From Natrialbaceae archaeon (GTDB lineage: Archaea > Halobacteriota > Halobacteria > Halobacteriales > Natrialbaceae): 64,000 nucleotides of DNA. This document shows positions 1-64,000 of the stretch, one piece after another. The stretch covers positions 124,001 through 188,000 of the forward strand of contig PWMF01000217.1 of assembly GCA_003559215.1 (NCBI GenBank), written 5' to 3'. Numbering within the stretch: position 1 is the first letter of the stretch; the number at the start of each line of letters is the position of its first letter. The notes under the pieces are model-generated. The model was not told the origin of the DNA. It worked only from the letters and a program-made list of their open reading frames with translations, and did not search any database. The translations under genes and the position numbers were made by a program.

Positions 1-45
1 GCTGGTCCCGACGGTGGCCCAGCCACGACACCGCCGTGATCATCA

Positions 46-546
46 ATGAGCAAACACGACCCCTCCATCGCGTCCGCGTTCGACGACCGCTCGAGTGCCG
101 AAGCCGGGAGCATCGGCGCTGCCGGCTTCGAGGCCGCCGAACCGGGGACGATCGACCACGAACTCGACGAACTGCTCGATCAAGTAACCGCCGCGCTCGC
201 GACCGACGAGGTAGATCTCGACGAGTCGCTGGTCAAGGACAACCTCGAGGAGCTGTTGCTCGTGCTCGTCTCCGTTCACGGGTCGACACACGGGAAGGAG
301 CTGCTCGCGGATCTGACGGAGCAGTTCGACGCCCAGCTCAGTCCGGGGACGGTCTACCCCTGCCTGCACGACCTCGAGGAGGACGGCGTGCTATCGATGC
401 ACGCGAAGGTCCGAACGAAGGAGTACTCCGTCGTCGACGAGGCCTACGTTCGCGCGACCCTCGAGCGAACGATGACCCAGCACCTCGCCTTCGGGCTGTT
501 GCTGGATCGGTTTCTCTCCTCATATCCGGCCGCAGACTCGGAGTGA
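46..546 (+). CDS. PadR-family winged-helix transcriptional regulator
   Basis: This 166-aa protein is probably a DNA-binding repressor of the PadR family. The first 55 or so residues are an acidic, low-complexity tail. After them comes a winged-helix domain (about residues 62-150) containing a HGSTHGKELL helix and a SPGTVYPCLHDLEEDGVL recognition-helix/wing segment, which is the PadR signature (TVYPxLxxLExxGxL). The C-terminal part is only a short helix, so it resembles the small PadR-2 class. It stands alone at the left edge of the window and is transcribed towards the convergent gene ending at 566, so its target cannot be inferred from a partner gene. The ATG at 46 fits because no later Met precedes the domain. 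Its effector and regulon are unknown. Confidence 0.85.
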   Translation: MSKHDPSIASAFDDRSSAEAGSIGAAGFEAAEPGTIDHELDELLDQVTAALATDEVDLDESLVKDNLEELLLVLVSVHGSTHGKELLADLTEQFDAQLSPGTVYPCLHDLEEDGVLSMHAKVRTKEYSVVDEAYVRATLERTMTQHLAFGLLLDRFLSSYPAADSE

Positions 547-565
547 GCGACCTCGATTCGAGCCA

Positions 566-1003
566 TCACTCCGATCCCAGCCCGTCGGCGATGTCGCTCA
601 AGCTGTCGCTCGGCGGTTCGCGGGCGTCGTAGAAGTTCGTTTCGCCGGGCTCTCTGAGCCCGTAGAGAAAGTCCGGTTCGACGACGTCGACCAGTACGGA
701 TCCACCCGAGCGGATCCCGTGGTCGTCGATCCACTCTTTGAGCCGGTCCGTTCCCTCGCCGGGATTCCGGGCCATCTCGGGCGTGTCGTAGACGCCCGGA
801 ATCGACAGCTCCTCGCCCGTGAGGGCGCGTTCGATGCGCGCGAACCGCTCGGTGCCGTCGAGAACAACGCGAACGACCTCGTCGTGGACGAACGCCTCGC
901 GATCCTCGGCCGGAATATCGAGTTTGTTCCCCGTTGCGGTCTCGGTACACGTCGAGCGGACGGTCCGGACTGACGGGTGATCACTCGAGACTCTGTCTGC
1001 CAT
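566..1003 (-). CDS. Conserved haloarchaeal protein (probably DUF7112 family)
   Basis: A 145-aa acidic soluble protein with no membrane segment. It begins with a strand-rich segment resembling a small beta-barrel (residues about 20-70) and ends with a hydrophilic tail. I recognise no catalytic motif. It lies 18 nt downstream of the ribosomal protein S6e gene on the same strand and is probably co-transcribed with it, which hints at a translation-related or constitutive role. I associate this architecture and location with the haloarchaeal DUF7112 group from memory, so the family name is tentative. The ATG at 1003 is the first Met of the frame. Confidence 0.75.
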   Translation of the reverse strand: MADRVSSDHPSVRTVRSTCTETATGNKLDIPAEDREAFVHDEVVRVVLDGTERFARIERALTGEELSIPGVYDTPEMARNPGEGTDRLKEWIDDHGIRSGGSVLVDVVEPDFLYGLREPGETNFYDAREPPSDSLSDIADGLGSE

Positions 1004-1021
1004 CGTAGAGAAGCGAGGAGG

Positions 1022-1414
1022 TTACTCGTCGTCGCCGCCCAGCAGCTCGTCGATGTCGCTGCTACCGGACTCGACTACGGAGGCGTTGATCTGTGCGACG
1101 GCGTCCGAAACTTCGCGACCGCGAACCGTGACGCGTCGGCGCTCGCCGTCTCGGGTGGGGTGGTAGCCGACCTGACGGCCCTTCATCAGCACTTCCTCGA
1201 GGTTCGGTCCGGCGACGTCGGGGCTGAGCGGTCGACCGGACACGTCGGAGCCACCGGTGATCTCGAGGGTGTACCCGTCGAGACCGACGGCGCCGCCGTC
1301 GACTTCCTCGCCGATCGACTTGCCGATGAACCGGTTCGCGTCCTGTTCCTCCGCTTCGAGCTGGTAGGTCGACCCGGAGTCCGGATCGCCAACGACGACT
1401 GTGAAGCTTGCCAT
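1022..1414 (-). CDS. rps6e: 30S ribosomal protein S6e
   Basis: A 130-aa protein with the archaeal S6e core: an N-terminal beta-rich [15 protein letters not shown] segment, the central [13 protein letters not shown] stretch and the [19 protein letters not shown] segment typical of S6e. It belongs to the small ribosomal subunit. The archaeal form lacks the long phosphorylated C-terminal tail of eukaryotic S6 and here ends in an acidic DELLGGDDE tail. The frame extends 11 codons upstream to another ATG at 1447, but family alignment favours the Met at 1414 (MASFTVVV). The next gene on the strand follows after 18 nt, suggesting an operon. Confidence 0.95.
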
Positions 1415-1525
1415 GCCCGGGGAAAAACGGCGCGCGCTCAAAAACACATCGAAACACGGTCTCGACGCGACACCCGCCCGACCGCGTTCGGTGCCGTTTA
1501 CCGCCCTCGGTGCGTACCTGCTCCC

Positions 1526-1804
1526 GTGAGCATCGACCGCGACCGCCTCGAGCGACGACTGCGCGAGGAGTTCGGCGGCTCGAGCGGCGCCGCTCGCGTC
1601 GTCGCCCGCCAGGCCGCCGACCTCCGGGATTCCGGACGTTACGAGACCGACACCGGAATCGATCTCACGACCGAGATCGTCCTCGAGGAGCTCGCGGACG
1701 CGCCCGACGGTGGCCCGCCCGAGCGCTGGAACTGGTGGATCGGCTCGCTCGAGATCGCGTTCGGCGGCTACGAGGGGTTCGGGATTCGACGGTATCGGAA
1801 GTGA
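1526..1804 (+). CDS. Small conserved haloarchaeal protein, function unknown
   Basis: A 92-aa protein starting at a GTG ([16 protein letters not shown]). It is helical in the first half with many Arg and Glu residues, then has a tryptophan-rich [21 protein letters not shown] segment near the C-terminus, which looks like a conserved core rather than random sequence. The same frame is open far upstream, but that part is a shadow of rps6e on the other strand. The GTG is chosen because the protein-like sequence starts there. The gene is divergent from rps6e and precedes the TetR-MATE operon. No function can be assigned. Confidence 0.6.
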
Positions 1805-1856
1805 ACGTGTGACTTCCGGCTACCCCTTCGAACCGAAATACCCTTTACCGGCGCTG

Positions 1857-1874
1857 ACTAACTAGTCAGTTAGT
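1857..1874. promoter_or_regulatory. Inverted-repeat operator overlapping the TetR start codon
   Basis: Perfect 7-bp arms ACTAACT and AGTTAGT separated by AGTC. The right arm runs into the GTG start codon at 1873-1875 of the TetR-family regulator. A symmetrical site across the start is the expected arrangement for TetR autorepression. An A/T-rich run (AAATACCC, about 1837-1845) lies roughly 30 nt upstream of the GTG and could be the TATA element, implying an almost leaderless transcript. That TetR binds here is inference. Confidence 0.6.
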
Positions 1875-2637
1875 GACCGATCCGGACGTTCGCGCATCGA
1901 TCATGCGCGGGACCTACGAGGCGCTTTGCGAGCACGGCTACACCGAGCTGACGGCACAGGATATCGCCGACAGAACCGACAAGAGCAAGTCGCTGCTGTT
2001 CTACCACTACGACTCCAAGGAGGACCTGCTGGCGGACTTCCTCGAATTTCTCTTCGAGCGCTTCGACGAGCGCGTCGCCGAGACTCGCGACCTTCCACCG
2101 GTCGAACGGCTGGCGGTATTCGTCGACTGGTTTCTCTACGGCCCCGGCGAGAACGACCGCCAGTCGTTCCACGTCGCAATGCTCGAGCTGCGAACGCAGG
2201 CGCCGTACAACGAGGAGTTCCGTGAGAAGCTCCGCAAGAGCGACGACCAGCTCCGCGAGGTCCTCGAGGAGATCCTTCGGGACGGGCTCGAGGCCGGCGA
2301 GTTCCGCGAGCACGATCCCGAGGAGACCGCGGCGCTGCTGATCGCGGCCTTCGACGGGGCTCGCATCCGTCAGCTGACGATCGGCCGCGACGAGTACCTC
2401 GAGCAGGTTCGAACGGCGACCGCCACCTGGGTGTTCGACGACCTGCTCGCCGAGGGCGCGTCGTTCCCGGCCGATCGGGATCCGAGCACTCTTCCCGAGG
2501 CCGACCAGCAACACCGGCTCGCGGCCGATCTGCGTGCCGAGAACGGTACGGTCGATCGTGACGACGATACGAACGGAACTGACGTAGACGACAGCGGCGC
2601 GGCGAGAGACGAACCGGTCGAGCGTGATCGGGAGTGA
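1873..2637 (+). CDS. TetR/AcrR-family transcriptional regulator
   Basis: A 254-aa repressor-type protein. The N-terminal TetR DNA-binding domain spans about residues 5-55, with the helix-turn-helix TAQDIADRTDKSKSLLFYHY and the following SKEDLLADFLEF helix typical of the family. The rest is an all-helical ligand/dimerisation domain, followed by a long acidic disordered tail (after about residue 195) not seen in bacterial relatives. The start is a GTG inside the inverted repeat 1857-1874. The gene overlaps the next one, a MATE transporter, by 4 nt, so it most likely controls that efflux pump and itself. The inducing ligand is unknown. Confidence 0.9.
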   Translation: MTDPDVRASIMRGTYEALCEHGYTELTAQDIADRTDKSKSLLFYHYDSKEDLLADFLEFLFERFDERVAETRDLPPVERLAVFVDWFLYGPGENDRQSFHVAMLELRTQAPYNEEFREKLRKSDDQLREVLEEILRDGLEAGEFREHDPEETAALLIAAFDGARIRQLTIGRDEYLEQVRTATATWVFDDLLAEGASFPADRDPSTLPEADQQHRLAADLRAENGTVDRDDDTNGTDVDDSGAARDEPVERDRE

Positions 2638-4124
2638 GCGGGTCGGACACGGGCACCGATCGCTCGGTCAACGTCACCGACGATGACCTGTTCAAGCCGC
2701 TGGTGATCCTCTCGGCGCCAATCGTCGCCAGCCAACTGTTGCAGGTCGGCTACAACCTCGCGGACACCTACTGGGTGGGTCGGCTCGGCGGCGACGCCGT
2801 CGCCGCGCTGTCGTACTCGTGGGCGATCGTCTTCCTGATGGTCAGCGTCGGCGGCGGCCTGACCGTGGCCGGGACGGTGCTGATCTCCCAGCACAAAGGC
2901 GCGGGCAACTTCACCCGATCCTCCCACGTCGCCGGCCAGACGCTCTCGTTCGTGACGATCGTCGCGATCGTCTTCGGGATCGTGGGCTACCTCCTCTCCC
3001 CCTGGATGATCCGCCTGATCGGGGCGGAGCCCGGTAGCGACGCCTTCGTCTACGCCGTCACCTACACCCGGATCGTCTTCGTCGGCGTCGCGTTCATGTT
3101 CTGGTTCTTCATCTTCGACGCCCTCTCGCGGGGCTGGGGCGACACCCGAACCCCGCTGTACCTGATGGTGATCAGCGTCGCGATCAACGTCGTCATCGAT
3201 CCGTTTCTCATCCTCGGCTTCACCGACAACCCGATGTTCGCCTGGGTCGGGCTGACGGGTCTCGAGACGACCCTCTACGAGGCCACCGGCTTCGAGGGGT
3301 ACGGCGTCGCGGGCGCGGCCGTCGCGACGGTGTTCTCCCGCGGTACCGCCGCAGTCGTCGGGCTCTACCTGCTGTTTTCCGGGCGGGTTGGTCTCCAGCC
3401 CTCGCTGTCGGACCTCCGTCTCGAGAGCGCGACCGTTCGGAAGATCCTCGAGATCGGCGGCCCGATCGCGACCGAGCAGGGCTTTCGCGCGTTCGGGATC
3501 ACCGTCCTTACGGCGCTGATCGCCATCGCCGGAACCGAGGCGGTCGCCGCCTACGGGATCGTCAACCGGCTCTCGTCGCTGATGTTCCTTCCCGCCCTCG
3601 GGCTCGCCCGCGGGACCGAGACCGTCGTCGGCCAGAATTTGGGCGCCGAGCAGGTCGAGCGCGCCAAGCAGGCGGTCACGCTCAGCGCGGCGCTCGTCCT
3701 CTCGATTTTCGCCGTCGTGATCGGCGTCGCCTACCAGTTCGCTCAGCCGATCACGGCGATCTTCATCGAGGGCGAGGAGTCGGCGCAGGTGATCGCCTAC
3801 GGCGCCGCCTATATCACGATCGCCGGTCCCTCCTACCTGCTTCTCGGCGTCTTTCAGATCATGCTCGGCGGGATCCGAGGCAGCGGCTCGACCCGGGCGG
3901 CCATGCTGCTGTCGATCCAGGAGCTGTGGCTGTACCGCATCCCGATCGCCGCGGTCGCCATCATCGTCCTCGACATGGGCGTCATCGGCGCCTGGTACGC
4001 TGTCGCGATCTCCTACGTCATTTCGGCGATAGTCACCGCGGCGTGGTTCCTGCGGGGGACCTGGACGGAGAACGTGGTCAGCGACCCCCCGTCGGCGACG
4101 ACGGAGCCGGGACCGAGCGATTGA
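2634..4124 (+). CDS. MATE-family multidrug/solute efflux transporter
   Basis: A 496-aa integral membrane protein with about 12 hydrophobic segments arranged as two six-helix halves, the layout of the MATE (NorM/DinF) family. Characteristic parts are an early LVILSAPIVASQLLQVGYNLADTYWVG-like first helix (starting near residue 20) and a second-half repeat beginning near residue 270 (ILEIGGPIATEQGFRAF). MATE proteins export cationic compounds in exchange for Na+ or H+. Its GTG start overlaps the TetR stop codon by 4 nt, indicating translational coupling and TetR control. The substrate cannot be read from sequence. Confidence 0.93.
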   Translation: MSGSDTGTDRSVNVTDDDLFKPLVILSAPIVASQLLQVGYNLADTYWVGRLGGDAVAALSYSWAIVFLMVSVGGGLTVAGTVLISQHKGAGNFTRSSHVAGQTLSFVTIVAIVFGIVGYLLSPWMIRLIGAEPGSDAFVYAVTYTRIVFVGVAFMFWFFIFDALSRGWGDTRTPLYLMVISVAINVVIDPFLILGFTDNPMFAWVGLTGLETTLYEATGFEGYGVAGAAVATVFSRGTAAVVGLYLLFSGRVGLQPSLSDLRLESATVRKILEIGGPIATEQGFRAFGITVLTALIAIAGTEAVAAYGIVNRLSSLMFLPALGLARGTETVVGQNLGAEQVERAKQAVTLSAALVLSIFAVVIGVAYQFAQPITAIFIEGEESAQVIAYGAAYITIAGPSYLLLGVFQIMLGGIRGSGSTRAAMLLSIQELWLYRIPIAAVAIIVLDMGVIGAWYAVAISYVISAIVTAAWFLRGTWTENVVSDPPSATTEPGPSD

Positions 4125-4182
4125 CTCCGCCCGCGAACCCGGAGGGGAAACACCGATTGTGCACCGTCCCGAACTGTCGGGT

Positions 4183-4533
4183 ATGACCGATCGCAGACGA
4201 CCGTTCTGGCCGGCCTATCTCCTCACGGCGCTGATCGCCGGCCTGGGTCACTGGTATCTCGGCCAGTGGAAACGGGGGACGATCTGGTTCGCCCTCTACG
4301 TCCTCGCGCTCGGCTTTCTCAGCGCCCGGTCGATCTCGGGCGCCCTCGGTCTCGGCGACCCGTTCGTCGTCACCGCCCTGCAGTTCGAGGCCGTCAGCTA
4401 CGCCGACGTCGCGATCCCGCTCGCGGTGCTGATCGTCTGCCTGCTCGACGTCTACCTCATCGGGATCCTCCGACGGACGGCCTCCTCGAGCGATCCGCCA
4501 GCCGGTGAGGCCCAGTCGAACGGCTCCTCCTGA
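4183..4533 (+). CDS. Small membrane protein of unknown function
   Basis: A 116-aa protein (ATG at 4183; an upstream in-frame GTG at 4159 would add eight residues). It contains three or four hydrophobic helices: one near residues 8-28, one around 32-50, one around 75-98. The segment LGHWYLGQWKRG resembles the short signature of small TM2/DUF6677-like membrane proteins. The C-terminal 20 residues are hydrophilic. It sits 58 nt after the MATE gene on the same strand and might be a distal member of that operon. The stop codon is the first base triplet of a long imperfect palindrome. Confidence 0.7.
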   Translation: MTDRRRPFWPAYLLTALIAGLGHWYLGQWKRGTIWFALYVLALGFLSARSISGALGLGDPFVVTALQFEAVSYADVAIPLAVLIVCLLDVYLIGILRRTASSSDPPAGEAQSNGSS

Positions 4534-4614
4534 TACGGACTGCTGTAAGTCATTTCCGGAGCAACCGCGACCCGTCCTGCGGTTGTACCGGTAAATCGTT
4601 ACAGCAGACCGTAT
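4533..4614. repeat. 82-nt imperfect palindrome (hairpin or MITE-like element)
   Basis: The outer arms ATACGGACTGCTGTAA (4533-4548) and TTACAGCAGACCGTAT (4599-4614) pair with one mismatch. The pairing continues imperfectly inward and becomes tight again at GCAACCGC (4561-4568) against GCGGTTG (4579-4585), around a 10-nt loop. It begins on the last base of the preceding stop codon and ends 80 nt before the next gene. It could act as a transcription terminator or an RNA processing hairpin, or be a small dispersed mobile repeat. Only one copy is in this window. Confidence 0.7.
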
Positions 4615-4694
4615 GAATCCCGTCTTCGATGAGTTCGTTTCGTCGACGAGGCTCGAGCACAACCGGTATTACGCCGCCGGAACTCGTATCAACT

Positions 4695-5072
4695 ATGGAG
4701 AGAGACGAAACGGGACTGTTCGGTGGCGGAATCGCGATTGGCGTCCTTCTGATCCTGCTCGGTGCGGTCGCGTACGTCGGAACCGGGTTCGCGAGCGTCA
4801 CGGCACTCATCCCGGCGTTTTTCGGAATCGCCGTCGTCGCGCTCGGCTGGGTCGGCCGCGCGACGGGTCGGCGACGGATCACCGTCTACGGCTACGGGCT
4901 GCTGGCGCTTGCCGGCATCGCGGGCAGCACCCGCGGGCTCACGGACGTCTGGACGCTCGCGACGGGCGGCTCCGTCGACAGCCCGGTCGGGGCTGCCTCC
5001 CAGACTGTGATGGTCGTGCTGTGTTTCGCCCTGCTCTTTCTCGTCGGGCGAGCGCTGGGCGACGACCGCTGA
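4695..5072 (+). CDS. Four-helix membrane protein of unknown function
   Basis: A 125-aa protein with a short polar N-terminus (MERDETGLFGGG) and four hydrophobic segments at about residues 10-30, 34-52, 64-82 and 101-119. There is no recognisable motif beyond the membrane pattern; similar short four-helix proteins are common and uncharacterised in haloarchaea. The ATG at 4695 is preferred over one 22 codons upstream because the upstream residues are Arg/Ser-rich shadow sequence. It is 51 nt upstream of the beta-CASP nuclease gene on the same strand and could be co-transcribed. Confidence 0.7.
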   Translation: MERDETGLFGGGIAIGVLLILLGAVAYVGTGFASVTALIPAFFGIAVVALGWVGRATGRRRITVYGYGLLALAGIAGSTRGLTDVWTLATGGSVDSPVGAASQTVMVVLCFALLFLVGRALGDDR

Positions 5073-5123
5073 CGGCGACCGACGAACCGACGGAGGCAAG
5101 CGACTCGAAGGGAAAGACCGGGT

Positions 5124-6362
5124 ATGGACGTTCGGTTTCTGGGCGGGGCTCGCGAGATCGGTCGCAGCGCGGTACTGATCGACGACTCGCTGTTGCTTGA
5201 TTTCGGCATGGATTCGGGGAACCCGCCGTCGTTTCCGATCGACGACGTCGATCCCGACGCGGTCGTCGTCGGCCACGGCCACCTCGATCACGTCGGCTCG
5301 ATCCCCACCCTGCTGTCGGGTGACTCCCGCCCGCCGATCCACTGGACGCCGCCGACGTACGACCTCGCGAGAGTGCTCGCGCGGGACACCCTCAAGCTTC
5401 ACGGAGGAACGTACAACTGCCCGTTTACCGAAACCGAGATCGCCCGCCTCGCACAGGTTTCGGAAACCCACGGCTACGGCGAGGCCTTCGAGGCCGCGGG
5501 GTACGAGGTCACGTTCTTCGATGCGGGTCACGTCCCCGGCAGCGCCCACGTGCTGGTCTCCGACGGCGAAACCCGCCTGCTCTACACCGGCGACTTCCAC
5601 ACCGAGGACCAGCAGCTGCTCTCAGGCACCGTGGCCCGTCCCGACGCCGACGCCGTGATCTGCGAGAGCACCTACTCCGACGTGGACCGCCCGCCCCGCG
5701 AGGAGATCGAACGGGCGTTCGTCGACAGCCTCGAGACCACCCTCTGGGAGGGCGGCACCGTCGTCGTCCCCGCGTTCGCGATCGGCCGCACCCAGGAGAT
5801 CCTGTGCATCTGTGAGGCGTACGGTCTCGAGTGTTACGTCGACGGGATGGGCAAGCGTGTCACCGAGCTTTTCCTCCGCGATCGAAACCGCGAGTTCCTG
5901 CGCGATCCCGACCTGCTCCGGCGGGCGAAGGGCAACGCCCGCTTCGTCGACGGCCGAGACGGCCAACGTGAACGTATCGCCGAACAGAACACGGTGATCG
6001 TCACGACCAGCGGGATGCTCCACGGCGGCCCCGCGATGACGTACGTGCCGGCGATCCGGTCGCACCCGACGAACAAGATCGCCATGACGGGCTACCAGGT
6101 CGAGGGCACCCCGGGTCGCGAGCTGTACGAGACCGGCAGCGCGGTGATCGACGGGCGATCGATGCGGGTCAGCGCCCAGGTCGAGCAGTACGACTTCTCG
6201 GCGCACGCGGATCGGATGGGGGTTCTCGAGTTCCTCGCCCCCTACGCCGACGCCCGGGTGCTGGTCAACCACGGTGACCGCTGTGCGGCCTTCGCAGAGG
6301 AGCTTCGGGGCGAGGGGTTTACCGCCGAAGCCCCGTCGCTCGGCGAGGGGCTGTCGGTCTGA
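5124..6362 (+). CDS. Metallo-beta-lactamase/beta-CASP RNA nuclease
   Basis: A 412-aa protein of the archaeal CPSF-like (beta-CASP) metallo-hydrolases, enzymes that cleave RNA in 3'-end processing and decay. Visible motifs are Asp26 (motif 1), HGHLDH at residues 51-56 (zinc-binding motif 2), GHVPGSAH, TGDFH, then the beta-CASP elements ESTYSD (motif A), YDFSAHAD (motif B region) and NHGDR (motif C). It lacks the N-terminal KH domains of the aCPSF1 group and so matches the shorter aCPSF2/group-2 proteins. The length is normal. The exact RNA substrate is unknown. Confidence 0.92.
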   Translation: MDVRFLGGAREIGRSAVLIDDSLLLDFGMDSGNPPSFPIDDVDPDAVVVGHGHLDHVGSIPTLLSGDSRPPIHWTPPTYDLARVLARDTLKLHGGTYNCPFTETEIARLAQVSETHGYGEAFEAAGYEVTFFDAGHVPGSAHVLVSDGETRLLYTGDFHTEDQQLLSGTVARPDADAVICESTYSDVDRPPREEIERAFVDSLETTLWEGGTVVVPAFAIGRTQEILCICEAYGLECYVDGMGKRVTELFLRDRNREFLRDPDLLRRAKGNARFVDGRDGQRERIAEQNTVIVTTSGMLHGGPAMTYVPAIRSHPTNKIAMTGYQVEGTPGRELYETGSAVIDGRSMRVSAQVEQYDFSAHADRMGVLEFLAPYADARVLVNHGDRCAAFAEELRGEGFTAEAPSLGEGLSV

Positions 6363-6444
6363 GAGCGCCCCTGCGCCTTGATGGAACTGCGGATCGGAGG
6401 ACTCGTATGGTCGTTTCCACTTCGGCCGCTCGAGGTGACCGCTG

Positions 6445-6993
6445 ATGGCGCGGGTCCTGATCTGTTACGGCACGAGCGAGGGACAGACCGAGACGATCGC
6501 CGAGCGGATGGGCGACGTCGTCGACGGTGAGGGCCACGAGGTAACCCTCGCGCACCTGAAACACCCGCCCGACGGGCTCGACCCCGACACCTACGACGGG
6601 ATCGTCGTCGGCGCGTCGATCCACGGCGGCTCCCACCAGCGCTACGTCGGGTCGTTCGTCCGCGACCACCTCGAGATCTTGAACCGGCGCCCGTCGGCCT
6701 TCTTTTCGGTCAGCCTCACCGCCGCCAGCGACGATCCCGGCGAGCGCGAGCCCGCCGAGGAGCTGCTCGAGGAGTTCCTCGACGAAACCGGGTGGAATCC
6801 GGACGGCACGCTGGCGGTCGCGGGAGCGCTCAAGTACGGCGAGTACGGCCTTCTCAAGCGTTTCGTCATGCGCCGGATCGCGGGCCGAGCCAGCGGCGAC
6901 ACCGACACCGCTCGGGACTACGAGTACACCGACTGGGACGACGTCGAGGCGTTCGCTCGGGAGTTCACGACGCTGCTTCGGGCCGGCGCTTGA
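6445..6993 (+). CDS. Flavodoxin-domain protein, HemG-like protoporphyrinogen oxidase family
   Basis: A 182-aa soluble flavoprotein. The N-terminal GTSEGQTETIAERM segment (residues about 9-22) is the FMN phosphate-binding loop of flavodoxins, followed by VVGASIHGGSHQRYV, and the overall length matches HemG, the menaquinone-linked protoporphyrinogen IX dehydrogenase of enterobacteria. Haloarchaea mostly make haem by the sirohaem-dependent route, where this step is not needed, so an alternative role as a general flavodoxin-type quinone reductase is plausible. It stands 82 nt after the nuclease gene with its own spacing. The family assignment is firm, the substrate is not. Confidence 0.82.
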   Translation: MARVLICYGTSEGQTETIAERMGDVVDGEGHEVTLAHLKHPPDGLDPDTYDGIVVGASIHGGSHQRYVGSFVRDHLEILNRRPSAFFSVSLTAASDDPGEREPAEELLEEFLDETGWNPDGTLAVAGALKYGEYGLLKRFVMRRIAGRASGDTDTARDYEYTDWDDVEAFAREFTTLLRAGA

Positions 6994-7087
6994 GGCTCCG
7001 CCGAGACGGAAAGAGCGGAGCCGAGACGGGTGAAATCTGGACTGGTAGGCCGAAGCCTCATACCCCCCCTTTCCCAAATGGCTCGTC

Positions 7088-8929
7088 ATGGTTGGGGTCT
7101 GTGGTGCGTTCGGAAGAGAGAGACCGGATATCGAGTCGATCTCCGAGTGGGTCGGTCCGGACGGCATCGGCGAGGAGACGAGACACGACGGCTCCGGACT
7201 GACCTGCCTCGCGGCGACGCACCGACGGACCCCACAGCCGATCCGGGTTCCGGAGCGAGACGCGACCCTGCTGGTATGGGGGACCGTCTACAGCCGCCTC
7301 GGCAACGGGTCACAGCGCAGGCGGCCAGCGGGCGTCTCGACGCCGGAGTTCTGCGCGAGCGAGTACGCCGCCGACGGGCTCGAGGCGCTGACCGAACTCA
7401 ACGGCGAGTTCGTCGCCGTGGTCCTCGAGCGCGGAGCAAGGAGGCTGCGACTCGTGACGGATCTCCTCGGCAGTCGGCCGCTGTACTACCACTCGAGCGG
7501 CGACTGGCTGCTGTTCTCGACGTCCGTCCAGTCGCTGGTCGACCACCCCGCCGTTCCGGCCGCGTTCGACCCCTCCGGACTGGTCGAGTACCTCGCCCAC
7601 AAGCGGGTCCGAGGAACGCGAACGCTCTACGAGGGCGTCGCGCAACTGCCGCCCGCCTCGATCACGACGGTCGAATTCGGGAGCGAGCGGTCCCTCGAGC
7701 ACGACCGCTACTGGTACCCGACCCCGCAGCCGACGTCGCTGTCCGCCGATCGGTTCGTCGATCGGTTCCTCGACCGCTTTGCCGCCGCCGTCGACGACCG
7801 GGTTCGATCCGGCCGAACCCACGGCCTGTTGCTCTCGGGCGGCAGCGACTCGAGACTCCTCGCGGCGACGGTCGATCCCGACCGGGCGTACGGTTTCACC
7901 ACCGGATCGGACACGTCGGGCGACGAGTCGTCCGTCGCGGCCCGCGTTGCCCGGACGATCGACGTTCCGTTCACCCGGCTCGCGCTCCAATCGGACCGGA
8001 CGCCCGCGCTACTCGAGGCCTACGGCCGACACGGCAACGGGATCGGCTGGTTCAACGAGGCGCGAACCCTCGCAGTCGCCGACGAGATCCGCGGGGAAGT
8101 CGACACCCTCGTCTCGGGACTGTACGCCGACGTCTTCTTCAAGGGGTGGACGCTCCCCCACCGCCGGCTCTCGACGCCGCTGGGCGACATCACGCTCCCG
8201 GTCGGACGGGCGGCCGAGGGTCGACGGCAATTTTTGGAGACGCGGTCGAAGGCGACCCCAGCGTACGTCGACACCGATGCGGTCCCGTCCGCCCGCCGGG
8301 TGCTCGAGCGCTCCCTGACGGATACGGTCGACGGCGTCCGCGATCACGGAGTCGACTACTCGTCGATGGCGGAGCTCGGGCGAGTCGACTTCTGGTTCCC
8401 GCTGACCAACGAGAGTTCCTTCGATCGGTACGCCGACACGCAGGTGTTGCCGACCGTCTACCCGTTTCTCGACCGCCGACTGATCGAACTCTCGCTCGAG
8501 CTCCCCCGATCCGACGCGATGCGACGGAACGTCGTCAACCGGGCGGTGTCGCGGCTCGCACCCGATCTCGCGGCGATCCCGCACAACGAGAGCGGCGTCT
8601 CGCTCTCCCGACCGCAGGCGCTGCACTGGCTCGGCCAACTCTACCGCGAGCGGGTCGGCGACTCGAGCGACGGGACGAACGCGGCCGCGCTGCGAGACGA
8701 CTGGCTCCGGGCGTTCGTCCGCGATCACGAGCCGACGATCCGGGCGCTTCCCGGCATCGAGTACGAGGAGTTTCGTCGCCTCTGTCGGGAGCACCGCCAC
8801 GGAGCGAACCACACCGGAGCGATCAGCGGACTGGTGAGCGTGCTGTCGATGCCGGCGACGCGAACGATCGTCGACGCCGGATTCGGGACCGATGCGACGC
8901 CGGAGCGAGAGATCGAGCCGCCCCGCTAA
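7088..8929 (+). CDS. Asparagine-synthase-related protein
   Basis: A 613-aa two-domain protein. The N-terminal half resembles a class II glutamine amidotransferase (NTN-hydrolase) fold and the C-terminal half an asparagine-synthetase ATP-pyrophosphatase, with the PP-loop SGGSDSR near residue 254. In true AsnB the catalytic Cys is residue 2 and becomes the N-terminal nucleophile. Here the protein begins MVGVC, with Cys at position 5, so the amidotransferase is either inactive, trimmed or started elsewhere. In haloarchaea such proteins are annotated as asparagine synthase-related. It may use free ammonia or adenylate another carboxylate. It precedes a small unknown gene by 69 nt. Confidence 0.82.
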   Translation: MVGVCGAFGRERPDIESISEWVGPDGIGEETRHDGSGLTCLAATHRRTPQPIRVPERDATLLVWGTVYSRLGNGSQRRRPAGVSTPEFCASEYAADGLEALTELNGEFVAVVLERGARRLRLVTDLLGSRPLYYHSSGDWLLFSTSVQSLVDHPAVPAAFDPSGLVEYLAHKRVRGTRTLYEGVAQLPPASITTVEFGSERSLEHDRYWYPTPQPTSLSADRFVDRFLDRFAAAVDDRVRSGRTHGLLLSGGSDSRLLAATVDPDRAYGFTTGSDTSGDESSVAARVARTIDVPFTRLALQSDRTPALLEAYGRHGNGIGWFNEARTLAVADEIRGEVDTLVSGLYADVFFKGWTLPHRRLSTPLGDITLPVGRAAEGRRQFLETRSKATPAYVDTDAVPSARRVLERSLTDTVDGVRDHGVDYSSMAELGRVDFWFPLTNESSFDRYADTQVLPTVYPFLDRRLIELSLELPRSDAMRRNVVNRAVSRLAPDLAAIPHNESGVSLSRPQALHWLGQLYRERVGDSSDGTNAAALRDDWLRAFVRDHEPTIRALPGIEYEEFRRLCREHRHGANHTGAISGLVSVLSMPATRTIVDAGFGTDATPEREIEPPR

Positions 8930-8998
8930 CGCCTCGAGTACCGGAACCGGTTTCCGGTCCTGAAACGCCTTTTCCGTCGGTCGTCGTCCGAACGACCG

Positions 8999-9421
8999 AT
9001 GACACGCGATACCGACACCGATCTCGAGACCCTCGATCTGAACGAGACGGAGGAAGCGGCCTTACACGAGCTCCAGCTCGGCATCGAGTACGTCCACCGG
9101 GCCTACGGAAACCTGCTCGAGTTCCACCACGAGCTCGGCCACGCCATGGACCGAATCGGCGACGCCGAGGACGAACTGCGAGAGGCCGGCCACGAGGAGT
9201 GGGCCGACAGCCTGCGCGACGACCACCTTCCGGCGGGCGCGATCAGCGGCCGGTGGACCTACGAACTCGTCGAGGAGTTCTCCGACGGCTTCCTCGAGGA
9301 CGTCGACGCCTTCGAGGAGGAGGTTCGGGAGGAGCTGGCCGACGGAGTCGGCCACGTCACCGAACGCCGCCAGCAGCGTCGGATCCGCGATCGCGCGCGA
9401 ACGGACGATCAACGGGACTGA
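8999..9421 (+). CDS. Conserved acidic helical protein, function unknown
   Basis: A 140-aa, almost entirely helical and very acidic protein. It contains several His residues in LLEFHHELGHAMDRIGDAEDELREAGHEEWADSL-type segments (about residues 40-75) that could form a helical bundle; HHELGHAMD looks like a zinc-protease HExxH by chance (HELGH), but there is no membrane context or further metalloprotease sequence. The C-terminus is basic (RRQQRRIRDRAR). It lies between the asparagine-synthase-like gene and the SolA-type oxidase, all on the plus strand. I do not recognise a named family. Confidence 0.7.
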   Translation: MTRDTDTDLETLDLNETEEAALHELQLGIEYVHRAYGNLLEFHHELGHAMDRIGDAEDELREAGHEEWADSLRDDHLPAGAISGRWTYELVEEFSDGFLEDVDAFEEEVREELADGVGHVTERRQQRRIRDRARTDDQRD

Positions 9422-9456
9422 CAAGCGTTTTCGACCCCCTCGCCGTACACGCCGGC

Positions 9457-10584
9457 ATGAGCGAACGGTACGACGCGATCGTCCTCGGTGTCGGCGGGAT
9501 CGGGAGCGCCGCGACGGCCCACCTGGCGACTCGGGGCGCCGACGTCCTCGGTCTCGAGCGCTACGACGTCCCCCACGGCTACGGCTCCTCGCACGGCCGT
9601 TCCAGGATGTTCCGGCTCGCCTACGCCGAGGACCCCGCCTACGTCCCGCTCGCGAGGCGAGCCGCCGAGCTGTGGGACGACCTCGAGAGCGAGAGCGATC
9701 GGCGGCTGTTCTACCGCACGGGGTCGGTCGACGCCGGACCCGCCGACGGCGAGCTGGTCGCGGGCTCGAGGCGTTCCTGTGAGGAACACGGCCTCGAGTA
9801 CGAGGCCCTGTCGAGTACCGAACTGACCGAGCGCTACTCCGGTTACCGGCTGCCGGAGGGGTACGAGGCGATCTACCAGCCCGACGGGGGGTTCCTCGAG
9901 CCAGAGGCTTGCACCGTCGCCCACGTCGAGCGCGCCCACCGGGCGGGGGCGACGATCCGCGCCCGCGAACGGGTCGTCGACTGGCGCCCGACGGACGACG
10001 GCGTCCGCGTCGAGACCGACCACGACGGCTACGAGGCCGATCGGCTCGTCGTCACCGCCGGCGCGTGGGCGGGACGCTTCGTCGACGCCCTCGAGTCGGT
10101 GTTGGTCCCCGAACGGCAGGTGCTCGCGTGGTTCCAGCCGGTCGAGCCCGACTACTTCGAGCGCGAGCGGTTCCCGGTCTGGAACCTCGAGGTCCCGGAG
10201 GGTCGGTACTACGGGTTTCCAGTCCACGACGTCCCCGGGTTCAAGCTCGGCCGGTACAACCACCGCGAGGAGGCCGTCGATCCCGACGCCTTCGAGCGCG
10301 AGCCGACCCAGACCGACGAGCGACTCCTCCGGGAGTTCGCCGAGGCGTACTTCCCCGATGGCGCCGGGCCGACGATGGGGCTCCAGACCTGCCTCTTTAC
10401 CAACACGCCCGACGACGACTTCGTCCTCGATACGCTGCCCGACTACCCGCAGGTCGCCGTCGGTGCCGGCTTCTCCGGCCACGGGTTCAAGTTCGCCAGC
10501 GTCATCGGTGAGATTCTGGCAGATCTGGCGCTCGACGGGGAGACCGACCACCCGATCGAGCCGTTCGCGATCGACCGGTTCTGA
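9457..10584 (+). CDS. solA: N-methyl-L-tryptophan/sarcosine oxidase family FAD-dependent oxidoreductase
   Basis: A 375-aa flavoprotein. The N-terminal Rossmann motif GVGGIGSAATAHLATRGADVLGLE binds the ADP part of FAD, followed by GSSHGRSRMFRLAY, which matches the SSHG/R motif of the monomeric sarcosine oxidase group where FAD is covalently attached further downstream. A C-terminal VGAGFSGHGFKFAS motif completes the family pattern, and CLFTNTPDDDFVLD contains the expected Cys for the flavin link. Such enzymes oxidatively demethylate N-methylated amino acids to amine, formaldehyde and hydrogen peroxide. The ATG at 9457 directly precedes the Rossmann fold. The substrate is inferred at family level only. 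Confidence 0.85.
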   Translation: MSERYDAIVLGVGGIGSAATAHLATRGADVLGLERYDVPHGYGSSHGRSRMFRLAYAEDPAYVPLARRAAELWDDLESESDRRLFYRTGSVDAGPADGELVAGSRRSCEEHGLEYEALSSTELTERYSGYRLPEGYEAIYQPDGGFLEPEACTVAHVERAHRAGATIRARERVVDWRPTDDGVRVETDHDGYEADRLVVTAGAWAGRFVDALESVLVPERQVLAWFQPVEPDYFERERFPVWNLEVPEGRYYGFPVHDVPGFKLGRYNHREEAVDPDAFEREPTQTDERLLREFAEAYFPDGAGPTMGLQTCLFTNTPDDDFVLDTLPDYPQVAVGAGFSGHGFKFASVIGEILADLALDGETDHPIEPFAIDRF

Positions 10585-10677
10585 CGGGGCGCCGGATGCC
10601 CGTCGGGTCGTCGCGGTCCGCCCGTGGTTGAAGCCGCTGGAATCACGCTTATCCGTTCGTTCGTGTGACGGTCACTA

Positions 10678-11510
10678 TGGTAGAGAGAACACGCAGCGTT
10701 CCGCAGCCGGGATCGTAAGGGAGATCAGAGACGGCGAGCTGTCCCCCGTCGGGGTTGTCGACGATCACCTCGAGCGTATCGACGAGCGAAACGACCGGAC
10801 GAACGCGTTCGTCACCGTCGCCGAGGAGTCGGCCCGCGAGGCGGCTGCCGAGGCCGAACGCGCGATCGAGGACGGCGAGCCGCTGGGTCCGCACCACGGC
10901 GTTCCCGTCGCGGTCAAGGACATCGACGACGTCGCGGGGGTCGAGACCACCCACGGCTCGCGGCTCCGCGCCGGACACGTCGCCGACGCCGACAGACCGC
11001 GCGGAGATCCTCGAGGCGTTCTACACGATGGCGACGGTTCGCTGGCAGGCGGCCCTCGACGAACTCGAGGAGCGAGGGTTCGATCCGCGCGGCGAGGATC
11101 GTGACCGGTTACACGAGGCGTCCATCGAGACCGTGCTGGACGCGGCGCCGCCGTCCGTTCGGGAGCTCACGCAAGCCGACGTCGTCCGGTCGCGGGTCTT
11201 CGACGGCCTCCAGGATCGCTTCGAGGAGTACGATCTGATCGCGTCGGCGACGCTGGCCACGACCTCGTTCCCCCACGGCGAGCCACCCGAGACGATCGAC
11301 GGCATCGACGTCGGCCCGCGACGGGGCTGGGTGCTCACCCAGCCGTACAACCTCACTGGCCACCCCGCTGCCTCGGTTCCCGCCGGATTCGTCGACGGGC
11401 TGCCCGTCGGAATGCAACTCGCTGGAGAACGCTTCGGCGACGCCGACGTGCTCGCGGCCAGCGCCGCCCTCGAGCGACGGCAGCCGTGGCGCGATCGGTA
11501 TCCGGCTTGA
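10678..11510 (+). pseudogene. Amidase (GatA-like) pseudogene with internal deletion
   Basis: The reading frame for residues EIRDGELSPVGVVDDHLERIDERN through HHGVPVAVKDIDDVAGVETTHGS is that of an amidase-signature enzyme, but near 10990-11000 the coding frame changes. What follows (AEILEAFYTMATVRWQ to GHPAASVPAGF and GLPVGMQLAG) is the C-terminal quarter of the same family. The whole central part with the Ser-cisSer-Lys triad region is missing. At the 5' end the only good ATG (10678) is in a different frame and stops after 13 codons, so a second frameshift is present. The gene cannot make an active amidase. Coordinates are approximate. Confidence 0.8.
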
Positions 11511-11531
11511 CCGACTCCCGCCGGCGGCGGC

Positions 11532-12452
11532 CTACAGCCCGTCGATGATCTCGTCGGCGAAGCGCTCGAGACCGCGCTCGCGGTCCTCGTTCTGGAGCCC
11601 GATAATAGCGTGATCCAGCCCGTACTCCTCGAGCCGCCGGAAGTAGTCGCGGTACCACTCGACGCCGGCCCGGTAGCCCAGATGCAGCGGCTCGGGGTCG
11701 GCCGTCGGGTCCTCGGCCAGTTCTACTCGGATCGCGATGGCGAACGGCTTGTTCGCGGTCGCCTCGTTCCACTGTGCGATGTAGCTCTCGAGCGTCGACT
11801 CCGGCAGGTGGTAGAACAGCCAGCCGTCGCCGTGCTCGGCGATCCACTCGTCGGACTGTCTCGAATTCCCCGTCGGCAACAGGGGTATCGTTCCCTCGGC
11901 GGGTTTCGGAACGACATCGAGGTCGCCCTCGAGACGGCCCCACCGGCCCTCGAGCTCGGGGTAGTCCTCCCGCCAGACCGTCCGCAGGGCGTCGACGCCC
12001 TCGCGGAACAGCTCGCCGCGATCCTCGCGATCGACGCCGAAGGCGGGGTACTCCGGGTCCCGATCCCCGGAGGCGACCCCCATCACGAGGCGGCCACCCG
12101 AGAGCCGATCTACGGTCGCCGCCGACTTCGCGACGTGCAGCGGGTGGCGAAGCGGGAGGACGATGCTCGAGGTGCCCAGCGCGATCTCGTTGGTGTGGGC
12201 GGCGACGTGGGAGAGCCACGGCCAGGTGTCGAACGTCTGGCCTGCATCGCCGAACTTCGGCCAGTAGGTGGGGACGTCCCGCGCCCAGAGACCGTCGAAC
12301 CCCAGCTCCTCGGCGAGGATCGCGAGTTCGATCTCCGCCTCGTGGTCGGGCGTCGAGCGGTTCGCCCCGGTCAGGGGAAACCCTGCACCGAAGGTCAGTC
12401 CCTCGGGATCGAACAGTCGTCGGTAGCCCGCGTTCGCGTGATCGGAGGGCAT
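11532..12452 (-). CDS. LLM-class flavin-dependent oxidoreductase
   Basis: A 306-aa luciferase-like monooxygenase-family protein. It has the (beta/alpha)8 pattern with AEELGFDGLWARDVP in the first third, the conserved ALGTSSIVLPLRHPLHVAKSAATVDRLSGGRLVMGVASGD block, which is the family hallmark, and EWIAEHGDGWLFYH later. It uses reduced F420 or FMN, and F420 is plausible in an archaeon. It resembles the subgroup of small single-subunit LLM oxidoreductases (TIGR03571-like, from memory). It is transcribed towards the amidase pseudogene and its start faces a decayed region. The substrate is unknown. Confidence 0.85.
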   Translation of the reverse strand: MPSDHANAGYRRLFDPEGLTFGAGFPLTGANRSTPDHEAEIELAILAEELGFDGLWARDVPTYWPKFGDAGQTFDTWPWLSHVAAHTNEIALGTSSIVLPLRHPLHVAKSAATVDRLSGGRLVMGVASGDRDPEYPAFGVDREDRGELFREGVDALRTVWREDYPELEGRWGRLEGDLDVVPKPAEGTIPLLPTGNSRQSDEWIAEHGDGWLFYHLPESTLESYIAQWNEATANKPFAIAIRVELAEDPTADPEPLHLGYRAGVEWYRDYFRRLEEYGLDHAIIGLQNEDRERGLERFADEIIDGL

Positions 12453-12510
12453 TCGCTCGAGCTATCGGCTGCGTTCACAAGACGCTGTTCGTTCTCGAAT
12501 CGGTCGATTA

Positions 12511-12648
12511 TCAGATCAATCCGAATACGACGGAGGCCCCGAGGACGACGTCGGAAGCGATCGACGCCTGCGGGCCGACGGCCGTCGCGGCCGCAAGCGC
12601 GGCGAGCGGAACCGCGACGAACAGGTCGCCCCACACCCAGGGGTTCAT
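12511..12648 (-). CDS. Possible 45-aa membrane peptide
   Basis: An ATG frame on the minus strand encodes a 45-residue peptide beginning MNPWVWGDLFVAV, almost entirely hydrophobic with two potential helices joined by a GPQAS turn. The composition is unlike a random shadow of GC-rich sequence and resembles the small membrane or SPW-repeat-like peptides of haloarchaea. It may be a complete microprotein or a leftover of a longer membrane gene, since it lies next to an antiporter fragment. No Shine-Dalgarno sequence is obvious. Confidence 0.35.
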   Translation of the reverse strand: MNPWVWGDLFVAVPLAALAAATAVGPQASIASDVVLGASVVFGLI

Positions 12649-12721
12649 CGTGACGAGAAACGCGACCGTTCGGTGCGGGAGACGACCGACTCCGGGAAGG
12701 CGGCTCTTGCACTCGATACCG

Positions 12722-13150
12722 GTGTCTATCGTCGGCGCACTGGCAGACGTGTTAACATGTTTCGATAACCTCCGCGAGGACTGCCAGGCCTACGTCTTCG
12801 GCGACGTCATCGAGCGCAAGACCGCCGAGAAAGCCAGGCTGGCCGAGGCACGACTGGTCGTTTCGACGGCGGATACTCGGCCAGTGAACGAACACCTGGT
12901 CTCGCTTTCCGATCGGGTCGATGTCGTCGTCCGAACGAGGGATCGAGCGAGCGTCAGAGAGTTCCTCGACAAGGGCGCGCTCTACGTCGGCGTCTCCGGC
13001 CTGCTCGCGGCGGACCGCCTGGAGGAACAGTTCGAGGCGCTGCTTGACGGAGAGTACGACCGTGATGCGTTCCGGAAGGAACCGTTGGGGACGCTCGGCG
13101 CGCACGACGGCGTTCCGTACCGCTCGTCGAGTGAACGAGTCGACGAGTGA
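12722..13150 (+). pseudogene. C-terminal remnant of a Kef-type cation/proton antiporter (TrkA-N region)
   Basis: From a GTG at 12722 the frame encodes 142 residues. They match the second half of a RCK/TrkA-N domain: QAYVFGDVIERKTAEKARLAEARLVVSTADTRPVNEHL, then VDVVVRTRDRASVREFLDKGALYVGV and LLAADRLEEQFEALLDGEYDRDAFRKE, which is the usual end of haloarchaeal Kef-like antiporters. The NAD-binding GxGxxG and the whole membrane domain are absent, and the beginning (FDNLREDCQA) is poorly conserved. It is therefore best read as a truncated relic, although an expressed orphan regulator domain cannot be excluded. Confidence 0.6.
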
Positions 13151-13190
13151 TCCGATTCTGACGGACGAAACCGTCCCGTTTCCTCCCCGA

Positions 13191-13751
13191 TCACGTCGAT
13201 GCCCGGTCGCGAACGTATCCTAGTCCCGGGCAGCCGTCGACGTACCACAGCGCGAGCGCCACCCCGAACAGGAGCCACTCGAACAGGAAGAAGACCGCGG
13301 GGTTCGTGAACGGGCCGACGAGCAGTTCGACGATCGCAGGCGGTTCGAACAGTCGCTCGCCGTACCGGAACGTCGGCTGCTCGAGCAGCGGCCAGACCAG
13401 AAACTCCGTCTCGAACGGATACCCGAGCAACGCCCGCGGCGGGATATCGGCCAGGAGATGCGAGAGGTGTGCGACGACGAACGCGGTGGCCGTCTCGACC
13501 CGCTCGAGGGCGAACCCGACGGCGTAGATGACGACGATCAGCGCCGCCGCGAAGAACAGCGAGTGCGCGAGCGATCGGCCCGTCGGGAGGATGCCGAACC
13601 ACCAGGCCAGGGGTTTGTCGATCAGGTCGGCGAACTGCGAGCCGACGAGGACCGCGAGCGCTGGCTCGGGCCGCGGCGCTCGCCCGTACCGACCGTGTGC
13701 GTACAGCGAGTACAGGAGGTAGGCGACGCCGAAGTGTCCCCAGGGCCACAT
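13191..13751 (-). CDS. Membrane protein of the YdjM/DUF457 metal-dependent hydrolase type
   Basis: A 186-aa protein with four to five hydrophobic helices. The start MWPWGHFGVAYLL and the motifs GSQFADLIDKPLAWWF and RSLAHSLFFA, followed by AHLSHLLADIPPRAL, place His and Asp residues at membrane borders in the way seen in the DUF457/YdjM family (inner-membrane proteins proposed to be metal-dependent hydrolases). Biochemical activity of this family is poorly proven. The gene is transcribed alone on the minus strand, convergent with the antiporter fragment. Confidence 0.78.
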   Translation of the reverse strand: MWPWGHFGVAYLLYSLYAHGRYGRAPRPEPALAVLVGSQFADLIDKPLAWWFGILPTGRSLAHSLFFAAALIVVIYAVGFALERVETATAFVVAHLSHLLADIPPRALLGYPFETEFLVWPLLEQPTFRYGERLFEPPAIVELLVGPFTNPAVFFLFEWLLFGVALALWYVDGCPGLGYVRDRAST

Positions 13752-13912
13752 GGCTGACAGTAGCGGGCTCCCTCGTGTAGTTACGGCGTCCGTAACCCGG
13801 GCACGCGGGATCGAGTCCTCGGGTAGATGCCACCTGAACCGGGACGTGTGACTCTCGGTCGGTTCGTCGACACAAAAAGAAAGATGAGAGATCGACGTAC
13901 CGCGTCGCGCGG

Positions 13913-15868
13913 TCAGTCGTCGGCGGGTGCGGCGCCGCTGTCCTCGGCCTGGTTGCGGGTCCAGGAGAGCTTGCCGCCGGCCGCGAGGATCGAGCGCTCG
14001 CGCTCGGAGGCGTCGAGCGTCGCGGTGAACTCCTCGCCGTTGACGCGGACGGTGAACTCCTCCTGTCCGGCGGTGACGGCCTCGTAGACATCGTCGACGA
14101 TCTCGATCTCGTCGCCCTGGTCGATCGACTCGTAGGTGTCCTCGTCGATCGTCAGCGGGACGATACCGAAGTTAAAGAGGTTCGCGCGGTGGATCCGGGC
14201 GAAGCTCTGTGCGAGGACGCCCTCGATGCCCAGGTACATCGGGCAGAGGGCGGCGTGCTCTCGCGAGGAGCCCTGGCCGTAGTTCTCGCCGGCGACGAGG
14301 AAGCCGCCGTCGGCGTCGAGTGCGCGCTGTGCGAACGTGTCGTCGACGCGCGAGAGCGTGAACTCGCTCAGTTTGGGGACGTTCGACCGGTACATCAGGA
14401 TGTCCTGCGTCGCAGGGATGATGTGGTCGGTCGTGATGTTGTCGTCCATCTTGAGCAGCGCCTCACCGGAGATGTCCGTGCCGAGCTCGTCGCGGATCGG
14501 GACGTCGCCGATGTTCGGGCCCTTGATGAGTTCGTCGTCGACGGCCTCGTCGGGAGCGATGAGGTCCGTCTTGGAGCCGTCGTACTCGTCGGGGAGCTCG
14601 ACGCCGGGCGCCTCGACGTCGTCGAGGTTCCGCGGATCGGTGATCTCGCCCTCGAGTGCCGCGGCCGCGGCGACCTCCGGCGAACAGAGGTAGACGTTGT
14701 CGTCCTCGATACCCGAGCGACCCTCGAAGTTGCGGTTGAAGGTTCGCAGCGAGACGGAGTCGGAGGCGGGCACGTGACCGATGCCGATACACGCCCCGCA
14801 GGTCGCCTCGGAGAAGTTGACGCCGGCGGCCATCATCTCTGCGACCCACCCCTCGCGGGCGAGCATCTCGGAGGCCTGCTTCGAGCCGGGGGCGACGATC
14901 GTCTCGGTCTCCATCGAGGTCTCGCGACCCTCGAGCATCTTGGCGACGGGGAGGATGTCCTCGTAGCCGCCGTTCGTACAGGAGCCGACGATGACCTGCT
15001 CGACGGACTCGCCCTCGACCTCGCTGACGGGGACGACGTTGTCCGGCATCGAGGGCGTGGCGATCAGCGGCTCGAGGTCCGAGAGGTCGACGACGATCTC
15101 GTCGTCGTACTCGGCGTCGTCGTCGGGCTGGAGCTCGACGTACTCGTCGCCGCGGTTGACGCGCTCTAAGTAGTCCTCGGTCTGCTCGTCGGTCGGGAAG
15201 ATCGACGTCGTCGCGCCGAGTTCGGTTCCCATGTTGGTGATCGTCATCCGCTCCGGTGCCGTAAGCGTCTCGACGCCGGGGCCGGTGTACTCGAGGATCT
15301 TGCCGACGCCGCCCTTGACGCTCAGGCGTCGGAGCAGCTCGAGGATGACGTCCTTCGCGGTGGCCCACTCGGGGAGCTCGCCCTCGAGTCGGACGCTGAC
15401 GATCTCGGGCATCTCGATGTAGTAGGGTGCGCCACCCATCGCGACGGTGACGTCGATCCCGCCGGCGCCGATGGCGAGTTCGCCGAGGCCGCCGGGCGTC
15501 GGGGTGTGGGAGTCCGAGCCGAGCAGCGTCTTGCCGGGCGCTGCGAAGTTCTCGCGGTGGACGTTGTGGCAGATGCCGTTACCGGGGCGAGAGAAGTGTG
15601 CCCCGTAGGTGCCGGCTGCAGAACGCAGGAAGCGGTGGTCGTCGGTATTCTTGAAGTCGAACTGATAGGTCTGGTGGTCGCAGTACTGCGCGGCGATCTC
15701 GGTCTGGACCTCGTCCAGTCCCATCGCCTCGAACTGGAGCCAGACCATCGTTCCGGTCGTGTCCTGGGTAAGCACCTGGTCGATCTCGATCCCGATCTCC
15801 TCGCCGGTCTCGAGTTCGCCCTCGACGAGGTGGTCGTCGAGAATCTTTTCGGTGAGAGTTTGTCCCAT
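13913..15868 (-). CDS. acn: Aconitate hydratase
   Basis: A 651-aa enzyme interconverting citrate and isocitrate in the TCA cycle. The three [4Fe-4S] cysteines are visible in GSCTNGGYED and in ATCGACIG; the LLGSDSHTPTPGGLG motif and the C-terminal swivel domain with NYGQGSSREHA are also present. The size and swivel at the C-terminus fit the single-chain archaeal/bacterial AcnA-like group of about 650 residues. The frame extends ten codons upstream, but the Met at 15868 (MGQTLTEKILDDH) matches the family and leaves a suitable TATA element 26-33 nt upstream. The gene is divergent from the dUTPase-like gene. Confidence 0.96.
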   Translation of the reverse strand: MGQTLTEKILDDHLVEGELETGEEIGIEIDQVLTQDTTGTMVWLQFEAMGLDEVQTEIAAQYCDHQTYQFDFKNTDDHRFLRSAAGTYGAHFSRPGNGICHNVHRENFAAPGKTLLGSDSHTPTPGGLGELAIGAGGIDVTVAMGGAPYYIEMPEIVSVRLEGELPEWATAKDVILELLRRLSVKGGVGKILEYTGPGVETLTAPERMTITNMGTELGATTSIFPTDEQTEDYLERVNRGDEYVELQPDDDAEYDDEIVVDLSDLEPLIATPSMPDNVVPVSEVEGESVEQVIVGSCTNGGYEDILPVAKMLEGRETSMETETIVAPGSKQASEMLAREGWVAEMMAAGVNFSEATCGACIGIGHVPASDSVSLRTFNRNFEGRSGIEDDNVYLCSPEVAAAAALEGEITDPRNLDDVEAPGVELPDEYDGSKTDLIAPDEAVDDELIKGPNIGDVPIRDELGTDISGEALLKMDDNITTDHIIPATQDILMYRSNVPKLSEFTLSRVDDTFAQRALDADGGFLVAGENYGQGSSREHAALCPMYLGIEGVLAQSFARIHRANLFNFGIVPLTIDEDTYESIDQGDEIEIVDDVYEAVTAGQEEFTVRVNGEEFTATLDASERERSILAAGGKLSWTRNQAEDSGAAPADD

Positions 15869-15893
15869 AGCATCCGAATTTCGGCTTTCCGCC

Positions 15894-15901
15894 TTCATAA
15901 A
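15894..15901 (-). promoter_or_regulatory. Candidate TATA box of acn
   Basis: TTTATGAA on the minus strand is centred about 30 nt upstream of the acn ATG. With the usual archaeal spacing of about 25-27 nt between TATA centre and start of transcription, the mRNA would begin only a few bases before the ATG, i.e. an almost leaderless transcript, as is common in haloarchaea. Position only; no experiment. Confidence 0.4.
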
Positions 15902-16100
15902 TCCAGCGTGTTTCTATCGGGAACGACCGTGTCATTTCCGGGCATTCGACGGGGTTTCGCGTAAGTATTGCCACACAACTGCACGTTCGTCAGCTCGCGC
16001 GCGGCCGGTCGATGACCGGTCGCTCTCGGGTGTTCCGTAACGCCCTGCCACGGCCGATCCGAACGGATACCCTTTTTTCAGCTCCGAAGCTATCGACGCC

Positions 16101-16583
16101 ATGTTCCGCTCCGGCGCCTTCGTCGCGGAGTATGTCTCCCCGACGGCCGACGACCAGATCCAGCCCAACGGCGTCGACCTCACCCTCGACGTCGTCTTCG
16201 AACAGCTCGAGCCCGGTCGGATCGGCCGGGACGGCAAGCAGATCGGCGACCGCGTCGCCCGCCCGCTCGAGGAACTCGAGCAGAAGGCGCCGGACACCTA
16301 CTACCTGCCCGAGGGCGCCTACGTCGCCCGCTACGGCGAGCGCATCGAGATCCCGGAGGGCCACGTCGGCTTCGTCTACCCCCGCTCGTCGCTGATGCGC
16401 AACTCCTGTATGCTCAACACCGCGGTCTGGGACGCCGGCTACGAGGGCCGGGGCGAGGGGCTGTTACAGGTCCACCACGACGTCGAGATCGCCCGCGGCG
16501 CCCGCATCGCCCAGCTCGTCTTCGCCGAGGCCAACCACGAGGGCGCCTACGACGGCAGCTACCAGGGCGAGAACCTCGAGTAG
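16101..16583 (+). CDS. dut: dUTPase/dCTP deaminase family nucleotidohydrolase
   Basis: A 160-aa protein that removes dUTP (or deaminates dCTP) to keep uracil out of DNA. The trimeric dUTPase/Dcd fold motifs are clear: PNGVDLTLD near the start, FVYPRSSLMRNSCMLNTAVWDAGYEGRG (uridine pocket; the Ser-Ser and Asp-Ala-Gly-Tyr elements) and RGARIAQLVF. The C-terminus GSYQGENLE resembles the flexible closing arm. Archaeal members of this family can be monofunctional dUTPases or bifunctional, and the sequence does not settle which. It is divergent from acn across a 232-nt intergenic region. Confidence 0.88.
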   Translation: MFRSGAFVAEYVSPTADDQIQPNGVDLTLDVVFEQLEPGRIGRDGKQIGDRVARPLEELEQKAPDTYYLPEGAYVARYGERIEIPEGHVGFVYPRSSLMRNSCMLNTAVWDAGYEGRGEGLLQVHHDVEIARGARIAQLVFAEANHEGAYDGSYQGENLE

Positions 16584-16644
16584 TCGTTCGGCTACCGAGA
16601 CTGCCGGCAGGGGTTTGAGGAGCGTTCCCGATAACGTCTCACAT

Positions 16645-17112
16645 ATGTCTGACGCGGAGCCAGAACGACCGTTGCTCGTCGGCATCAATCACGTCGCCCT
16701 CGAGGTCGGCGATATCGCCGACGCGCTCGAGTTCTACGGCGACCTGTTCGCGTTCGAGCTCCGCAGCCGATCGGAGACGAAGGCGTTTCTCGATATGGGT
16801 GATCAGTTCATCGCACTCGCCGAAACCGAGGCCGACGGGCGCGACGACCAGCGCCACTTCGGCCTCGTCGTCGACGACGCCGACGCCGCCGAACGGCGAC
16901 TCGAGGACTGCGGCGTCGAGCGCCTCGACGCGCCGGGACTCGAGTTTCATGACCCGTGGGGGAACCGCGTCCAGCTCGTCGAGTACTCGGAAATTCAGTT
17001 CACGAAGGCCGACCACGTCCTCGAGGGGATGGGCCTCGACGGGCTCGAGAAGACCGACCGGGCGATCGCGGAGCTCGAGGAGAAGGGACTCGCGCCGGAG
17101 GAGTCGAACTGA
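16645..17112 (+). CDS. VOC (glyoxalase/dioxygenase fold) family protein
   Basis: A 155-aa protein. The first 110 residues form a vicinal-oxygen-chelate domain: GINHVALEVGDIADALEFYGDLFAFEL, then HFGLVVDDADAAERRLEDCGVE and FHDPWGNRVQLVEY, with His, Glu and related residues in metal-ligand positions. The C-terminal 45 residues (KADHVLEGMGLDGLEKTDRAIAEL) are helical and outside the VOC fold. Such proteins include glyoxalases and extradiol dioxygenases, but the reaction cannot be told. Start at the ATG 16645; an upstream ATG at 16615 would only add a non-conserved decapeptide. Confidence 0.85.
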   Translation: MSDAEPERPLLVGINHVALEVGDIADALEFYGDLFAFELRSRSETKAFLDMGDQFIALAETEADGRDDQRHFGLVVDDADAAERRLEDCGVERLDAPGLEFHDPWGNRVQLVEYSEIQFTKADHVLEGMGLDGLEKTDRAIAELEEKGLAPEESN

Positions 17113-17166
17113 GAACAGGTTCGATGGCCGACAGAACGAAGGCGATGGGCAGCGAAAGCGAACGCG

Positions 17167-17490
17167 ATGTCCGGGACGGAATCGTGTGAACGGTGCGGGT
17201 CGCAGCGTCCTCGAGGGGTGACCCGCTGTCCCGACTGCGGACACGAGCGAACGAGCCGGTGGCGGTACGTCAGCTGGCTCGCCCTCGGAATTGCCGTTCC
17301 CGTCCTCGCCCTCGCGACGGCCCTGCTCGGCTATCTCGCCTTGTTCTCGATCCAGCAGGGGACGATCGGGGCGGCCGGCCCCGCGATAGCCCTCTGGATC
17401 GGGATCTGGGTCGGCGCCGCGCTCGTCGTCACGATCGTCTACAAACGGAAAACGCGGGCTCGAACCGCAACGGAGCCGGCGACGCGCTGA
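17167..17490 (+). CDS. Zinc-ribbon membrane protein
   Basis: A 107-aa protein with an N-terminal zinc ribbon (Cys7, Cys10, Cys21, Cys24: CxxC-x10-CxxC) and two hydrophobic helices at about residues 35-57 and 66-88, followed by a basic tail. The zinc ribbon would face the cytoplasm. Function unknown. It is followed, after one base, by the start of the next gene, so the two are probably translated from one transcript. Confidence 0.75.
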   Translation: MSGTESCERCGSQRPRGVTRCPDCGHERTSRWRYVSWLALGIAVPVLALATALLGYLALFSIQQGTIGAAGPAIALWIGIWVGAALVVTIVYKRKTRARTATEPATR

Positions 17491-17491
17491 G

Positions 17492-18046
17492 ATGATGGCG
17501 ACCACCCACGTCTTCGCCGGACTCGCCCTCGCCGCCCCGGTCGCCGCCGCCGTTCCGACGCTCTCGAGTCCGCTCGCCGTCGGCGCGATCGTCGGCGGGA
17601 TCGCACCCGATCTCGACCTCGTCCTCGATCACCGCCGGAGTCTACACTTCCCGATCGCCGGACTGCCCGTCGCCGCGCTCGCGGTCAGCGCTGCGGTGGT
17701 GGTCCCCTCGAGCCCCATCGTCGCGGTCGCCGCTGCAGTCGTCGCCGCCTGGCTTCACGCCGCGAGCGACGCCCTCGGCGACGGACCGGAGATGGACCCC
17801 TGGACCGACGTCGGCGACCGCGCCGTTTACGACCACGTCCGCCGTCGGTGGCTGCGTCCGCGACGCTGGATCCGCTACGACGGCGCGCCGGAGGACGGCG
17901 CCCTCGCTCTCGTCCTCGCGGTGCCGGTGCTTCTCGTCTTCGAGGGGTGGGTCGTTCCAGTCGTCGTCGGCTGTCTCGCGGTCTCGCTCGGCTACGTCCT
18001 GGTTCGGCGACGGCTGGTCGCCTGGCTTCCCGACTGGCTCGAGTAG
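17492..18046 (+). CDS. Membrane protein, DUF457/YdjM-like
   Basis: A 184-aa protein with about five hydrophobic helices. It starts MMATTHVFAGLALA (the second ATG at 17495 is equally possible). THVFAGL, GGIAPDLDLVLDHRRSLHFP and AAWLHAASDALGDG put His/Asp residues at conserved membrane-edge sites, the pattern of the DUF457 (YdjM) putative metal-dependent hydrolases. It is therefore a paralogue in type of the gene at 13191-13751. It is one base downstream of the zinc-ribbon protein gene, suggesting an operon. Confidence 0.78.
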   Translation: MMATTHVFAGLALAAPVAAAVPTLSSPLAVGAIVGGIAPDLDLVLDHRRSLHFPIAGLPVAALAVSAAVVVPSSPIVAVAAAVVAAWLHAASDALGDGPEMDPWTDVGDRAVYDHVRRRWLRPRRWIRYDGAPEDGALALVLAVPVLLVFEGWVVPVVVGCLAVSLGYVLVRRRLVAWLPDWLE

Positions 18047-18094
18047 CTGGGAGAAGTCGGAACGCTGATACCGTCGCTCGCGAAGTCTTCCGAT

Positions 18095-18562
18095 ATGGTC
18101 GACACGTTTCTCGCCCAGACGACCCATCTCGTCTTCGCCGCGCTCTGGGCCGGCAGCGTCTTCTACGTCGCGTTCGTCGTCCTCCCGCTGGCTCGAGACG
18201 GCGCGTTCAACACGACGAAACCCCTCGAGACGATCTCGAGCAGGCTGACGACGATCTCGCGCGTGAGCGCGCTCGTACTGCTGCTCAGCGGCGGTCACCT
18301 CGCGGGGACTCGCTACACCGCCGAGGGACTGTTCAGTACGATCAACGGGCAGCTGGTGCTCGCGATGGTCGCCCTCTGGCTCGTCCTCGCTGGACTCGTC
18401 GAGGTGGGCGCGAAACGGTTCGAGTCGGGCCTCAACGGGAAGAAGCTCCGCGAACCTGCGGCGAACGCCCTGCCGCTGTACCGGGCGGGAGCGGTCGTCG
18501 CCGTTCTCCTCCTGGTCGTCGCCGGGGCCATCACGACTAATGTCGCCGCCGTCGTGTCGTAA
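18095..18562 (+). CDS. CopD-like membrane protein
   Basis: A 155-aa protein with four hydrophobic helices (about residues 8-28, 52-70, 84-103, 128-150). The opening THLVFAALWAGSVFYVAFVVLP and the later LVALVLLLSGGHLAG-like segment resemble the CopD/DUF2269-type four-helix domain, whose His residues are thought to bind haem or copper in bacteria. Here the role is unproven. It follows the DUF457-like gene by 48 nt on the same strand. Confidence 0.7.
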   Translation: MVDTFLAQTTHLVFAALWAGSVFYVAFVVLPLARDGAFNTTKPLETISSRLTTISRVSALVLLLSGGHLAGTRYTAEGLFSTINGQLVLAMVALWLVLAGLVEVGAKRFESGLNGKKLREPAANALPLYRAGAVVAVLLLVVAGAITTNVAAVVS

Positions 18563-18614
18563 ACGTGTAATTCCTTGCTAGATATATTTGGAAAGAAGAT
18601 TGTTACGAAAGATA

Positions 18615-18631
18615 CTTAGTTAGCTACTGAG
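18615..18631. promoter_or_regulatory. Imperfect palindrome in AT-rich promoter region
   Basis: CTTAGTTAGCTACTGAG is an imperfect dyad centred on AGCT, lying 5 nt before the ATG at 18636. Upstream is the most AT-rich stretch for kilobases (about 18570-18620, including GATATATTTGG), a good candidate for the TATA/BRE region of the following gene. A regulator binding the dyad is a possibility, not shown. Confidence 0.35.
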
Positions 18632-18635
18632 AGGT

Positions 18636-19073
18636 ATGTCTATGATGTTCAGGGGCAAAGGGATGGCCCTGTCGCTGCTCGCGGTGGGGACCGCCGCGGC
18701 CGCCGGGTACGTCCTCCAGACCGATCGTTCGCCGACCGAAACGGGACGCTCGAAGGCGAACCTCGGCGCCAAGGTCGTCGACGAGGTTCCCGAGGGCGCA
18801 ACCGTCGTCGACGCGTCGACGCGTCGACTCGCGGAGATTCCCGGCGCGCGGCGGGCGCTCGAGCGCGCAGTGCGCAACGACGCCCGCGAGGAGTGGGAAC
18901 ACGTCACCCTCGAGCGCGACGGGGCCTGGTCGGTCGTCGACACGGTCCGCGATTCCCTGCCGTACTACGAGGCCGATCGGGGCGAGTACAACGGCGTCTA
19001 CGTCGAGCACCACGGTCGGATCGTCGTTCTCGACGCGATCGGCTGGGCTCGCCTCGAGCAACCGATCCACTGA
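18636..19073 (+). CDS. Conserved haloarchaeal protein with N-terminal membrane anchor
   Basis: A 145-aa protein. Residues about 8-25 (GMALSLLAVGTAAAAGYVL) form a single hydrophobic segment that can act as a signal or membrane anchor; the rest is a small soluble acidic domain (GATVVDASTRRLAEIPGARRALERAV, then HVTLERDGAWSVVDTVRDSLPYYEADRGEYNGVYVEHHGRIVVLDAIGWA) that looks well folded. No family name recognised. Start chosen at the first ATG, which follows the AT-rich promoter; a second Met two codons later is also possible. Confidence 0.7.
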   Translation: MSMMFRGKGMALSLLAVGTAAAAGYVLQTDRSPTETGRSKANLGAKVVDEVPEGATVVDASTRRLAEIPGARRALERAVRNDAREEWEHVTLERDGAWSVVDTVRDSLPYYEADRGEYNGVYVEHHGRIVVLDAIGWARLEQPIH

Positions 19074-19192
19074 CGCCGGCGGTCGACTTTTTTGCGACTG
19101 CGACGAACCCGTCGTTTCGCGTTTCGTTCTCGAGTGTCGCCTCCCCGCGACGAATCACAACCACTACTTCACAGCCCCGCTCATCCCGACGC

Positions 19193-20092
19193 ATGCAACT
19201 GGGCGTTATCGGACTCGGACGCATGGGACAGATCGTCGTCGATCGGGTGCTCGAGGCGGGCCATGATGTCGTCGCTTTCGACCTCGATCCGGAGGCCGTC
19301 GCCACCGCGGCCGACGCTGGCGCGGAGCCAGCCGACTCCGTATCGGACCTGGCGGATCGACTCGGCGAGGCAAAGCGGATCTGGCTGATGGTCCCCGCGG
19401 GCGAGGCCGTCGACGCGACCCTCGAGGATCTCGACCCGCACCTCGATGGCGACGACGTCGTCGTCGACGGCGGCAACTCCTACTTCGAGGATTCGGTCCG
19501 CCGGGCGGAGGCCTGCTCGGCGGCGTACCTCGACTGCGGCACCTCCGGGGGTCCCGCGGGTGCGGAACTCGGCTTCTCGCTGATGGTCGGCGGCCCGCAG
19601 TGGGCCTACGACGAACTCACGCCCGTCTTCGACGCCGTCGCGACCGGTCCCGACGGTCACGGACGGATGGGTGCCGCGGGGTCGGGCCACTACGTCAAGA
19701 TGGTTCACAACGGCGTCGAGTACGCGCTGATGCAGACCTACGGCGAGGGGTTCGAGCTGCTCCACGAGGGTCGGTACGACCTCGACCTCGAGAACGTGGC
19801 CTCGGTCTGGAGCAACGGCGCGGTGATTCGCTCGTGGCTGCTCGAACTCTGCGAGGAGGCGTTCCGCGAGGAGGGCACCGACCTGGGCACCGTCGCGGAC
19901 CGCATCGAGGGCGGCTCGACGGGCACCTGGACGGTCCAGGAGGCCCTCGAGCAGGAGGTGCCGCTGCCGCTGATCTACACCGCCCTCTCCGAGCGGTTCG
20001 GCTCGCGAGCCGACGAGGGCCGCTTCTCGAGGCGACTGGCGAACCGGCTTCGCTACGGGTTCGGGCGCCACGAGGTTCCTCGTCGGGAATGA
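19193..20092 (+). CDS. gnd: 6-phosphogluconate dehydrogenase, decarboxylating (short form)
   Basis: A 299-aa enzyme that oxidises and decarboxylates 6-phosphogluconate to ribulose 5-phosphate with NAD(P)+. Visible are the Rossmann motif GLGRMG (residues about 7-12), the substrate motif CGTSGGPAGA and the catalytic lysine motif KMVHNGVEYA, then EGGSTGTWTVQEAL. The length fits the short (about 300-aa) archaeal/bacterial GndA-type enzymes rather than the 470-aa form. In haloarchaea this enzyme serves an oxidative pentose phosphate route for ribulose 5-phosphate. The ATG 19193 sits exactly at the Rossmann strand. Confidence 0.93.
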   Translation: MQLGVIGLGRMGQIVVDRVLEAGHDVVAFDLDPEAVATAADAGAEPADSVSDLADRLGEAKRIWLMVPAGEAVDATLEDLDPHLDGDDVVVDGGNSYFEDSVRRAEACSAAYLDCGTSGGPAGAELGFSLMVGGPQWAYDELTPVFDAVATGPDGHGRMGAAGSGHYVKMVHNGVEYALMQTYGEGFELLHEGRYDLDLENVASVWSNGAVIRSWLLELCEEAFREEGTDLGTVADRIEGGSTGTWTVQEALEQEVPLPLIYTALSERFGSRADEGRFSRRLANRLRYGFGRHEVPRRE

Positions 20093-20207
20093 GGCCGTTT
20101 CGGAGGGCTGTACGATCGATCCGCAGGTAGAACACTCATTTTCACAGCTATTTCGGGGTTGGAATATTGGGTCATCTTCTTTACTCCCGGTACGCTCACC
20201 GCTAGTA

Positions 20208-20522
20208 GTGACCTCTCACCGACCGACGACGAGCGTGGCCGCAACCGAGAATCGACGAACGAGCACAGCGGTTGTCGAACTGGTCGCTCGCGTCGACGAG
20301 GTCGACCCGATCGCGCTCGAGCCCCTCTACGACGCGATCGACCCCGATACGCTGGATTCGATCTGCGATCCGAGCTCCGGATTCCGATCGCTGTCGTTCC
20401 GGTACGCCGGCTGGCTGGTTACCGTCGACTCCCGCGAGGGCGGGCTCGAGATCGCGCTGTCGGAACCGGCGTCGCCGGACGGCTCGGTCGCCGACATCCC
20501 TGACGCCGAGTCGTCGCTGTAA
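20208..20522 (+). CDS. HalOD1 output-domain protein
   Basis: A 104-aa protein starting at a GTG (MTSHRPTT). Residues about 22-88 match the haloarchaeal HalOD1 output domain: VARVDEVDPIALEPLYDAIDPDTLDSI, followed by FRSLSFRYAGWLVTVDS. HalOD1 domains are found alone or at the end of signalling proteins; their partners are mostly unknown. The gene has its own short upstream region with a T-rich CTTTACTCC element and ends 53 nt before the tRNA-Arg gene. It is not linked to a kinase here. Confidence 0.8.
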   Translation: MTSHRPTTSVAATENRRTSTAVVELVARVDEVDPIALEPLYDAIDPDTLDSICDPSSGFRSLSFRYAGWLVTVDSREGGLEIALSEPASPDGSVADIPDAESSL

Positions 20523-20575
20523 TCCGCAAAAAAGAGCAACCGTTATACGATCGGTATCGCTATCTGTAGACACGA

Positions 20576-20648
20576 GGGCGCGTAGCTCAGTGGACAGAGT
20601 TCTTGGTTCCGGACCAAGATGTCGCGGGTTCAAATCCCGTCGCGCCCG
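20576..20648 (+). tRNA. tRNA-Arg (anticodon CCG)
   Basis: A 73-nt cloverleaf: acceptor stem GGGCGCG pairs with CGCGCCC (20641-20647) with G20648 as discriminator; the D arm begins GTAGCTCAG; the anticodon stem CTTGG/CCAAG encloses the 7-nt loop TTCCGGA, giving anticodon CCG for arginine; the T stem GCGGG/CCCGT encloses TTCAAAT. No intron. The CCA end is not encoded. Its 3' end is duplicated 77 bp downstream. Confidence 0.95.
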
Positions 20649-20727
20649 CTCGGCTCGTTACACTCGCCTCGCAGGCGCGACGTAGCTCGCGAACGCGGTG
20701 CGTTCGCTCACTCCCGTCGCGCCCGCT
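20635..20727. repeat. Direct repeat of the tRNA-Arg 3' end
   Basis: The 16-bp sequence TCCCGTCGCGCCCGCT occurs at 20635-20650 (T stem/acceptor of the tRNA) and again at 20712-20727. Between them, GGCGCGACGTAGCTCG (about 20675-20690) resembles the 5' part of the tRNA. The arrangement fits either an empty att-like scar left by an element integrated at the tRNA 3' end or a collapsed partial tRNA duplication. Confidence 0.6.
20685..20716 (+). repeat. 32-bp palindromic dispersed repeat, copy 1
   Basis: This 32-bp stretch contains a perfect inverted repeat GCGAACGC-GGT-GCGTTCGC (20689-20707) and is 29/32 identical to the reverse complement of 29418-29449. Both copies lie in decayed, non-coding DNA. 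It resembles a REP-like dispersed element. Confidence 0.5.
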
Positions 20728-20825
20728 GTTTTATTCCCGGCCCTCGAGTAGTGTTCCTGCCTCGAGCGCCGGCCCGTCGAACTCCGGGCGAAGCTTCAGG
20801 GCTATCGATCCGATGGTTCCGACGT

Positions 20826-20930
20826 ATGACTGACGACGAGAAAACCGAGCAGCTCCCCGAGGACGGATCGCGACAGAACGAGACCGACCCCGATGCCGAG
20901 TCCGACGCGGACGACGCGGACGACGCGTAG
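20826..20930 (+). CDS. Possible 34-aa acidic peptide
   Basis: An ATG frame encodes MTDDEKTEQLPEDG continuing to an Asp-rich end (DAESDADDADDA), 34 residues, extremely acidic and surely disordered. It lies between the tRNA locus and the glucosidase gene, with 75 nt to the latter. Its composition is more protein-like than shadow-like, but its size prevents a firm call; no function is suggested. Confidence 0.35.
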   Translation: MTDDEKTEQLPEDGSRQNETDPDAESDADDADDA

Positions 20931-21005
20931 CCCGACCGTCCGTTTTCGCCACCCTCTCGAGCCGAGAGCCACAGCTACTATACCCGCCGGTGGGTAGCCG
21001 TCCCC

Positions 21006-22679
21006 ATGCCCGAACGCGAGTGGTGGAAGGAGGCGATCGTCTACCAGATCTATCCGCGCAGCTTTAATGACAGCGACGGCGACGGCGTCGGCGACATCCC
21101 CGGGATCGTCGAGAAGGTCGACTACCTGGAGGAACTCGGTGCCGACGTCGTCTGGCTCAACCCTGTCTACGAGTCGCCGATGGAAGACAACGGCTACGAC
21201 ATCGCGGATTACCGGTCGATCCACCCCCGCTTCGGAACGATGGACGACTGGGAGCGCCTACTCGAGGAGCTCCACGCCCGCGATATGCGTCTAATCATGG
21301 ACCTCGTCGTTAACCACACCTCGGACCGCCACGAGTGGTTCGTCCGCTCACGGGCCGGCGACCCGGAGTATCGGGACCACTACGTCTGGCGGGAGGGCGA
21401 GCCGGGCTGTCCGGCGCCGAACAACTGGGAGTCGTTCTTCCGGGGGTCGGCCTGGCGCTACGACGACGAGCGCGAGGCGTACTTCCTGCACCTCTACGAC
21501 GAGAGCCAGCCGGATCTGAACTGGGACGAGCCGGCGGTTCGCGAGGACGTCTTCGAGATGATGCGCTGGTGGCTCGAGAAAGGGATCGACGGCTTCCGGA
21601 TGGACGTTATCAATCTCATCTCCAAGCCGGAGGGGCTGCCAGACGGCGACCCCGAAACGGACGGTCTCCCCGTCGGCGCCGAACACTACGTCAACGGACC
21701 GAATCTCGAGTCCTACCTGGAAGAGATGCACGAGGAGACCCTGGCCGACTACGACGCGATGACCGTCGGCGAGACGGTCGGAATGGAAGCCGAGGACGCC
21801 GCGACGTACATCGGCGACGACCGGGCACTCAACATGGCGATCCACTTCGAGCACATGAACGTCGACCGCGGCGAGGGCGGGAAGTACGATCCCGTCGAGT
21901 TGGACCTGCTCGAGCTCAAGGAGATCGTCACGCGCTGGCAGGAGGCGCTGGCCGACGGAGGGTGGAACTGTCTGTACTTCAGCAACCACGATCAGCCCCG
22001 GACGGTCTCCCGGTTCGGCGACGACGGTGAGTACCGCGAGAAGTCCGCCAAGATGCTCGCGACGGTGCTCTGTACCCTTCGGGGGACGCCGTTTCTCTAC
22101 CAGGGCCAGGAGATCGGGATGACGAACACGAGCTTCGAGGATCCCTCCGACGTCGAGGACGTCTGGGCGCGGAACTTCCTCGAGGAGGCTCTCGCGAGCG
22201 ATCGGTACGACTCCTTCGAGGACGTCCGTCCGATACTCGAGGAGTGCTCACGGGACAACGCCAGGACCCCGATGCAGTGGTCCGACCACGACCACGCCGG
22301 TTTCACCGACGGGGAGCCCTGGATCGACGTCACCGACAACTACGACGAGATCAACGTCGAGGCCGCCCGCGCGGACCTCGATTCGATCTGGCACTACTAC
22401 CGCGAGCTGTTCGCCCTCCGCGAGGAACACGCGACCCTCGTCTACGGCGAGTACGAGCTCCTGTGTGCCGACCATGCCGAGGTGTTCGCCTACGAACGGC
22501 ACCTCGAGGGCGAACGGCTGCTCGTCGTCTGTAACTTCTTCGACGAGCGAGCGGAGATCGAACTCGACCTCGAGGGCGAGGTCGCGAACCGATTGATCGG
22601 CAACTACGAGGAGGAAACGTCGTTCGGCGGGACGAGCGAGCTGCGACCGTACGAGGCCGGCGTCTACCGACTCTCGTAG
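21006..22679 (+). CDS. GH13 alpha-glucosidase / oligo-1,6-glucosidase
   Basis: A 557-aa glycoside hydrolase family 13 enzyme. It begins with WWKEAIVYQIYPRSF and carries the conserved regions DLVVNHTSDRHEW (region I), GFRMDVINLIS with the nucleophile Asp (region II), VGETVG with the acid/base Glu (region III) and FSNHDQPR with the transition-state Asp (region IV). Length and the QIYPRSF start match the oligo-1,6-glucosidase/alpha-glucosidase subgroup that trims maltose or isomaltose from the non-reducing end. No signal peptide, so it acts in the cytoplasm. The gene ends overlapping by 16 nt the convergent aminotransferase gene. Confidence 0.92.
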   Translation: MPEREWWKEAIVYQIYPRSFNDSDGDGVGDIPGIVEKVDYLEELGADVVWLNPVYESPMEDNGYDIADYRSIHPRFGTMDDWERLLEELHARDMRLIMDLVVNHTSDRHEWFVRSRAGDPEYRDHYVWREGEPGCPAPNNWESFFRGSAWRYDDEREAYFLHLYDESQPDLNWDEPAVREDVFEMMRWWLEKGIDGFRMDVINLISKPEGLPDGDPETDGLPVGAEHYVNGPNLESYLEEMHEETLADYDAMTVGETVGMEAEDAATYIGDDRALNMAIHFEHMNVDRGEGGKYDPVELDLLELKEIVTRWQEALADGGWNCLYFSNHDQPRTVSRFGDDGEYREKSAKMLATVLCTLRGTPFLYQGQEIGMTNTSFEDPSDVEDVWARNFLEEALASDRYDSFEDVRPILEECSRDNARTPMQWSDHDHAGFTDGEPWIDVTDNYDEINVEAARADLDSIWHYYRELFALREEHATLVYGEYELLCADHAEVFAYERHLEGERLLVVCNFFDERAEIELDLEGEVANRLIGNYEEETSFGGTSELRPYEAGVYRLS

Positions 22680-23902
22680 CGCGGTTTTCCGGTCGGCGTC
22701 GGCTCCGTTCGCGCCCGACGGATCGCCCTCTCGGCCCGTTCGCCGACGTGTTTCGCGTCCTCGAGCGAGAGGTCCCTGTGGATCGGCAGACAGACGTGTC
22801 GCCCCATCGCCACGGTCCCCTCGGGCGCGACGCCGTCGGTGTCGTATCGGTCGGTGACGAACGGCTGGCGGTGTAGCGGCGGATCGTACGCCCAGTCGAT
22901 CGTGATCCCCTCGGCCTCGAGGCGGTCCCGAACGCGAGTCCGGTCGCAGCCGGGCTCGAGCGCGACGGGGTAGCGCCAGTAGCTCGAGCGGACGGTCGGC
23001 GGCGGCGAGATCGGCTCGGCGATCCCCTGCTCGGCGAGTTTCGAGAGCTGATCCTCGTAGATCCGGGCGATCTCGTTGCGGTAGGCGACGAACGCCTCGA
23101 CGTGCTCGAGCTGGCTCCGACCGAGGACGGCCGCGAACTCCGAGAGGCGGTAGTTACTCCCGAGATGCGCGAACCTGGAGTCGCCGCTTTCGGGGTCGAG
23201 TCCCCGGTTGCGGATCGCCGCGACCCGCTGCGCGAGGGACGCGTCGTCGGTCAGGGCCATCCCGCCCTCCCCGGTCGTCAACACCTTCGTCGCGTAGAAG
23301 GAGAAACACGCCGCGTGACCGATGCTGCCGGCCGGCTGCCCGTCGACCGTCGCGCCGTGGGCGTGCGAGCAGTCCTCGATCAGGACGGCGTCGTGGGCCT
23401 CACAGAGCTCCCGCAGTTCGGCCGTCCGCTCGCAGACGTTGCCCGCGAAGTGGACGACGACCACGGCTGCAGTGTCGTCGCTGATCCGTTCGGCGACCGA
23501 CTCGACCGAGATATTGTGATCTTCGGGCTCGATATCGGCGAACCGCAGCTCGTAGCCAGCGGTCAGCACCGACGAGGCGTTCGCGGCGAACGTCTGGATC
23601 GGGACGATCACCTCCTCGCCGCGACCCTCGAGCGCGCGAAAGACCGACTCGAGGGCCGACGTACACGAGTTGGTCACGATCCCGTGTTCGCGGCCGACGT
23701 AGTCGGCGAACTCGCGCTCGAACGCTCGGCAGTGCTCGCCCATCGTCAGCCGCGCGTCGCCGTCGAGCATCCGTTCGAACTCGGCCAGCACCCGCTCTTT
23801 GCCTGGAAACGAGCCGCCCGTCGCGATCGGGTACTCGTCGGTCACGGTCGACCACCCGGTCGGTTCGTCCTCGCGTTCGGTTCCAACCACCCGTTCGTCC
23901 AC
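22664..23902 (-). CDS. DegT/DnrJ/EryC1/StrS-family PLP aminotransferase
   Basis: A 412-aa PLP enzyme of the sugar aminotransferase family. Seen are NSCTSALESVFRAL (phosphate-binding), VPIQTFAANASSVL, LIEDCSHAHGA with the Asp that binds the pyridine nitrogen, and CFSFYATKVLTTGEGGM with the Schiff-base lysine; SNYRLSEFAAVLG completes the pattern. Such enzymes transaminate keto-sugars used in surface glycans or make 3-amino-5-hydroxybenzoate-like compounds. No glycan cluster surrounds it here, so the substrate is open. Its 3' end overlaps the glucosidase gene by 16 nt in convergent orientation. Upstream on its own strand, CATACTTATAGC (about 23938-23949) is a possible TATA region. Confidence 0.88.
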   Translation of the reverse strand: MDERVVGTEREDEPTGWSTVTDEYPIATGGSFPGKERVLAEFERMLDGDARLTMGEHCRAFEREFADYVGREHGIVTNSCTSALESVFRALEGRGEEVIVPIQTFAANASSVLTAGYELRFADIEPEDHNISVESVAERISDDTAAVVVVHFAGNVCERTAELRELCEAHDAVLIEDCSHAHGATVDGQPAGSIGHAACFSFYATKVLTTGEGGMALTDDASLAQRVAAIRNRGLDPESGDSRFAHLGSNYRLSEFAAVLGRSQLEHVEAFVAYRNEIARIYEDQLSKLAEQGIAEPISPPPTVRSSYWRYPVALEPGCDRTRVRDRLEAEGITIDWAYDPPLHRQPFVTDRYDTDGVAPEGTVAMGRHVCLPIHRDLSLEDAKHVGERAERAIRRARTEPTPTGKPRYESR

Positions 23903-24065
23903 CCGGCTAAGCGCATAATCTCCGGTGACACTCTCGGTGCTATAAGTATGGGCCGGCGAACCGTCCCTAGACGGCGCTTTCTCGAGGTCGGCTCCCGCGG
24001 ACGGGAACAGTGCGGCGCCGATCGATGGGCCGCCCGTCGCGGTACGAGCACCCTACCGGTCCGTC

Positions 24066-25301
24066 TCAGACCGACTCGCACAGCGCCCAGACGTCGCGGG
24101 TTGGCTCGAGCCGGTGTGGCTCGCGACCGCGCTCGGTGAGGATCCCGACGTGGTAGAGCATCGTCTTCAGCTGGAACACCGTCGGTGCGTGGTAGGTTGC
24201 GCCGTCCTCGAGGGGCTCCCGGCGGAGGTCGCCATCAGTCGTCAGCACGCGGCGCCGAACCGCACGGTCGCCCCGGACGAACAGTTCGACGGCAAACGTC
24301 GGGTGTAGCTCGTGAAGGTAGGTGACGAACTCGACGAGCGACGGCTCGCGGCTCCCGTCCCGGTGGAGTCCCTGGAGTTCGCTCACGAGCAGCTCGGTCG
24401 CGGGGTAGTCGAAGACGACCCGGCGGGCGAGTTGCCCCCAGGACGGCGCCAGGTCGAGAAACCGTTTCGGGGAGCCGTACCATGCCTCGAACTCCGCGAG
24501 GGCGCCCTCGACCGTCCCGTGGTTGCGCCTCGCGAACCGGACGACTTCCTCGCCGAGCGAGGTGAGCCTCGCCCCGCCCGGCGCCGCCTCGATCAGCCCG
24601 AGGAACGCGGCGCCCCGCCGGGCGTCGTCGACGGCGCCGACCACGTCGTACGTCGCCAGCAGCGTCTCGGTGTCGCCGTCGGCGTAGTGGGCCAGCGGAT
24701 ACCCCAGGTAGTTCTTCGGATGATTCAGGCCGAACGACTGGTTCGCGACGCCCTGCGCGCTCGCCTGGAACCGGATCGCCGTCGCCTCGGTTGTCGTTTT
24801 GCTCCCGACCACGCGCGGGACCTCGAGCGGTGCTACCCCGCCGTCGGACTCGACGCCGAGCACGCCGACGTTCAGCTCCCGCGCCAGCGTTCGGTCGGTC
24901 TCGGAGACGGCAGATGCGGGCGCAGCGAGGTAGGCCGCGTTGGCCTCGCCGAGCCGGTCGTACGCCTGGACGATCCCGCGCTGGGCGTCGACGCCCCCGC
25001 TCGCGTACCCCTTGGCCTCCACGGCGATCAGCGGCGGCTCGTCGCCGAGTCGGTCGACGGCCAGCAACTCCGACTCGAGCCGGCCGACGCCGACGAGATC
25101 CGGGTAGCCGCCACCGATCCGGACGTGGTTGAACGGCGCCAGCCGGTCGCGAACGTCGGGGTCGACGGGCTTGCCGGGACGCCACTCCTCGCGAGCGAAC
25201 TGCGTGTCCGCGACCGCGTAGGTGGGGTCATCACTGTCCGGAAAGAGCCGATTCTTGGCGCCGGCCAGCACCTCGGGCTCGGTCAGTGTCCGGACGCTCA
25301 T
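24066..25301 (-). CDS. Uncharacterised protein with PD-(D/E)XK-like motif and winged-helix segment
   Basis: A 411-aa protein starting at Met 25301 (MSVRTLTEPEV); the frame stays open further upstream but with shadow-like Arg/Ser-rich sequence. Residues 63-98 read GGGYPDLVGVG then LIAVEAKG, giving Pro67-Asp68 and Glu95-x-Lys97, the spacing and hydrophobic context of a PD-(D/E)XK nuclease core. A downstream part (about residues 220-260, FLGLIEAAPGGARLTSLGEEVVRFARR) looks like a winged helix as in transcription factors or restriction-type proteins. No partner methylase or helicase is adjacent. It may be a nuclease-fold DNA/RNA-binding protein; function unproven. Confidence 0.7.
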   Translation of the reverse strand: MSVRTLTEPEVLAGAKNRLFPDSDDPTYAVADTQFAREEWRPGKPVDPDVRDRLAPFNHVRIGGGYPDLVGVGRLESELLAVDRLGDEPPLIAVEAKGYASGGVDAQRGIVQAYDRLGEANAAYLAAPASAVSETDRTLARELNVGVLGVESDGGVAPLEVPRVVGSKTTTEATAIRFQASAQGVANQSFGLNHPKNYLGYPLAHYADGDTETLLATYDVVGAVDDARRGAAFLGLIEAAPGGARLTSLGEEVVRFARRNHGTVEGALAEFEAWYGSPKRFLDLAPSWGQLARRVVFDYPATELLVSELQGLHRDGSREPSLVEFVTYLHELHPTFAVELFVRGDRAVRRRVLTTDGDLRREPLEDGATYHAPTVFQLKTMLYHVGILTERGREPHRLEPTRDVWALCESV

Positions 25302-25711
25302 GGTTCGGAATCGGTCGTCGGCGCCAAGAACGTTCCGACGCGGTGACTGTCGGCTCGAGCGACACGGTAGACGCTCGCCAGATTCTCCCGGGAGATTCTC
25401 CAGTGGTCGGAGTTGGTACTGGAGAAACGGACGACTGTGGTGGCGCGTGCCGGCTCGCGACGAGCGAAAGCGAGACGTGAGGCAACGGACGCGCGAGGGA
25501 TGAGTGAGCGAACGGGGAGGAACGACCCGCAAGCGAACGAATCGGCTGGGGAGGACGTGGAAGCCACTCGTCTCCGGTCCGTGCGGAACGATCGAATTCT
25601 CGGCGACGACGTATAGCCGGCGCGATCGGTTTTGAACGCTCACAGCCGTTCGCACGGCACCGTCCGGAACCGACGCTCCTTCCTCGAGCGACGGCGACTG
25701 CCCGGCCTCGG
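25302..25711. other. 410-bp region without confident gene
   Basis: Nothing gene-like is certain here. An ATG frame at 25500-25616 (38 aa, MSERTGRNDPQAN...) and a minus-strand open frame across 25298-25440 with a peptide NSDHWRISRENLASVYRV are visible but too short to call. The middle (about 25440-25520) is purine-rich with GAGCGAACG-type words like those in other decayed patches of this window. Confidence 0.5.
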
Positions 25712-25900
25712 CTACCGCCCGGCCTCGAATTCGAACTCGAGTTCGCTCGCGATCCCGACGCCCAGCGCGCCCGTTCCGAGGGCCGTCAGGGCGATTCCCA
25801 GCCCCCAGCCCACAGCTCCCGACTCGAGGAGCGCGAGCAGCCAGAGCCCGGCGACGACAGCGAGCCCGCCGGCGACGATCAGTCCGACGAATCGCTCCAT
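25712..25900 (-). CDS. Small two-helix membrane protein
   Basis: A 62-aa protein: MERF, then two hydrophobic helices (about residues 4-26 and 30-50) and a short acidic tail ELEFEFEAGR. The pattern is typical of small haloarchaeal membrane proteins of unknown function. It is divergent from the DCC-family gene, with 84 nt between the starts. Confidence 0.65.
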   Translation of the reverse strand: MERFVGLIVAGGLAVVAGLWLLALLESGAVGWGLGIALTALGTGALGVGIASELEFEFEAGR

Positions 25901-25984
25901 ACCGACGGGTCGGTCGCCCGGGCCAAGTATCCCGGCCCGTCGGCCGAGAAGCTAAGTGATCCGACCTCGAAGATTTCCGATAGG

Positions 25985-26362
25985 ATGACCGAACCGACGC
26001 TCGTCTTCGACGACGACTGCGGCTTCTGTACGTGGTGGGCGGAGTTCTTCGACGACCGAACCGACGTCCGCATCGTCGGCTTCACCGACCTCACTCCGGA
26101 GCTGCGCGAGCGACTCCCAGAGGATTACGAGGAGTGTTCGCACTTCGTGACCGACGACACGGTCCACTCCTGTGGCGCCTCGCTCGAGGAGGGGCTGGCT
26201 CGAGTCGACGATGCCGGTGTGGCACGGGACGCGATCGAGTTCCTGCGGAACTTCGAGGACTACGAGCGGCTCCGCGAACAGGGGTACCGACGGGTGGCGG
26301 ACAACCGCGACTTCTGGGGGCAGTACCTCTCCAAGACACCACCGGTACGGCGGGAGGAGTAG
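25985..26362 (+). CDS. DCC-family (DUF393) thiol-disulfide-like protein
   Basis: A 125-aa protein with the DxxCxxC motif of the DUF393/DCC family at its start: FDDDCGFCTWW, with Cys12 and Cys15. The remaining domain matches a thioredoxin-like fold in rough outline. Members are predicted to carry out thiol-disulfide exchange; some bacterial ones are fused to HTTM (lipase-maturation-like) membrane domains. That link is suggestive, because a lipase-maturation-factor gene lies about 700 bp downstream on the other strand. Confidence 0.82.
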   Translation: MTEPTLVFDDDCGFCTWWAEFFDDRTDVRIVGFTDLTPELRERLPEDYEECSHFVTDDTVHSCGASLEEGLARVDDAGVARDAIEFLRNFEDYERLREQGYRRVADNRDFWGQYLSKTPPVRREE

Positions 26363-26410
26363 CGGCAACGCGCCCGATCGGCTGTTCGACGTTGCGCGCC
26401 CGACCGCGGG

Positions 26411-26569
26411 CTACGACGAGACCTCGTTCTCCGGTGAACTTTCGCTCGAGCGACCGGTCCGCCAGCGGGGCGTCCGCGTTCGATCTAGCGACCGGAGGAC
26501 GGCGGCGACCGCCACGAGGTACGCGCCGCTACCGATCAGCAGGGCGCTCAGGCTCGGAAGCTCGATCAT
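26411..26569 (-). CDS. Small single-helix membrane protein
   Basis: A 52-aa protein, MIELPSLSALLIGSGAYLVAVAAVLRSLDRTR then a polar tail. One hydrophobic helix spans about residues 7-26. Its ATG overlaps the stop of the upstream gene by 4 nt (ATGA), good evidence for translational coupling and that the ORF is real. Function unknown. Confidence 0.55.
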   Translation of the reverse strand: MIELPSLSALLIGSGAYLVAVAAVLRSLDRTRTPRWRTGRSSESSPENEVSS

Positions 26570-26838
26570 CGGCGAGCGGTGTCGGTCGGCGTCGCGGCGA
26601 GGTGCGGTCGGCGGTCGACGATGTCGTGTACCTCGCGGTCGTCCGTGCCGTCCGCGACGACGTAGTCGACGTCGTGCTCGAGGTGGTAGTACGTCGTCGT
26701 CTCGTCGAACTCCATCCGCCGACTCGGCTCGGATCGCACACACCGGATCCACGCACCGTTGTCCCGGTCCAGTACCGTCAGTTCGTCGACCGTGACCTCC
26801 CGCCCGTCCGTCAGTCCGACGGTGATCTCCTCGCTCAT
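26566..26838 (-). CDS. Small soluble haloarchaeal protein, function unknown
   Basis: A 90-aa protein. The first half EEITVGLTDGREVTVDELTVLDRDNGAWIRC has a beta-strand-rich character, the second half is hydrophilic. The Met at 26838 is chosen because the upstream extension (34 residues) is unlike the rest and the candidate TATA (about 26870-26878, ACATAACAA on the minus strand) would lie inside it. It overlaps the following small membrane protein by 4 nt, so the two form a mini-operon. Confidence 0.6.
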   Translation of the reverse strand: MSEEITVGLTDGREVTVDELTVLDRDNGAWIRCVRSEPSRRMEFDETTTYYHLEHDVDYVVADGTDDREVHDIVDRRPHLAATPTDTARR

Positions 26839-27036
26839 GTTACCGACGATGGAAGTCACGAACATTGTTATGTGGTTGTTTCCTGACCTTAGTCGATGGT
26901 TACTCACGGCACCGGTGTCGATTGTGACGCTTTCACACACGGCGTTTCACGTAAATAGCTCATTAAACAGGGTGGATGGTACCCCCGAACGATTTCGACG
27001 GCGTTCGTCCGTCGAATTTCCGAAGTGGGCTTCGCC

Positions 27037-28518
27037 CTACGGGCCGAACCGCCGAACGCGCAGTTCCTCGAGCGACACCGGACCGACGTAGGTGCCGAGC
27101 CGTTCCCGGTGCCACCACGCGCCCGTCTCGGCGCGTTCCTCGGGGGTCGTAAAGCGGTAGTGATAGCGAAGAATGCGGACGTGCTCGGGTGACTCGTCGG
27201 CGCTTTCGAAGGGGTCCTCGGCCAGCAGCGAGCGCGTGGCCGAGTCCTCCTCGAGCAGCCGCCGGAGGAACCGCAAGACCCACGGGCTGCGACGCGGCGT
27301 CGGCGACATCGCCGCGAACCAGAGCTGCCAGTCCAGCCGCAGGTGGTAGGGGGCGATTTGTGGCGGTCGCCGTCCGGGGTCGGTCGGTTTCCCCTCGAAC
27401 CGGTAGGTTTCCCACTCCGTCTCGTCGGTGACCCGCTCGTCGCTTGTTCCCTGGATCACGAGTTCGTAGCGATCCCGCGTGACCGAGCCGAACGCGCCGT
27501 AGGTGTTGACCAGATGGAGCGGGTCGAAGGCGGTGTTCATCGCCTGCCGTTCCGAGAGCATATTCCGGACGGGGTAGACACTCAGCGCGAGCACGAGTAC
27601 GGCGACGAGAATCGCCGCAGCCTCGAGGTAGAGCGGCGTCGCGGTCGTCGCGGGTGCCGTTACCGGGAGTAGGCTCTCGAGGATTCCGTCGCTGAAGGTG
27701 GCGGTCGCCAGCACGATCGTCAAGGCGTTCAGCCAGGCGAAGTTGCCGGTGACCATCAGCCAGCCCTGGAACCCGATCGTCGCCGCGCCGGCGAGCGCCG
27801 CGACGGGCTGGGGCGCGAAGTAGAGAAACGGCACCGCGAGCTCGAGGACGTGATTGCCGAGCGTCTCGAGGCGGTGAAAGCGCTTCGAGCGGTGGTGAGC
27901 GAACCAGCTCACGGGGTTGGGGATGGGCTGGGTCTCGTAGTGGTAGTCCATACACGAGAGGTCGCGCCAGCAGTCGTCGCCGCGGATCTTGATCAACCCC
28001 GCGCCGAACATGTTGCGAAAGAGCACCCACTGGAGCAGCAGGAAGACGACTGCGGGCGGGGAGGCCGAGCCCGCGCCCAGAAAGATCGCCAGGAACCCGG
28101 TCTCGAGCAGCATTGACTCCCAGCCGTAGCCGTAGAACAGCTGGCCGGCGTTGACGAAGGACAGGTAGAGGAGCCACAGCGTCGCCCACAGCGCCATCGA
28201 CGCGGGCGTCGCGTAGCCGTCGGGCAGCTGGTAGGGTACGGCGAACAGCGCCAGCGCGGAGAGGCCGACGCCGGTCCAGGCGGCGATTCCGATCGCGCGG
28301 TCGCTGGGAACCAGATGGAACAGACTGGGTCGCTCCCGGAACTCGACGCCGTCGACGTACCGCTCGAGGGGGAGGAGCCCGTTCTCGCCGGCAAGCGGCC
28401 GAAACTGGACGGCGGCGGCGAGGAAGGCGAGCAGGTACAGCAGGGCCAGCCCGCGCTGGAAGAGAAAGCGGACGAGCCAGAACTCCTCGCCGTGGAACAC
28501 GTTCCGCCCTGAGCGCAC
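27037..28518 (-). CDS. Lipase maturation factor family (DUF1222) membrane protein
   Basis: A 493-aa membrane protein with about 8-10 hydrophobic helices in the first 330 residues and a soluble C-terminal part. The order of conserved segments, including FLLLQWVLFRNMFGAGLIKIRGDDCWRDLSCMDYHYETQPIPNPVSW and the C-terminal DPFESADESPEHVRILRYHYRFTTPEER, matches the lipase maturation factor family. In vertebrates LMF1 helps fold lipases in the ER; archaeal homologues are uncharacterised. A role in folding or handling of exported proteins is a guess. The ATG at 28518 starts the conserved region. No signal beyond membrane helices. Confidence 0.88.
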   Translation of the reverse strand: MRSGRNVFHGEEFWLVRFLFQRGLALLYLLAFLAAAVQFRPLAGENGLLPLERYVDGVEFRERPSLFHLVPSDRAIGIAAWTGVGLSALALFAVPYQLPDGYATPASMALWATLWLLYLSFVNAGQLFYGYGWESMLLETGFLAIFLGAGSASPPAVVFLLLQWVLFRNMFGAGLIKIRGDDCWRDLSCMDYHYETQPIPNPVSWFAHHRSKRFHRLETLGNHVLELAVPFLYFAPQPVAALAGAATIGFQGWLMVTGNFAWLNALTIVLATATFSDGILESLLPVTAPATTATPLYLEAAAILVAVLVLALSVYPVRNMLSERQAMNTAFDPLHLVNTYGAFGSVTRDRYELVIQGTSDERVTDETEWETYRFEGKPTDPGRRPPQIAPYHLRLDWQLWFAAMSPTPRRSPWVLRFLRRLLEEDSATRSLLAEDPFESADESPEHVRILRYHYRFTTPEERAETGAWWHRERLGTYVGPVSLEELRVRRFGP

Positions 28519-28553
28519 GAACGGGCAAAGAAATACCGCCGGAAGAGGCCGGC

Positions 28554-28979
28554 CTACTGCGGCGGGAGCCGGACGTGACCGAACCAGAACTCCTCGAGGC
28601 TCTTGATCATCGAGACGAGGTCGTCGGGTGCGATCGGTTTCGCGAGGTAGGCGTTGGCGGCGGCGCGGTAGCAGCTCTCGACGTCCTCGTCGGCGTCCGA
28701 ACTCGACAGGACGATGACTGGAAGCCGCTGAAGCGCCGGCGACGAGCGGATCCGCTCGAGGACGGTCTCCCCGCTGGTGCCGGGCAGGTTCAGGTCCAGA
28801 AGGACGAGGTCGGGAGCGGAGTCCTCGTCGGCCCGTCGCTCGAGAACCGCCAGCGCCTCCTCGCCGGTCGTCGCCACGCGGAGAGTGTGATCGCCGTCGG
28901 CCTCCGCGAACGCCTCGCGAACGAGCCGAACGTCTCCGGGGTTGTCCTCGACGAGCAGCACTTCCCTCGAGCGGGTCAT
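28554..28979 (-). CDS. Response regulator (receiver domain only)
   Basis: A 141-aa stand-alone receiver domain: the acidic pair in LLVEDNPGD (Glu11, Asp12), the phospho-acceptor Asp62 in LLDLNLPG, the Ser/Thr switch in VIVLSSSDAD, and the Lys in YLAKPI. The segment LNLPGTSGETVLERIRSSPALQRLPVIVLSSS is typical of the haloarchaeal Rcp1-like regulators that accept phosphate from sensor kinases such as light or redox sensors. No output domain. Its ATG overlaps the stop of a 47-aa upstream frame. The kinase is not in this window. Confidence 0.92.
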   Translation of the reverse strand: MTRSREVLLVEDNPGDVRLVREAFAEADGDHTLRVATTGEEALAVLERRADEDSAPDLVLLDLNLPGTSGETVLERIRSSPALQRLPVIVLSSSDADEDVESCYRAAANAYLAKPIAPDDLVSMIKSLEEFWFGHVRLPPQ

Positions 28980-29119
28980 CGCCGGGCCCACACGGACCGT
29001 CCCCGTTCGTCCGTCTCCGTCGCGAGATCGACGGCTCCGCTCATCGATCGAATCCCTGCACCGTCCATCCAGTACCGCCTGGAGCAAGCAGGTAGCACAA
29101 ACCCGTATCCGTCTCCCAT
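28976..29119 (-). CDS. Possible 47-aa protein coupled to the response regulator
   Basis: An ATG frame (MGDGYGFVLPACSRRYW...) encodes 47 residues and ends TGA overlapping the ATG of the response regulator (ATGA), which favours translational coupling. A strong TATA (CTTTTATAC in plus orientation, 29174-29182) lies about 60 nt upstream of this ATG, so the frame would be in the leader of the regulator mRNA. The sequence has no recognised homology and a basic end (GRSVWARR). It could be a small partner protein or merely an upstream reading frame controlling translation. Confidence 0.35.
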   Translation of the reverse strand: MGDGYGFVLPACSRRYWMDGAGIRSMSGAVDLATETDERGRSVWARR

Positions 29120-29173
29120 TATCGAATCCGGGGGTTTCGGACAAGTGAAACTGTCTGCTGCGTGAGCAGGACA

Positions 29174-29182
29174 CTTTTATAC
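29174..29182 (-). promoter_or_regulatory. Candidate TATA box for the response regulator operon
   Basis: Reading on the minus strand, GTATAAAAG is an almost consensus archaeal TATA element inside an otherwise GC-rich tract. With normal spacing the transcript would start near 29150 and carry a leader of about 170 nt before the response regulator, including the 47-aa frame at 28976-29119. Confidence 0.55.
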
Positions 29183-29198
29183 GTCGCTGTCTCCCCCG

Positions 29199-29774
29199 AT
29201 CGACGACCGTATTCCCGACGAGCCGACCGATCCCGCGCTGTAACCGGACGGAGAGCGATTGACGGGTGATCCCGCATTCGGCTGCGGGCTCGACCTGGGA
29301 GACCTCCCGGAGCGAGGCGAAGTCGCCGTGGGCGCAGGCCAGGGTTGGCGCCTCGCGATGGACGGGCGTGAGGTCGTAGCTCTCGTCGGCCCGCGGCGGC
29401 GACAGCGACTGGTGTCGCGTGAGTGAGCGAACGCACCACGCTCGCGAGCCACGCCGCGGCCGCTCGGCTCGTCTCACTCGCCGTTCGCTACTTCAAATCC
29501 CGCGCGATCCGCTGTTCGTGTTCACTGTCTTCGCACAGAACAGCGGACGCGACGGGAATCGATGCCTCGAGACCGGTCGACTGAAACGCGCGACCGCCTC
29601 GCGGTCGTCGCCCCGGTTCCCGAAGGACCAGTGCCGCCTCGTTCCGACCGCGGAGACGAGGCCGACCGCCGACTCCAGGTTCGGATCGCGCAGCCAGAAG
29701 TACGGGACCACCTCCACGTTCGTCGGTACGACCCGATCGAGTTCGACCGTCGCGTCGGGGAGTTCCCCGAACAC
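29199..29774 (-). pseudogene. Degenerate Bat-type (HTH_10) transcriptional regulator
   Basis: On the minus strand, 29493-29774 encodes FGELPDATVELDRVVPTNVEVVPYFWL, the typical N-terminal segment of haloarchaeal Bat-family (bacterio-opsin-activator-like) regulators. Further down, 29199-29381 encodes ESYDLTPVHREAPTLACAHGDF and SLREVSQVEPAAECGITRQSLSVRLQRG, the C-terminal HTH_10 domain. Between them the frame changes at least once and the sequence is lost or replaced by GC-rich repeat sequence (including a 32-bp dispersed repeat). No start codon or intact frame joins the parts. An IS-end-like hairpin sits directly at the 5' side. This is a dead gene; coordinates are approximate. Confidence 0.75.
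29418..29449 (-). repeat. 32-bp palindromic dispersed repeat, copy 2
   Basis: The reverse complement of this stretch is 29/32 identical to 20685-20716 (three mismatches). It interrupts the Bat-type pseudogene between its N-terminal and HTH parts. See copy 1. Confidence 0.5.
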
Positions 29775-29785
29775 GCCTTGAGCTA

Positions 29786-29805
29786 CCCACCGCTAAAGCG
29801 GTGGG
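29786..29805. mobile_element. Hairpin resembling an IS200/IS605 (TnpB-type) element end
   Basis: CCCACCGCT-AA-AGCGGTGGG: perfect 9-bp arms with a 2-nt loop, preceded by TTGAGCTA and followed by ATTCAGCG. Hairpins of this type (CCACCGC...GCGGTGG beside TTGAGCTA/ATTC words) are what I recall from the ends of haloarchaeal IS200/IS605 and IS1341-type elements. No tnpA or tnpB reading frame is present on either side, so if the assignment is right this is a solo end or relic. Confidence 0.5.
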
Positions 29806-29943
29806 ATTCAGCGTGGACTCCCGTTCCGGCCGCATAATTCCTCCATACTTTCACCGTGGTACTGTCTAGGGTCGGCGGTAGAAACCCCGCGTCCGCGAAC
29901 GACTCGTCGACCGGCGACGATGCGACCACCGCTTGGCACCCGG

Positions 29944-31527
29944 CTACGCCTCGAGTCGAACTTCGATCAGCGAGAGCTCCGACGACGACACGGCCTCCTG
30001 GAACGTCCGCCCGATCTCGTCCCAGCTCTCGGGGCGGTAGGCGTCGATCCCGAAGCTCTCGGCGAACGCGACCAGGTCCGGGTTCGAGAGCGCGGTGCCG
30101 GTGTACTCGCCGCGGTGTTCGATCTGTTGTTCCGAGATCAGTCCGTAGTCGTCGTCGACGAAGACGACGATCGTAAACTCGCAGTCGAGTCTGGTCGCGG
30201 TCTCGATCTCGGCGGCGTTCATCAGAAATCCACCGTCGCCGGTGGCGGCGACGACGTTCGAATCGGTCGCGAGGTCGGCCGCGAGTGCGCCCGGGACGGC
30301 GATCCCCATGCTCGCCAGCCCGTTCGAGACGACGCAGGTGTTCGGTTCGTAGGTCGGGTACGACTGCGCGATGGCCATCTTGTGGCTGCCGACGTCCGAG
30401 ACGAGAACGTCCGCGTCGGCCATCGCGTCCCGGAGCAGGGGGAGAGCATTGCGAACGGTTACCGGGTCGTCGTCCTCGGGCGCTCGAGTGGCCGCCGACA
30501 GGATCCGATCGTGGGCGTCGCGACACCACAGCGAGCACGATTCGGGTGGGAGCCGGTCGCCGATCGCTTCCAGGGCCGTGCCGACGTCGGCGACGATCTC
30601 GACGTCGGGGTTGTAGTGGCGATAGACCTCCGCGGGCTCGTGGTCGACGTGGACGACCTGCTTCTCGCAATCTGGGTTCCACCCCTCGGGGTCGTGTTCG
30701 GCGATGTCGTAGCCGACCGCGATCACGCAGTCGGCCCGCTCGATCGCCCGCGCGGCCTCGTCGTTCGGCCCGGAGTCGAGGGTCAGCAGCGAGGCGGGCT
30801 CGCGGTCGGAGATCGCACCCTTTCCCATGTAAGTCGCGACGACGGGCAGCTCGAGACGGTCGACCAGTCCGCGGATGCCGTCGGCAGCGGGGGTACGGAC
30901 CGCGCCGTTACCCGCCAGCAGGAGCGGCCGTTCGGCCTCCGCGAGCAGTGTCGCGGCCCGTTCGACCGATGCGTCGTCCGGATCGGGACGGCGGACCGAA
31001 TCTCGGACGGGGATCGGCTCCTCGTCGATCTCCTCGCTCGCGACGTCCTCGGGGAACTCGAGGTGGGTGGCGCCGGGTTTCTCGAGTTCGGCGAGCTTGA
31101 ACGCCTTGCGGACCGACTCGGGGACGATCTCGGGCTCGGCGATCTGGGCGTTCCACTCGACGATCGGTTCGAAGACGTCGACGACGTCGAGCGCCTGGTG
31201 GCTCTCCTTGTGGAGTCGTTCGCGCCCGCCCTGTCCGGTGATCGCGACGACCGGGCTCTTGTCGAGTTGGGCGTCGGCGACGCCCGTGATGAGGTTCGTC
31301 GCGCCGGGTCCCAGCGTCGAGAGGCAGACTCCGGCGTCGCCGGTGAGTCGCCCGTAGACGTCGGCCATGAACGCCGCGCCCTGCTCGTGGCGGGTCGGGA
31401 CGAACTCGATCGAGGAGTCGCGAAGCGAGAAGAGCAGGTCCTCGATCTCCTCGCCCGGGAGCCCGAAGACGTACTCGACGTCCTCGGCCTCGAGGCAGTC
31501 GACGAGTAGATCGGATGCTGTTGGCAC
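29944..31527 (-). CDS. Acetolactate-synthase-like TPP-dependent enzyme
   Basis: A 527-aa thiamine-diphosphate enzyme with the three-domain layout of acetolactate synthase large subunits: an N-terminal pyrimidine-binding domain with the catalytic Glu in PTRHEQGAAFMA, a central domain, and a C-terminal domain with GDGGFLMNAAEIETATRLDCEF and VDDDYG as the TPP/Mg2+ motif. No regulatory small subunit gene is adjacent, so it may serve acetoin or another carboligation rather than branched-chain amino acid synthesis. It is followed upstream by a semialdehyde dehydrogenase gene on the same strand (58 nt), suggesting a catabolic unit. Confidence 0.87.
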   Translation of the reverse strand: MPTASDLLVDCLEAEDVEYVFGLPGEEIEDLLFSLRDSSIEFVPTRHEQGAAFMADVYGRLTGDAGVCLSTLGPGATNLITGVADAQLDKSPVVAITGQGGRERLHKESHQALDVVDVFEPIVEWNAQIAEPEIVPESVRKAFKLAELEKPGATHLEFPEDVASEEIDEEPIPVRDSVRRPDPDDASVERAATLLAEAERPLLLAGNGAVRTPAADGIRGLVDRLELPVVATYMGKGAISDREPASLLTLDSGPNDEAARAIERADCVIAVGYDIAEHDPEGWNPDCEKQVVHVDHEPAEVYRHYNPDVEIVADVGTALEAIGDRLPPESCSLWCRDAHDRILSAATRAPEDDDPVTVRNALPLLRDAMADADVLVSDVGSHKMAIAQSYPTYEPNTCVVSNGLASMGIAVPGALAADLATDSNVVAATGDGGFLMNAAEIETATRLDCEFTIVVFVDDDYGLISEQQIEHRGEYTGTALSNPDLVAFAESFGIDAYRPESWDEIGRTFQEAVSSSELSLIEVRLEA

Positions 31528-31585
31528 GGCTCACCTAACACCACCGGCACCCATGAGTCTGGTACCTTCGTGGGACGGCCGACGG

Positions 31586-32983
31586 CTACTCGGTGTCGGG
31601 GACGTCGTCGTCCGCGCCGGCGGACTGGACCCAGACGGTCTTGCGGTTGACGAACTCGTGGATCCCCTCCTCGGCGAGCTCGCGGCCGTATCCCGAGTCC
31701 TTCATGCCGCCGAACGGCAGGCGCGGGTCGGACTTGACGAGTTCGTTGACGAACACGCAGCCGGCTTCGACCTCGCGGGCGAGGCGCTCCCCGTGGTCGA
31801 GGTCCTCGGTCCAGACCGAGCCGCCGAGCCCGTAGCGGGTGTCGTTGGCGAGTTCGATCGCCTCGTCCTCGTCGTCGACCCGGAAGACGGCCGCGGCCGG
31901 GCCGAACACCTCCTCGTCGGCCGCGGGGCTGTCCCTCGGGGGCTCCGAGAGGACGGTCGGCGGGTAGTAGTACCCCTCCCGGTCGAGGGGCTCGCCGCCG
32001 CACTCGAGGGTCGCGCCCGCCTCGACGCTCGCCTCGACTTGCTCGTGGAGGTCCGCCATGAGGTCCTCGCGGGCCTGGGGGCCGATGTCGGTGCCCGACT
32101 CGAGGGGGTCGCCGATCTCGAGGTTCTCCATCTCCGAGACGAACCGATCGAGAAAGTCGTCGTAGACCTCGTCGACGACGATGAACCGCTTGGCGGCGAT
32201 ACAGGACTGCCCGGAGTTGATCGTCCGGGCGGTCGCTGCGGTCTCGGCCGCCGCCTCGAGGTCGGCGTCCCCGAGGACCACGAAGGGGTCGCTCCCGCCG
32301 AGTTCGAGGACGTGTTTCTTCAGCTCGCTGCCCGCCTGCCCGGCGACGGCGCGGCCGGCGCCTTCGCTGCCGGTGATCGTGACGGCCTCGAGACGGTCGT
32401 CGGCGATCACGTCCTCGACCGCGTCCGAGCCGGCCAGCAGCGTCGAGAACACACCCTCGGGGAAGCCCGCGTCCTCGAAGATCTCCTCGATCGCCAGCGC
32501 GCAGCCGGGGACGTTCGAGGCGTGTTTGAGCAGGCCGACGTTGCCCGCGGTCAGGTGGGGTGCAGCGAACCGAAACACCTGCCAGAACGGGAAGTTCCAG
32601 GGCATCACCGCGAGGACGGCCCCCAGCGGCTCGTAGGAGACGAACGTTCGCGAGTGGGGTTCGCTGCCCAGAGCCTCGTCGGCGAGGAACTCGTCGGCGC
32701 GCTCGGCGTAGAAGTCACAGACCCACGCGCACTTCTCGAGCTCAGCGCGGGATTCCGCGATCGGTTTGCCCATCTCCTCGCTGATGAGTTCGGCGTACTC
32801 GTCCTCGCGCTCCCGGACGAGTTCGCCGGCCCGCTCGAGCAGCTGCTGGCGCTCGGTGATCGGGGTGTCGGCCCACGGCTCGAACGCGTCGTCCGCGCTC
32901 GCGAGGATCTCCTCGATGTCGCTCTCGTCGTGGTCGTCGTACGTTTCGAGTCGCTCGCCGGTCGCCGGATTGTGGCTGTCCAT
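31586..32983 (-). CDS. gabD: NAD(P)-dependent succinate-semialdehyde-type dehydrogenase
   Basis: A 465-aa aldehyde dehydrogenase. Present are MPWNFPFWQVFRFAAP (cofactor/catalytic Asn region), ITGSEGAGRAVA, the general base Glu in VLELGGSDPFVVL and the catalytic Cys in NSGQSCIAAKRFIV. The SGQSC form with ALAVMPWNFPFWQ matches the short succinate-semialdehyde dehydrogenase group (Sad/GabD-like, no N-terminal extension). It would oxidise succinate semialdehyde to succinate. ATG 32983 is chosen over a GTG three codons upstream. Downstream neighbour is the TPP enzyme. The exact aldehyde is an inference. Confidence 0.87.
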   Translation of the reverse strand: MDSHNPATGERLETYDDHDESDIEEILASADDAFEPWADTPITERQQLLERAGELVREREDEYAELISEEMGKPIAESRAELEKCAWVCDFYAERADEFLADEALGSEPHSRTFVSYEPLGAVLAVMPWNFPFWQVFRFAAPHLTAGNVGLLKHASNVPGCALAIEEIFEDAGFPEGVFSTLLAGSDAVEDVIADDRLEAVTITGSEGAGRAVAGQAGSELKKHVLELGGSDPFVVLGDADLEAAAETAATARTINSGQSCIAAKRFIVVDEVYDDFLDRFVSEMENLEIGDPLESGTDIGPQAREDLMADLHEQVEASVEAGATLECGGEPLDREGYYYPPTVLSEPPRDSPAADEEVFGPAAAVFRVDDEDEAIELANDTRYGLGGSVWTEDLDHGERLAREVEAGCVFVNELVKSDPRLPFGGMKDSGYGRELAEEGIHEFVNRKTVWVQSAGADDDVPDTE

Positions 32984-33095
32984 GGTGCTCACCGTACGCC
33001 GCGTTCGCTCGTACCACGAGCACGCGCCTCAAAGAGCTACGCCCGGCAGTCGAACCGTCGTCGGCGAGGACCGCAGTCGTAGCCGTGGCGAACGC

Positions 33096-34250
33096 TCACT
33101 GCTCGAGCGAGCGCGGCTCGGCCGGGATCGACCGGCTCCGCTGTGCGATCTCCAGGGCCTTCATCAGGTCGGTCCGCGAGAGCAGCCCCGCAAGCGAGCC
33201 GTCGTCGTCGACGACGAGGATCCGTCCAATGTCCTCCCGCTGGATCGTCCGCAGCGCGGTCGTCGCCTCGTCGTCGGGCGCGGCGGTGACGAGGTCGGTC
33301 GACATCACGTCACGAACGACGGTGTCGTCGTCGTCGGCCCGCTCCTGCAGGTCCTCGAGGGTGATGATTCCGATCAGCGCCCCGTCCTCGAGAACGGGGT
33401 AACCGGTGTGGCGCTCGCGCATCATCCGCTCGAGGAGTTGATCGAGCGAGAGCGACGGCGAGACCGTGTCGAGCTTCGGCGCCGGGGTCATTAAGTCGGC
33501 GACGGTCAGTCCCTCGAAGGCGGTTTCGACGAAGATCTGCTGGGTCTCGCTCGAGGCGGCGATGTAGATGAAGAAGGCGATCGCGATCCAGAAGATGCTG
33601 AGGGTGATGATGCCGGCAAATCCCAGCAGGAGCGCGAACCCCTTCCCGACGCCGGCGGCGATCTGGGTCGCCTCCAGCCGGGAGCGGTTGCGCGAGAGCA
33701 GCGCCCGGAGCACCCGGCCGCCGTCCATCGGGAATCCCGGAAGCATGTTGAACACCGCCAGCACGACGTTGAGTATCGCCAGGTAGCCGAGGACGAACAG
33801 CGCGGCCGGCAGCTCGGCGGGCAAAAGGACGAAGCCGACGTAACAGACGACCCCGACCGCGACGCTGACGATCGGTCCAGCGATCGCGATGACGAACTCC
33901 TTGTGCCAGTCCTCGGGCATCTCGGCGAACTGTGCGAGTCCGCCCAGGAACCACAGCGTGATCGATTGGGTCTCGAGGCCGTAGCGGCGCGCGGCCATCG
34001 AGTGACCCAGTTCGTGGAAGAAGACGCTGACGAACAGCCCCAGCGCGGCCGCCAGCCCGAGCAGCCACGGCGTCGCGCCGTCGGTCAGCGGGGCCGGATC
34101 GATCCCCGCGCCGAAGGTGTCGTTGAGCAACTCGACGGTGAGCTCCATCTGGACGCCGATGAGGTAGGCTAACAGCGGAACGACGAGGAGAAACGAGACG
34201 CCGAGCTTGATCGGAATGCCGAACGCCGAACCGATACGGATACTGGCCAT
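33096..34250 (-). CDS. Site-2-protease family (M50) membrane metallopeptidase with CBS domains
   Basis: A 384-aa protein. The N-terminal 240 residues hold six hydrophobic segments with the zinc motif HELGH (residues 79-83) and the third ligand in NMLPGFPMDGGRVLRAL, which defines an intramembrane S2P-type protease. The C-terminal part contains two CBS domains (about residues 255-370: DLMTPAPKLDTV...HTGYPVLEDGALIG and VVRDVMSTDLVTAAPDDEA), which may bind nucleotides and regulate it. The Met at 34250 (MASIRIGSAFGIPIKLG) is preferred over a longer start. Substrates unknown; probable role in regulated intramembrane proteolysis. Confidence 0.92.
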   Translation of the reverse strand: MASIRIGSAFGIPIKLGVSFLLVVPLLAYLIGVQMELTVELLNDTFGAGIDPAPLTDGATPWLLGLAAALGLFVSVFFHELGHSMAARRYGLETQSITLWFLGGLAQFAEMPEDWHKEFVIAIAGPIVSVAVGVVCYVGFVLLPAELPAALFVLGYLAILNVVLAVFNMLPGFPMDGGRVLRALLSRNRSRLEATQIAAGVGKGFALLLGFAGIITLSIFWIAIAFFIYIAASSETQQIFVETAFEGLTVADLMTPAPKLDTVSPSLSLDQLLERMMRERHTGYPVLEDGALIGIITLEDLQERADDDDTVVRDVMSTDLVTAAPDDEATTALRTIQREDIGRILVVDDDGSLAGLLSRTDLMKALEIAQRSRSIPAEPRSLEQ

Positions 34251-34409
34251 ACTGACGTTACGAACCGGAGCCCCTTTAGCATCTTTCGAGACGGAATCCT
34301 GGCCACGGGTGGCGGAGGTCACGACGCGGAGTCGGAAACGAGTCGGGTGGAGACAGAGCGAAACTCCGCTCAGCAGGCCGTGAAAGCGGGCGCAGTCCCG
34401 AATACGCTC

Positions 34410-35657
34410 TCAATCGGCGAGCCGGCGCAGCGTCGCGCCCGCGAACGCCACCACGATTCCCGCCGCTGCGATCAGTCCCAGCCCGGGGGCGTACGACCCC
34501 GTCAGGTCGTGGCTCGTCCCGATCAGCACCGGACCGAGAAAGCCGCCGATCTCGCCGACGGCGAAAATGAAACCGACGGCGGTGCCGGTCAGCCGCGCGC
34601 CGATCCCCTCGAGCGCCGGCGGGATCGCCCGGACGAGCGGGGAGAGCCCGCCGACGCCGAGTCCGGCGACGACGATGCTCCCCAGGAGCGCGGGGCCGAT
34701 CCCGTCTGCAAGAACGACGCCGACCGTGCCGGTACAGAACACCGCACCACAGCCGATCAGCGCCGTCGGTCGCGCCTCGTAGCGGTCGGCCAGCACCGGC
34801 ACGGTGAAGATTCCCACGGCGTAGGCCGCGACGAAGAGGCTCGTCGTCTGGCCCGCGAGTCCGGGCGAGACGCCACGAGCCTCGAGCACCGTCGGGAGCC
34901 AGCCCTGGATCCCGTGACTCGCCAGCAGATACATCGTGCCGACGACGACAACGAGCTGGAGCTCCCGGTGAGTGAGGATCAGCCGGAGGTCCCGGCGGAT
35001 CGACTCGAGCGGCGACCCGTTCTCGTCGCCGGGCGCCCGTTCGCTCGCGTCGTTCGCCGCGGCCCTCTCGTCGATCCGCAGTCGTCGAGCGAGGAGGTAC
35101 CAGCCGAGACCGTAGCCGACCGCGACGAGCCCGCTCCAGAGAAAGAGGGGACGCCAGCCGCCGAGCCACGGACCGAGGATCGGCCGTCCGACCCCGAAGG
35201 CGAGCGCGGTCCCCGCCGACGCGCCGACGAGGTAGATCGAGGACGGAAACCCCGTCCGGCTCGGCGGAAACAGCGTCGAGACGAGCTTCGGCAGGCCGAA
35301 CGTGATCGCGGTTGCCCCGACCCCGAGGAGGAGAGTAAGCGCCAGCAGCGAGGGGAATCCCGCTGCGACGCTCCGGCCCGCCTGCGCGACGCCGAAAATC
35401 ACTGCGCCGGCCGCGAGGCTCCGTCCGGGACCGATCCGATCCACCGCGAGCCCCGAAAACAGCGCCAGCGGGATGTAGGTAAGCGGCACCGCGCCCGCGA
35501 CGACGCCGGCCTGCGTCCCCGACAGCTCGAGCTCCGCGATGATCGTCGAAAGGTACGCCGGCAGCGAGAACCAGACGAACATCAGGCAGGTGTAGGCGAG
35601 CGTCGCGGTGACGACGATCCCGTAGGTCCGTCGTCGCCCGAGGGTGTCGTCGGCCAT
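34410..35657 (-). CDS. MFS transporter
   Basis: A 415-aa integral membrane protein with 12 hydrophobic helices and a hydrophilic central loop (about residues 195-225) that contains RIDERAAANDASERAPGDENG. The pattern of two six-helix halves and the motif AVDRIGPGRSLAAGA between helices 2 and 3 are typical of the major facilitator superfamily, close in look to the CynX/NimT-like group. The substrate is unknown. It is 159 nt upstream of the S2P-type protease gene start and is probably a separate transcript. Confidence 0.88.
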   Translation of the reverse strand: MADDTLGRRRTYGIVVTATLAYTCLMFVWFSLPAYLSTIIAELELSGTQAGVVAGAVPLTYIPLALFSGLAVDRIGPGRSLAAGAVIFGVAQAGRSVAAGFPSLLALTLLLGVGATAITFGLPKLVSTLFPPSRTGFPSSIYLVGASAGTALAFGVGRPILGPWLGGWRPLFLWSGLVAVGYGLGWYLLARRLRIDERAAANDASERAPGDENGSPLESIRRDLRLILTHRELQLVVVVGTMYLLASHGIQGWLPTVLEARGVSPGLAGQTTSLFVAAYAVGIFTVPVLADRYEARPTALIGCGAVFCTGTVGVVLADGIGPALLGSIVVAGLGVGGLSPLVRAIPPALEGIGARLTGTAVGFIFAVGEIGGFLGPVLIGTSHDLTGSYAPGLGLIAAAGIVVAFAGATLRRLAD

Positions 35658-35763
35658 TCGTCCGCGAGATGCGGGCGTTCCGCCCTGTAGGTTGGCCTTG
35701 CCCCGCCCGGTTGCCGCTTCGCGGTCTCGAGGCGAACCCGATAGCGGCGACGACGCTCGAGCG

Positions 35764-38226
35764 CTACCGGTCGAGCAGCGGTCGCGAGGCGTTCGCGGCG
35801 ACGAGCGACACGGTCGCCACGAGCGCAGCCGCCGTCACTAGCGGGCTCAACAGGCCGGCCAGTGCGATCGGGATCACGACCGCGTTGTACGAAAGCGCCA
35901 GCCAGAGATTCTGGGTGACGCGATCCCCCGCAGCTCGGGCGAGCGCGATCGCCCGCTCGACGCCAGCTAGGTCGTCCCCGAGGATCGCAAGGTCGGCGGC
36001 GTCGGCCGCGAGCGCGGTTCCGCCGCCCAGCGAGATCCCCAAATCCGCCGCGGCCAGCGCGGGCGCGTCGTTGGTCCCGTCGCCGACCATCGCCACCCGC
36101 CGGTCGGCCGCCAGCCGCTCGATCGCCGCGGTCTTGCCGGCCGGCGGGACGTCCGCGAAGACCTCGATGTCGGCCCGACGCTCGAGGAACGCGCTCGCGG
36201 CCGTGTCGTCGCCGGTGAGGACGACGACCTCGACGCCCGCCTCCTGGAGGCGGGTCAGGCTCTCGACCCACTCGGTTCTGGGTTCGTCGCCGACGACGAC
36301 GAGCCCGCTCGCGCGTCCGTCGGCGCCGACGAGGACCGGGAGCTGACCGCGCTCGCGAGCCGTCGCAGCCCGGGAGGCGAGATCGCCCTCGAGCGTCCAG
36401 CCCCGTTCGCGGAACAGGTCCGGGTGGCCGACCAGTACCCGGCGTCCGTCGACGACGCCCTCGACGCCGGTCTCGTGGGAGTCGAACTCCCGGACCGTCG
36501 GCGGAGTACCGGCAGCGTCGCCGACCGCTGTTTCTCTCGAGTCGGTTCCATCTTCGCCGTCTTCGGAGTCGGTCCCGCGGACGAACGCGTCTCGGATCGC
36601 ACTCGCGGCCGGGTGGGCCGCCCGCTCCTCGAGCGCGCCCGCGGCCCGGAGCAGCTCGGGGGTGGCGTCGGCCTCGAGCACCCGCATCTCGCCGGTCGTC
36701 AGCGTCCCCGTCTTGTCGAAGACGACGACATCGATCTCCCGGAGCCGTTCGAACACCGTCTCGTCGAAGACGACGATTCCTCGGTCTACGGCCTCCCGAA
36801 TACTCGTCGCGACCGAAACGGGGGCCGCGAGGCCGAGCGCCCACGGACTCGCGACGATCGCGGCCGCCAGGATAGCGGTCACGGCCGTCGGCGCGTCCCA
36901 GCTCAACGCGAACGCGGCCGCGCCGACGCCCACCATCGCGAGAACGACAAGCGGGGCCGCACGCGCGGCGAGCCGGTCGGCGCGTCGGCCGACCCCGTGG
37001 GTCGCGCTCTGGAGGTTCCAGACCGTCTCGGTGAGGCGTTCGAGGCTGCTCTCGGTTCGATCGGCCGCGTCGACGACCGCCGCGCCGGAGACGACGAGCG
37101 AGCCGCCGACGGCGTCGTCGCCCGCCTGCTTCGCAACCGGGAGCGACTCCCCCGTGATGACCGCCTCGTCGACCGTACAGCTCCCCTCCGCGAGCCGGCC
37201 GTCGACCGGGATCCGCTCGCCCTCGCGGACGAGCAGCCGATCGCCCGCGGCCAACCGCTCGGTCGGAACCGTTCGGCTCGTCCCGTCGGCCTCGAGCAGC
37301 CGCGCCTCGCCGACATCCGAGACGGTGAGGTCGGTGAGCCGGGCCAGCGCCCGCCGTTTGACCGTCGCCTCGTAGAACAGCGCCGCCATCACCGTCGCGG
37401 CGACCAGGATCGTCAGGTCGTAGTAGACGTCGTTCCGGCCGAGCGCGAGCGCGACGGTGCCGTAGATGAAGGCGGCGACGACAGTGACGGCGGCCAGCAG
37501 CTGGGTGTTCGCCCGGCGGAGCCGCAGGCTGACGTAGGCACCGCGAAGCAGGGGCATTCCGCTCAGATAGAGGACGGCTCCGGTGACGGACAGAAACAGC
37601 GGCAGCAGTATCAGGCCGTCGAGAGACGCGAACACCCCTTCGTAGGGCGCGAGAAACCGCCAGTCGACGACGTCCGCGAGGTAGACGGGGTAGAGGATCG
37701 TGACGTACGGCACCAGCAGAAAGGAGCCGAAGACGATCCCGACGACGTAGCGCATCTCGAGGACGTCCTCGGTGCGTCGCTTTCGCAGCCCCGTCATCTC
37801 CCGGGAGCGGTGGGTGGTCTCGCTCGAGTCGCTTCCGCCGTCCTCGGCGCTCCCGCCGGCGATCCCCTCCCGGCGGTAGGCCGTGTATCCGGTCGTGGTC
37901 AGAGTCACCCGAAGCTCGTCGGCCGAAGTCAGCGCGGGATCGTAGTCGACCCGTACCGTCTCGGTAACGTAGCTCGCGCTCGCCTCGTGGACGCCCTCGT
38001 GGCCCTCGGCGACCGACTCGAGGTAGGTCTCACAGAGCGCCGAGTACATCCCGTCGATTCGGAAGAACGCGCGAGCGGCGTCGGGCGCGTCGCTCGAGGC
38101 CGGCGGGTCGTCGCCCGTTCCGTCCTCGACCGGCTCGCCGAGGGTCTCGTGGATCTCCCGACAGCCCCTCGAGCAGAACCGCTCGTCGCCGGCGACGTCG
38201 ACGCCACAGAGCCGACAACTGCCCAT
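35764..38226 (-). CDS. Heavy-metal-type P1B ATPase lacking canonical cysteine motifs
   Basis: An 820-aa P-type ATPase with the P1B layout: an N-terminal Cys4 zinc-like knuckle (Cys4, Cys7, Cys18, Cys22), a heavy-metal-associated domain (about residues 50-115), eight membrane helices, the phosphorylation motif DKTGTLTTGE and the hinge motif GDGTNDAPAL. Two metal-binding signatures are altered. In the HMA domain, GMxCxxC reads GMYSALC. In the sixth helix, CPC reads SPW (ASPWALGLAAP, residues about 458-468). The catalytic core is complete, so it can hydrolyse ATP, but its metal is not the usual Cu+. Start at Met 38226; the longer frame adds a non-conserved stretch. Confidence 0.9.
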   Translation of the reverse strand: MGSCRLCGVDVAGDERFCSRGCREIHETLGEPVEDGTGDDPPASSDAPDAARAFFRIDGMYSALCETYLESVAEGHEGVHEASASYVTETVRVDYDPALTSADELRVTLTTTGYTAYRREGIAGGSAEDGGSDSSETTHRSREMTGLRKRRTEDVLEMRYVVGIVFGSFLLVPYVTILYPVYLADVVDWRFLAPYEGVFASLDGLILLPLFLSVTGAVLYLSGMPLLRGAYVSLRLRRANTQLLAAVTVVAAFIYGTVALALGRNDVYYDLTILVAATVMAALFYEATVKRRALARLTDLTVSDVGEARLLEADGTSRTVPTERLAAGDRLLVREGERIPVDGRLAEGSCTVDEAVITGESLPVAKQAGDDAVGGSLVVSGAAVVDAADRTESSLERLTETVWNLQSATHGVGRRADRLAARAAPLVVLAMVGVGAAAFALSWDAPTAVTAILAAAIVASPWALGLAAPVSVATSIREAVDRGIVVFDETVFERLREIDVVVFDKTGTLTTGEMRVLEADATPELLRAAGALEERAAHPAASAIRDAFVRGTDSEDGEDGTDSRETAVGDAAGTPPTVREFDSHETGVEGVVDGRRVLVGHPDLFRERGWTLEGDLASRAATARERGQLPVLVGADGRASGLVVVGDEPRTEWVESLTRLQEAGVEVVVLTGDDTAASAFLERRADIEVFADVPPAGKTAAIERLAADRRVAMVGDGTNDAPALAAADLGISLGGGTALAADAADLAILGDDLAGVERAIALARAAGDRVTQNLWLALSYNAVVIPIALAGLLSPLVTAAALVATVSLVAANASRPLLDR

Positions 38227-38430
38227 CTCCGCGCGGGTATCGGACACGTCTTCCCGTACGACGGCCCACAACAATAACGGTAGTTGGTGGAGGTCGAGCG
38301 AGTCGAACGAGTCGGAGCGCTCGAGCGGGGGCAAATCGGCACGCCGGGAACGAACTCTATATCGGCCGACTGGATCGTCTCACCTCGCGGTGGCGTGCGC
38401 TGGACGATAACGAGCGACTCGAGGCGGAAG

Positions 38431-38856
38431 CTACTGGGAAACCAAGACGACCCCAATAATTGCGAACGCTATCCCCGCAAATCTCGTTATCGTAACTTCG
38501 TCTCCGAGGATGACCATACCGATGAGAGCCGCGACGACGAAGTACATCGCACCGAGTGTAGAGACGACTGTTGTCGACCCGTCGGAAAGGCCGACGTACA
38601 TCGAAATCAGGCCTATTCCGGTGAACAATCCGGCCACGGCAGCGAGCAGTCCTCCTTTCGCAGTAACAGCAAGCGATGCGTCTGAAACGAGGATGTATCC
38701 GAGTGCAAGGGGTCCCGCAACGAGATAGGAGATCGCGGCGGCCGTCCGCGGATCGATAGACTCCGACGCGGCGTTGCCCAAGACTACCCAAATACCCCAC
38801 GTTACCATCGTAATCGAACCAAAGAAGACGGCCGAATCTATCTCAGGGAAGCCCAT
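38431..38856 (-). CDS. EamA-family half-size transporter
   Basis: A 141-aa protein with five hydrophobic helices (about residues 8-28, 38-56, 66-85, 93-111, 118-138). This is a single EamA (DMT superfamily) domain; many family members have two. The segments GSITMVTWGIWVVLG and MYFVVAALIGMVILGDEVTITRFAGIAFAIIGVVLV match the EamA pattern, the last resembling the closing helix of such domains. It would work as a dimer if intact. Its base composition is visibly lower in GC than the flanks. A possible TATA (TTTATATCGG in plus orientation, about 39056-39065) lies 200 nt upstream on its strand. Confidence 0.8.
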   Translation of the reverse strand: MGFPEIDSAVFFGSITMVTWGIWVVLGNAASESIDPRTAAAISYLVAGPLALGYILVSDASLAVTAKGGLLAAVAGLFTGIGLISMYVGLSDGSTTVVSTLGAMYFVVAALIGMVILGDEVTITRFAGIAFAIIGVVLVSQ

Positions 38857-39250
38857 TATGGTGACTCTACGTAACGGTTGAATAGCGACGCCCAGAGACG
38901 CTCAAAGCGGCTAGTATCGAACGGTGGGGTGACCCCGGCGGGGAGATAGAATTCTGATTCGGTATCGCTGCCTCGGTTATCGGCACGGTATCTCTGCGCC
39001 ATACGTAACGCATACCGACCGTGCCCGCATCCGTCTCTCTCTTAATAGAATAATCCATTTATATCGGGTCTAGAAGATTTCGTGCACCCCCGACCGCTTT
39101 CGCAGGTTGCTCGGTGGATACAATGAGGACGACGAGGGCAGGCAAAAAGGGCGACGTATCCTCTGTATGCGGCAAACCCGGTCTGGTAGTTGCTAAGGGC
39201 TTCTCCAGAGATACGTATTCATATGTTGAAGACGCTTACCCTATAGAACA
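38857..39250. other. 394-bp AT-richer intergenic region
   Basis: No confident gene. A minus-strand frame (38867-39058, 63 aa) exists but has shadow-like sequence. The stretch contains an AT-rich segment TTAATAGAATAATCCATTTATAT near 39040-39060 (possible promoter for the EamA gene on the minus strand) and TTACCCTATAGAAC just before the regulator gene start at 39251. Confidence 0.5.
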
Positions 39251-39916
39251 GTGACCGATATTAGAGCAGTCGTCCGAATCGAGCACCCTGACATAGTACT
39301 CACAAAGACAGTCACTCACGACCAGAGTTCGAAAGTCAAGTCAGTGCTAGAGGCAGGAACTGACCCCACATCGGGGAAATTCTTCTATCGTATACAGTCA
39401 TCCGATTTCCGCCAGTTCGAAGACGGACTGCGGAAGGATCACACCATTGGCGAGTTCGAACGAGTCATCGAAACCAGAGACGAGAAGGCGATCTATAGCT
39501 TCGAGTATACGGACGAAGCGAAGATCATCTCACCGATTATTTCGACCGAGAACGGTGTCATACTCGATATGAAGAACGACGGAAACGGTTGGATTCTAAC
39601 GGTATGGATGCCCGACCGGACGAATCTGGCCCCTCTGTGGGAGTATGCAGAACAGAACGACATTGATATCGATTTATTGCGCGTGAACGAATACGCTGGT
39701 TTAGAGAATACGGACGCAGGATTGACCGATAGCCAACGAGAGGCACTCCTCGTCGCACTCGACACAGGATATTTCGAAGACCCACGGAACGCAACTCTCA
39801 GCGAAGTCGCCGCCGAGCTGGATATCTCTCAACCTGCAGCCAGTGGTCTCCTTCGGCGTGGGACCAAGCGACTCATCGTTTCTTCTCTGATGGATGACAG
39901 TGAAAAGACAGATTGA
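39251..39916 (+). CDS. Bat-type helix-turn-helix regulator (HTH_10)
   Basis: A 221-aa transcriptional regulator starting at GTG 39251. The first 150 residues form the poorly conserved sensor part common to the haloarchaeal Bat (bacterio-opsin activator-like) family, with WILTVWMPDRTNLAPLWEYAEQNDIDIDLLRVNEY as the typical transition. Residues about 155-212 hold the HTH_10 domain: LTDSQREALLVALDTGYFEDPRNATLSEVAAELDISQPAASGLLRRGTKRLI. The gene has lower GC than the average here. No obvious target lies beside it apart from the divergent EamA transporter, which is a reasonable candidate. Confidence 0.88.
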   Translation: MTDIRAVVRIEHPDIVLTKTVTHDQSSKVKSVLEAGTDPTSGKFFYRIQSSDFRQFEDGLRKDHTIGEFERVIETRDEKAIYSFEYTDEAKIISPIISTENGVILDMKNDGNGWILTVWMPDRTNLAPLWEYAEQNDIDIDLLRVNEYAGLENTDAGLTDSQREALLVALDTGYFEDPRNATLSEVAAELDISQPAASGLLRRGTKRLIVSSLMDDSEKTD

Positions 39917-40425
39917 GCAACGGCTACTCGGTGCAGTGGCGGCGATATCTCTCTGAGGACACGATATGTCACTCTGAGGGCACGATGTGTCTCCGTCAGC
40001 GTCCGAAGGTAAGTGTCGTGACCGACGCGCCCTGTATCCAGCACGCCGCGGAGAACATCTATCGAAGCTGGCAGAATCGTTGGCGGCCAATATGCACTCA
40101 CCACGTACGAATCGGTCGACTCAGATTCACGACTCGGACTGGAAACCGTATCACGAACCACTGCTGTTCATTACGCGCACCGAAGAACGACCGTAGCTCG
40201 TCGAGAAGCCGAGAATCAGGGCGCTCCACGCAGGCTGGCAAGAGGGAGTTACCACCCCCTCCCCAGCTGGTTCGCTCGCAAGCTCGCTCACCCCTCGCAC
40301 GACATTGCACGACGGTTCGCTTCCCGACCGCTCGCGGTGCTCGCGGCTCGTCGCGCTCACCGCCGTCCAGTGCGCGCCACCGCGAGTCGTTCGGTCGGTC
40401 GGCGCGGCCACCGTTCCGACGGCGG
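39917..40425. other. 509-bp region without confident gene
   Basis: No reading frame here has convincing protein character. It contains a 21-bp tandem pair at 39952-39993 and, at about 40255-40300, a low-complexity run with GTTCGCTCGCAAGCTCGCTC words similar to the other decayed patches. The sulfatase-type gene ends at 40426. Confidence 0.5.
39952..39993. repeat. Imperfect 21-bp tandem repeat
   Basis: Two head-to-tail units, 39952-39972 and 39973-39993, agree at 18 of 21 positions (CTCTGAGG[A/G]CACGAT[A/G]TGTC). The inner part is partly palindromic (GACACGATATGTC). It begins 36 nt after the stop of the Bat-type regulator and could be a protein-binding site or simply a replication slip. Confidence 0.6.
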
Positions 40426-41910
40426 CTACAGATACCCCAGATCCGCCAGCCGTTCTTTGGTTCCGGCCTGCATCTCGACCTCCCCGCCCGCCTCGGACGC
40501 CTCGAGCGAGTCGAAGCGCTCTTCGAGTCGCGTCCGTAGCTCCCGGGTCCGCTCGGGGCGATCGGCCGCGATGTCAGTCCGCTCGTCGGGATCGCCCTCG
40601 AGGTCGTGGTAGCGCTCGAAGCCGTCGTCGCCGCGGACGTACTTCTCGTCGCGGGTGCGGATCGCTCGGAGCCGCCGGTCGAACGCCCGCACGCGGTCGG
40701 GGATCTCGTCGAAGCGCGCCTCGAGGCGGTCGATCGAGGGCTGGGGGGCGGCGTACTCCGCGAAGACGGCGTCCCGACGTTCACTATCGCTGTCGGGGTG
40801 GAACGATCGCCCGTGGCCCTGCTCGAGCAGGCTCGGATCGTCGATTCCGACCGTCTCGAGCACGGTCGCGGGCAGATCCAGCAGCTGGACCAGCTCCCGT
40901 CGTTTGCTGCCGCCGGTGAAGGAGCCGCCGTGAAGTACCAGCGGGACGTTGATCAGGGTGTCGTAGAGGTTGTACTGGTGGCCGAAGAAGCCGTGCTCGC
41001 CGATGTGCTCGCCGTGGTCGCCACAGACGACGAACAGGGTGTCTTCCCACTCGCCGGTCGCCTCCAGGGATTCGCGCAGCTGCGCGAGCTGGTCGTCGAC
41101 GTAGGCGAGTTCGGCCCGGTAGAGTCCCCGGAGGAGCCGGAACTCCTGCTCGGTGAGGTCGTAATCCTCGCAGTCGTAGGCGCGGGGGTCCTGTCGAATC
41201 GCGGTCGCCTCCTCGTAGCTAGCCCCCTCGGGAAGGAAGCGGTCGGCGTACTCCTGCGGCGGGGCGTACTCGACGTGGGGCTCGATGAAGTTACAGAACA
41301 GGAAGAAGGGGTCGTCGCCACGATTCTCGAGCCAGTCGCCGATCCAGTCGACCGACCGCGAGGCGCCGTCGTCGCCCGTCGGCTGGAACAGTTCGCTGTA
41401 GAGGACGTTCGCTGCGTTGACGAGGGGGTTGCCCTCGAGCAGCCGATCGCGGGTCGCTTGGAGCTTCTCGTGGACGTCCTCGCCCCTGACGACGGCGCCC
41501 ATGTCGGTGTCGGACTGGATGTACTGCCAGCCCTTCCGGAGGTCGTCGAACCCGCGGTCGAAGCCGAACTCCTCGGTGATCCAGGTGTTGTTCGAGATGC
41601 CGACGGTCTCGTACCCGCCCTCGGAAAAGGCCTCCGCCAGCGTCCGGAGATCCTCGTCGAGGAACGTGTGCCCGCCGTGGGCACCGTGTTCGGACGGGTA
41701 ACAGCCGGTGAACATCGAGGCGTGAGAGGGGAGCGTCCACGGCGCGGTCGCGAACGCGTTCTCGAAGGTCGTCCCCTCCGCGGCGAGCGTCGTCAACGCG
41801 GGCGCCGTCTCCGGGCTGACGCTTTTCGCTCGCGCGGTGTCGAGAACGACGAGAACGACGTTCCGAACGTTCGTGTGTGACTCTCCGTCACGCTCGTTGG
41901 GTTCGCTCAT
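40426..41910 (-). CDS. Sulfatase/alkaline-phosphatase-superfamily hydrolase (Thr at nucleophile site)
   Basis: A 494-aa protein of the sulfatase fold. The metal Asp24 in LVVLDTARA, the nucleophile region TAPWTLPSHASMFTG and VVCGDHGEHIGEH are visible. At the nucleophile site the usual CxPSR (formylglycine) is TLPSH (Thr59-Leu-Pro-Ser-His), so it is not a formylglycine sulfatase; the Thr type acts as phosphodiesterase or phosphotransferase in related families. It probably works on surface glycolipids or sugars, but this is inference. No signal peptide seen. It is divergent from a second sulfatase-family gene. Confidence 0.88.
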   Translation of the reverse strand: MSEPNERDGESHTNVRNVVLVVLDTARAKSVSPETAPALTTLAAEGTTFENAFATAPWTLPSHASMFTGCYPSEHGAHGGHTFLDEDLRTLAEAFSEGGYETVGISNNTWITEEFGFDRGFDDLRKGWQYIQSDTDMGAVVRGEDVHEKLQATRDRLLEGNPLVNAANVLYSELFQPTGDDGASRSVDWIGDWLENRGDDPFFLFCNFIEPHVEYAPPQEYADRFLPEGASYEEATAIRQDPRAYDCEDYDLTEQEFRLLRGLYRAELAYVDDQLAQLRESLEATGEWEDTLFVVCGDHGEHIGEHGFFGHQYNLYDTLINVPLVLHGGSFTGGSKRRELVQLLDLPATVLETVGIDDPSLLEQGHGRSFHPDSDSERRDAVFAEYAAPQPSIDRLEARFDEIPDRVRAFDRRLRAIRTRDEKYVRGDDGFERYHDLEGDPDERTDIAADRPERTRELRTRLEERFDSLEASEAGGEVEMQAGTKERLADLGYL

Positions 41911-42067
41911 GGCTACGTCACCTCCGCCTCTCGACGGGAAGGAGCCAGACCCGGCTAATGCAGGGGATTCAGGGGTTCCGATAACGTCGGGTGACCGTCT
42001 CCGTCAACGACCGATCAGGCTGTAGCCGGCCCAACGCTTACTCCCCCCGGTTGCGTACGCCGGAGCG

Positions 42068-43438
42068 ATGGCCCCGCCGAACGTCGTTTTGATGCACTGC
42101 CACGATCTGGGGCGCTACCTCGGCTGCTACGGGGCGGCCGTCGACACGCCGCGGATCGACGGGCTCGCCGACGAGGGGGTCCGCTTTGACCGCCACTTCG
42201 TGACGGCCCCGCAGTGTTCGCCGAGTCGCTCGAGCCTGATGACCGGACGCCACCCCCACCAGAACGGGATGCTCGGGCTCGCCCACGGTGACTGGGAGAT
42301 CGGCTCCGACGAACGGCTCCTCCCGCAGCTGCTCGGCGAGGCCGGCTACGAGACCCACCGGTTCGGACTGCAGCACGTCACGGAGTATCCCGACCGGCTC
42401 GGCTACGACTACGAACACGTCGAGGAGCCGCTTCGAGTGAACACCCCGCCATCGGTCCACGAGACCGCCCGCGCCCGCGAGGTCGGCAAGGAGGTCGCTT
42501 CGGTGCTCTCGGCGGGCGAGTGTGACGACCCCTTTTTCGCCTCCGTCGGCTTCTTCGAACTCCACCGGGTTGAGGAAGAGGACGGGTTCGGCTTCGAGGC
42601 CGACCGCTACGAGACGCCCAATCCCGAGGACGTCGACCCGCTGCCGTTTCTCCCCGACCGACCCGGGATCCGCAGCGACGTCGCCGAGGTCCAGGGGATG
42701 CTCGAGGCGCTCGACGACGGCGTCGGGACGGTACTCGACGCCCTCGAGGAGGCGGGCCTCGCCGAGGACACGCTCGTCGTCTTCACGACCGAGCACGGGC
42801 TGGCGTTCCCCCGTGCGAAGGGGTGCTGTTACGACGCCGGTATCGGCGCCGCGTTGGCGATGCGCTACCCCGACGTGTTCGAGCAGCGCGTCGTCGACGA
42901 CCTCGTTAGCAACGTCGACGTCTTCTCGACGCTGCTCGAGTTCGCCGGCGTCGAGGTCCCCGCGAACGTCGCCGGGCGAAGCTTTCGCGACCGTCTCGTC
43001 GACGAGTCCGACGGAAGCGAGGGCCAGTACGAACCCCGAGAACGGCTGTTCGCGGGCATGACCTGGCACGACCGGTACAACCCAGTGCGGGCCGTCCGCA
43101 CCGACCGCTACAAGTACGTCCGCAACTTCTGGCACCTGCCCGGCGTCTACCTTACCCGCGATATCTACGAGAGCGCGGCCGGCAGCGAGGTCCGCGAGGA
43201 GTACTACTGCGAGCAACGTCCCTACGTCGAGCTGTACGACCTCGAGACCGATCCCCACGAGCGGGAGAACCTTGCCGAGGATCCCGACCACGAGGACGTC
43301 AGGGATCGCCTCCGGGACGAGCTCATTGGGTGGATGCTCGAGACCGACGACCCGCTGCTCGAGGGTCCCGTCCGGCCGAGCGACTGGGACGTGATCCACC
43401 CCCAGATCGAGAGTGAACCCGAGCAGGACGGACCGTAG
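42068..43438 (+). CDS. Sulfatase with formylglycine motif
   Basis: A 456-aa sulfatase with the canonical C50-S-P-S-R motif, the site turned into formylglycine in active sulfatases, plus the metal residues in MHCHDLGRYLGCYG (Asp13) and the downstream TTEHG. A C-terminal part VELYDLETDPHERENLAEDP is a standard sulfatase ending. It probably removes sulfate from sulfated polysaccharide or glycolipid in the cytoplasm, since no signal peptide is present. A formylglycine-generating enzyme is not in this window. It starts 157 nt from the start of the divergent Thr-type relative. Confidence 0.9.
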   Translation: MAPPNVVLMHCHDLGRYLGCYGAAVDTPRIDGLADEGVRFDRHFVTAPQCSPSRSSLMTGRHPHQNGMLGLAHGDWEIGSDERLLPQLLGEAGYETHRFGLQHVTEYPDRLGYDYEHVEEPLRVNTPPSVHETARAREVGKEVASVLSAGECDDPFFASVGFFELHRVEEEDGFGFEADRYETPNPEDVDPLPFLPDRPGIRSDVAEVQGMLEALDDGVGTVLDALEEAGLAEDTLVVFTTEHGLAFPRAKGCCYDAGIGAALAMRYPDVFEQRVVDDLVSNVDVFSTLLEFAGVEVPANVAGRSFRDRLVDESDGSEGQYEPRERLFAGMTWHDRYNPVRAVRTDRYKYVRNFWHLPGVYLTRDIYESAAGSEVREEYYCEQRPYVELYDLETDPHERENLAEDPDHEDVRDRLRDELIGWMLETDDPLLEGPVRPSDWDVIHPQIESEPEQDGP

Positions 43439-43580
43439 CCCGGCTCCATCCTCACGGACGAGGGCTCCGTTCACACCTCGAAGTTTGCTACTGAAATCTA
43501 CTCGAGCTCTTCCCGGAGTTCGTCGGCACGCTCGACGCCGAGCGACGGCTCTAACACGACGGCCCCGCTGGGTACGCTCG

Positions 43581-44429
43581 ATGGAACTGCGTGCGTTCCG
43601 GATCGCCTACGACGGCAGCGACTACTACGGCTTCCAGCGCCAGCCCGACGTGCCGACCGTCGAGGACGCGCTCTTCGACGCGTTGCGGGCGCTGAACGTG
43701 CTCGAGCCCGACGCGAGGAAACCGGCCGGCTACGCCGCGGCCGGCCGAACCGACGCCGGAGTTTCGGCGCTCGCCCAGACGGTCGCCCTCGACGCGCCCG
43801 ACTGGCTAACACCACGGGCGTTCAATGGGGAGCTCCCTGCCGACGTTCGGGCGTGGGCGGCCGCCGACGCACCCGACGGCTTCCACGCGACTCATCACGC
43901 CGCCCGACGCGAGTACACGTATCACCTGTACGCCCCGCCCGCGAACCCCCGTGAGGAGAGCGAGCCCGCTCGAGCCGCCGTCGACGACGACCGGTTTGGG
44001 GCCGCCTGCGACGTGCTGTCTGGCACTCACGACTTCCACAACCTCACGCCCGACGACCGCAACACCGAGCGCTCGCCGACCCTCGAGGCGAGCCGGGACG
44101 GCGACTACCTCGTCGTCGACGTCTCGGCAGGTGGGTTCGCCCGCGAACTCGTTCGGCGGCTCGTCTCGCTGGCCGAATCGGTCGGAACCGGTGAGAAGTC
44201 GTTCGACGATCTCGAGCGCGCACTCGAGCCTGAGCCGCTGCCCGGCCACGAGGGGATTGCGCCCGCCCCGCCCGAACCGCTCGTGCTCGCCGACGTCGAT
44301 TACCCGGATCTCGGGTTCGAGGTCGACGAGGACGCCGCGGCGAGCGCTCGAGGGGTGTTCGACCGTCGCCGCATCGAGCGTCGGACCGGATCGCGGGTGG
44401 CGGGCCAGCTCCAGGACGGTCTGCGGTGA
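43581..44429 (+). CDS. truA: tRNA pseudouridine(38-40) synthase
   Basis: A 282-aa enzyme that converts uridines 38-40 of the tRNA anticodon arm into pseudouridine. The catalytic Asp58 is in GRTDAGVSA, with the opening AYDGSDYYGFQRQPDVPTVEDAL and the RREYTYHLY and GFARELVRRLVSL motifs of TruA. The length fits archaeal TruA. The frame is open upstream, but the Met at 43581 starts the conserved region. It is followed 57 nt later by a small membrane protein gene. Confidence 0.95.
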   Translation: MELRAFRIAYDGSDYYGFQRQPDVPTVEDALFDALRALNVLEPDARKPAGYAAAGRTDAGVSALAQTVALDAPDWLTPRAFNGELPADVRAWAAADAPDGFHATHHAARREYTYHLYAPPANPREESEPARAAVDDDRFGAACDVLSGTHDFHNLTPDDRNTERSPTLEASRDGDYLVVDVSAGGFARELVRRLVSLAESVGTGEKSFDDLERALEPEPLPGHEGIAPAPPEPLVLADVDYPDLGFEVDEDAAASARGVFDRRRIERRTGSRVAGQLQDGLR

Positions 44430-44486
44430 CTCCCGCTCGATTGACACGGGAGAGCGTTTTTGACGCCCGCGTTCGATCGACGCTGC

Positions 44487-44732
44487 ATGGAACTCTCTCC
44501 GGAGGAGTACGGCGCCTACTGGCGCGCATCGATCTACGTCGCTGCGGGCGTCGTCCTCGTCTTTCTGAGCTACCGGTTCGTCATCTCGACGCTCTTCGCC
44601 CAGTCGGAGGGCGGTCCGATCGCGATCGGGCTGTTCCTGTTCGGGACGCTGACGTTCGCGGGCTGTTTTCTCGTCATGTTGGGCGTCGCGCGGGTCGTCC
44701 GAACCGCCGTCGACGCGGAGATGCGCGGATAG
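44487..44732 (+). CDS. Two-helix membrane protein, function unknown
   Basis: An 81-aa protein with a polar start (MELSPEEYGAYWR) and two hydrophobic helices (about residues 14-36 and 45-69). It follows truA on the same strand and is convergent with the small zinc-finger gene at 44767-44922. No family recognised. The Met at 44487 is preferred over a GTG-like upstream extension. Confidence 0.65.
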   Translation: MELSPEEYGAYWRASIYVAAGVVLVFLSYRFVISTLFAQSEGGPIAIGLFLFGTLTFAGCFLVMLGVARVVRTAVDAEMRG

Positions 44733-44766
44733 AACTACATTCGAAGAGCACGTTCGTCTTCGACCG

Positions 44767-44922
44767 CTACCGGACGAGCGCCTCGGCGCGGTTCTGCTGT
44801 GAGACGACGTAGCGTACGACCTCCTGCTGGGTGTGTTTCTCGACGAGATGGCCCTCGAGTTTTCGGTCTAGCTCCAGAACCTCCTCGCAAACGGGACACG
44901 TAACTGGTGGGTCAAATGTCAT
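44767..44922 (-). CDS. 51-aa C2H2-type zinc-finger microprotein
   Basis: A minus-strand ATG frame encodes 51 residues: MTFDPPVTCPVCEEVLELD, then KLEGHLVEKH and a Gln/Val-rich tail. Ligand spacing is Cys9-x2-Cys12-x12-His25-x4-His30, a classical C2H2 zinc finger. Haloarchaea encode many zinc-finger microproteins, of which a few affect biofilm or stress responses in Haloferax. The gene lies between two convergent/divergent neighbours and is easily missed because of its size. DNA, RNA or protein binding are all possible. Confidence 0.75.
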   Translation of the reverse strand: MTFDPPVTCPVCEEVLELDRKLEGHLVEKHTQQEVVRYVVSQQNRAEALVR

Positions 44923-44993
44923 GTTCGGCTTCAATCTTTGCTAAGAGTGGACAAACCGATACAGCCTGCATATGCTCGCCGGGGTGGGTCCGC

Positions 44994-46376
44994 CTACTCC
45001 CACGTCGAGGGCCAGACCTCGGCCGCCCGCATCCCGGAGACGTAGTTCTGGTCCTCGAACCGCTCGCGAAGCTCCGCGGCCGGCACTCGGGGGACGGAGC
45101 TTCGGGTTAGCTCGCGAACCAGCAGCGCGGTCAGCATGGCGTGTTCGCGCAGGTTGCGGGGCTCGACCTTGTCGCGGGTGTCGGCTGCGGTGTGGCCCCA
45201 GCCCCGCCCCCGCTCGCCGCCGTCGGCCGGCTCGCTGTGGAGTTGCAGCGAGGGGACGCCAGCCCGCAGGAACGGCCAGTGATCGCTGAACGGGTGGGGA
45301 TCCCGGTCGTGAACGATCGGCTGGCCGGCCGAGTCGGTCACGTCCTCGGCGAGCACCGCCAGCGGCTCCGAGGCGTGGGAGAGCGCCTTCAGATTCCGGA
45401 AGCGGCCGGCGCCGTCGACGTTGACGGCCGCCCGGACCGACTCGAGTTCCAGCTGGTCGGCCAGGGCCTCGGCACCCAGCAGCCCGATCTCCTCGCAGCC
45501 GACGCCGGCGATCCGGACGCGACACTCGAGGTCGTCCTCGAGGTCGGCGAGGATCGACGCCGCCCCCGCGACGGTCGCGATCCCGCAGCCGTTGTCCAGC
45601 GCGCCCTCGGCGATATCGTGAGCGTCGTAGTGAGCCAGGACGAGAACTTCTTCGTCGGTGTCGGGGCCCAGGGTCCCGTGGACGTTTCGGCTCGTCCCGT
45701 CCGTCGTCGAGGCGTCGACGCGCAACCGGGCTCGAGCGTCCCACTTTGCGTACTCGACGAGCCAGTCGTGAGTTTCGGCACTGACGCCGACGCCGGGGAT
45801 CGCGGCCTCGGCGTCGAACTTCAGCGCGCCCGTCGGCGGCAGCTGACCGGGGACATGGTTGGCGAAGACGAAGGCCTCGGCGCCCGCGGCGGCCGCGTGG
45901 CCGAACTTTTCCATCCGGTGGACGAACCGTCGATCCGAGGGTGTCGTCGTGCTCGCGACCGCGATCCCGCCCTGGAGGTCGACGTCGTCGATCTCCTCGG
46001 GGGTGCCGTAGCCGACGTCGACCAGCGGCCCCTCGAGGTCGCCCGGCGGACAGTACGGCAGGGCGATCGCCTCGAAAGAGCGCTCGTCCGCTGGAGCGTC
46101 GGTCTCGTCGTCGACGTCGGTGACCGCGAACTCGGTCGTCCCCCGCTGCCAGTGTTGCATCGGAAACTCGTCCGTCCGAACGTCCACGAGCCCCGCCTCC
46201 TCGAGGCTGTCGCCGACGAGCTCCGCGGCTCGCCGTTCACTTGGGGAGCCCCCCATTCGGTGGGGCAGGGCGGTTAGTCGGGTCAGCAGTTCCCACGGGC
46301 GGTCGTCGGCCCACGCGCGGCCGAGCGCGCGCTCGAGGGTTGGATCCGGGCTCGTTGGTCCGTCCGTATCGTCCAT
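44994..46376 (-). CDS. M28-family metallopeptidase
   Basis: A 460-aa co-catalytic zinc peptidase. The zinc ligands are seen in LVLAHYDAHDIAEGALDNGCG (His, Asp), GVGCEEIGLLGAEAL (Glu pair) and HPFSDHWPFLRAGVPSLQLHSE (His). A PA-type insert may lie between (residues about 120-220). No signal peptide, so a cytoplasmic aminopeptidase is likely. The Met at 46376 is chosen; the longer frame adds a basic non-conserved tail. It is divergent from the oligoendopeptidase F gene, giving a peptide-degradation pair. Confidence 0.88.
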   Translation of the reverse strand: MDDTDGPTSPDPTLERALGRAWADDRPWELLTRLTALPHRMGGSPSERRAAELVGDSLEEAGLVDVRTDEFPMQHWQRGTTEFAVTDVDDETDAPADERSFEAIALPYCPPGDLEGPLVDVGYGTPEEIDDVDLQGGIAVASTTTPSDRRFVHRMEKFGHAAAAGAEAFVFANHVPGQLPPTGALKFDAEAAIPGVGVSAETHDWLVEYAKWDARARLRVDASTTDGTSRNVHGTLGPDTDEEVLVLAHYDAHDIAEGALDNGCGIATVAGAASILADLEDDLECRVRIAGVGCEEIGLLGAEALADQLELESVRAAVNVDGAGRFRNLKALSHASEPLAVLAEDVTDSAGQPIVHDRDPHPFSDHWPFLRAGVPSLQLHSEPADGGERGRGWGHTAADTRDKVEPRNLREHAMLTALLVRELTRSSVPRVPAAELRERFEDQNYVSGMRAAEVWPSTWE

Positions 46377-46467
46377 ACGCCCTCGTTTCGAGGCGACGGG
46401 CAAAACTATCCGGGTCGCCTGCGTAACCTTCGATACCCTTTACCAGCTTCATTTCGAACGTTCGTTC

Positions 46468-48258
46468 ATGAGCTCCGTTCCAGAGCGCTCCGAGATCGAC
46501 GAGCAGTACACGTGGGATCTCGAGAGCATCTATGCGACCGACGACGACTGGGAGGCCGCCTACGAGGCAGTCGCCGAGCGCGTCGACGAACTCGCGGCCT
46601 ACGAGGGGGAGGCGACCGACGACGCCGAAACGCTGTACGCCGTGCTCGAGCTTCGCAACGAGATCATGCGGGAAGTGGCGACCGTCTTCTCGTACGCTCG
46701 GATGCGACGCGACGAGGACACGACCGACCAGGAGTACCAGGCGATGACCGCCCGGGCGCAGTCGCTGGCGGCCGACGCCCAGTCCGCGGCGTCGTTCATC
46801 GAGCCCGAACTCCAGGCGCTGACCCGCGAGGAGTTCGACGCGATGGTCGAGGCCAAGCCGGAGCTCGAGACCTACGACCACTACGTCGACGACGTGTTGC
46901 GGATGAAACCCCACACGCGCTCGACGGAGGTCGAGGCGCTGCTCGCTGATCTGAGCGAGGTGACGGGCGCGACCGGGGAGGTGTACAACATGCTCTCGAA
47001 CGCGGATATGTCGTTCCCGACGGTCGAAGAGCCCTCCGGCGAGGCCGTCGAGATCACACAGAGCAACTTCACGAACCTGCTCAAGCGCCCCGACCGCGAG
47101 TTCCGCAAGGAGGTCTACGAGGCCTACTTCGACGAGTGGAGCGACGTCCGGAACACCGTCGCTGCCTCCTACAAGAACAGCGTCAAGGCCGACGTCAAGA
47201 TGGCCCAGGCCCGCGACTACGACACCGCCCGCGAGGCAGCCCTCGACGGGCCGAACATCCCCGTCGAGGTCTACGACACGCTCGTCGACAGCGTCAACGA
47301 CAACCTCGACAAGCTCCACCGCCACGCCGAGCTCAAACGGGAGGCCCTCGAGGTCGACGAGCTGCGGATGTGGGATCTGTACATGCCGCTGACGGCCGAC
47401 GAAGGCCCCGACGTCGAGTACGATCAGGCAGCCGAGTACGTCGTCGACGCGCTCAAGCCGCTGGGCGAGGCGTACCAGTCCCGCGTCGCGGAGGGTCTCG
47501 AATCGCGGTGGGTCGACGTCTACGAGAACGAGGGCAAGCAGGCAGGCGCCTACTCGGGCGGCACGTACGACACCCAGCCCTTCATTCTGATGAACTATCA
47601 GGACGACATCGCCTCGATGTACACGCTGGCCCACGAGCTAGGCCACTCGATGCACTCCGAGCTGACGAAGGAGGAACAGCCCTACGTCTACTCCGACTAC
47701 GAGATCTTCGTGGCCGAAGTCGCGAGTACGGTCAACGAGGCGCTGCTGACGAATCACTTGCTCGAGACGGTCGAGGACCCCCACTTCCGCAAGCACGTGC
47801 TCAACGAGTTCCTAGAACGGGTTCGCTCGACGCTGTACCGCCAGACGCTGTTCGCGGAGTTCGAACACGAGGCCCACCGGCTCGAGGAGGCGGGCGAACC
47901 GCTGACCGCCGACCGGCTCGACGGGATCTACGGCGGGCTCAAGGAACGGTACTACGAGCCGGCCGAAGTCGATGATCGCATCGCCCGCGAGTGGATGCGC
48001 ATTCCGCACTTCTACCGCGCCTTTTACGTCTACCAGTACTCGACGGGGATCTCTGCCGCGCTGGCGATCGTCAACGGCATCGACGACGATCCGGACGCCG
48101 CCGAAGCCTATCTCGACTTCCTCCGGCGGGGCTCCCGGGAGTACCCCCTCGAGTTGCTGCGGATCGCCGGCGTCGACATGAGTACGTCCGAGCCCGTCGA
48201 CCGCGCGCTCGAGACCTACGGGCGACGCCTCGACGAGCTCGAGGAGTTGCTGGCGTAG
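46468..48258 (+). CDS. pepF: Oligoendopeptidase F (M3 family)
   Basis: A 596-aa zinc peptidase that cleaves oligopeptides of about 7-20 residues in the cytoplasm. The M3 motif is LAHELGHSMHSEL (HExxH) with the downstream Glu in FVAEVASTVNEALL, and there is the ITQSNFTNLLKRPDREFRKEVYEAYF segment typical of PepF. The start at 46468 (MSSVPERSEIDEQYTWDL) matches the family; the in-frame extension upstream is shadow of the M28 gene. It is complete and of normal length. Confidence 0.95.
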   Translation: MSSVPERSEIDEQYTWDLESIYATDDDWEAAYEAVAERVDELAAYEGEATDDAETLYAVLELRNEIMREVATVFSYARMRRDEDTTDQEYQAMTARAQSLAADAQSAASFIEPELQALTREEFDAMVEAKPELETYDHYVDDVLRMKPHTRSTEVEALLADLSEVTGATGEVYNMLSNADMSFPTVEEPSGEAVEITQSNFTNLLKRPDREFRKEVYEAYFDEWSDVRNTVAASYKNSVKADVKMAQARDYDTAREAALDGPNIPVEVYDTLVDSVNDNLDKLHRHAELKREALEVDELRMWDLYMPLTADEGPDVEYDQAAEYVVDALKPLGEAYQSRVAEGLESRWVDVYENEGKQAGAYSGGTYDTQPFILMNYQDDIASMYTLAHELGHSMHSELTKEEQPYVYSDYEIFVAEVASTVNEALLTNHLLETVEDPHFRKHVLNEFLERVRSTLYRQTLFAEFEHEAHRLEEAGEPLTADRLDGIYGGLKERYYEPAEVDDRIAREWMRIPHFYRAFYVYQYSTGISAALAIVNGIDDDPDAAEAYLDFLRRGSREYPLELLRIAGVDMSTSEPVDRALETYGRRLDELEELLA

Positions 48259-48271
48259 GCCGTTTTCGACG

Positions 48272-48442
48272 CTACCGTTCGTTTCGAAGATCGAGCCGGA
48301 GGTACGCGACCCCGATAGCGACCAGCACCGCCCCGAAGGCGGCGGCGAGTATCTCGCCCGCGAGGAGCCCGTAGCCGACCAGCGCGATCCCGGCCACCCC
48401 GTGCGAGGCGACGATCAGCGGTCGCCGACGTTCCCGGTTCAC
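48272..48442 (-). CDS. Small two-helix membrane protein
   Basis: A GTG frame encodes 56 residues: a basic start (MNRERRRPLIV), then two hydrophobic helices (LIVASHGVAGIALVGYGLL and ILAAAFGAVLVAIGVAYLRL) and a short charged tail. It is convergent with pepF, ending 13 nt past its stop. Too short for a family call, but the coding pattern is good. Confidence 0.5.
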   Translation of the reverse strand: MNRERRRPLIVASHGVAGIALVGYGLLAGEILAAAFGAVLVAIGVAYLRLDLRNER

Positions 48443-48520
48443 GTTCGGACGAACGTAGGTGGGGCCGATTAACCGTTTCGTCCTCGCGACGTCGCGAGCG
48501 GGACAGTCGGCCCCGACGGC

Positions 48521-49051
48521 TCAGATCCCGACCGCGACCCCGAGCCCGACGGAGACGATCACCAGCGCCAGCACGGCGACGAGTCGCCCGCGAGAGGGAT
48601 TGTGCTCGAGGTCGATGTGCGGGCCGTCAGTCAGCGTCTGGATCCCGAAGAAGGCGAGCGACAGCGCGCCGATTCCCACTGCGATCCCGAACAGCGGCGA
48701 CGAGTCGATCGTCGGTACCGCGATGAGTAGCCAGCCGACTGCGAGCAAGACCGTCGCGAGGCCGTTCGCCTGCTGCCACCTGATCGGTCGCCCGGCGATC
48801 CGGAGTCGGTCGATCGCGCTCGAGAGCACGAACGCGACGCCGGCGAGACAGAACAGGACCGCGCCGGCGATCGACGGCCAGCCCGACGAGTCGGCGACCG
48901 CGAGAAACCAAGCCGACGAGAGGAGTATCCCGACTCCGAGAGGGAGTGCGAGACGGCGCTGAAAGCGGGCTATACTGATATCTGTTCGACAGGTCCTATA
49001 ACCGTTACCCCGCCGTCGTCCGAACGGAGTCCACCGACGGCTGTCGATCAC
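48521..49051 (-). CDS. Multi-helix membrane protein, function unknown
   Basis: A protein of up to 176 aa with four to five hydrophobic helices (about residues 36-53, 60-78, 93-112, 118-136, 157-175). A His-Asn-rich acidic loop (TDGPHIDLEHNPSRGR) precedes the last helix. The N-terminal 30 residues are Arg-rich and a possible TATA (TTATAGG on the minus strand, about 49000) lies within that part, so the true start may be downstream, although no further Met or GTG is available. Function unknown. Confidence 0.6.
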   Translation of the reverse strand: MIDSRRWTPFGRRRGNGYRTCRTDISIARFQRRLALPLGVGILLSSAWFLAVADSSGWPSIAGAVLFCLAGVAFVLSSAIDRLRIAGRPIRWQQANGLATVLLAVGWLLIAVPTIDSSPLFGIAVGIGALSLAFFGIQTLTDGPHIDLEHNPSRGRLVAVLALVIVSVGLGVAVGI

Positions 49052-49110
49052 GGCCTCGCGGTCGAAGCCACCGAAAGAGCGATACGATCACCGGGAGATG
49101 CTACTGAAGA

Positions 49111-50061
49111 ATGCGAGAGACCATCGTCGATCGCCTCCGGCAACCGGAGTACACTGGCGAGAACCGGTGTACGCCGTGTACGATACTCAACCTCGCCATC
49201 GCCGGCGCGATCGGGACGGCCGTCGCGCGCAGGTCGAGAATCGCGGGTGCCGCCGTCGTCGGAGCGTCGACCGCCGCGATCTACCTCCGAGGATATCTCG
49301 TCCCCGGGACCCCTGAACTGACCAAACGGTACCTTCCGGAACGGGTGCTTCGGCTGTTCGGCAAGGAGTCGGAGCCCGAGGTCCGCGGCGGACTCGTCGC
49401 GGGCGAGTCGGGAGTCGACGAGACGAGTCCGAAGGACGCCGGTCTCGAGGCCGACGCCGACGGGCCGAGCGCGGATTCGGCCGGCAATCCTCCGGTCGGC
49501 GACACCGGGGACGAGCCTGACCGACCGCAGCCCCCCGAACCCGAGCGCTACTTCCTCGAGGAGGGTGTCGTCGAACCCTGCGAGGAGATCGACGACCTCT
49601 GTCTGACAGAGCCGTTCGAGACCGACTGGACCGATGAGATCGATCGGATCGATACCGACGCGCTCGAGGGGACCGACGCCGCGGTAGCCCTCGGATTCGA
49701 CGCCGACGAGGGTGCGTTCGAGATCGCCGGCCATGGCGACGGCGCGCGAACGCTCCGGCGGGACGGCCGCTTGCTCGGGAAGTGGCCCTCGCAGGCGGCT
49801 CTCGTCGCAGACGTCACCGCCGCCCGCGTCCTCGAGTCTCGGGACGACGACTGGACCGCCTACGGGCCGCGGGCGAGAGGCGAACTGCTCAACAGCCTGC
49901 GGCTGTTCCTCGAGACCTGTCCAACAGGTGGGGGCGAGGTCGTCATGGGCGAGGAGACCGTCGAGTCCTGCTGTCGCTCCCACGACGTCATCGCGATCAC
50001 CTGCGCCGAAACCGACGAGCGACTGTTCGAGTACCCCGTGTCCGAGCTCGAACTCGAGTAA
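49111..50061 (+). CDS. Conserved haloarchaeal protein with N-terminal CxxC and membrane segment
   Basis: A 316-aa protein. Residues 14-40 contain YTGENRCTPCTILNLAI (Cys20, Cys23) followed by two hydrophobic stretches (about 25-40 and 45-62). Next comes a long acidic, low-complexity linker (about residues 85-150). The C-terminal domain from about 155 onwards has PFETDWTDEIDR, ETCPTGGGEVVMGEETVESCCRSHDVIAITC and further Cys residues. The Cys pattern in both parts suggests metal binding or redox chemistry. I recall similar proteins widely in haloarchaea but no function. Confidence 0.7.
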   Translation: MRETIVDRLRQPEYTGENRCTPCTILNLAIAGAIGTAVARRSRIAGAAVVGASTAAIYLRGYLVPGTPELTKRYLPERVLRLFGKESEPEVRGGLVAGESGVDETSPKDAGLEADADGPSADSAGNPPVGDTGDEPDRPQPPEPERYFLEEGVVEPCEEIDDLCLTEPFETDWTDEIDRIDTDALEGTDAAVALGFDADEGAFEIAGHGDGARTLRRDGRLLGKWPSQAALVADVTAARVLESRDDDWTAYGPRARGELLNSLRLFLETCPTGGGEVVMGEETVESCCRSHDVIAITCAETDERLFEYPVSELELE

Positions 50062-50181
50062 CGAGGTGTTGATTCGAGCGTGGATACCGTCGTGTCTGCC
50101 CCCGGCCGACGGAATCCGCCGCGCAATCCCACCGCGACCCAAAGGCACATTTATCGTCGAAAACTAATCGACCTATAACAG

Positions 50182-51411
<1,230 letters not shown>

Positions 51412-51453
51412 CACCGACCTTTTACTCTACGCGGGCTCGCGAAGCGAAACGTC

Positions 51454-51477
51454 TCGAGAGAGAGCGATCTCTCTCGA
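51454..51477. terminator. GNRA-capped hairpin downstream of panB
   Basis: TCGAGAGAGA-GCGA-TCTCTCTCGA: a perfect 10-bp stem with a GCGA loop (GNRA class) beginning 43 nt after the panB stop. A T-rich CTTTTACTC tract (51419-51427) precedes it and could be the actual termination signal. The hairpin would be very stable in RNA and may protect or end the panB mRNA. Confidence 0.5.
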
Positions 51478-51622
51478 ACAGCGAGGAAGGGCTTGTTCTT
51501 CCGTTGAGTTGGGCGCGCCTCGTCTCCGCTCGAGCCCTCCTCCCGGTTACCGGACGAGACGGTACGCACTTGGTTCGGCTCCGGATCGCAACGCCTTACG
51601 CCGCGGGACCCCTACCCCGGCC

Positions 51623-52102
51623 ATGAGCATGATCCGAGTCGTCTGGGGAACCGGCTCCGCGCCGACGAAGATGGCGTCGTACGACGCCGCCCTCGCGGAC
51701 GCCGGGGTCGAGAACTACAACCTCGTTGCGGTGTCGTCGGTCATTCCTGCCGACACCCGCGTCGAGGCCGTCGGTATTGCACCCGACCTCGGCCCCGTCG
51801 GGGAGCGCCTGACCGTCGTCGAGGCTCGAGCGACCACCGCCGGACCGGGACGAGCGAGTGCCGCACTCGCGTGGAACCAGTCCGTCGACGGGGGGCCGGG
51901 GCTGTTTTACGAGACCGCCGGCGAGATGGATTGCGACGACGTCGAACGGCGCGTTCGAGAAGGTCTCGAGGCCGGCCAGGAGCTGCGCGACTGGACCTTC
52001 GACGAACCGAGCGTCGTCGTCGAGAGCAGCCGAGCCGACGCCGGGACGTACACGACGGCGCTGGCGCTCGCGGTCTACGGCGAGAGCGAGCCGATCTGCT
52101 GA
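51623..52102 (+). CDS. pdaD: Pyruvoyl-dependent arginine decarboxylase
   Basis: A 159-aa proenzyme that self-cleaves at Ser38-Ser39 (LVAVSSVIP) to form the pyruvoyl cofactor and decarboxylates arginine to agmatine. The context GTGSAPTKMASYDAAL and the later GLFYETAGEMD segment match the PdaD family. In archaea agmatine is a precursor of polyamines and is also used by TiaS to make agmatidine in tRNA-Ile(CAU). The Met at 51623 starts the conserved region; a second Met two codons on is possible. It is followed 58 nt later by a small DUF gene. Confidence 0.93.
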   Translation: MSMIRVVWGTGSAPTKMASYDAALADAGVENYNLVAVSSVIPADTRVEAVGIAPDLGPVGERLTVVEARATTAGPGRASAALAWNQSVDGGPGLFYETAGEMDCDDVERRVREGLEAGQELRDWTFDEPSVVVESSRADAGTYTTALALAVYGESEPIC

Positions 52103-52160
52103 GCTGCCCGAAGGCGAACGCTTTTCACCTGTGACCCCTATACACAGGATACAACTTCTC

Positions 52161-52553
52161 ATGAACGGAAATACGCCGTATGCAGGGCTGCCGGGCGAGA
52201 CCGGTGCTGGTCAGCGCGCCGCGGCGGACGTTCCGGAGCTCTCGAGCACGCAGCGGCGGACGCTCAGCCGCGACGTATCGCGGATCGCCGCCCGAACCCG
52301 CGAGTTCCTGCCCAACGAGTACGTCGTCGACGCCGACGTCGCCGGCGGCCAGGCCGGCTTTCAGGTAACCGTCGCCGTCCAGCCGCCGATCGGCCACCCG
52401 GTCAGCGCCGGCTTCCGACCCGATCTCGAGGGGCCGACCGAGGAACTCATCTCGGCCGACGAACGCGACGAGGTCGCCCGTGGGCTGGCCGCGAGCGCGG
52501 CGTTGCAGGTCAAACAGGCGGTCAGTAACAACGTGACGCCGACGGCGAAGTAA
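52161..52553 (+). CDS. Conserved haloarchaeal protein (probably DUF5811)
   Basis: A 130-aa protein, MNGNTPYAGLPGETGAG, then a helical DVPELSSTQRRTLSRDVSRIAARTREFLPNEY segment and a small beta-rich second half ending ARGLAASAALQVKQAV. I associate the sequence with the haloarchaeal DUF5811 family from memory. It follows pdaD on the same strand and may be co-transcribed. Function unknown. Confidence 0.75.
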   Translation: MNGNTPYAGLPGETGAGQRAAADVPELSSTQRRTLSRDVSRIAARTREFLPNEYVVDADVAGGQAGFQVTVAVQPPIGHPVSAGFRPDLEGPTEELISADERDEVARGLAASAALQVKQAVSNNVTPTAK

Positions 52554-52571
52554 TCCCGCGAGGTCGCTCTT

Positions 52572-52988
52572 CTAGTACAGCAGCTGTTCGAACTGGTGGC
52601 GTCGCCGCTCGAGGTCGACCGCCGGTTCGACCGTAGGATCGTCGATCAATCGGTCGATCGCCAGCAGTGGGTCCGTCCCGGCTCGTTCGACGTCCTCGAG
52701 CAGCGACTCGATCGCAGCGCGGTTGGTCGCCAGCGAGGATGACAGGTCGATCGCGAGGAGCAGCGGGACCGCTCGCTCCGGACGAGTCGGGAGGGCGTCG
52801 CTGATCCGGGAGAAGTCGGGATCGTCGTCGGGTTCGATAGCCGGATCGACGTCGTTTCCGACCGGATCGACCGTGAGACAGCGCGTGCAGACGGTTATCG
52901 CCGTGGCGTTCGACGGCTCGTCGTCGCGATACTCGGCAGAAAGGGAGAGTGCGATCGTCGCGTCGGAGCCACACGCCGAACAGGCCAT
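52572..52988 (-). CDS. Small zinc-binding haloarchaeal protein (probably DUF6276)
   Basis: A 138-aa protein with two CxxC pairs (Cys3-Cys6 and Cys34-Cys37) making a likely zinc ribbon, followed by a helical C-terminal domain (about residues 60-138). It begins 6 nt after the stop of atpD and so is probably the last gene of the ATP synthase transcript. The DUF6276 name is from memory. A role in the synthase is not implied beyond the location. Confidence 0.75.
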   Translation of the reverse strand: MACSACGSDATIALSLSAEYRDDEPSNATAITVCTRCLTVDPVGNDVDPAIEPDDDPDFSRISDALPTRPERAVPLLLAIDLSSSLATNRAAIESLLEDVERAGTDPLLAIDRLIDDPTVEPAVDLERRRHQFEQLLY

Positions 52989-52994
52989 TGCAGC

Positions 52995-53750
52995 TCAGTC
53001 GCCGCCGGGGACGCTGCCGGCGGTCGACTGCCCCATCTCCTCGGACTCGGTACCGGCAGTGTCGCCGGTCGCGGCCTCCTCGGTCTCCTCGACGTCGTCT
53101 TTGGCCTGCTGCGCCTCTTTTTCTTCCTGCTCTTTCTTGTCCTTGATCTTTTTTAGGCGGAACGTCTCCTCGCGTTCTTTCTCCTCGAGTTTCTGCTCGA
53201 TGTACTCCTGGCCCTCGTAGAGGTCGGGCAGAATCGTGAACTCGAGGGCGTTAACGCGCCGTTTGGTGGTCTCGATCTCGCGGAGCATCTTCTTCATCGC
53301 CGTCTCGACCTCCGCGGCGAGGATAATGCTCTCGAGGAGGTCCTCGTAGGCCTCGGCGGCCTCGTCGATGCGCGCGGAGGTCCCCATGATCCCGTAACCG
53401 CGCTGATCCAGGCTCTTCGAGACCCGCGAGGACTCGATCTGTGGGACGACGACGCCCATGATGTTCTTCGACTCGGTGGTGATCTCGGGATGTTCCTGCA
53501 GGGCCGCGGCGGCGCCCCGAACCGCGACGTCGCCCTCCATCGCCCGGGCCATGTTGATCTTCTTCTGGGCGTCCTCGTAGTCGTCGGCGAGGTCGCCGCG
53601 GACGTCCTGGGCCTTGTCCAGGATGTCCATGAACTCCATGATCAACCCGTCCCGTTTCTTCTCCAGGGTCCCGTGCCCGCGCTCGGAGAGTTCGATCCGG
53701 TCTTCGATCTCCATCAGGTTCTTGCGGGTCGGTTTGACGTCCTTGGCCAT
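52995..53750 (-). CDS. atpD: A-type ATP synthase subunit D
   Basis: A 251-aa subunit D of the archaeal A1Ao ATP synthase, forming the central rotating stalk with subunit [20 protein letters not shown] and the long antiparallel coiled coil (about residues 10-70 and 135-200) are the family pattern. The C-terminal 50 residues are a charged, Lys/Glu-rich extension ending SVPGGD, common in haloarchaeal D subunits. It is 184 nt downstream of atpB, with a palindrome in that gap, so it could have an own promoter. Confidence 0.95.
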
Positions 53751-53780
53751 CTTGTGGAGGATTTGCGCTCCCAGTCGGAT

Positions 53781-53794
53781 AACTGTTTACAGTT
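53781..53794. promoter_or_regulatory. Palindrome upstream of atpD
   Basis: AACTGTTTACAGTT: 6-bp perfect arms around TT, about 30-45 nt upstream of the atpD ATG, in the region where a TATA element would lie. It may mark an internal promoter or regulatory site separating atpD from the preceding atp genes. Confidence 0.4.
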
Positions 53795-53934
53795 TTGCCG
53801 GCTCGAGGACGGGATCTGCCGAGAGCGTTCGACAACGAGCGAGCCCGACTGCGACCGAGACAGTTGCGATGCTGTCGGTGGCGAACGGTCTCAGGCGTCG
53901 AAAAAACGGCAGAACGGTTCGGACCGTGTGCCGA

Positions 53935-55356
53935 TCAGTCGGCCTGGGCGGCTTCGGTCTCTTCCGTTTCCTCTTCGCGGTAGTACTTCTCGATGAGGTC
54001 CTCGTCGATCCGGTTGAGGGCCTCCTTGGGCAGCATCGACAGCAGGTCCCAGCCGAGATCGAGGGTCTCCTCGATCGAGCGGTTGGTGTCGTACCCCTGC
54101 TGGACGAACTCCGACTCGAAGCGGTCGGCGAAGTCGAGGAACTTGTTGTCGCGCTCGCTGAGTGCCTCGCGACCGACGATGTTCACGAGGTCGCGCAGGT
54201 CCTCACCCTCCGCGTAGGCGGCGTACATCTGGTCGGAGACGTCGCCGTGGTCCTCGCGGGTCAGACCCTCGCCGATCCCGTCGTCCATCAGCCGCGAGAG
54301 GCTCGGCAGGACGTTCACCGGCGGCTCGACACCCTGGCTGTTCAGGTCCCGATCCATCACGATCTGTCCCTCCGTGATGTAGCCGGTCAGGTCCGGGATC
54401 GGGTGGGTGTCGTCGTCCCCGGGCATCGTCAGGATCGGAATCTGCGTGACCGACCCCTCCTTACCCTCGATACGGCCCGCACGCTCGTAGAGCTGGGCCA
54501 GGTCGGTGTACATGTAGCCGGGGTAGCCCCGACGGCCCGGAACCTCCTCGCGGGCCGCACCGATCTCGCGCAGCGCCTCGCAGTAGTTCGTGATGTCAGT
54601 CAGGATGACCAGCACGTGGTACCCCTTCTCGAAGGCGAGGTACTCGGCCGTGGTGAGCACGAGCCGCGGCGTGACCTGGCGCTCGACGGCCGGGTCGTCC
54701 GCGAGGTTCATGAAGACGACCGAGCGCTCGAGTGCGCCCGTGCGCTCGAAGTCCTGCATGAACTCGTTTGCCTCCTCCTGGGTGATCCCCATCGCGCCGA
54801 AGATGACTGCGAACTCCGAGCCTTCGTCGTCGTCGCCCTCCTCCTCTTCGGGAACCGACGCCTGACGGGCGATCTGCAGGGCGAGCTCGTTGTGGGGCAG
54901 CCCCGAACCGGAGAAGATCGGCAGCTTCTGGCCCCGAACCAGCGTGTTCATGCCGTCGATGGCGGAGACGCCGGTCTGGATGAACTCCTCGGGGTACTCC
55001 CGGGAGTAGGGGTTGATCGCTTCGCCGACGATGTCGACGCGGTCCTCGGGGACGATCTCCGGACCGCCGTCGATCGGGTTCCCGGAGCCGTCGAGCACCC
55101 GCCCGAGCAGATCCTCGGTGACGGGCATCTTCATCGTCTCGCCCAGGAACCGGACCGAGGCGTTGCGGTCGATACCGCCTGTTCCCTCGAAGACCTGGAT
55201 CGAGACGAGCCCGTCGCTCGACTCCAGGACCTGTCCGCGCAGGGTTTCGCCCTGCGGCGTCTCGATCTCGACCATCTCGTCGTAGCCGACGGGTTCGTCG
55301 ACCTCGGCGAACACCAGCGGGCCGCTGATTTCCGTGATTGTCTGGTACTCTTTCAT
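53935..55356 (-). CDS. atpB: A-type ATP synthase subunit B
   Basis: A 473-aa regulatory nucleotide-binding subunit of the A1 head, which lacks a classical Walker [25 protein letters not shown] opens the beta-barrel domain, and [46 protein letters not shown] and [28 protein letters not shown] are strongly conserved in subunit B. The start at 55356 follows the stop of atpA by one base. Complete. Confidence 0.97.
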
Positions 55357-55357
55357 G

Positions 55358-57121
55358 TTAGTACAGTGCTCTGATCTGCTCCTTGAGATCCGATTCGAGC
55401 TCGTCGATGAACTCGTTCCAGTCGTCGGCGACACCCATCCGGTTGAGCCGGGGTGCGGCGTCGACGTCCTGGATCTCCTCGACGGGGACGCCGGCCTCGA
55501 GGGCCTCGAACGCCTCGTCGTTGAACGTCTTGATCGCACCGAGCATCCGGTAGGTCTTCTCCGGATCGCAGTAGGTGTCGACGTCGTGGAACGCGTTCTG
55601 CTGGAGCCAGGCCTCGCGCAGGTAGCGAGCGACCTCGAGGGTCAGCTGCTGGTCCTCCGGCAGGGCGTCCTTGCCGACGAGCTGGACGATCTCCTGGAGC
55701 TCGCCCTCCTCGTCGAGGACGTCGACGCCCCACTGGCGCCGCTCGGGCCAGTCCTCGGCGACGTTCTCCCGGAACCACGGGTCGAGCTGCTGGCGGTACA
55801 GCGAGTACGACTCGTTCCAGTTGATCGACGGGAAGTGGCGTCGCTCGGCGAGGTCGGCGTCGAGCGCCCAGAACGTCTTGACGATACGCAGCGTGTTCTG
55901 GGTGACCGGCTCCGAGAAGTCCCCGCCAGGCGGGGAGACGGCGCCGATGACCGAGATCGATGCCTCGTCGCCGTTGATCAGCTGGAACTTGCCGGCACGC
56001 TCGTAGAACTCCGAGAGCCGCGCGGCGAGATAGGCAGGGTAGCCCTCCTCGCCGGGCATCTCCTCGAGCCGGCTCGAGATCTCGCGCATGGCCTCGGCCC
56101 ACCGGGAGGTGGAGTCGGCCATCAGCGCGACGTCGTACCCCATGTCTCGGAAGTACTCCGCGATGGTGATCCCCGTGTAGATACAGGACTCGCGGGCCGC
56201 CACCGGCATGTTGGAGGTGTTCGCGATGAGACACGTCCGGGACATCAGCGGCTTGCCCGTCTTCGGGTCCTCGAGTTCGGGGAAGTCCTCGATAACTTCC
56301 GTCATCTCGTTGCCACGCTCGCCACAGCCGACGTAGACGACGATGTCGGCGTCGGCCCACTTCGCGAGCTGGTGTTGGGTAACGGTCTTCCCGGAGCCGA
56401 AGGGGCCGGGAATCGCCGCGGTCCCGCCTTTCGCGATCGGGAACAGGCCGTCGAGGATCCGCTGGCCGGAGACCAGCGGCTCCGTCGGCGTCTCCTTCTC
56501 GTCGGACGGACGGGCCCGGCGGACGGGCCACTCCTGGTGCATCGTGATCTCCTCGCCGGAGTCGAGTTCGGCGATCACTTCCTTAACTGTGAACTCGCCG
56601 GCTTCGATCGAGGTGATCTCGCCACCCTCGTAGTTCGGCGGCACCATCACCTTGTGGGTGATACTCGCCGTTTCGGGAACCTTCCCGATGACGTCGCCGG
56701 GTTCGACGATCTCACCCTCGGCGACGGAGGGGGTAAACTCCCACTCGCGCTCGAAGTCGATGCCGGGCGCGTCGACCCCGCGGTCGAGGAACGCCGAGCC
56801 CATCTTCTCCTCGAGCTCGTCGAGAGGGCGCTGGACGCCGTCATAGATGGCGTTCAGCATCCCTGGTCCGAGGTCGACGCTGAGCGGTTCGCCCGTGTTC
56901 TGGACGGGTTCGCCCGGAGCGACCCCCGAAGTTTCCTCGTAGACCTGAATCGTGGTCAGGTTCCCTTCGATCTCGATGACCTCGCCCATCAGTCCTTCGT
57001 CGCCGACGTAGACGACGTCGTTCATCCGGGCGTCGAGGTCCGCGGCGGTCACGACCGGACCGCTCACGCTTTCGATAACTCCGCCTTCGTCGACGGATTC
57101 GATGTCTTCTGCCTGGCTCAT
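55358..57121 (-). CDS. atpA: A-type ATP synthase subunit A (catalytic)
   Basis: The 587-aa catalytic subunit of the A1 head. Walker A is [11 protein letters not shown], followed by [16 protein letters not shown], the [34 protein letters not shown] block and [18 protein letters not shown]. The subunit A-specific non-homologous region lies between the beta-barrel and the nucleotide domain (about residues 115-195). There is no intein in the usual insertion site near the P-loop, unlike in some archaeal A subunits. It lies between atpF (3 nt) and atpB (1 nt). Confidence 0.98.
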
Positions 57122-57124
57122 AGT

Positions 57125-57457
57125 TTACTCTTGTTCGTCCTCTTCCATCAGGTCGATACCGATCGCGCGCTTGATCTGGTCGCGCAGTCCGCCGCCGCCG
57201 GTTCCGCTCCCGATGGTGACGACGACCGGTTCGACGCTCGTTTCGACGTCCTGGCGAACGCCCCGCGAGAGGTATTCGAGGTCGTCGTCGTGCATGACGA
57301 CGATCCCGACTCCCTCGTCCTCGAGGGCTGCCGTCGCGGCGTCGTCGAGCGATTCTTCCTTCTCGTCGTCGGGGACGTTCTCGAAGCGGCGAACGCCCGC
57401 GAGTCGGAACCCGGTCGTAAACTCCGGACTGCCGACGACTGCGATCTCCTGGCTCAT
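57125..57457 (-). CDS. atpF: A-type ATP synthase subunit F
   Basis: A 110-aa central-stalk subunit with the Rossmann-like small domain: AVVGSPEFTTGFRLAGVRRFENV at the start and EDEGVGIVVMHDDDLEYL in the middle, then a C-terminal helix. Its start overlaps the stop of atpC by 4 nt, typical of coupled translation. Complete. Confidence 0.94.
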   Translation of the reverse strand: MSQEIAVVGSPEFTTGFRLAGVRRFENVPDDEKEESLDDAATAALEDEGVGIVVMHDDDLEYLSRGVRQDVETSVEPVVVTIGSGTGGGGLRDQIKRAIGIDLMEEDEQE

Positions 57458-58521
57458 AGGATCACCAGCTCGTCTTCGATCTCGCTTTCGGTGAGCCCGA
57501 CCTCGCGGCCGCGTGCGATCGCGCGGATGTTCTCGACCTCGCGTTCCTTTGCGAGGATGTACGAGAACACGGCCGAGACGGAGGTTGGGTAGATACTCGA
57601 GAGCCGATCCGAGTACTCGAGCAGTGCAGCATCTACTGCGTGCTCGAACTGGATAAGGCTGTCAGCCTCGCGGAGCCGATCGAGGGCGACCGAGAGTCGG
57701 TCGCCGTAGCGTTTGTTCTCGGCGATGTGGTCGACCAGCTCGTCGTAGTCGGCGACGAGCCGGCTCAGCTCGCCCTGATCGAACAGCACGCCGCCCTCGA
57801 TGTAGAACTCGGCGGGATCGAGATCGGCGCCGCTTCGCGACAGTCGGAGGGCGTTCCGGGCGTTCCGGAAGTCGATCTCGGCCTGGAGGAACTCGACGTA
57901 CATCGCCTCCGGCCCCTCCTGGGGTTCGTAGCTGTTCGGTCGACGGAAGCCGTCGAGCAGGTGCTCGAAGAACTCCCGGTCGAGTGCGTTCTCGAGGGGA
58001 ACGAGCGCCCCGGTCTCCTCGTACTCTTCGTAGGCCACGCTGAGGGGCTCGTAGTAGATCGTCCCGTACAGGACGTCGATCGCGTCCTCGATCGAGTCGA
58101 CCTCGATCAGTCGATCGAGCGTCCGGTCGTCTATGTCCCCGGCGCGGATGAGGTCGGTCTGGATCGCCTCGGGATCAGCGTCGGTGTAGACCCCTCGGAT
58201 GATCGTCTTGAGGTTCCAGACATCGAACTTCCGGAGGTACTGTGCGATGAGGTCGTACAGTCGGCCCTCCGACCAGTCCAGCAGGTCCTGGAAGTGTTTT
58301 GCGAGATTGCGGTTCAGAGCGTACTCGATCAGGTCGACGCCCGAAAAACGCGCTCCCAGGGCGTTGATCTCGCGTTCGTACTCCGATTCCTCCATGAACC
58401 GGGCGATCCCGCTCGGCCCCATCCGGATCAGCTTGCGGTAGTCTTCGTCCGCGAACAGCGAGGCTCGGCGCGACCGAACGCGAGCGTTCACGTATTCCGG
58501 ATTCGAGGCACCTACGCTCAT
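57454..58521 (-). CDS. atpC: A-type ATP synthase subunit C
   Basis: A 355-aa subunit C (d-like), the funnel-shaped adaptor between the central stalk and the membrane ring. Helical, with NPEYVNARVRSRRASLFADEDYRKLIRMG, the DVWNLKTIIRGVYT motif and the C-terminal SAVFSYILAKEREVENIRAIARGRE motif of the family. It overlaps atpE by 4 nt upstream and atpF by 4 nt downstream. Confidence 0.96.
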   Translation of the reverse strand: MSVGASNPEYVNARVRSRRASLFADEDYRKLIRMGPSGIARFMEESEYEREINALGARFSGVDLIEYALNRNLAKHFQDLLDWSEGRLYDLIAQYLRKFDVWNLKTIIRGVYTDADPEAIQTDLIRAGDIDDRTLDRLIEVDSIEDAIDVLYGTIYYEPLSVAYEEYEETGALVPLENALDREFFEHLLDGFRRPNSYEPQEGPEAMYVEFLQAEIDFRNARNALRLSRSGADLDPAEFYIEGGVLFDQGELSRLVADYDELVDHIAENKRYGDRLSVALDRLREADSLIQFEHAVDAALLEYSDRLSSIYPTSVSAVFSYILAKEREVENIRAIARGREVGLTESEIEDELVIL

Positions 58522-59099
58522 TGCTCGAAGAGGCGGTTGCTGATCTCCCGGAGGTTGTCCTCCCAGACGTCCTCGAGTACCGAGTCGAACGTGTTGTTGA
58601 CTCGGACCCGGGACTGGTTGCTCTCGACGACGACGCCGCCGAGGCAGTCGCGCTCGCCGGCGTAGGCGTAGCCGTCGTAGTCGTCGAGGATCGACTCGAG
58701 CAGCTCCCGGTCGTCGGCGCGGCCGTAGACGTTGACGTCGTCGCTGGCCTCGAACTCCTCGCTTGCGGCCTCGAGCAACTCGCGGGTCAGCGCTTCCCGC
58801 GGACCGTCCTCGAGGGTGGCGAGCTCTTCCTCGACGTTCTCGCGAACGTCGCCGAGCACGTCCCGTCGGGCCTCCAGGCGCTTCTGTTTCGCCTCCAGCT
58901 TCGCACTGGAGAGTCGCTGTTCACGTAGTTGCTCGGTCTCGCGCTCGGCATCTCGTCGCGCGTTCTCGCGGATCTCGTCGGCATCCTCCTCGGCGGCCGC
59001 CTCGATCTCGTCGGCGCGAGTCTCGCCCTCGTCGCGGATACGCTCCGCACGCGCGCGGGCTTCTTCCCGAATGTCTTCTACGACTGTTTCCAAACTCAT
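58518..59099 (-). CDS. atpE: A-type ATP synthase subunit E
   Basis: A 193-aa peripheral-stalk subunit. The first 100 residues are a long charged helix (EARARAERIRDEGETRADEIEAAAEEDADEIRENA) that pairs with subunit H, and the rest is a small alpha/beta domain that attaches to subunit B near the top of A1 (YGRADDRELLESILDDYDGYAYAGERDCLGGVVVES). It is 24 nt downstream of atpK and overlaps atpC by 4 nt. Confidence 0.95.
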   Translation of the reverse strand: MSLETVVEDIREEARARAERIRDEGETRADEIEAAAEEDADEIRENARRDAERETEQLREQRLSSAKLEAKQKRLEARRDVLGDVRENVEEELATLEDGPREALTRELLEAASEEFEASDDVNVYGRADDRELLESILDDYDGYAYAGERDCLGGVVVESNQSRVRVNNTFDSVLEDVWEDNLREISNRLFEQ

Positions 59100-59123
59100 T
59101 GTAAAGGGGGGAAGGGGTGGTCG

Positions 59124-59378
59124 TTAGACCAGGAAAATGGCGACGATCGCGAAAATGACGAGCGTTTCCGGCAGGACCGTCATGACGATACCGGGAACGA
59201 ACATGTCGTCGTCTTCGGCGATCGCGCCGACGGCGGCAGCGCCGATCCCCCGCTCAGCGTATCCGGCAGCGAGCGCGGAGAGACCGACGGCGAGTGCGGC
59301 CGCGGACTCCGGGGCGAGGACTTCAGAACTTTCGGCTTGCTGTGCAAGGGCGGTGGCGAGTTCAACTCCTTCAATCAT
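59124..59378 (-). CDS. atpK: A-type ATP synthase proteolipid subunit K (c-ring)
   Basis: An 84-aa two-helix proteolipid: helix 1 (about residues 26-46, SAAALAVGLSALAAGYAERGIG), a charged loop AIAEDDDM, and helix 2 (about 55-80, VPGIVMTVLPETLVIFAIVAIFLV) holding the ion-binding Glu in VLPETLVIF. The residues before helix 1 are a short amphipathic extension seen in haloarchaea. As it must be made in many copies per complex, the 219-nt gap before it, with a possible promoter, is notable. Confidence 0.95.
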   Translation of the reverse strand: MIEGVELATALAQQAESSEVLAPESAAALAVGLSALAAGYAERGIGAAAVGAIAEDDDMFVPGIVMTVLPETLVIFAIVAIFLV

Positions 59379-59438
59379 GGTTTAAGACTCACTGTGAGCT
59401 CGATTGCTCCTGACAGCCGTATCTGTCTCTGCACACCC

Positions 59439-59446
59439 CATAAAAC
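59439..59446 (-). promoter_or_regulatory. Possible internal promoter of atpK
   Basis: GTTTTATG on the minus strand lies about 64 nt upstream of the atpK ATG, within the 219-nt non-coding interval between atpI and atpK. With a TATA-to-start distance of about 26 nt, a transcript from it would have a leader of about 37 nt. The interval otherwise contains no reading frame of note. Confidence 0.35.
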
Positions 59447-59597
59447 TCTCGAAACAGTTCGACCCAGCTATCCCGTCTCACCGCCCGAGAGATGGTGTGT
59501 TAACCCAGCACAACTAGCTCTCAGCCACGTTTCGATTTCTCACCTAGAAAAGCTGAAACCGCAGAAACTGAAGCCACGAAACGAGTCCAGGTGGCGA

Positions 59598-61880
59598 TCA
59601 GTCAGCCTGCGGCTGTGCCGAGGTGGACGTCGCCTCCTCGCGGTCCTCGTGACCGAACGGGTCGTACTCCTCGCCGCCGCCCTGGTAGAACTTCTGGAAG
59701 AACTCCACGTACTCGAGGCGGAGCATCTGGATCCCTGCTGCGGTGATACCCAGCAGGAGGACCAGGATGTGCCCGAACACGAAGACGAGGACGGCGCCGA
59801 CGATCGCGATCGCCGACACCAGCGGTCCGTCACCGGCGTGGACGAGACCCACGAACTCGGGGGTGAGCTCGGCGTACTCGTAGCCGGAGATCTCCGTGAT
59901 GCCGAATCCGGGGTAGTTGAAGTACGTGTAGCCCTCTGGCGTCTCGTAGGCCCCGAACACCAGCAGGTTCACCGCGAACGCCATCCCCCCCTTCGCGAGG
60001 AGGACGGCAACCATCCGGAGATACGAGAGGACGTGGCCGAACGCCCAGGCCGGGATCTCGAAGATGCCGGCGATACCCTCGCCGACGGCGACGAGTGCGC
60101 TACCGGCGAAGAACGCGACGAGACCGATGATACCGACGATCTCCGGGAGGCCGGCGAAGCCCATGAAGTCGTAGAGGACGGCCTCCTCGGTGGTGCCGAC
60201 GATGAAGTCCGGTTTCTGCTCGACCATGTGGAGGCTGAAGATCCAGACGAACAGGCCGTTCATCGCGAGGATCCACGACAGCCGTTCGTAGACGGCAGCC
60301 TTGACGCTGTGCCCGAGTTCGTTGATGAACCCGAGGATGAGCCCCGCATTCAGGTGGATCAGACCGAAGGCGATGCTGAAGATGATCCAGAAGATCGCCC
60401 AGTCGGTCGCCTGTAGGCCCTTATCGAGGGTCCCCGCAAGCGGAATGAATCCGAGGCCGACGTCCGACATGTGGATGCCGAAGATGTCGTCGTACAGCCA
60501 GCCGAACAGTATCGTAAACGCACCAGCCCAGATACCGATCGTTCCGACGGCCTTGCCGGCGTCGGAGTCGAAGATCTTCCATGCGCCCCAGCCCATCAGC
60601 ATGTAGAGGATCCCGTAGCCGATGTCCCCGATCATGAACCCGAACGCGAACGGGTAGGTCAGGAAGATCAGCAGCGTGGGATCGAGCTCGCTGTACTTGG
60701 GCTGTCTCACCATCTTGACGAGCAGCTCGAACGGCTTCGCCGGCGTGAGGTTGTTGAGGATGACCGGCGGCTCCTCGTCCATCGTCACGGCGCCCTTGCC
60801 CTGACCGGACTGGCGCGTGCCGCCGTCGGTGGCGGCCTTGCGCTGGGCCGGCTGCTCCGTCTCGGAGTCGGCGCTCGGCTCGCCGCCGTTGCCGTCGCCG
60901 TCGTCGCCGCCGCTGCCCGTGTGGGCCTCGGCGCCGTGTTCGTGCTCCTCGTAGTCGGCGATCTCGAGCTGTTCGATCTCGACGCTGTCGCCGACGGCGT
61001 CGCGAAGCCCCTCGACGAAGCGCTCGTACTCGTCGGCCGGGATCCAACCCTCGGCGATGAAGGCTCGATCGCTGGTCGCGAACCGCAGCGGGGCCTCCGC
61101 GCGCTGGACCTCGATCGTGAGCTCCTCCTCGACGCGAAGCAGGAACGAGCCCTCTTTGGCCTTGATATCCGCGAGCTCCGCGTCGATCTCGTCGAGTTCA
61201 CCCTCGATCTCGTCGCGCTCGGCTTCGAGCTCGGCGACGTAGTCCTCGGGGCTCTGTTCGGTTTCGGGAACGGGGTGGCGGGCGAACTCGATGCCGACGA
61301 GCGCGTCGTCGACGAGCGCGTCGGTGTCGGCATCCTCGGTCGGCTCGGCGACGACGGCGACGACGTCACCGCCGGTAAACGTCTCGTAAGCCCGGATCTC
61401 GTCGGCCGAATCGAGCGCCGCCTCGACGTCCGAGACGGAGCCCTCGCCGACGAGGACGTCGACCGATTCGTAGCCGCCGAGCAGATCGAGGTCGATCCCC
61501 AGTTCGGCGAAGGGGGCGACCCGATCGATCCGCTCCTCGACGTCTCGGAGCTGCTCGCGGAGCTCGCCACGGCGGTCGTCGAGCTCGTTGATCCGCGTTC
61601 GAATCCGCTCGAGTCGCGCCTCCCAGTCGTCGTCGATCGTTCCCGGCGCCGTGTCGTCTTCAGAGAGCTCGAGCGAGCTCTCGAGCGCGCGGACGGTGAC
61701 CAGCTTCTCGGAGGCGTCGTCAGCTCCCTCGATCGGGTTGCCGTTGTCGAACCCCTGCCAGGAGCCGTCGTAGTCCGAGAGATGAACCAGGTTGAGTTCG
61801 TGGATACGTTCGATGACCGTGGGCATGACGCCCTTGGAACCGGCCACCGAGACCTTGCTCATCCGCTCAGGTCTGAGCAT
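59598..61880 (-). CDS. atpI: A-type ATP synthase subunit I (a-type)
   Basis: A 760-aa two-part subunit: an N-terminal soluble peripheral domain with coiled coils (about residues 60-300) and a C-terminal membrane domain with seven to eight helices from about residue 385, containing the ion-channel region (AWAFGHVLSYLRMVAVLLAKGGMAFAVN). Between them is a His/Glu/Asp/Gly-rich insertion (residues about 310-368) not found in bacterial relatives. Start MLRPERMSKVSVAG at 61880 overlaps the atpH stop by 14 nt and matches the conserved MLRPE opening; a Met six codons later at 61862 is the alternative. Complete. Confidence 0.95.
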   Translation of the reverse strand: MLRPERMSKVSVAGSKGVMPTVIERIHELNLVHLSDYDGSWQGFDNGNPIEGADDASEKLVTVRALESSLELSEDDTAPGTIDDDWEARLERIRTRINELDDRRGELREQLRDVEERIDRVAPFAELGIDLDLLGGYESVDVLVGEGSVSDVEAALDSADEIRAYETFTGGDVVAVVAEPTEDADTDALVDDALVGIEFARHPVPETEQSPEDYVAELEAERDEIEGELDEIDAELADIKAKEGSFLLRVEEELTIEVQRAEAPLRFATSDRAFIAEGWIPADEYERFVEGLRDAVGDSVEIEQLEIADYEEHEHGAEAHTGSGGDDGDGNGGEPSADSETEQPAQRKAATDGGTRQSGQGKGAVTMDEEPPVILNNLTPAKPFELLVKMVRQPKYSELDPTLLIFLTYPFAFGFMIGDIGYGILYMLMGWGAWKIFDSDAGKAVGTIGIWAGAFTILFGWLYDDIFGIHMSDVGLGFIPLAGTLDKGLQATDWAIFWIIFSIAFGLIHLNAGLILGFINELGHSVKAAVYERLSWILAMNGLFVWIFSLHMVEQKPDFIVGTTEEAVLYDFMGFAGLPEIVGIIGLVAFFAGSALVAVGEGIAGIFEIPAWAFGHVLSYLRMVAVLLAKGGMAFAVNLLVFGAYETPEGYTYFNYPGFGITEISGYEYAELTPEFVGLVHAGDGPLVSAIAIVGAVLVFVFGHILVLLLGITAAGIQMLRLEYVEFFQKFYQGGGEEYDPFGHEDREEATSTSAQPQAD

Positions 61881-62199
61881 GAACGTCCTCCTGGAACAGT
61901 TCGACGACGTAGTCGGTCACTTCGTCGACCCGGCTTTGGGCACGCTCGGCGAGCGCCTCGCGCTCCTGTTCGCCCTCGCGAAGGACGCGCTCGCACTCCT
62001 CGTCGATCTCGTCGCGCGCCTCCTCGAGGCGCTGCTCCTTGAGATCCCGCGCTTCCTGTTCCGCTTCCGTGCGAATCTCCTCGGCACGTTTCCGGGCCTC
62101 GGCTATCCGCTCGTCGCGGTCGTCTTCTGCCTGTGCGACGATCTCGTCGGCCTCCTCTTCCGCCGACTTAATTCGTTCGAGAACCTGTGGCCTCGGCAT
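61867..62199 (-). CDS. atpH: A-type ATP synthase subunit H
   Basis: A 110-aa peripheral-stalk subunit, almost one continuous charged coiled coil (IKSAEEEADEIVAQAEDDRDERIAEARKRAEEIRTEAEQEARD), which pairs with subunit E to make the right-handed coiled-coil stator. It is the first gene of the ATP synthase transcript, with TATA and an inverted repeat within 45 nt upstream. It overlaps atpI by 14 nt. Confidence 0.92.
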   Translation of the reverse strand: MPRPQVLERIKSAEEEADEIVAQAEDDRDERIAEARKRAEEIRTEAEQEARDLKEQRLEEARDEIDEECERVLREGEQEREALAERAQSRVDEVTDYVVELFQEDVHAQT

Positions 62200-62206
62200 A
62201 CTCTAA

Positions 62207-62238
62207 GCAAACGAACGTTTGCAGCAACGCGTATATGG
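62207..62238 (-). promoter_or_regulatory. atp operon promoter with inverted repeat at the transcription start
   Basis: On the minus strand, CCATATAC (62238-62231) is a candidate TATA box about 35 nt upstream of atpH. Between it and the start codon is GCAAACG-AA-CGTTTGC (62207-62222), a perfect 7-bp inverted repeat that would cover the transcription start. It is a good place for an operator. No regulator is known to me. The opposite gene (methyltransferase) starts 118 nt beyond. Confidence 0.5.
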
Positions 62239-62355
62239 TAGTTGCGAAAGTATCGCGTTCGGCCGCGACGCAGATCGGCGGTAGTCAGCGATTGTCCGGC
62301 GACGAATCGACCGGGAACAGCAGACATATTGCCGTCGGATCAAAACCTCTTTCCA

Positions 62356-62979
62356 ATGGGAGTTCTCGAGAACAAGGCCCGAGCGAGGCTGTTCTATAAG
62401 TACCTCTCGAAGGTGTACGACCGTATCAACCCGTTCATCTGGAACGAACGGATGCGGAGCGAGGCCCTCGAGTTGCTCGAGTTCGAGCCCGAAGCCACGG
62501 TGCTCGACGTCGGCTGTGGCACCGGCTTCGCCACGGAGGGGTTGCTCGAGCACGTCGAGGAGGTGTACGCGGTCGACCAGAGCGAACACCAGCTCGAGCA
62601 GGCCTACGCGAAGTTCGGCAAGCGAGCGCCGCCGGTTCACTTCCACCGGGGTGACGCCGAACGGCTCCCGTTCGCGACCGACACCTTCGACGTCGTCTGG
62701 TCGTCGGGTTCGATCGAGTACTGGCCGAACCCGATACTGGCGCTCCGGGAGTTCCGCCGCGTGCTCAAACCCGGCGGCCAGGTGCTGGTCGTCGGACCGA
62801 ACTATCCGGAGAACCCGATCGCGCAGCGTCTCGCCGACGCGATGATGCTGTTTTACGACGAGTACGAGGCCGACCGGATGTTCAAGGCCGCCGGCTTCGA
62901 GGACGTCAGACACGCCTTTATGGGACCGGAGTACGAGCCGGAGGTCGCGATCACGACCGTCGCTCGCGCCCCGGAGTAG
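62356..62979 (+). CDS. Class I SAM-dependent methyltransferase (quinone-methyltransferase-like)
   Basis: A 207-aa protein with the SAM motif DVGCGTGFATEGLLEHV (residues about 53-70) and DRGDAERLPF-like motif II (HRGDAERLPFATDTFDVVWSSGSIEYW). The start MGVLENKARARLFYKYLSKVYDRINPFIWNERMR resembles the 2-methyl-6-phytyl-benzoquinol methyltransferase group and menaquinone C-methyltransferases. So a menaquinone or related quinone modification is plausible, not proven. Met 62356 is chosen because the longer frame adds shadow sequence. Divergent from the atp operon. Confidence 0.85.
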   Translation: MGVLENKARARLFYKYLSKVYDRINPFIWNERMRSEALELLEFEPEATVLDVGCGTGFATEGLLEHVEEVYAVDQSEHQLEQAYAKFGKRAPPVHFHRGDAERLPFATDTFDVVWSSGSIEYWPNPILALREFRRVLKPGGQVLVVGPNYPENPIAQRLADAMMLFYDEYEADRMFKAAGFEDVRHAFMGPEYEPEVAITTVARAPE

Positions 62980-63477
62980 TCAGTCGGCCGTCGTCTCGAG
63001 TGAGGCGATCTGCTGGCCGTCGACAGCGAGCGTTACGGAGACGGTGTCCCCCGATCTGACGATGGGATCGTTGGATTCGGCCACGGAGATCGTCGACCGT
63101 TCGCCAGCCGTCCAGGTGGAGTCGCTCGCGGCGTTGAACGGGCCGCTCGGCGTTTGGTTGAATCCGGTCGCTCCAGTGAAGGGAACCGGCGGCTGATTCG
63201 AGAGAGGGTCGTCGTTGACGGCAACGGTCACGGAAAGCTCGTCGACGGCTATCGGATCGCCGGCGGCGTGTTCGATCGTGATCGTTCCCTCGCCGCCGTC
63301 GGCCGCGAGGTCGAACGCCACTGGGGTCCGAGCCGGCTCCGGACTCAACCCTCCGGCCCCGACCGCAACGACCGTCGCCAGCGCGACGGTGACGCCGATC
63401 AGAAGCACCACTCCGATCACCGGGGCGATCCCGTGGTCGTCGGTACCGTGGACTCGGAACGGCGTTCTCCGTAACAC
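62980..63477 (-). CDS. Type IV pilin N-terminal domain protein (class III signal)
   Basis: A 165-aa pilin-like protein. DDHGIAPVIGVVLLIGVTVALATVV (residues about 13-37) is the archaeal pilin segment: a charged stretch, a cleavage site before the hydrophobic helix, then the helix that forms the pilus core. The rest is a beta-rich soluble domain (VAFDLAADGGEGTITIEHAAGD and onwards). Such proteins need the PibD-type peptidase, not in this window. A TATA box exactly 27 nt upstream of the ATG implies a leaderless mRNA. Confidence 0.85.
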   Translation of the reverse strand: MLRRTPFRVHGTDDHGIAPVIGVVLLIGVTVALATVVAVGAGGLSPEPARTPVAFDLAADGGEGTITIEHAAGDPIAVDELSVTVAVNDDPLSNQPPVPFTGATGFNQTPSGPFNAASDSTWTAGERSTISVAESNDPIVRSGDTVSVTLAVDGQQIASLETTAD

Positions 63478-63500
63478 GGCGCTCTCTGGTGTCGCCTTCG

Positions 63501-63508
63501 TATATAAG
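63501..63508 (-). promoter_or_regulatory. TATA box of the pilin gene
   Basis: CTTATATA on the minus strand, centred about 27 nt before the ATG at 63477. This is the spacing expected for transcription starting at or very near the first base of the start codon. Confidence 0.6.
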
Positions 63509-63524
63509 GAGTGGGGCGCAGCCG

Positions 63525-64000
63525 CTACTCGCCGTCGCTCGGCGCGTCGCTACTCGAGACGGTTCCCTCGATACTGCCGTCGTCGGTCTCGGCTCGCAGG
63601 TCGTAGTCGCCGTCGGGCGGGAGGAGCCACAGCGAGCCGTTCGAACCCGTCTCGCCGACCTCTTCGTCGTCAATCGAGACCGTGGCCGGTTCGGACGCTC
63701 CGGTTTCGGCGTCCGTCACGACGACTTCGGCCGGACCGTCCGCGGCGGTTTCGTTGATCGAGAGCACGAGGCCGTCGTCGTTCCACTGGCTGTTGTTGAT
63801 CGTCGGCAGCTGTCGGTGGTCGAGGGTCTGGACCTCCCGGTAGGCCGAGCCGGTTCCGCCGTCGAGGTACGCGGTCAGCTGTCCCTGATCGTGGATCGCC
63901 TGAATTCGGTACAGCTGTCCCGTCCTGCTCTCGACAGCATCCGAGGAGTGGCTCTCGTGATCGGCTTCGAACACCCACGGGTACAGCTCCTGGGCCGTCC
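63525..64000 (-). CDS. Partial secreted/surface protein, C-terminal part
   Basis: The frame is open to the right end of the window, so this is the C-terminal 158 or so residues of a larger protein. It contains VVTDAETGASEPATVSIDDEEVGETGSNGSLWLLPPDGDYDLRAETDDGS, which resembles the carboxypeptidase-regulatory/PEGA-like beta-sandwich found in exported proteins of haloarchaea, and a Met at 63974 that is unlikely to be the true start because the preceding sequence (AQELYPWVFEAD) fits the same protein. A relation to the pilin beside it (both minus, 48 nt apart) is likely. The rest lies outside the window. Confidence 0.65.
   Translation of the reverse strand, partial: TAQELYPWVFEADHESHSSDAVESRTGQLYRIQAIHDQGQLTAYLDGGTGSAYREVQTLDHRQLPTINNSQWNDDGLVLSINETAADGPAEVVVTDAETGASEPATVSIDDEEVGETGSNGSLWLLPPDGDYDLRAETDDGSIEGTVSSSDAPSDGE

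Follow-up and report, generated by a model that had tools for sequence, protein, structure and literature searches.

A solo right end of a tnpB element beside a TTAT target at the start codon of a killed bat regulator gene in a Natrialbaceae archaeon

What broke a Bat-family regulator gene in a Natrialbaceae archaeon, and what is the transposon-like hairpin that lies at its start? We analyzed the locus in a 64,000-nt window of contig C192 from a draft genome (3.94 Mb, 222 contigs, completeness 96.7%), following an earlier note that had placed the N-terminal and HTH parts of the gene in different frames. The BAT and HTH_10 traces were weak in the window alone (E 0.11 and 0.23, in different frames) because of the lesions in the gene, and congener synteny makes both of them certain. 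Aligned by BLAST, the window and five congeners share collinear blocks on either side of the locus; in the remaining three of eight congeners no syntenic match was found there. An open gene of 212-213 aa occupies the same position and strand in all four congeners with listed ORFs, and G089 aligns across the locus (alignment only; the ORF listing covered the four other congeners). The two congener proteins tested (G088 and G087) matched BAT (PF15915) and HTH_10 (PF04967) above cut-off, both in one open frame. Since this single frame is lost here, the locus is, on alignment and synteny, a pseudogene of the Bat/HTH_10 family and thus a killed regulator gene; it shares the BAT and HTH_10 parts and the synteny with such regulators and differs from them in lacking any single reading frame. 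The pseudogene seen in the earlier note stood as an observation, but its limits were corrected: it reaches the old start codon (ATG at 29835-29833), its low end is set by the congener alignment, and it includes both a deletion of 124 bp and, next to the hairpin-bearing relic, a loss of about 49 bp (Table 1). The HTH_10 remnant is in frame with the neighbouring response regulator (PF00072), forming a 307-aa open frame at 28554-29477 (-).

Table 1. Features of the bat locus, with positions in the window
Feature	Position	Strand	Basis
Bat/HTH_10 regulator pseudogene	29196..29837	-	Syntenic blocks and open congener ORFs; PF15915 and PF04967 in two congener proteins
Solo right end of a tnpB (IS1341-type IS200/IS605) element, 56 bp	29778..29833	-	Up to 98% identity to right ends in other genera; full copies with tnpB upstream
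Terminal hairpin CCCACCGCT-AA-AGCGGTGGG	29786..29805		Window pattern search
TTAT target; overlaps the former start codon of bat	29834..29837	-	Full elements begin beside TTAT(A); congener bat reads GAATTATGGCG
Right flank of the relic (GGCG), where native bat lacks about 49 bp	29774..29777	-	Alignment with five congeners
124-bp deletion scar between 9-bp direct repeats, BAT domain	29670..29678		In congeners, 123 bp separate BLAST blocks 29555-29678 and 29670 onward
131-bp insert ('dispersed repeat'), tRNA-Arg(CCG) 3'-side DNA	29424..29554		Insert relative to congeners; trailer matches

The hairpin, which had been likened to an IS605/TnpB end, proved to belong to the right end of a tnpB-only element. 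The pattern CCCACCGCTAAAGCGGTGGG matched once in the window at up to three mismatches, compared with 0.06 expected matches, and is the sole exact copy in the genome, with three more places at two mismatches. The 56-bp relic comprises the last TnpB codons (GTGVHAESHRFSGG and a stop), the hairpin and an 8-bp tail ending in TCAA; GTGVHAESHRFSGG and the stop, read in the frame of the relic, form the C-terminus of TnpB proteins from other genomes. On the minus strand the order is GAATTAT, then GCGGCC...CCCACCGCTTTAGCGGTGGGTAGCTCAA (29833 down to 29778), then GGCGTGTTCG, while the congeners run from GAATTATGGCG onward into bat with no relic between. Counted on the congener alignment, codons 2 to about 17 of bat have been replaced by the relic, with 56 bp in and about 49 bp of native sequence out. 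The suspicion that a tnpB element had left a relic where the killed gene starts was thereby upheld, with the last TnpB codons and TTAT at the start codon.

In other genera of the family the element is present as full copies about 1.39 kb long, which tnpB fills almost entirely. They extend from a left end, TTATACGA..., to a right end, TAGCTCAA, and begin at TTAT(A)CGA... with a hairpin. One full-copy protein scored above cut-off for NCBIfam guided_TnpB and for the Pfam TNB domain, and below cut-off for OrfB_IS605. The relic has the subterminal hairpin of IS200/IS605 (IS1341-type) elements, a right end common to full tnpB elements, and a position 3' of a fixed short target, TTAT, seen at its left edge and in congener bat; its identity as a tnpB-element right end is secure by sequence comparison. 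PMC8612924 gives insertion 3' of TTAC for IS608 and 3' of TTGAT for ISDra2, and by analogy TTAT is evidently the counterpart of these targets here. The relic resembles haloarchaeal IS1341-type (tnpB-only) IS200/IS605 elements in its right-end sequence, hairpin, TCAA end and TnpB C-terminus; it differs in being 56 bp only, with neither tnpB nor a left end. Its identity to the full element ends exactly at TTAT|GCGGCC, and no left-end sequence follows TTAT. A matching full element elsewhere in the genome was looked for, as the earlier note had envisaged, and was not found, the other right ends matched there being 83-84% identical to the relic. The genome contains five OrfB_IS605 matches; no Y1 transposase gene was found in it, which means that the enzyme was either lost or provided in trans. 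Elsewhere in the genome, contig C197 (about 74970-75313, L009/L017) holds matches to the left end and to the right end some 0.3 kb from each other, in what looks like a shortened element lacking tnpB, and contig C114 (L007) carries a CCCACGGCTTCAGCCGTGGG hairpin just 3' of another Bat-like regulator.

Two further lesions lie within the gene. The 124-bp deletion is marked by a 9-bp repeat common to both flanking BLAST blocks. The dispersed repeat reported between the two Bat parts is real, an insert relative to the congeners, and it matches sequence lying 3' of tRNA-Arg(CCG) in congeners as well as others, at up to 91% over 69 bp; its edges share short words with native sequence, GTGAG and CGGGA, as judged by eye. 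The genome's own tRNA-Arg (20576-20649) carries only part of the insert-like trailer. The repeat was also considered as part of the element, a candidate dropped because the sequence matches identify it as tRNA-Arg trailer DNA. Rfam returned nothing at the locus beyond a sub-threshold symR match over this insert (22.4 bits against a cut-off of 61), which we took as chance. About 80 bp beyond tRNA-Arg(CCG), within 20576-20729 of the window, the 3' end of this gene occurs a second time (CCCGTCGCGCCCGCT); this resembles an attachment-site duplication, and the trailers vary among congeners.

We also examined right ends of the element more widely, in a sample of 120 that combined the window with 119 from two surveys (19 + 40 + 60), part of the listed places. 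In 94 of these tnpB reached more than 160 bp upstream, and 26 were truncated. TTAT stood at or next to the end of element identity (positions -80 to -50) in 7 of 11 short solo ends, compared with 3 of the 94 tnpB-bearing and none of the 15 longer truncated ends (7/11 vs 3/109, Fisher P = 6e-7), in a pattern noticed post hoc with a short/long split of our own grouping. In three of the short solos (L071, L083 and L096) the TAT may derive from the element itself (GGCTATTCTCC); when these were left out the difference was 4/8 vs 3/109 (P = 3e-4). Four short solos had no TTAT (L070, L091, L151 and L153). Comparison with empty sites was made for three solos and was clear only for the one in G056, where in G055 the left flank adjoins the right one directly and TTCT stands instead of TTAT; the flanks of those in G070 and G113 were too divergent at the junction. 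Short solo right ends therefore recur in haloarchaea, mostly at TTAT, which suggests loss that starts at the transposase cut site and not palindrome-repeat deletion of the Haloquadratum type.

The history that we consider probable is insertion on the bat start codon followed by element loss starting at the TTAT cut site, and later decay of the gene. A tnpB-only IS200/IS605 (IS1341-type) element of about 1.39 kb would have landed 3' of the TTAT overlapping that codon, and all but its last 56 bp would later have been lost. From the transposase cut position just behind TTAT, this loss would extend into the 3' end of tnpB and stop at a 1-bp microhomology. With its start region already gone, bat would then have decayed further through the 124-bp repeat deletion and the 131-bp tRNA-trailer insert, although the order of the lesions is our reconstruction. 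A nick by TnpA or a cut by TnpB may have started the loss, with faulty repair sealing it: either excision would have failed after the left cut, or repair would have copied the right end only, and we give neither preference. PMC8612924 describes TnpA as cutting behind the target, and gives the proposal that TnpB cleaves the emptied site, whereupon repair brings the element back. Several points count against this history. About 49 bp are gone from the right flank too, a loss that a clean failure of excision would not call for; TTAT is missing from more than a third of the short solos in a post hoc pattern, and in three others the TAT may be the element's own; no Y1 transposase gene was found in the genome; and no empty-site strain close enough for dating the steps was found.

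Incidental random deletions, with TTAT at the edge by chance or by selection by eye, could also have produced the junction; the gene does bear other, unrelated lesions, and the TTAT pattern was noticed post hoc. This account is unlikely given the enrichment of TTAT in the short solos and its role as the target in full copies. It is a little harder still to credit that the 56-bp unit is a mobile mini-element that inserted as such. The relic does lie between target TTAT and flank as an inserted element would, and the empty site of one solo shows no loss. However, the unit is single-copy in the genome, has no left hairpin for transposase binding and meets no Y1 transposase gene there, and the short solos differ in stem and length, so they are not copies of one unit.

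The earlier note had allowed that leftover guide RNA (omega RNA) might persist at the locus; of its overall interpretation, the solo IS200/IS605-type end in a killed Bat gene stood and a working guide RNA did not. Right ends bearing tnpB fold into a long-range helix around two hairpins plus the terminal hairpin (89 distinct aligned sequences). A subset of 32 sequences has pairing in 97.7% of cells and shows 53 two-sided changes, compared with 20.9 in shuffles. What the relic retains of this fold is the terminal hairpin together with the 3' strand of the long helix; the inner hairpins are missing, and several pairs of the helix are disrupted. The relic scored 47 bits under the scaffold model, where a full element (L052) reached 126 and the best match in the relic's own genome 99. 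Published omegaRNAs carry a 3' hairpin, and the processed AmaTnpB scaffold is 106 nt, according to PMC10278001; sotRNA families RF02656/RF02657 appear in PMC12558985. Rfam found nothing at gathering on full elements, only a sub-threshold STnc480. The relic is like the omegaRNA, reRNA or sotRNA of TnpB in its 3' hairpin and scaffold 3' strand and unlike them in having no 5' half, so that the complete conserved scaffold 5' of a guide cannot form. A working guide was dropped on this structure, and the model makes one unlikely. That the relic acts in trans as a retained guide with TnpB encoded elsewhere is accordingly very improbable, even with five OrfB_IS605 matches, an intact terminal hairpin and three scaffold matches in the genome that score above the relic, since neither the inner hairpins nor the true 5' strand of helix 1 survives.

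A last alternative is the route described for Haloquadratum in PMC3119063, in which near-terminal palindromes recombine, the core is removed and element loss leaves fused ends of 52 bp. Such forms exist in this element family: readable ones were found by script at 4 of 16 places chosen from the left-end survey and the tail of the right-end one (four classified), and contig C221 of the same genome (1150-1320, L282) holds such a terminal-only form of this element type, with TTATACGA...TAGCTCAA. Haloquadratum PATEs and terminal-only IS605 derivatives resemble the relic as transposase-free remnants, about 50 bp long, of IS605-type elements; they differ in that a palindrome-repeat deletion fuses left and right ends, whereas here a right end is joined to TTAT. 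The relic does not have both ends fused at one palindrome. It retains sequence upstream of the right palindrome, has no left-end bases past TTAT and shows a breakpoint homology of 1 bp rather than about 20, so the junction sequence already contradicts this route, which occurs in the family but did not break bat and which we regard as the least credible of all.

For the organism, the outcome is one regulator fewer. The parts of the locus, a pseudogene and an IS relic, are ordinary; the TTAT-joined solo right ends are less so, and no report of them was found in the literature searched, with most subscription journals outside it. Decay of tnpB elements is already known, the reported route being deletion between palindromes. 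We tentatively raise the possibility, which we hold to be somewhat doubtful, that TTAT-joined solo right ends form a separate class of transposon scar, left by failed excision or by repair that stayed incomplete once TnpB had cut the empty site, and hence a record of the TnpB cut-and-restore cycle in wild genomes. If junctions are fixed at the transposase cut site, this would implicate an enzyme in starting the loss, and would give natural evidence on the failure of TnpB-driven element restoration.
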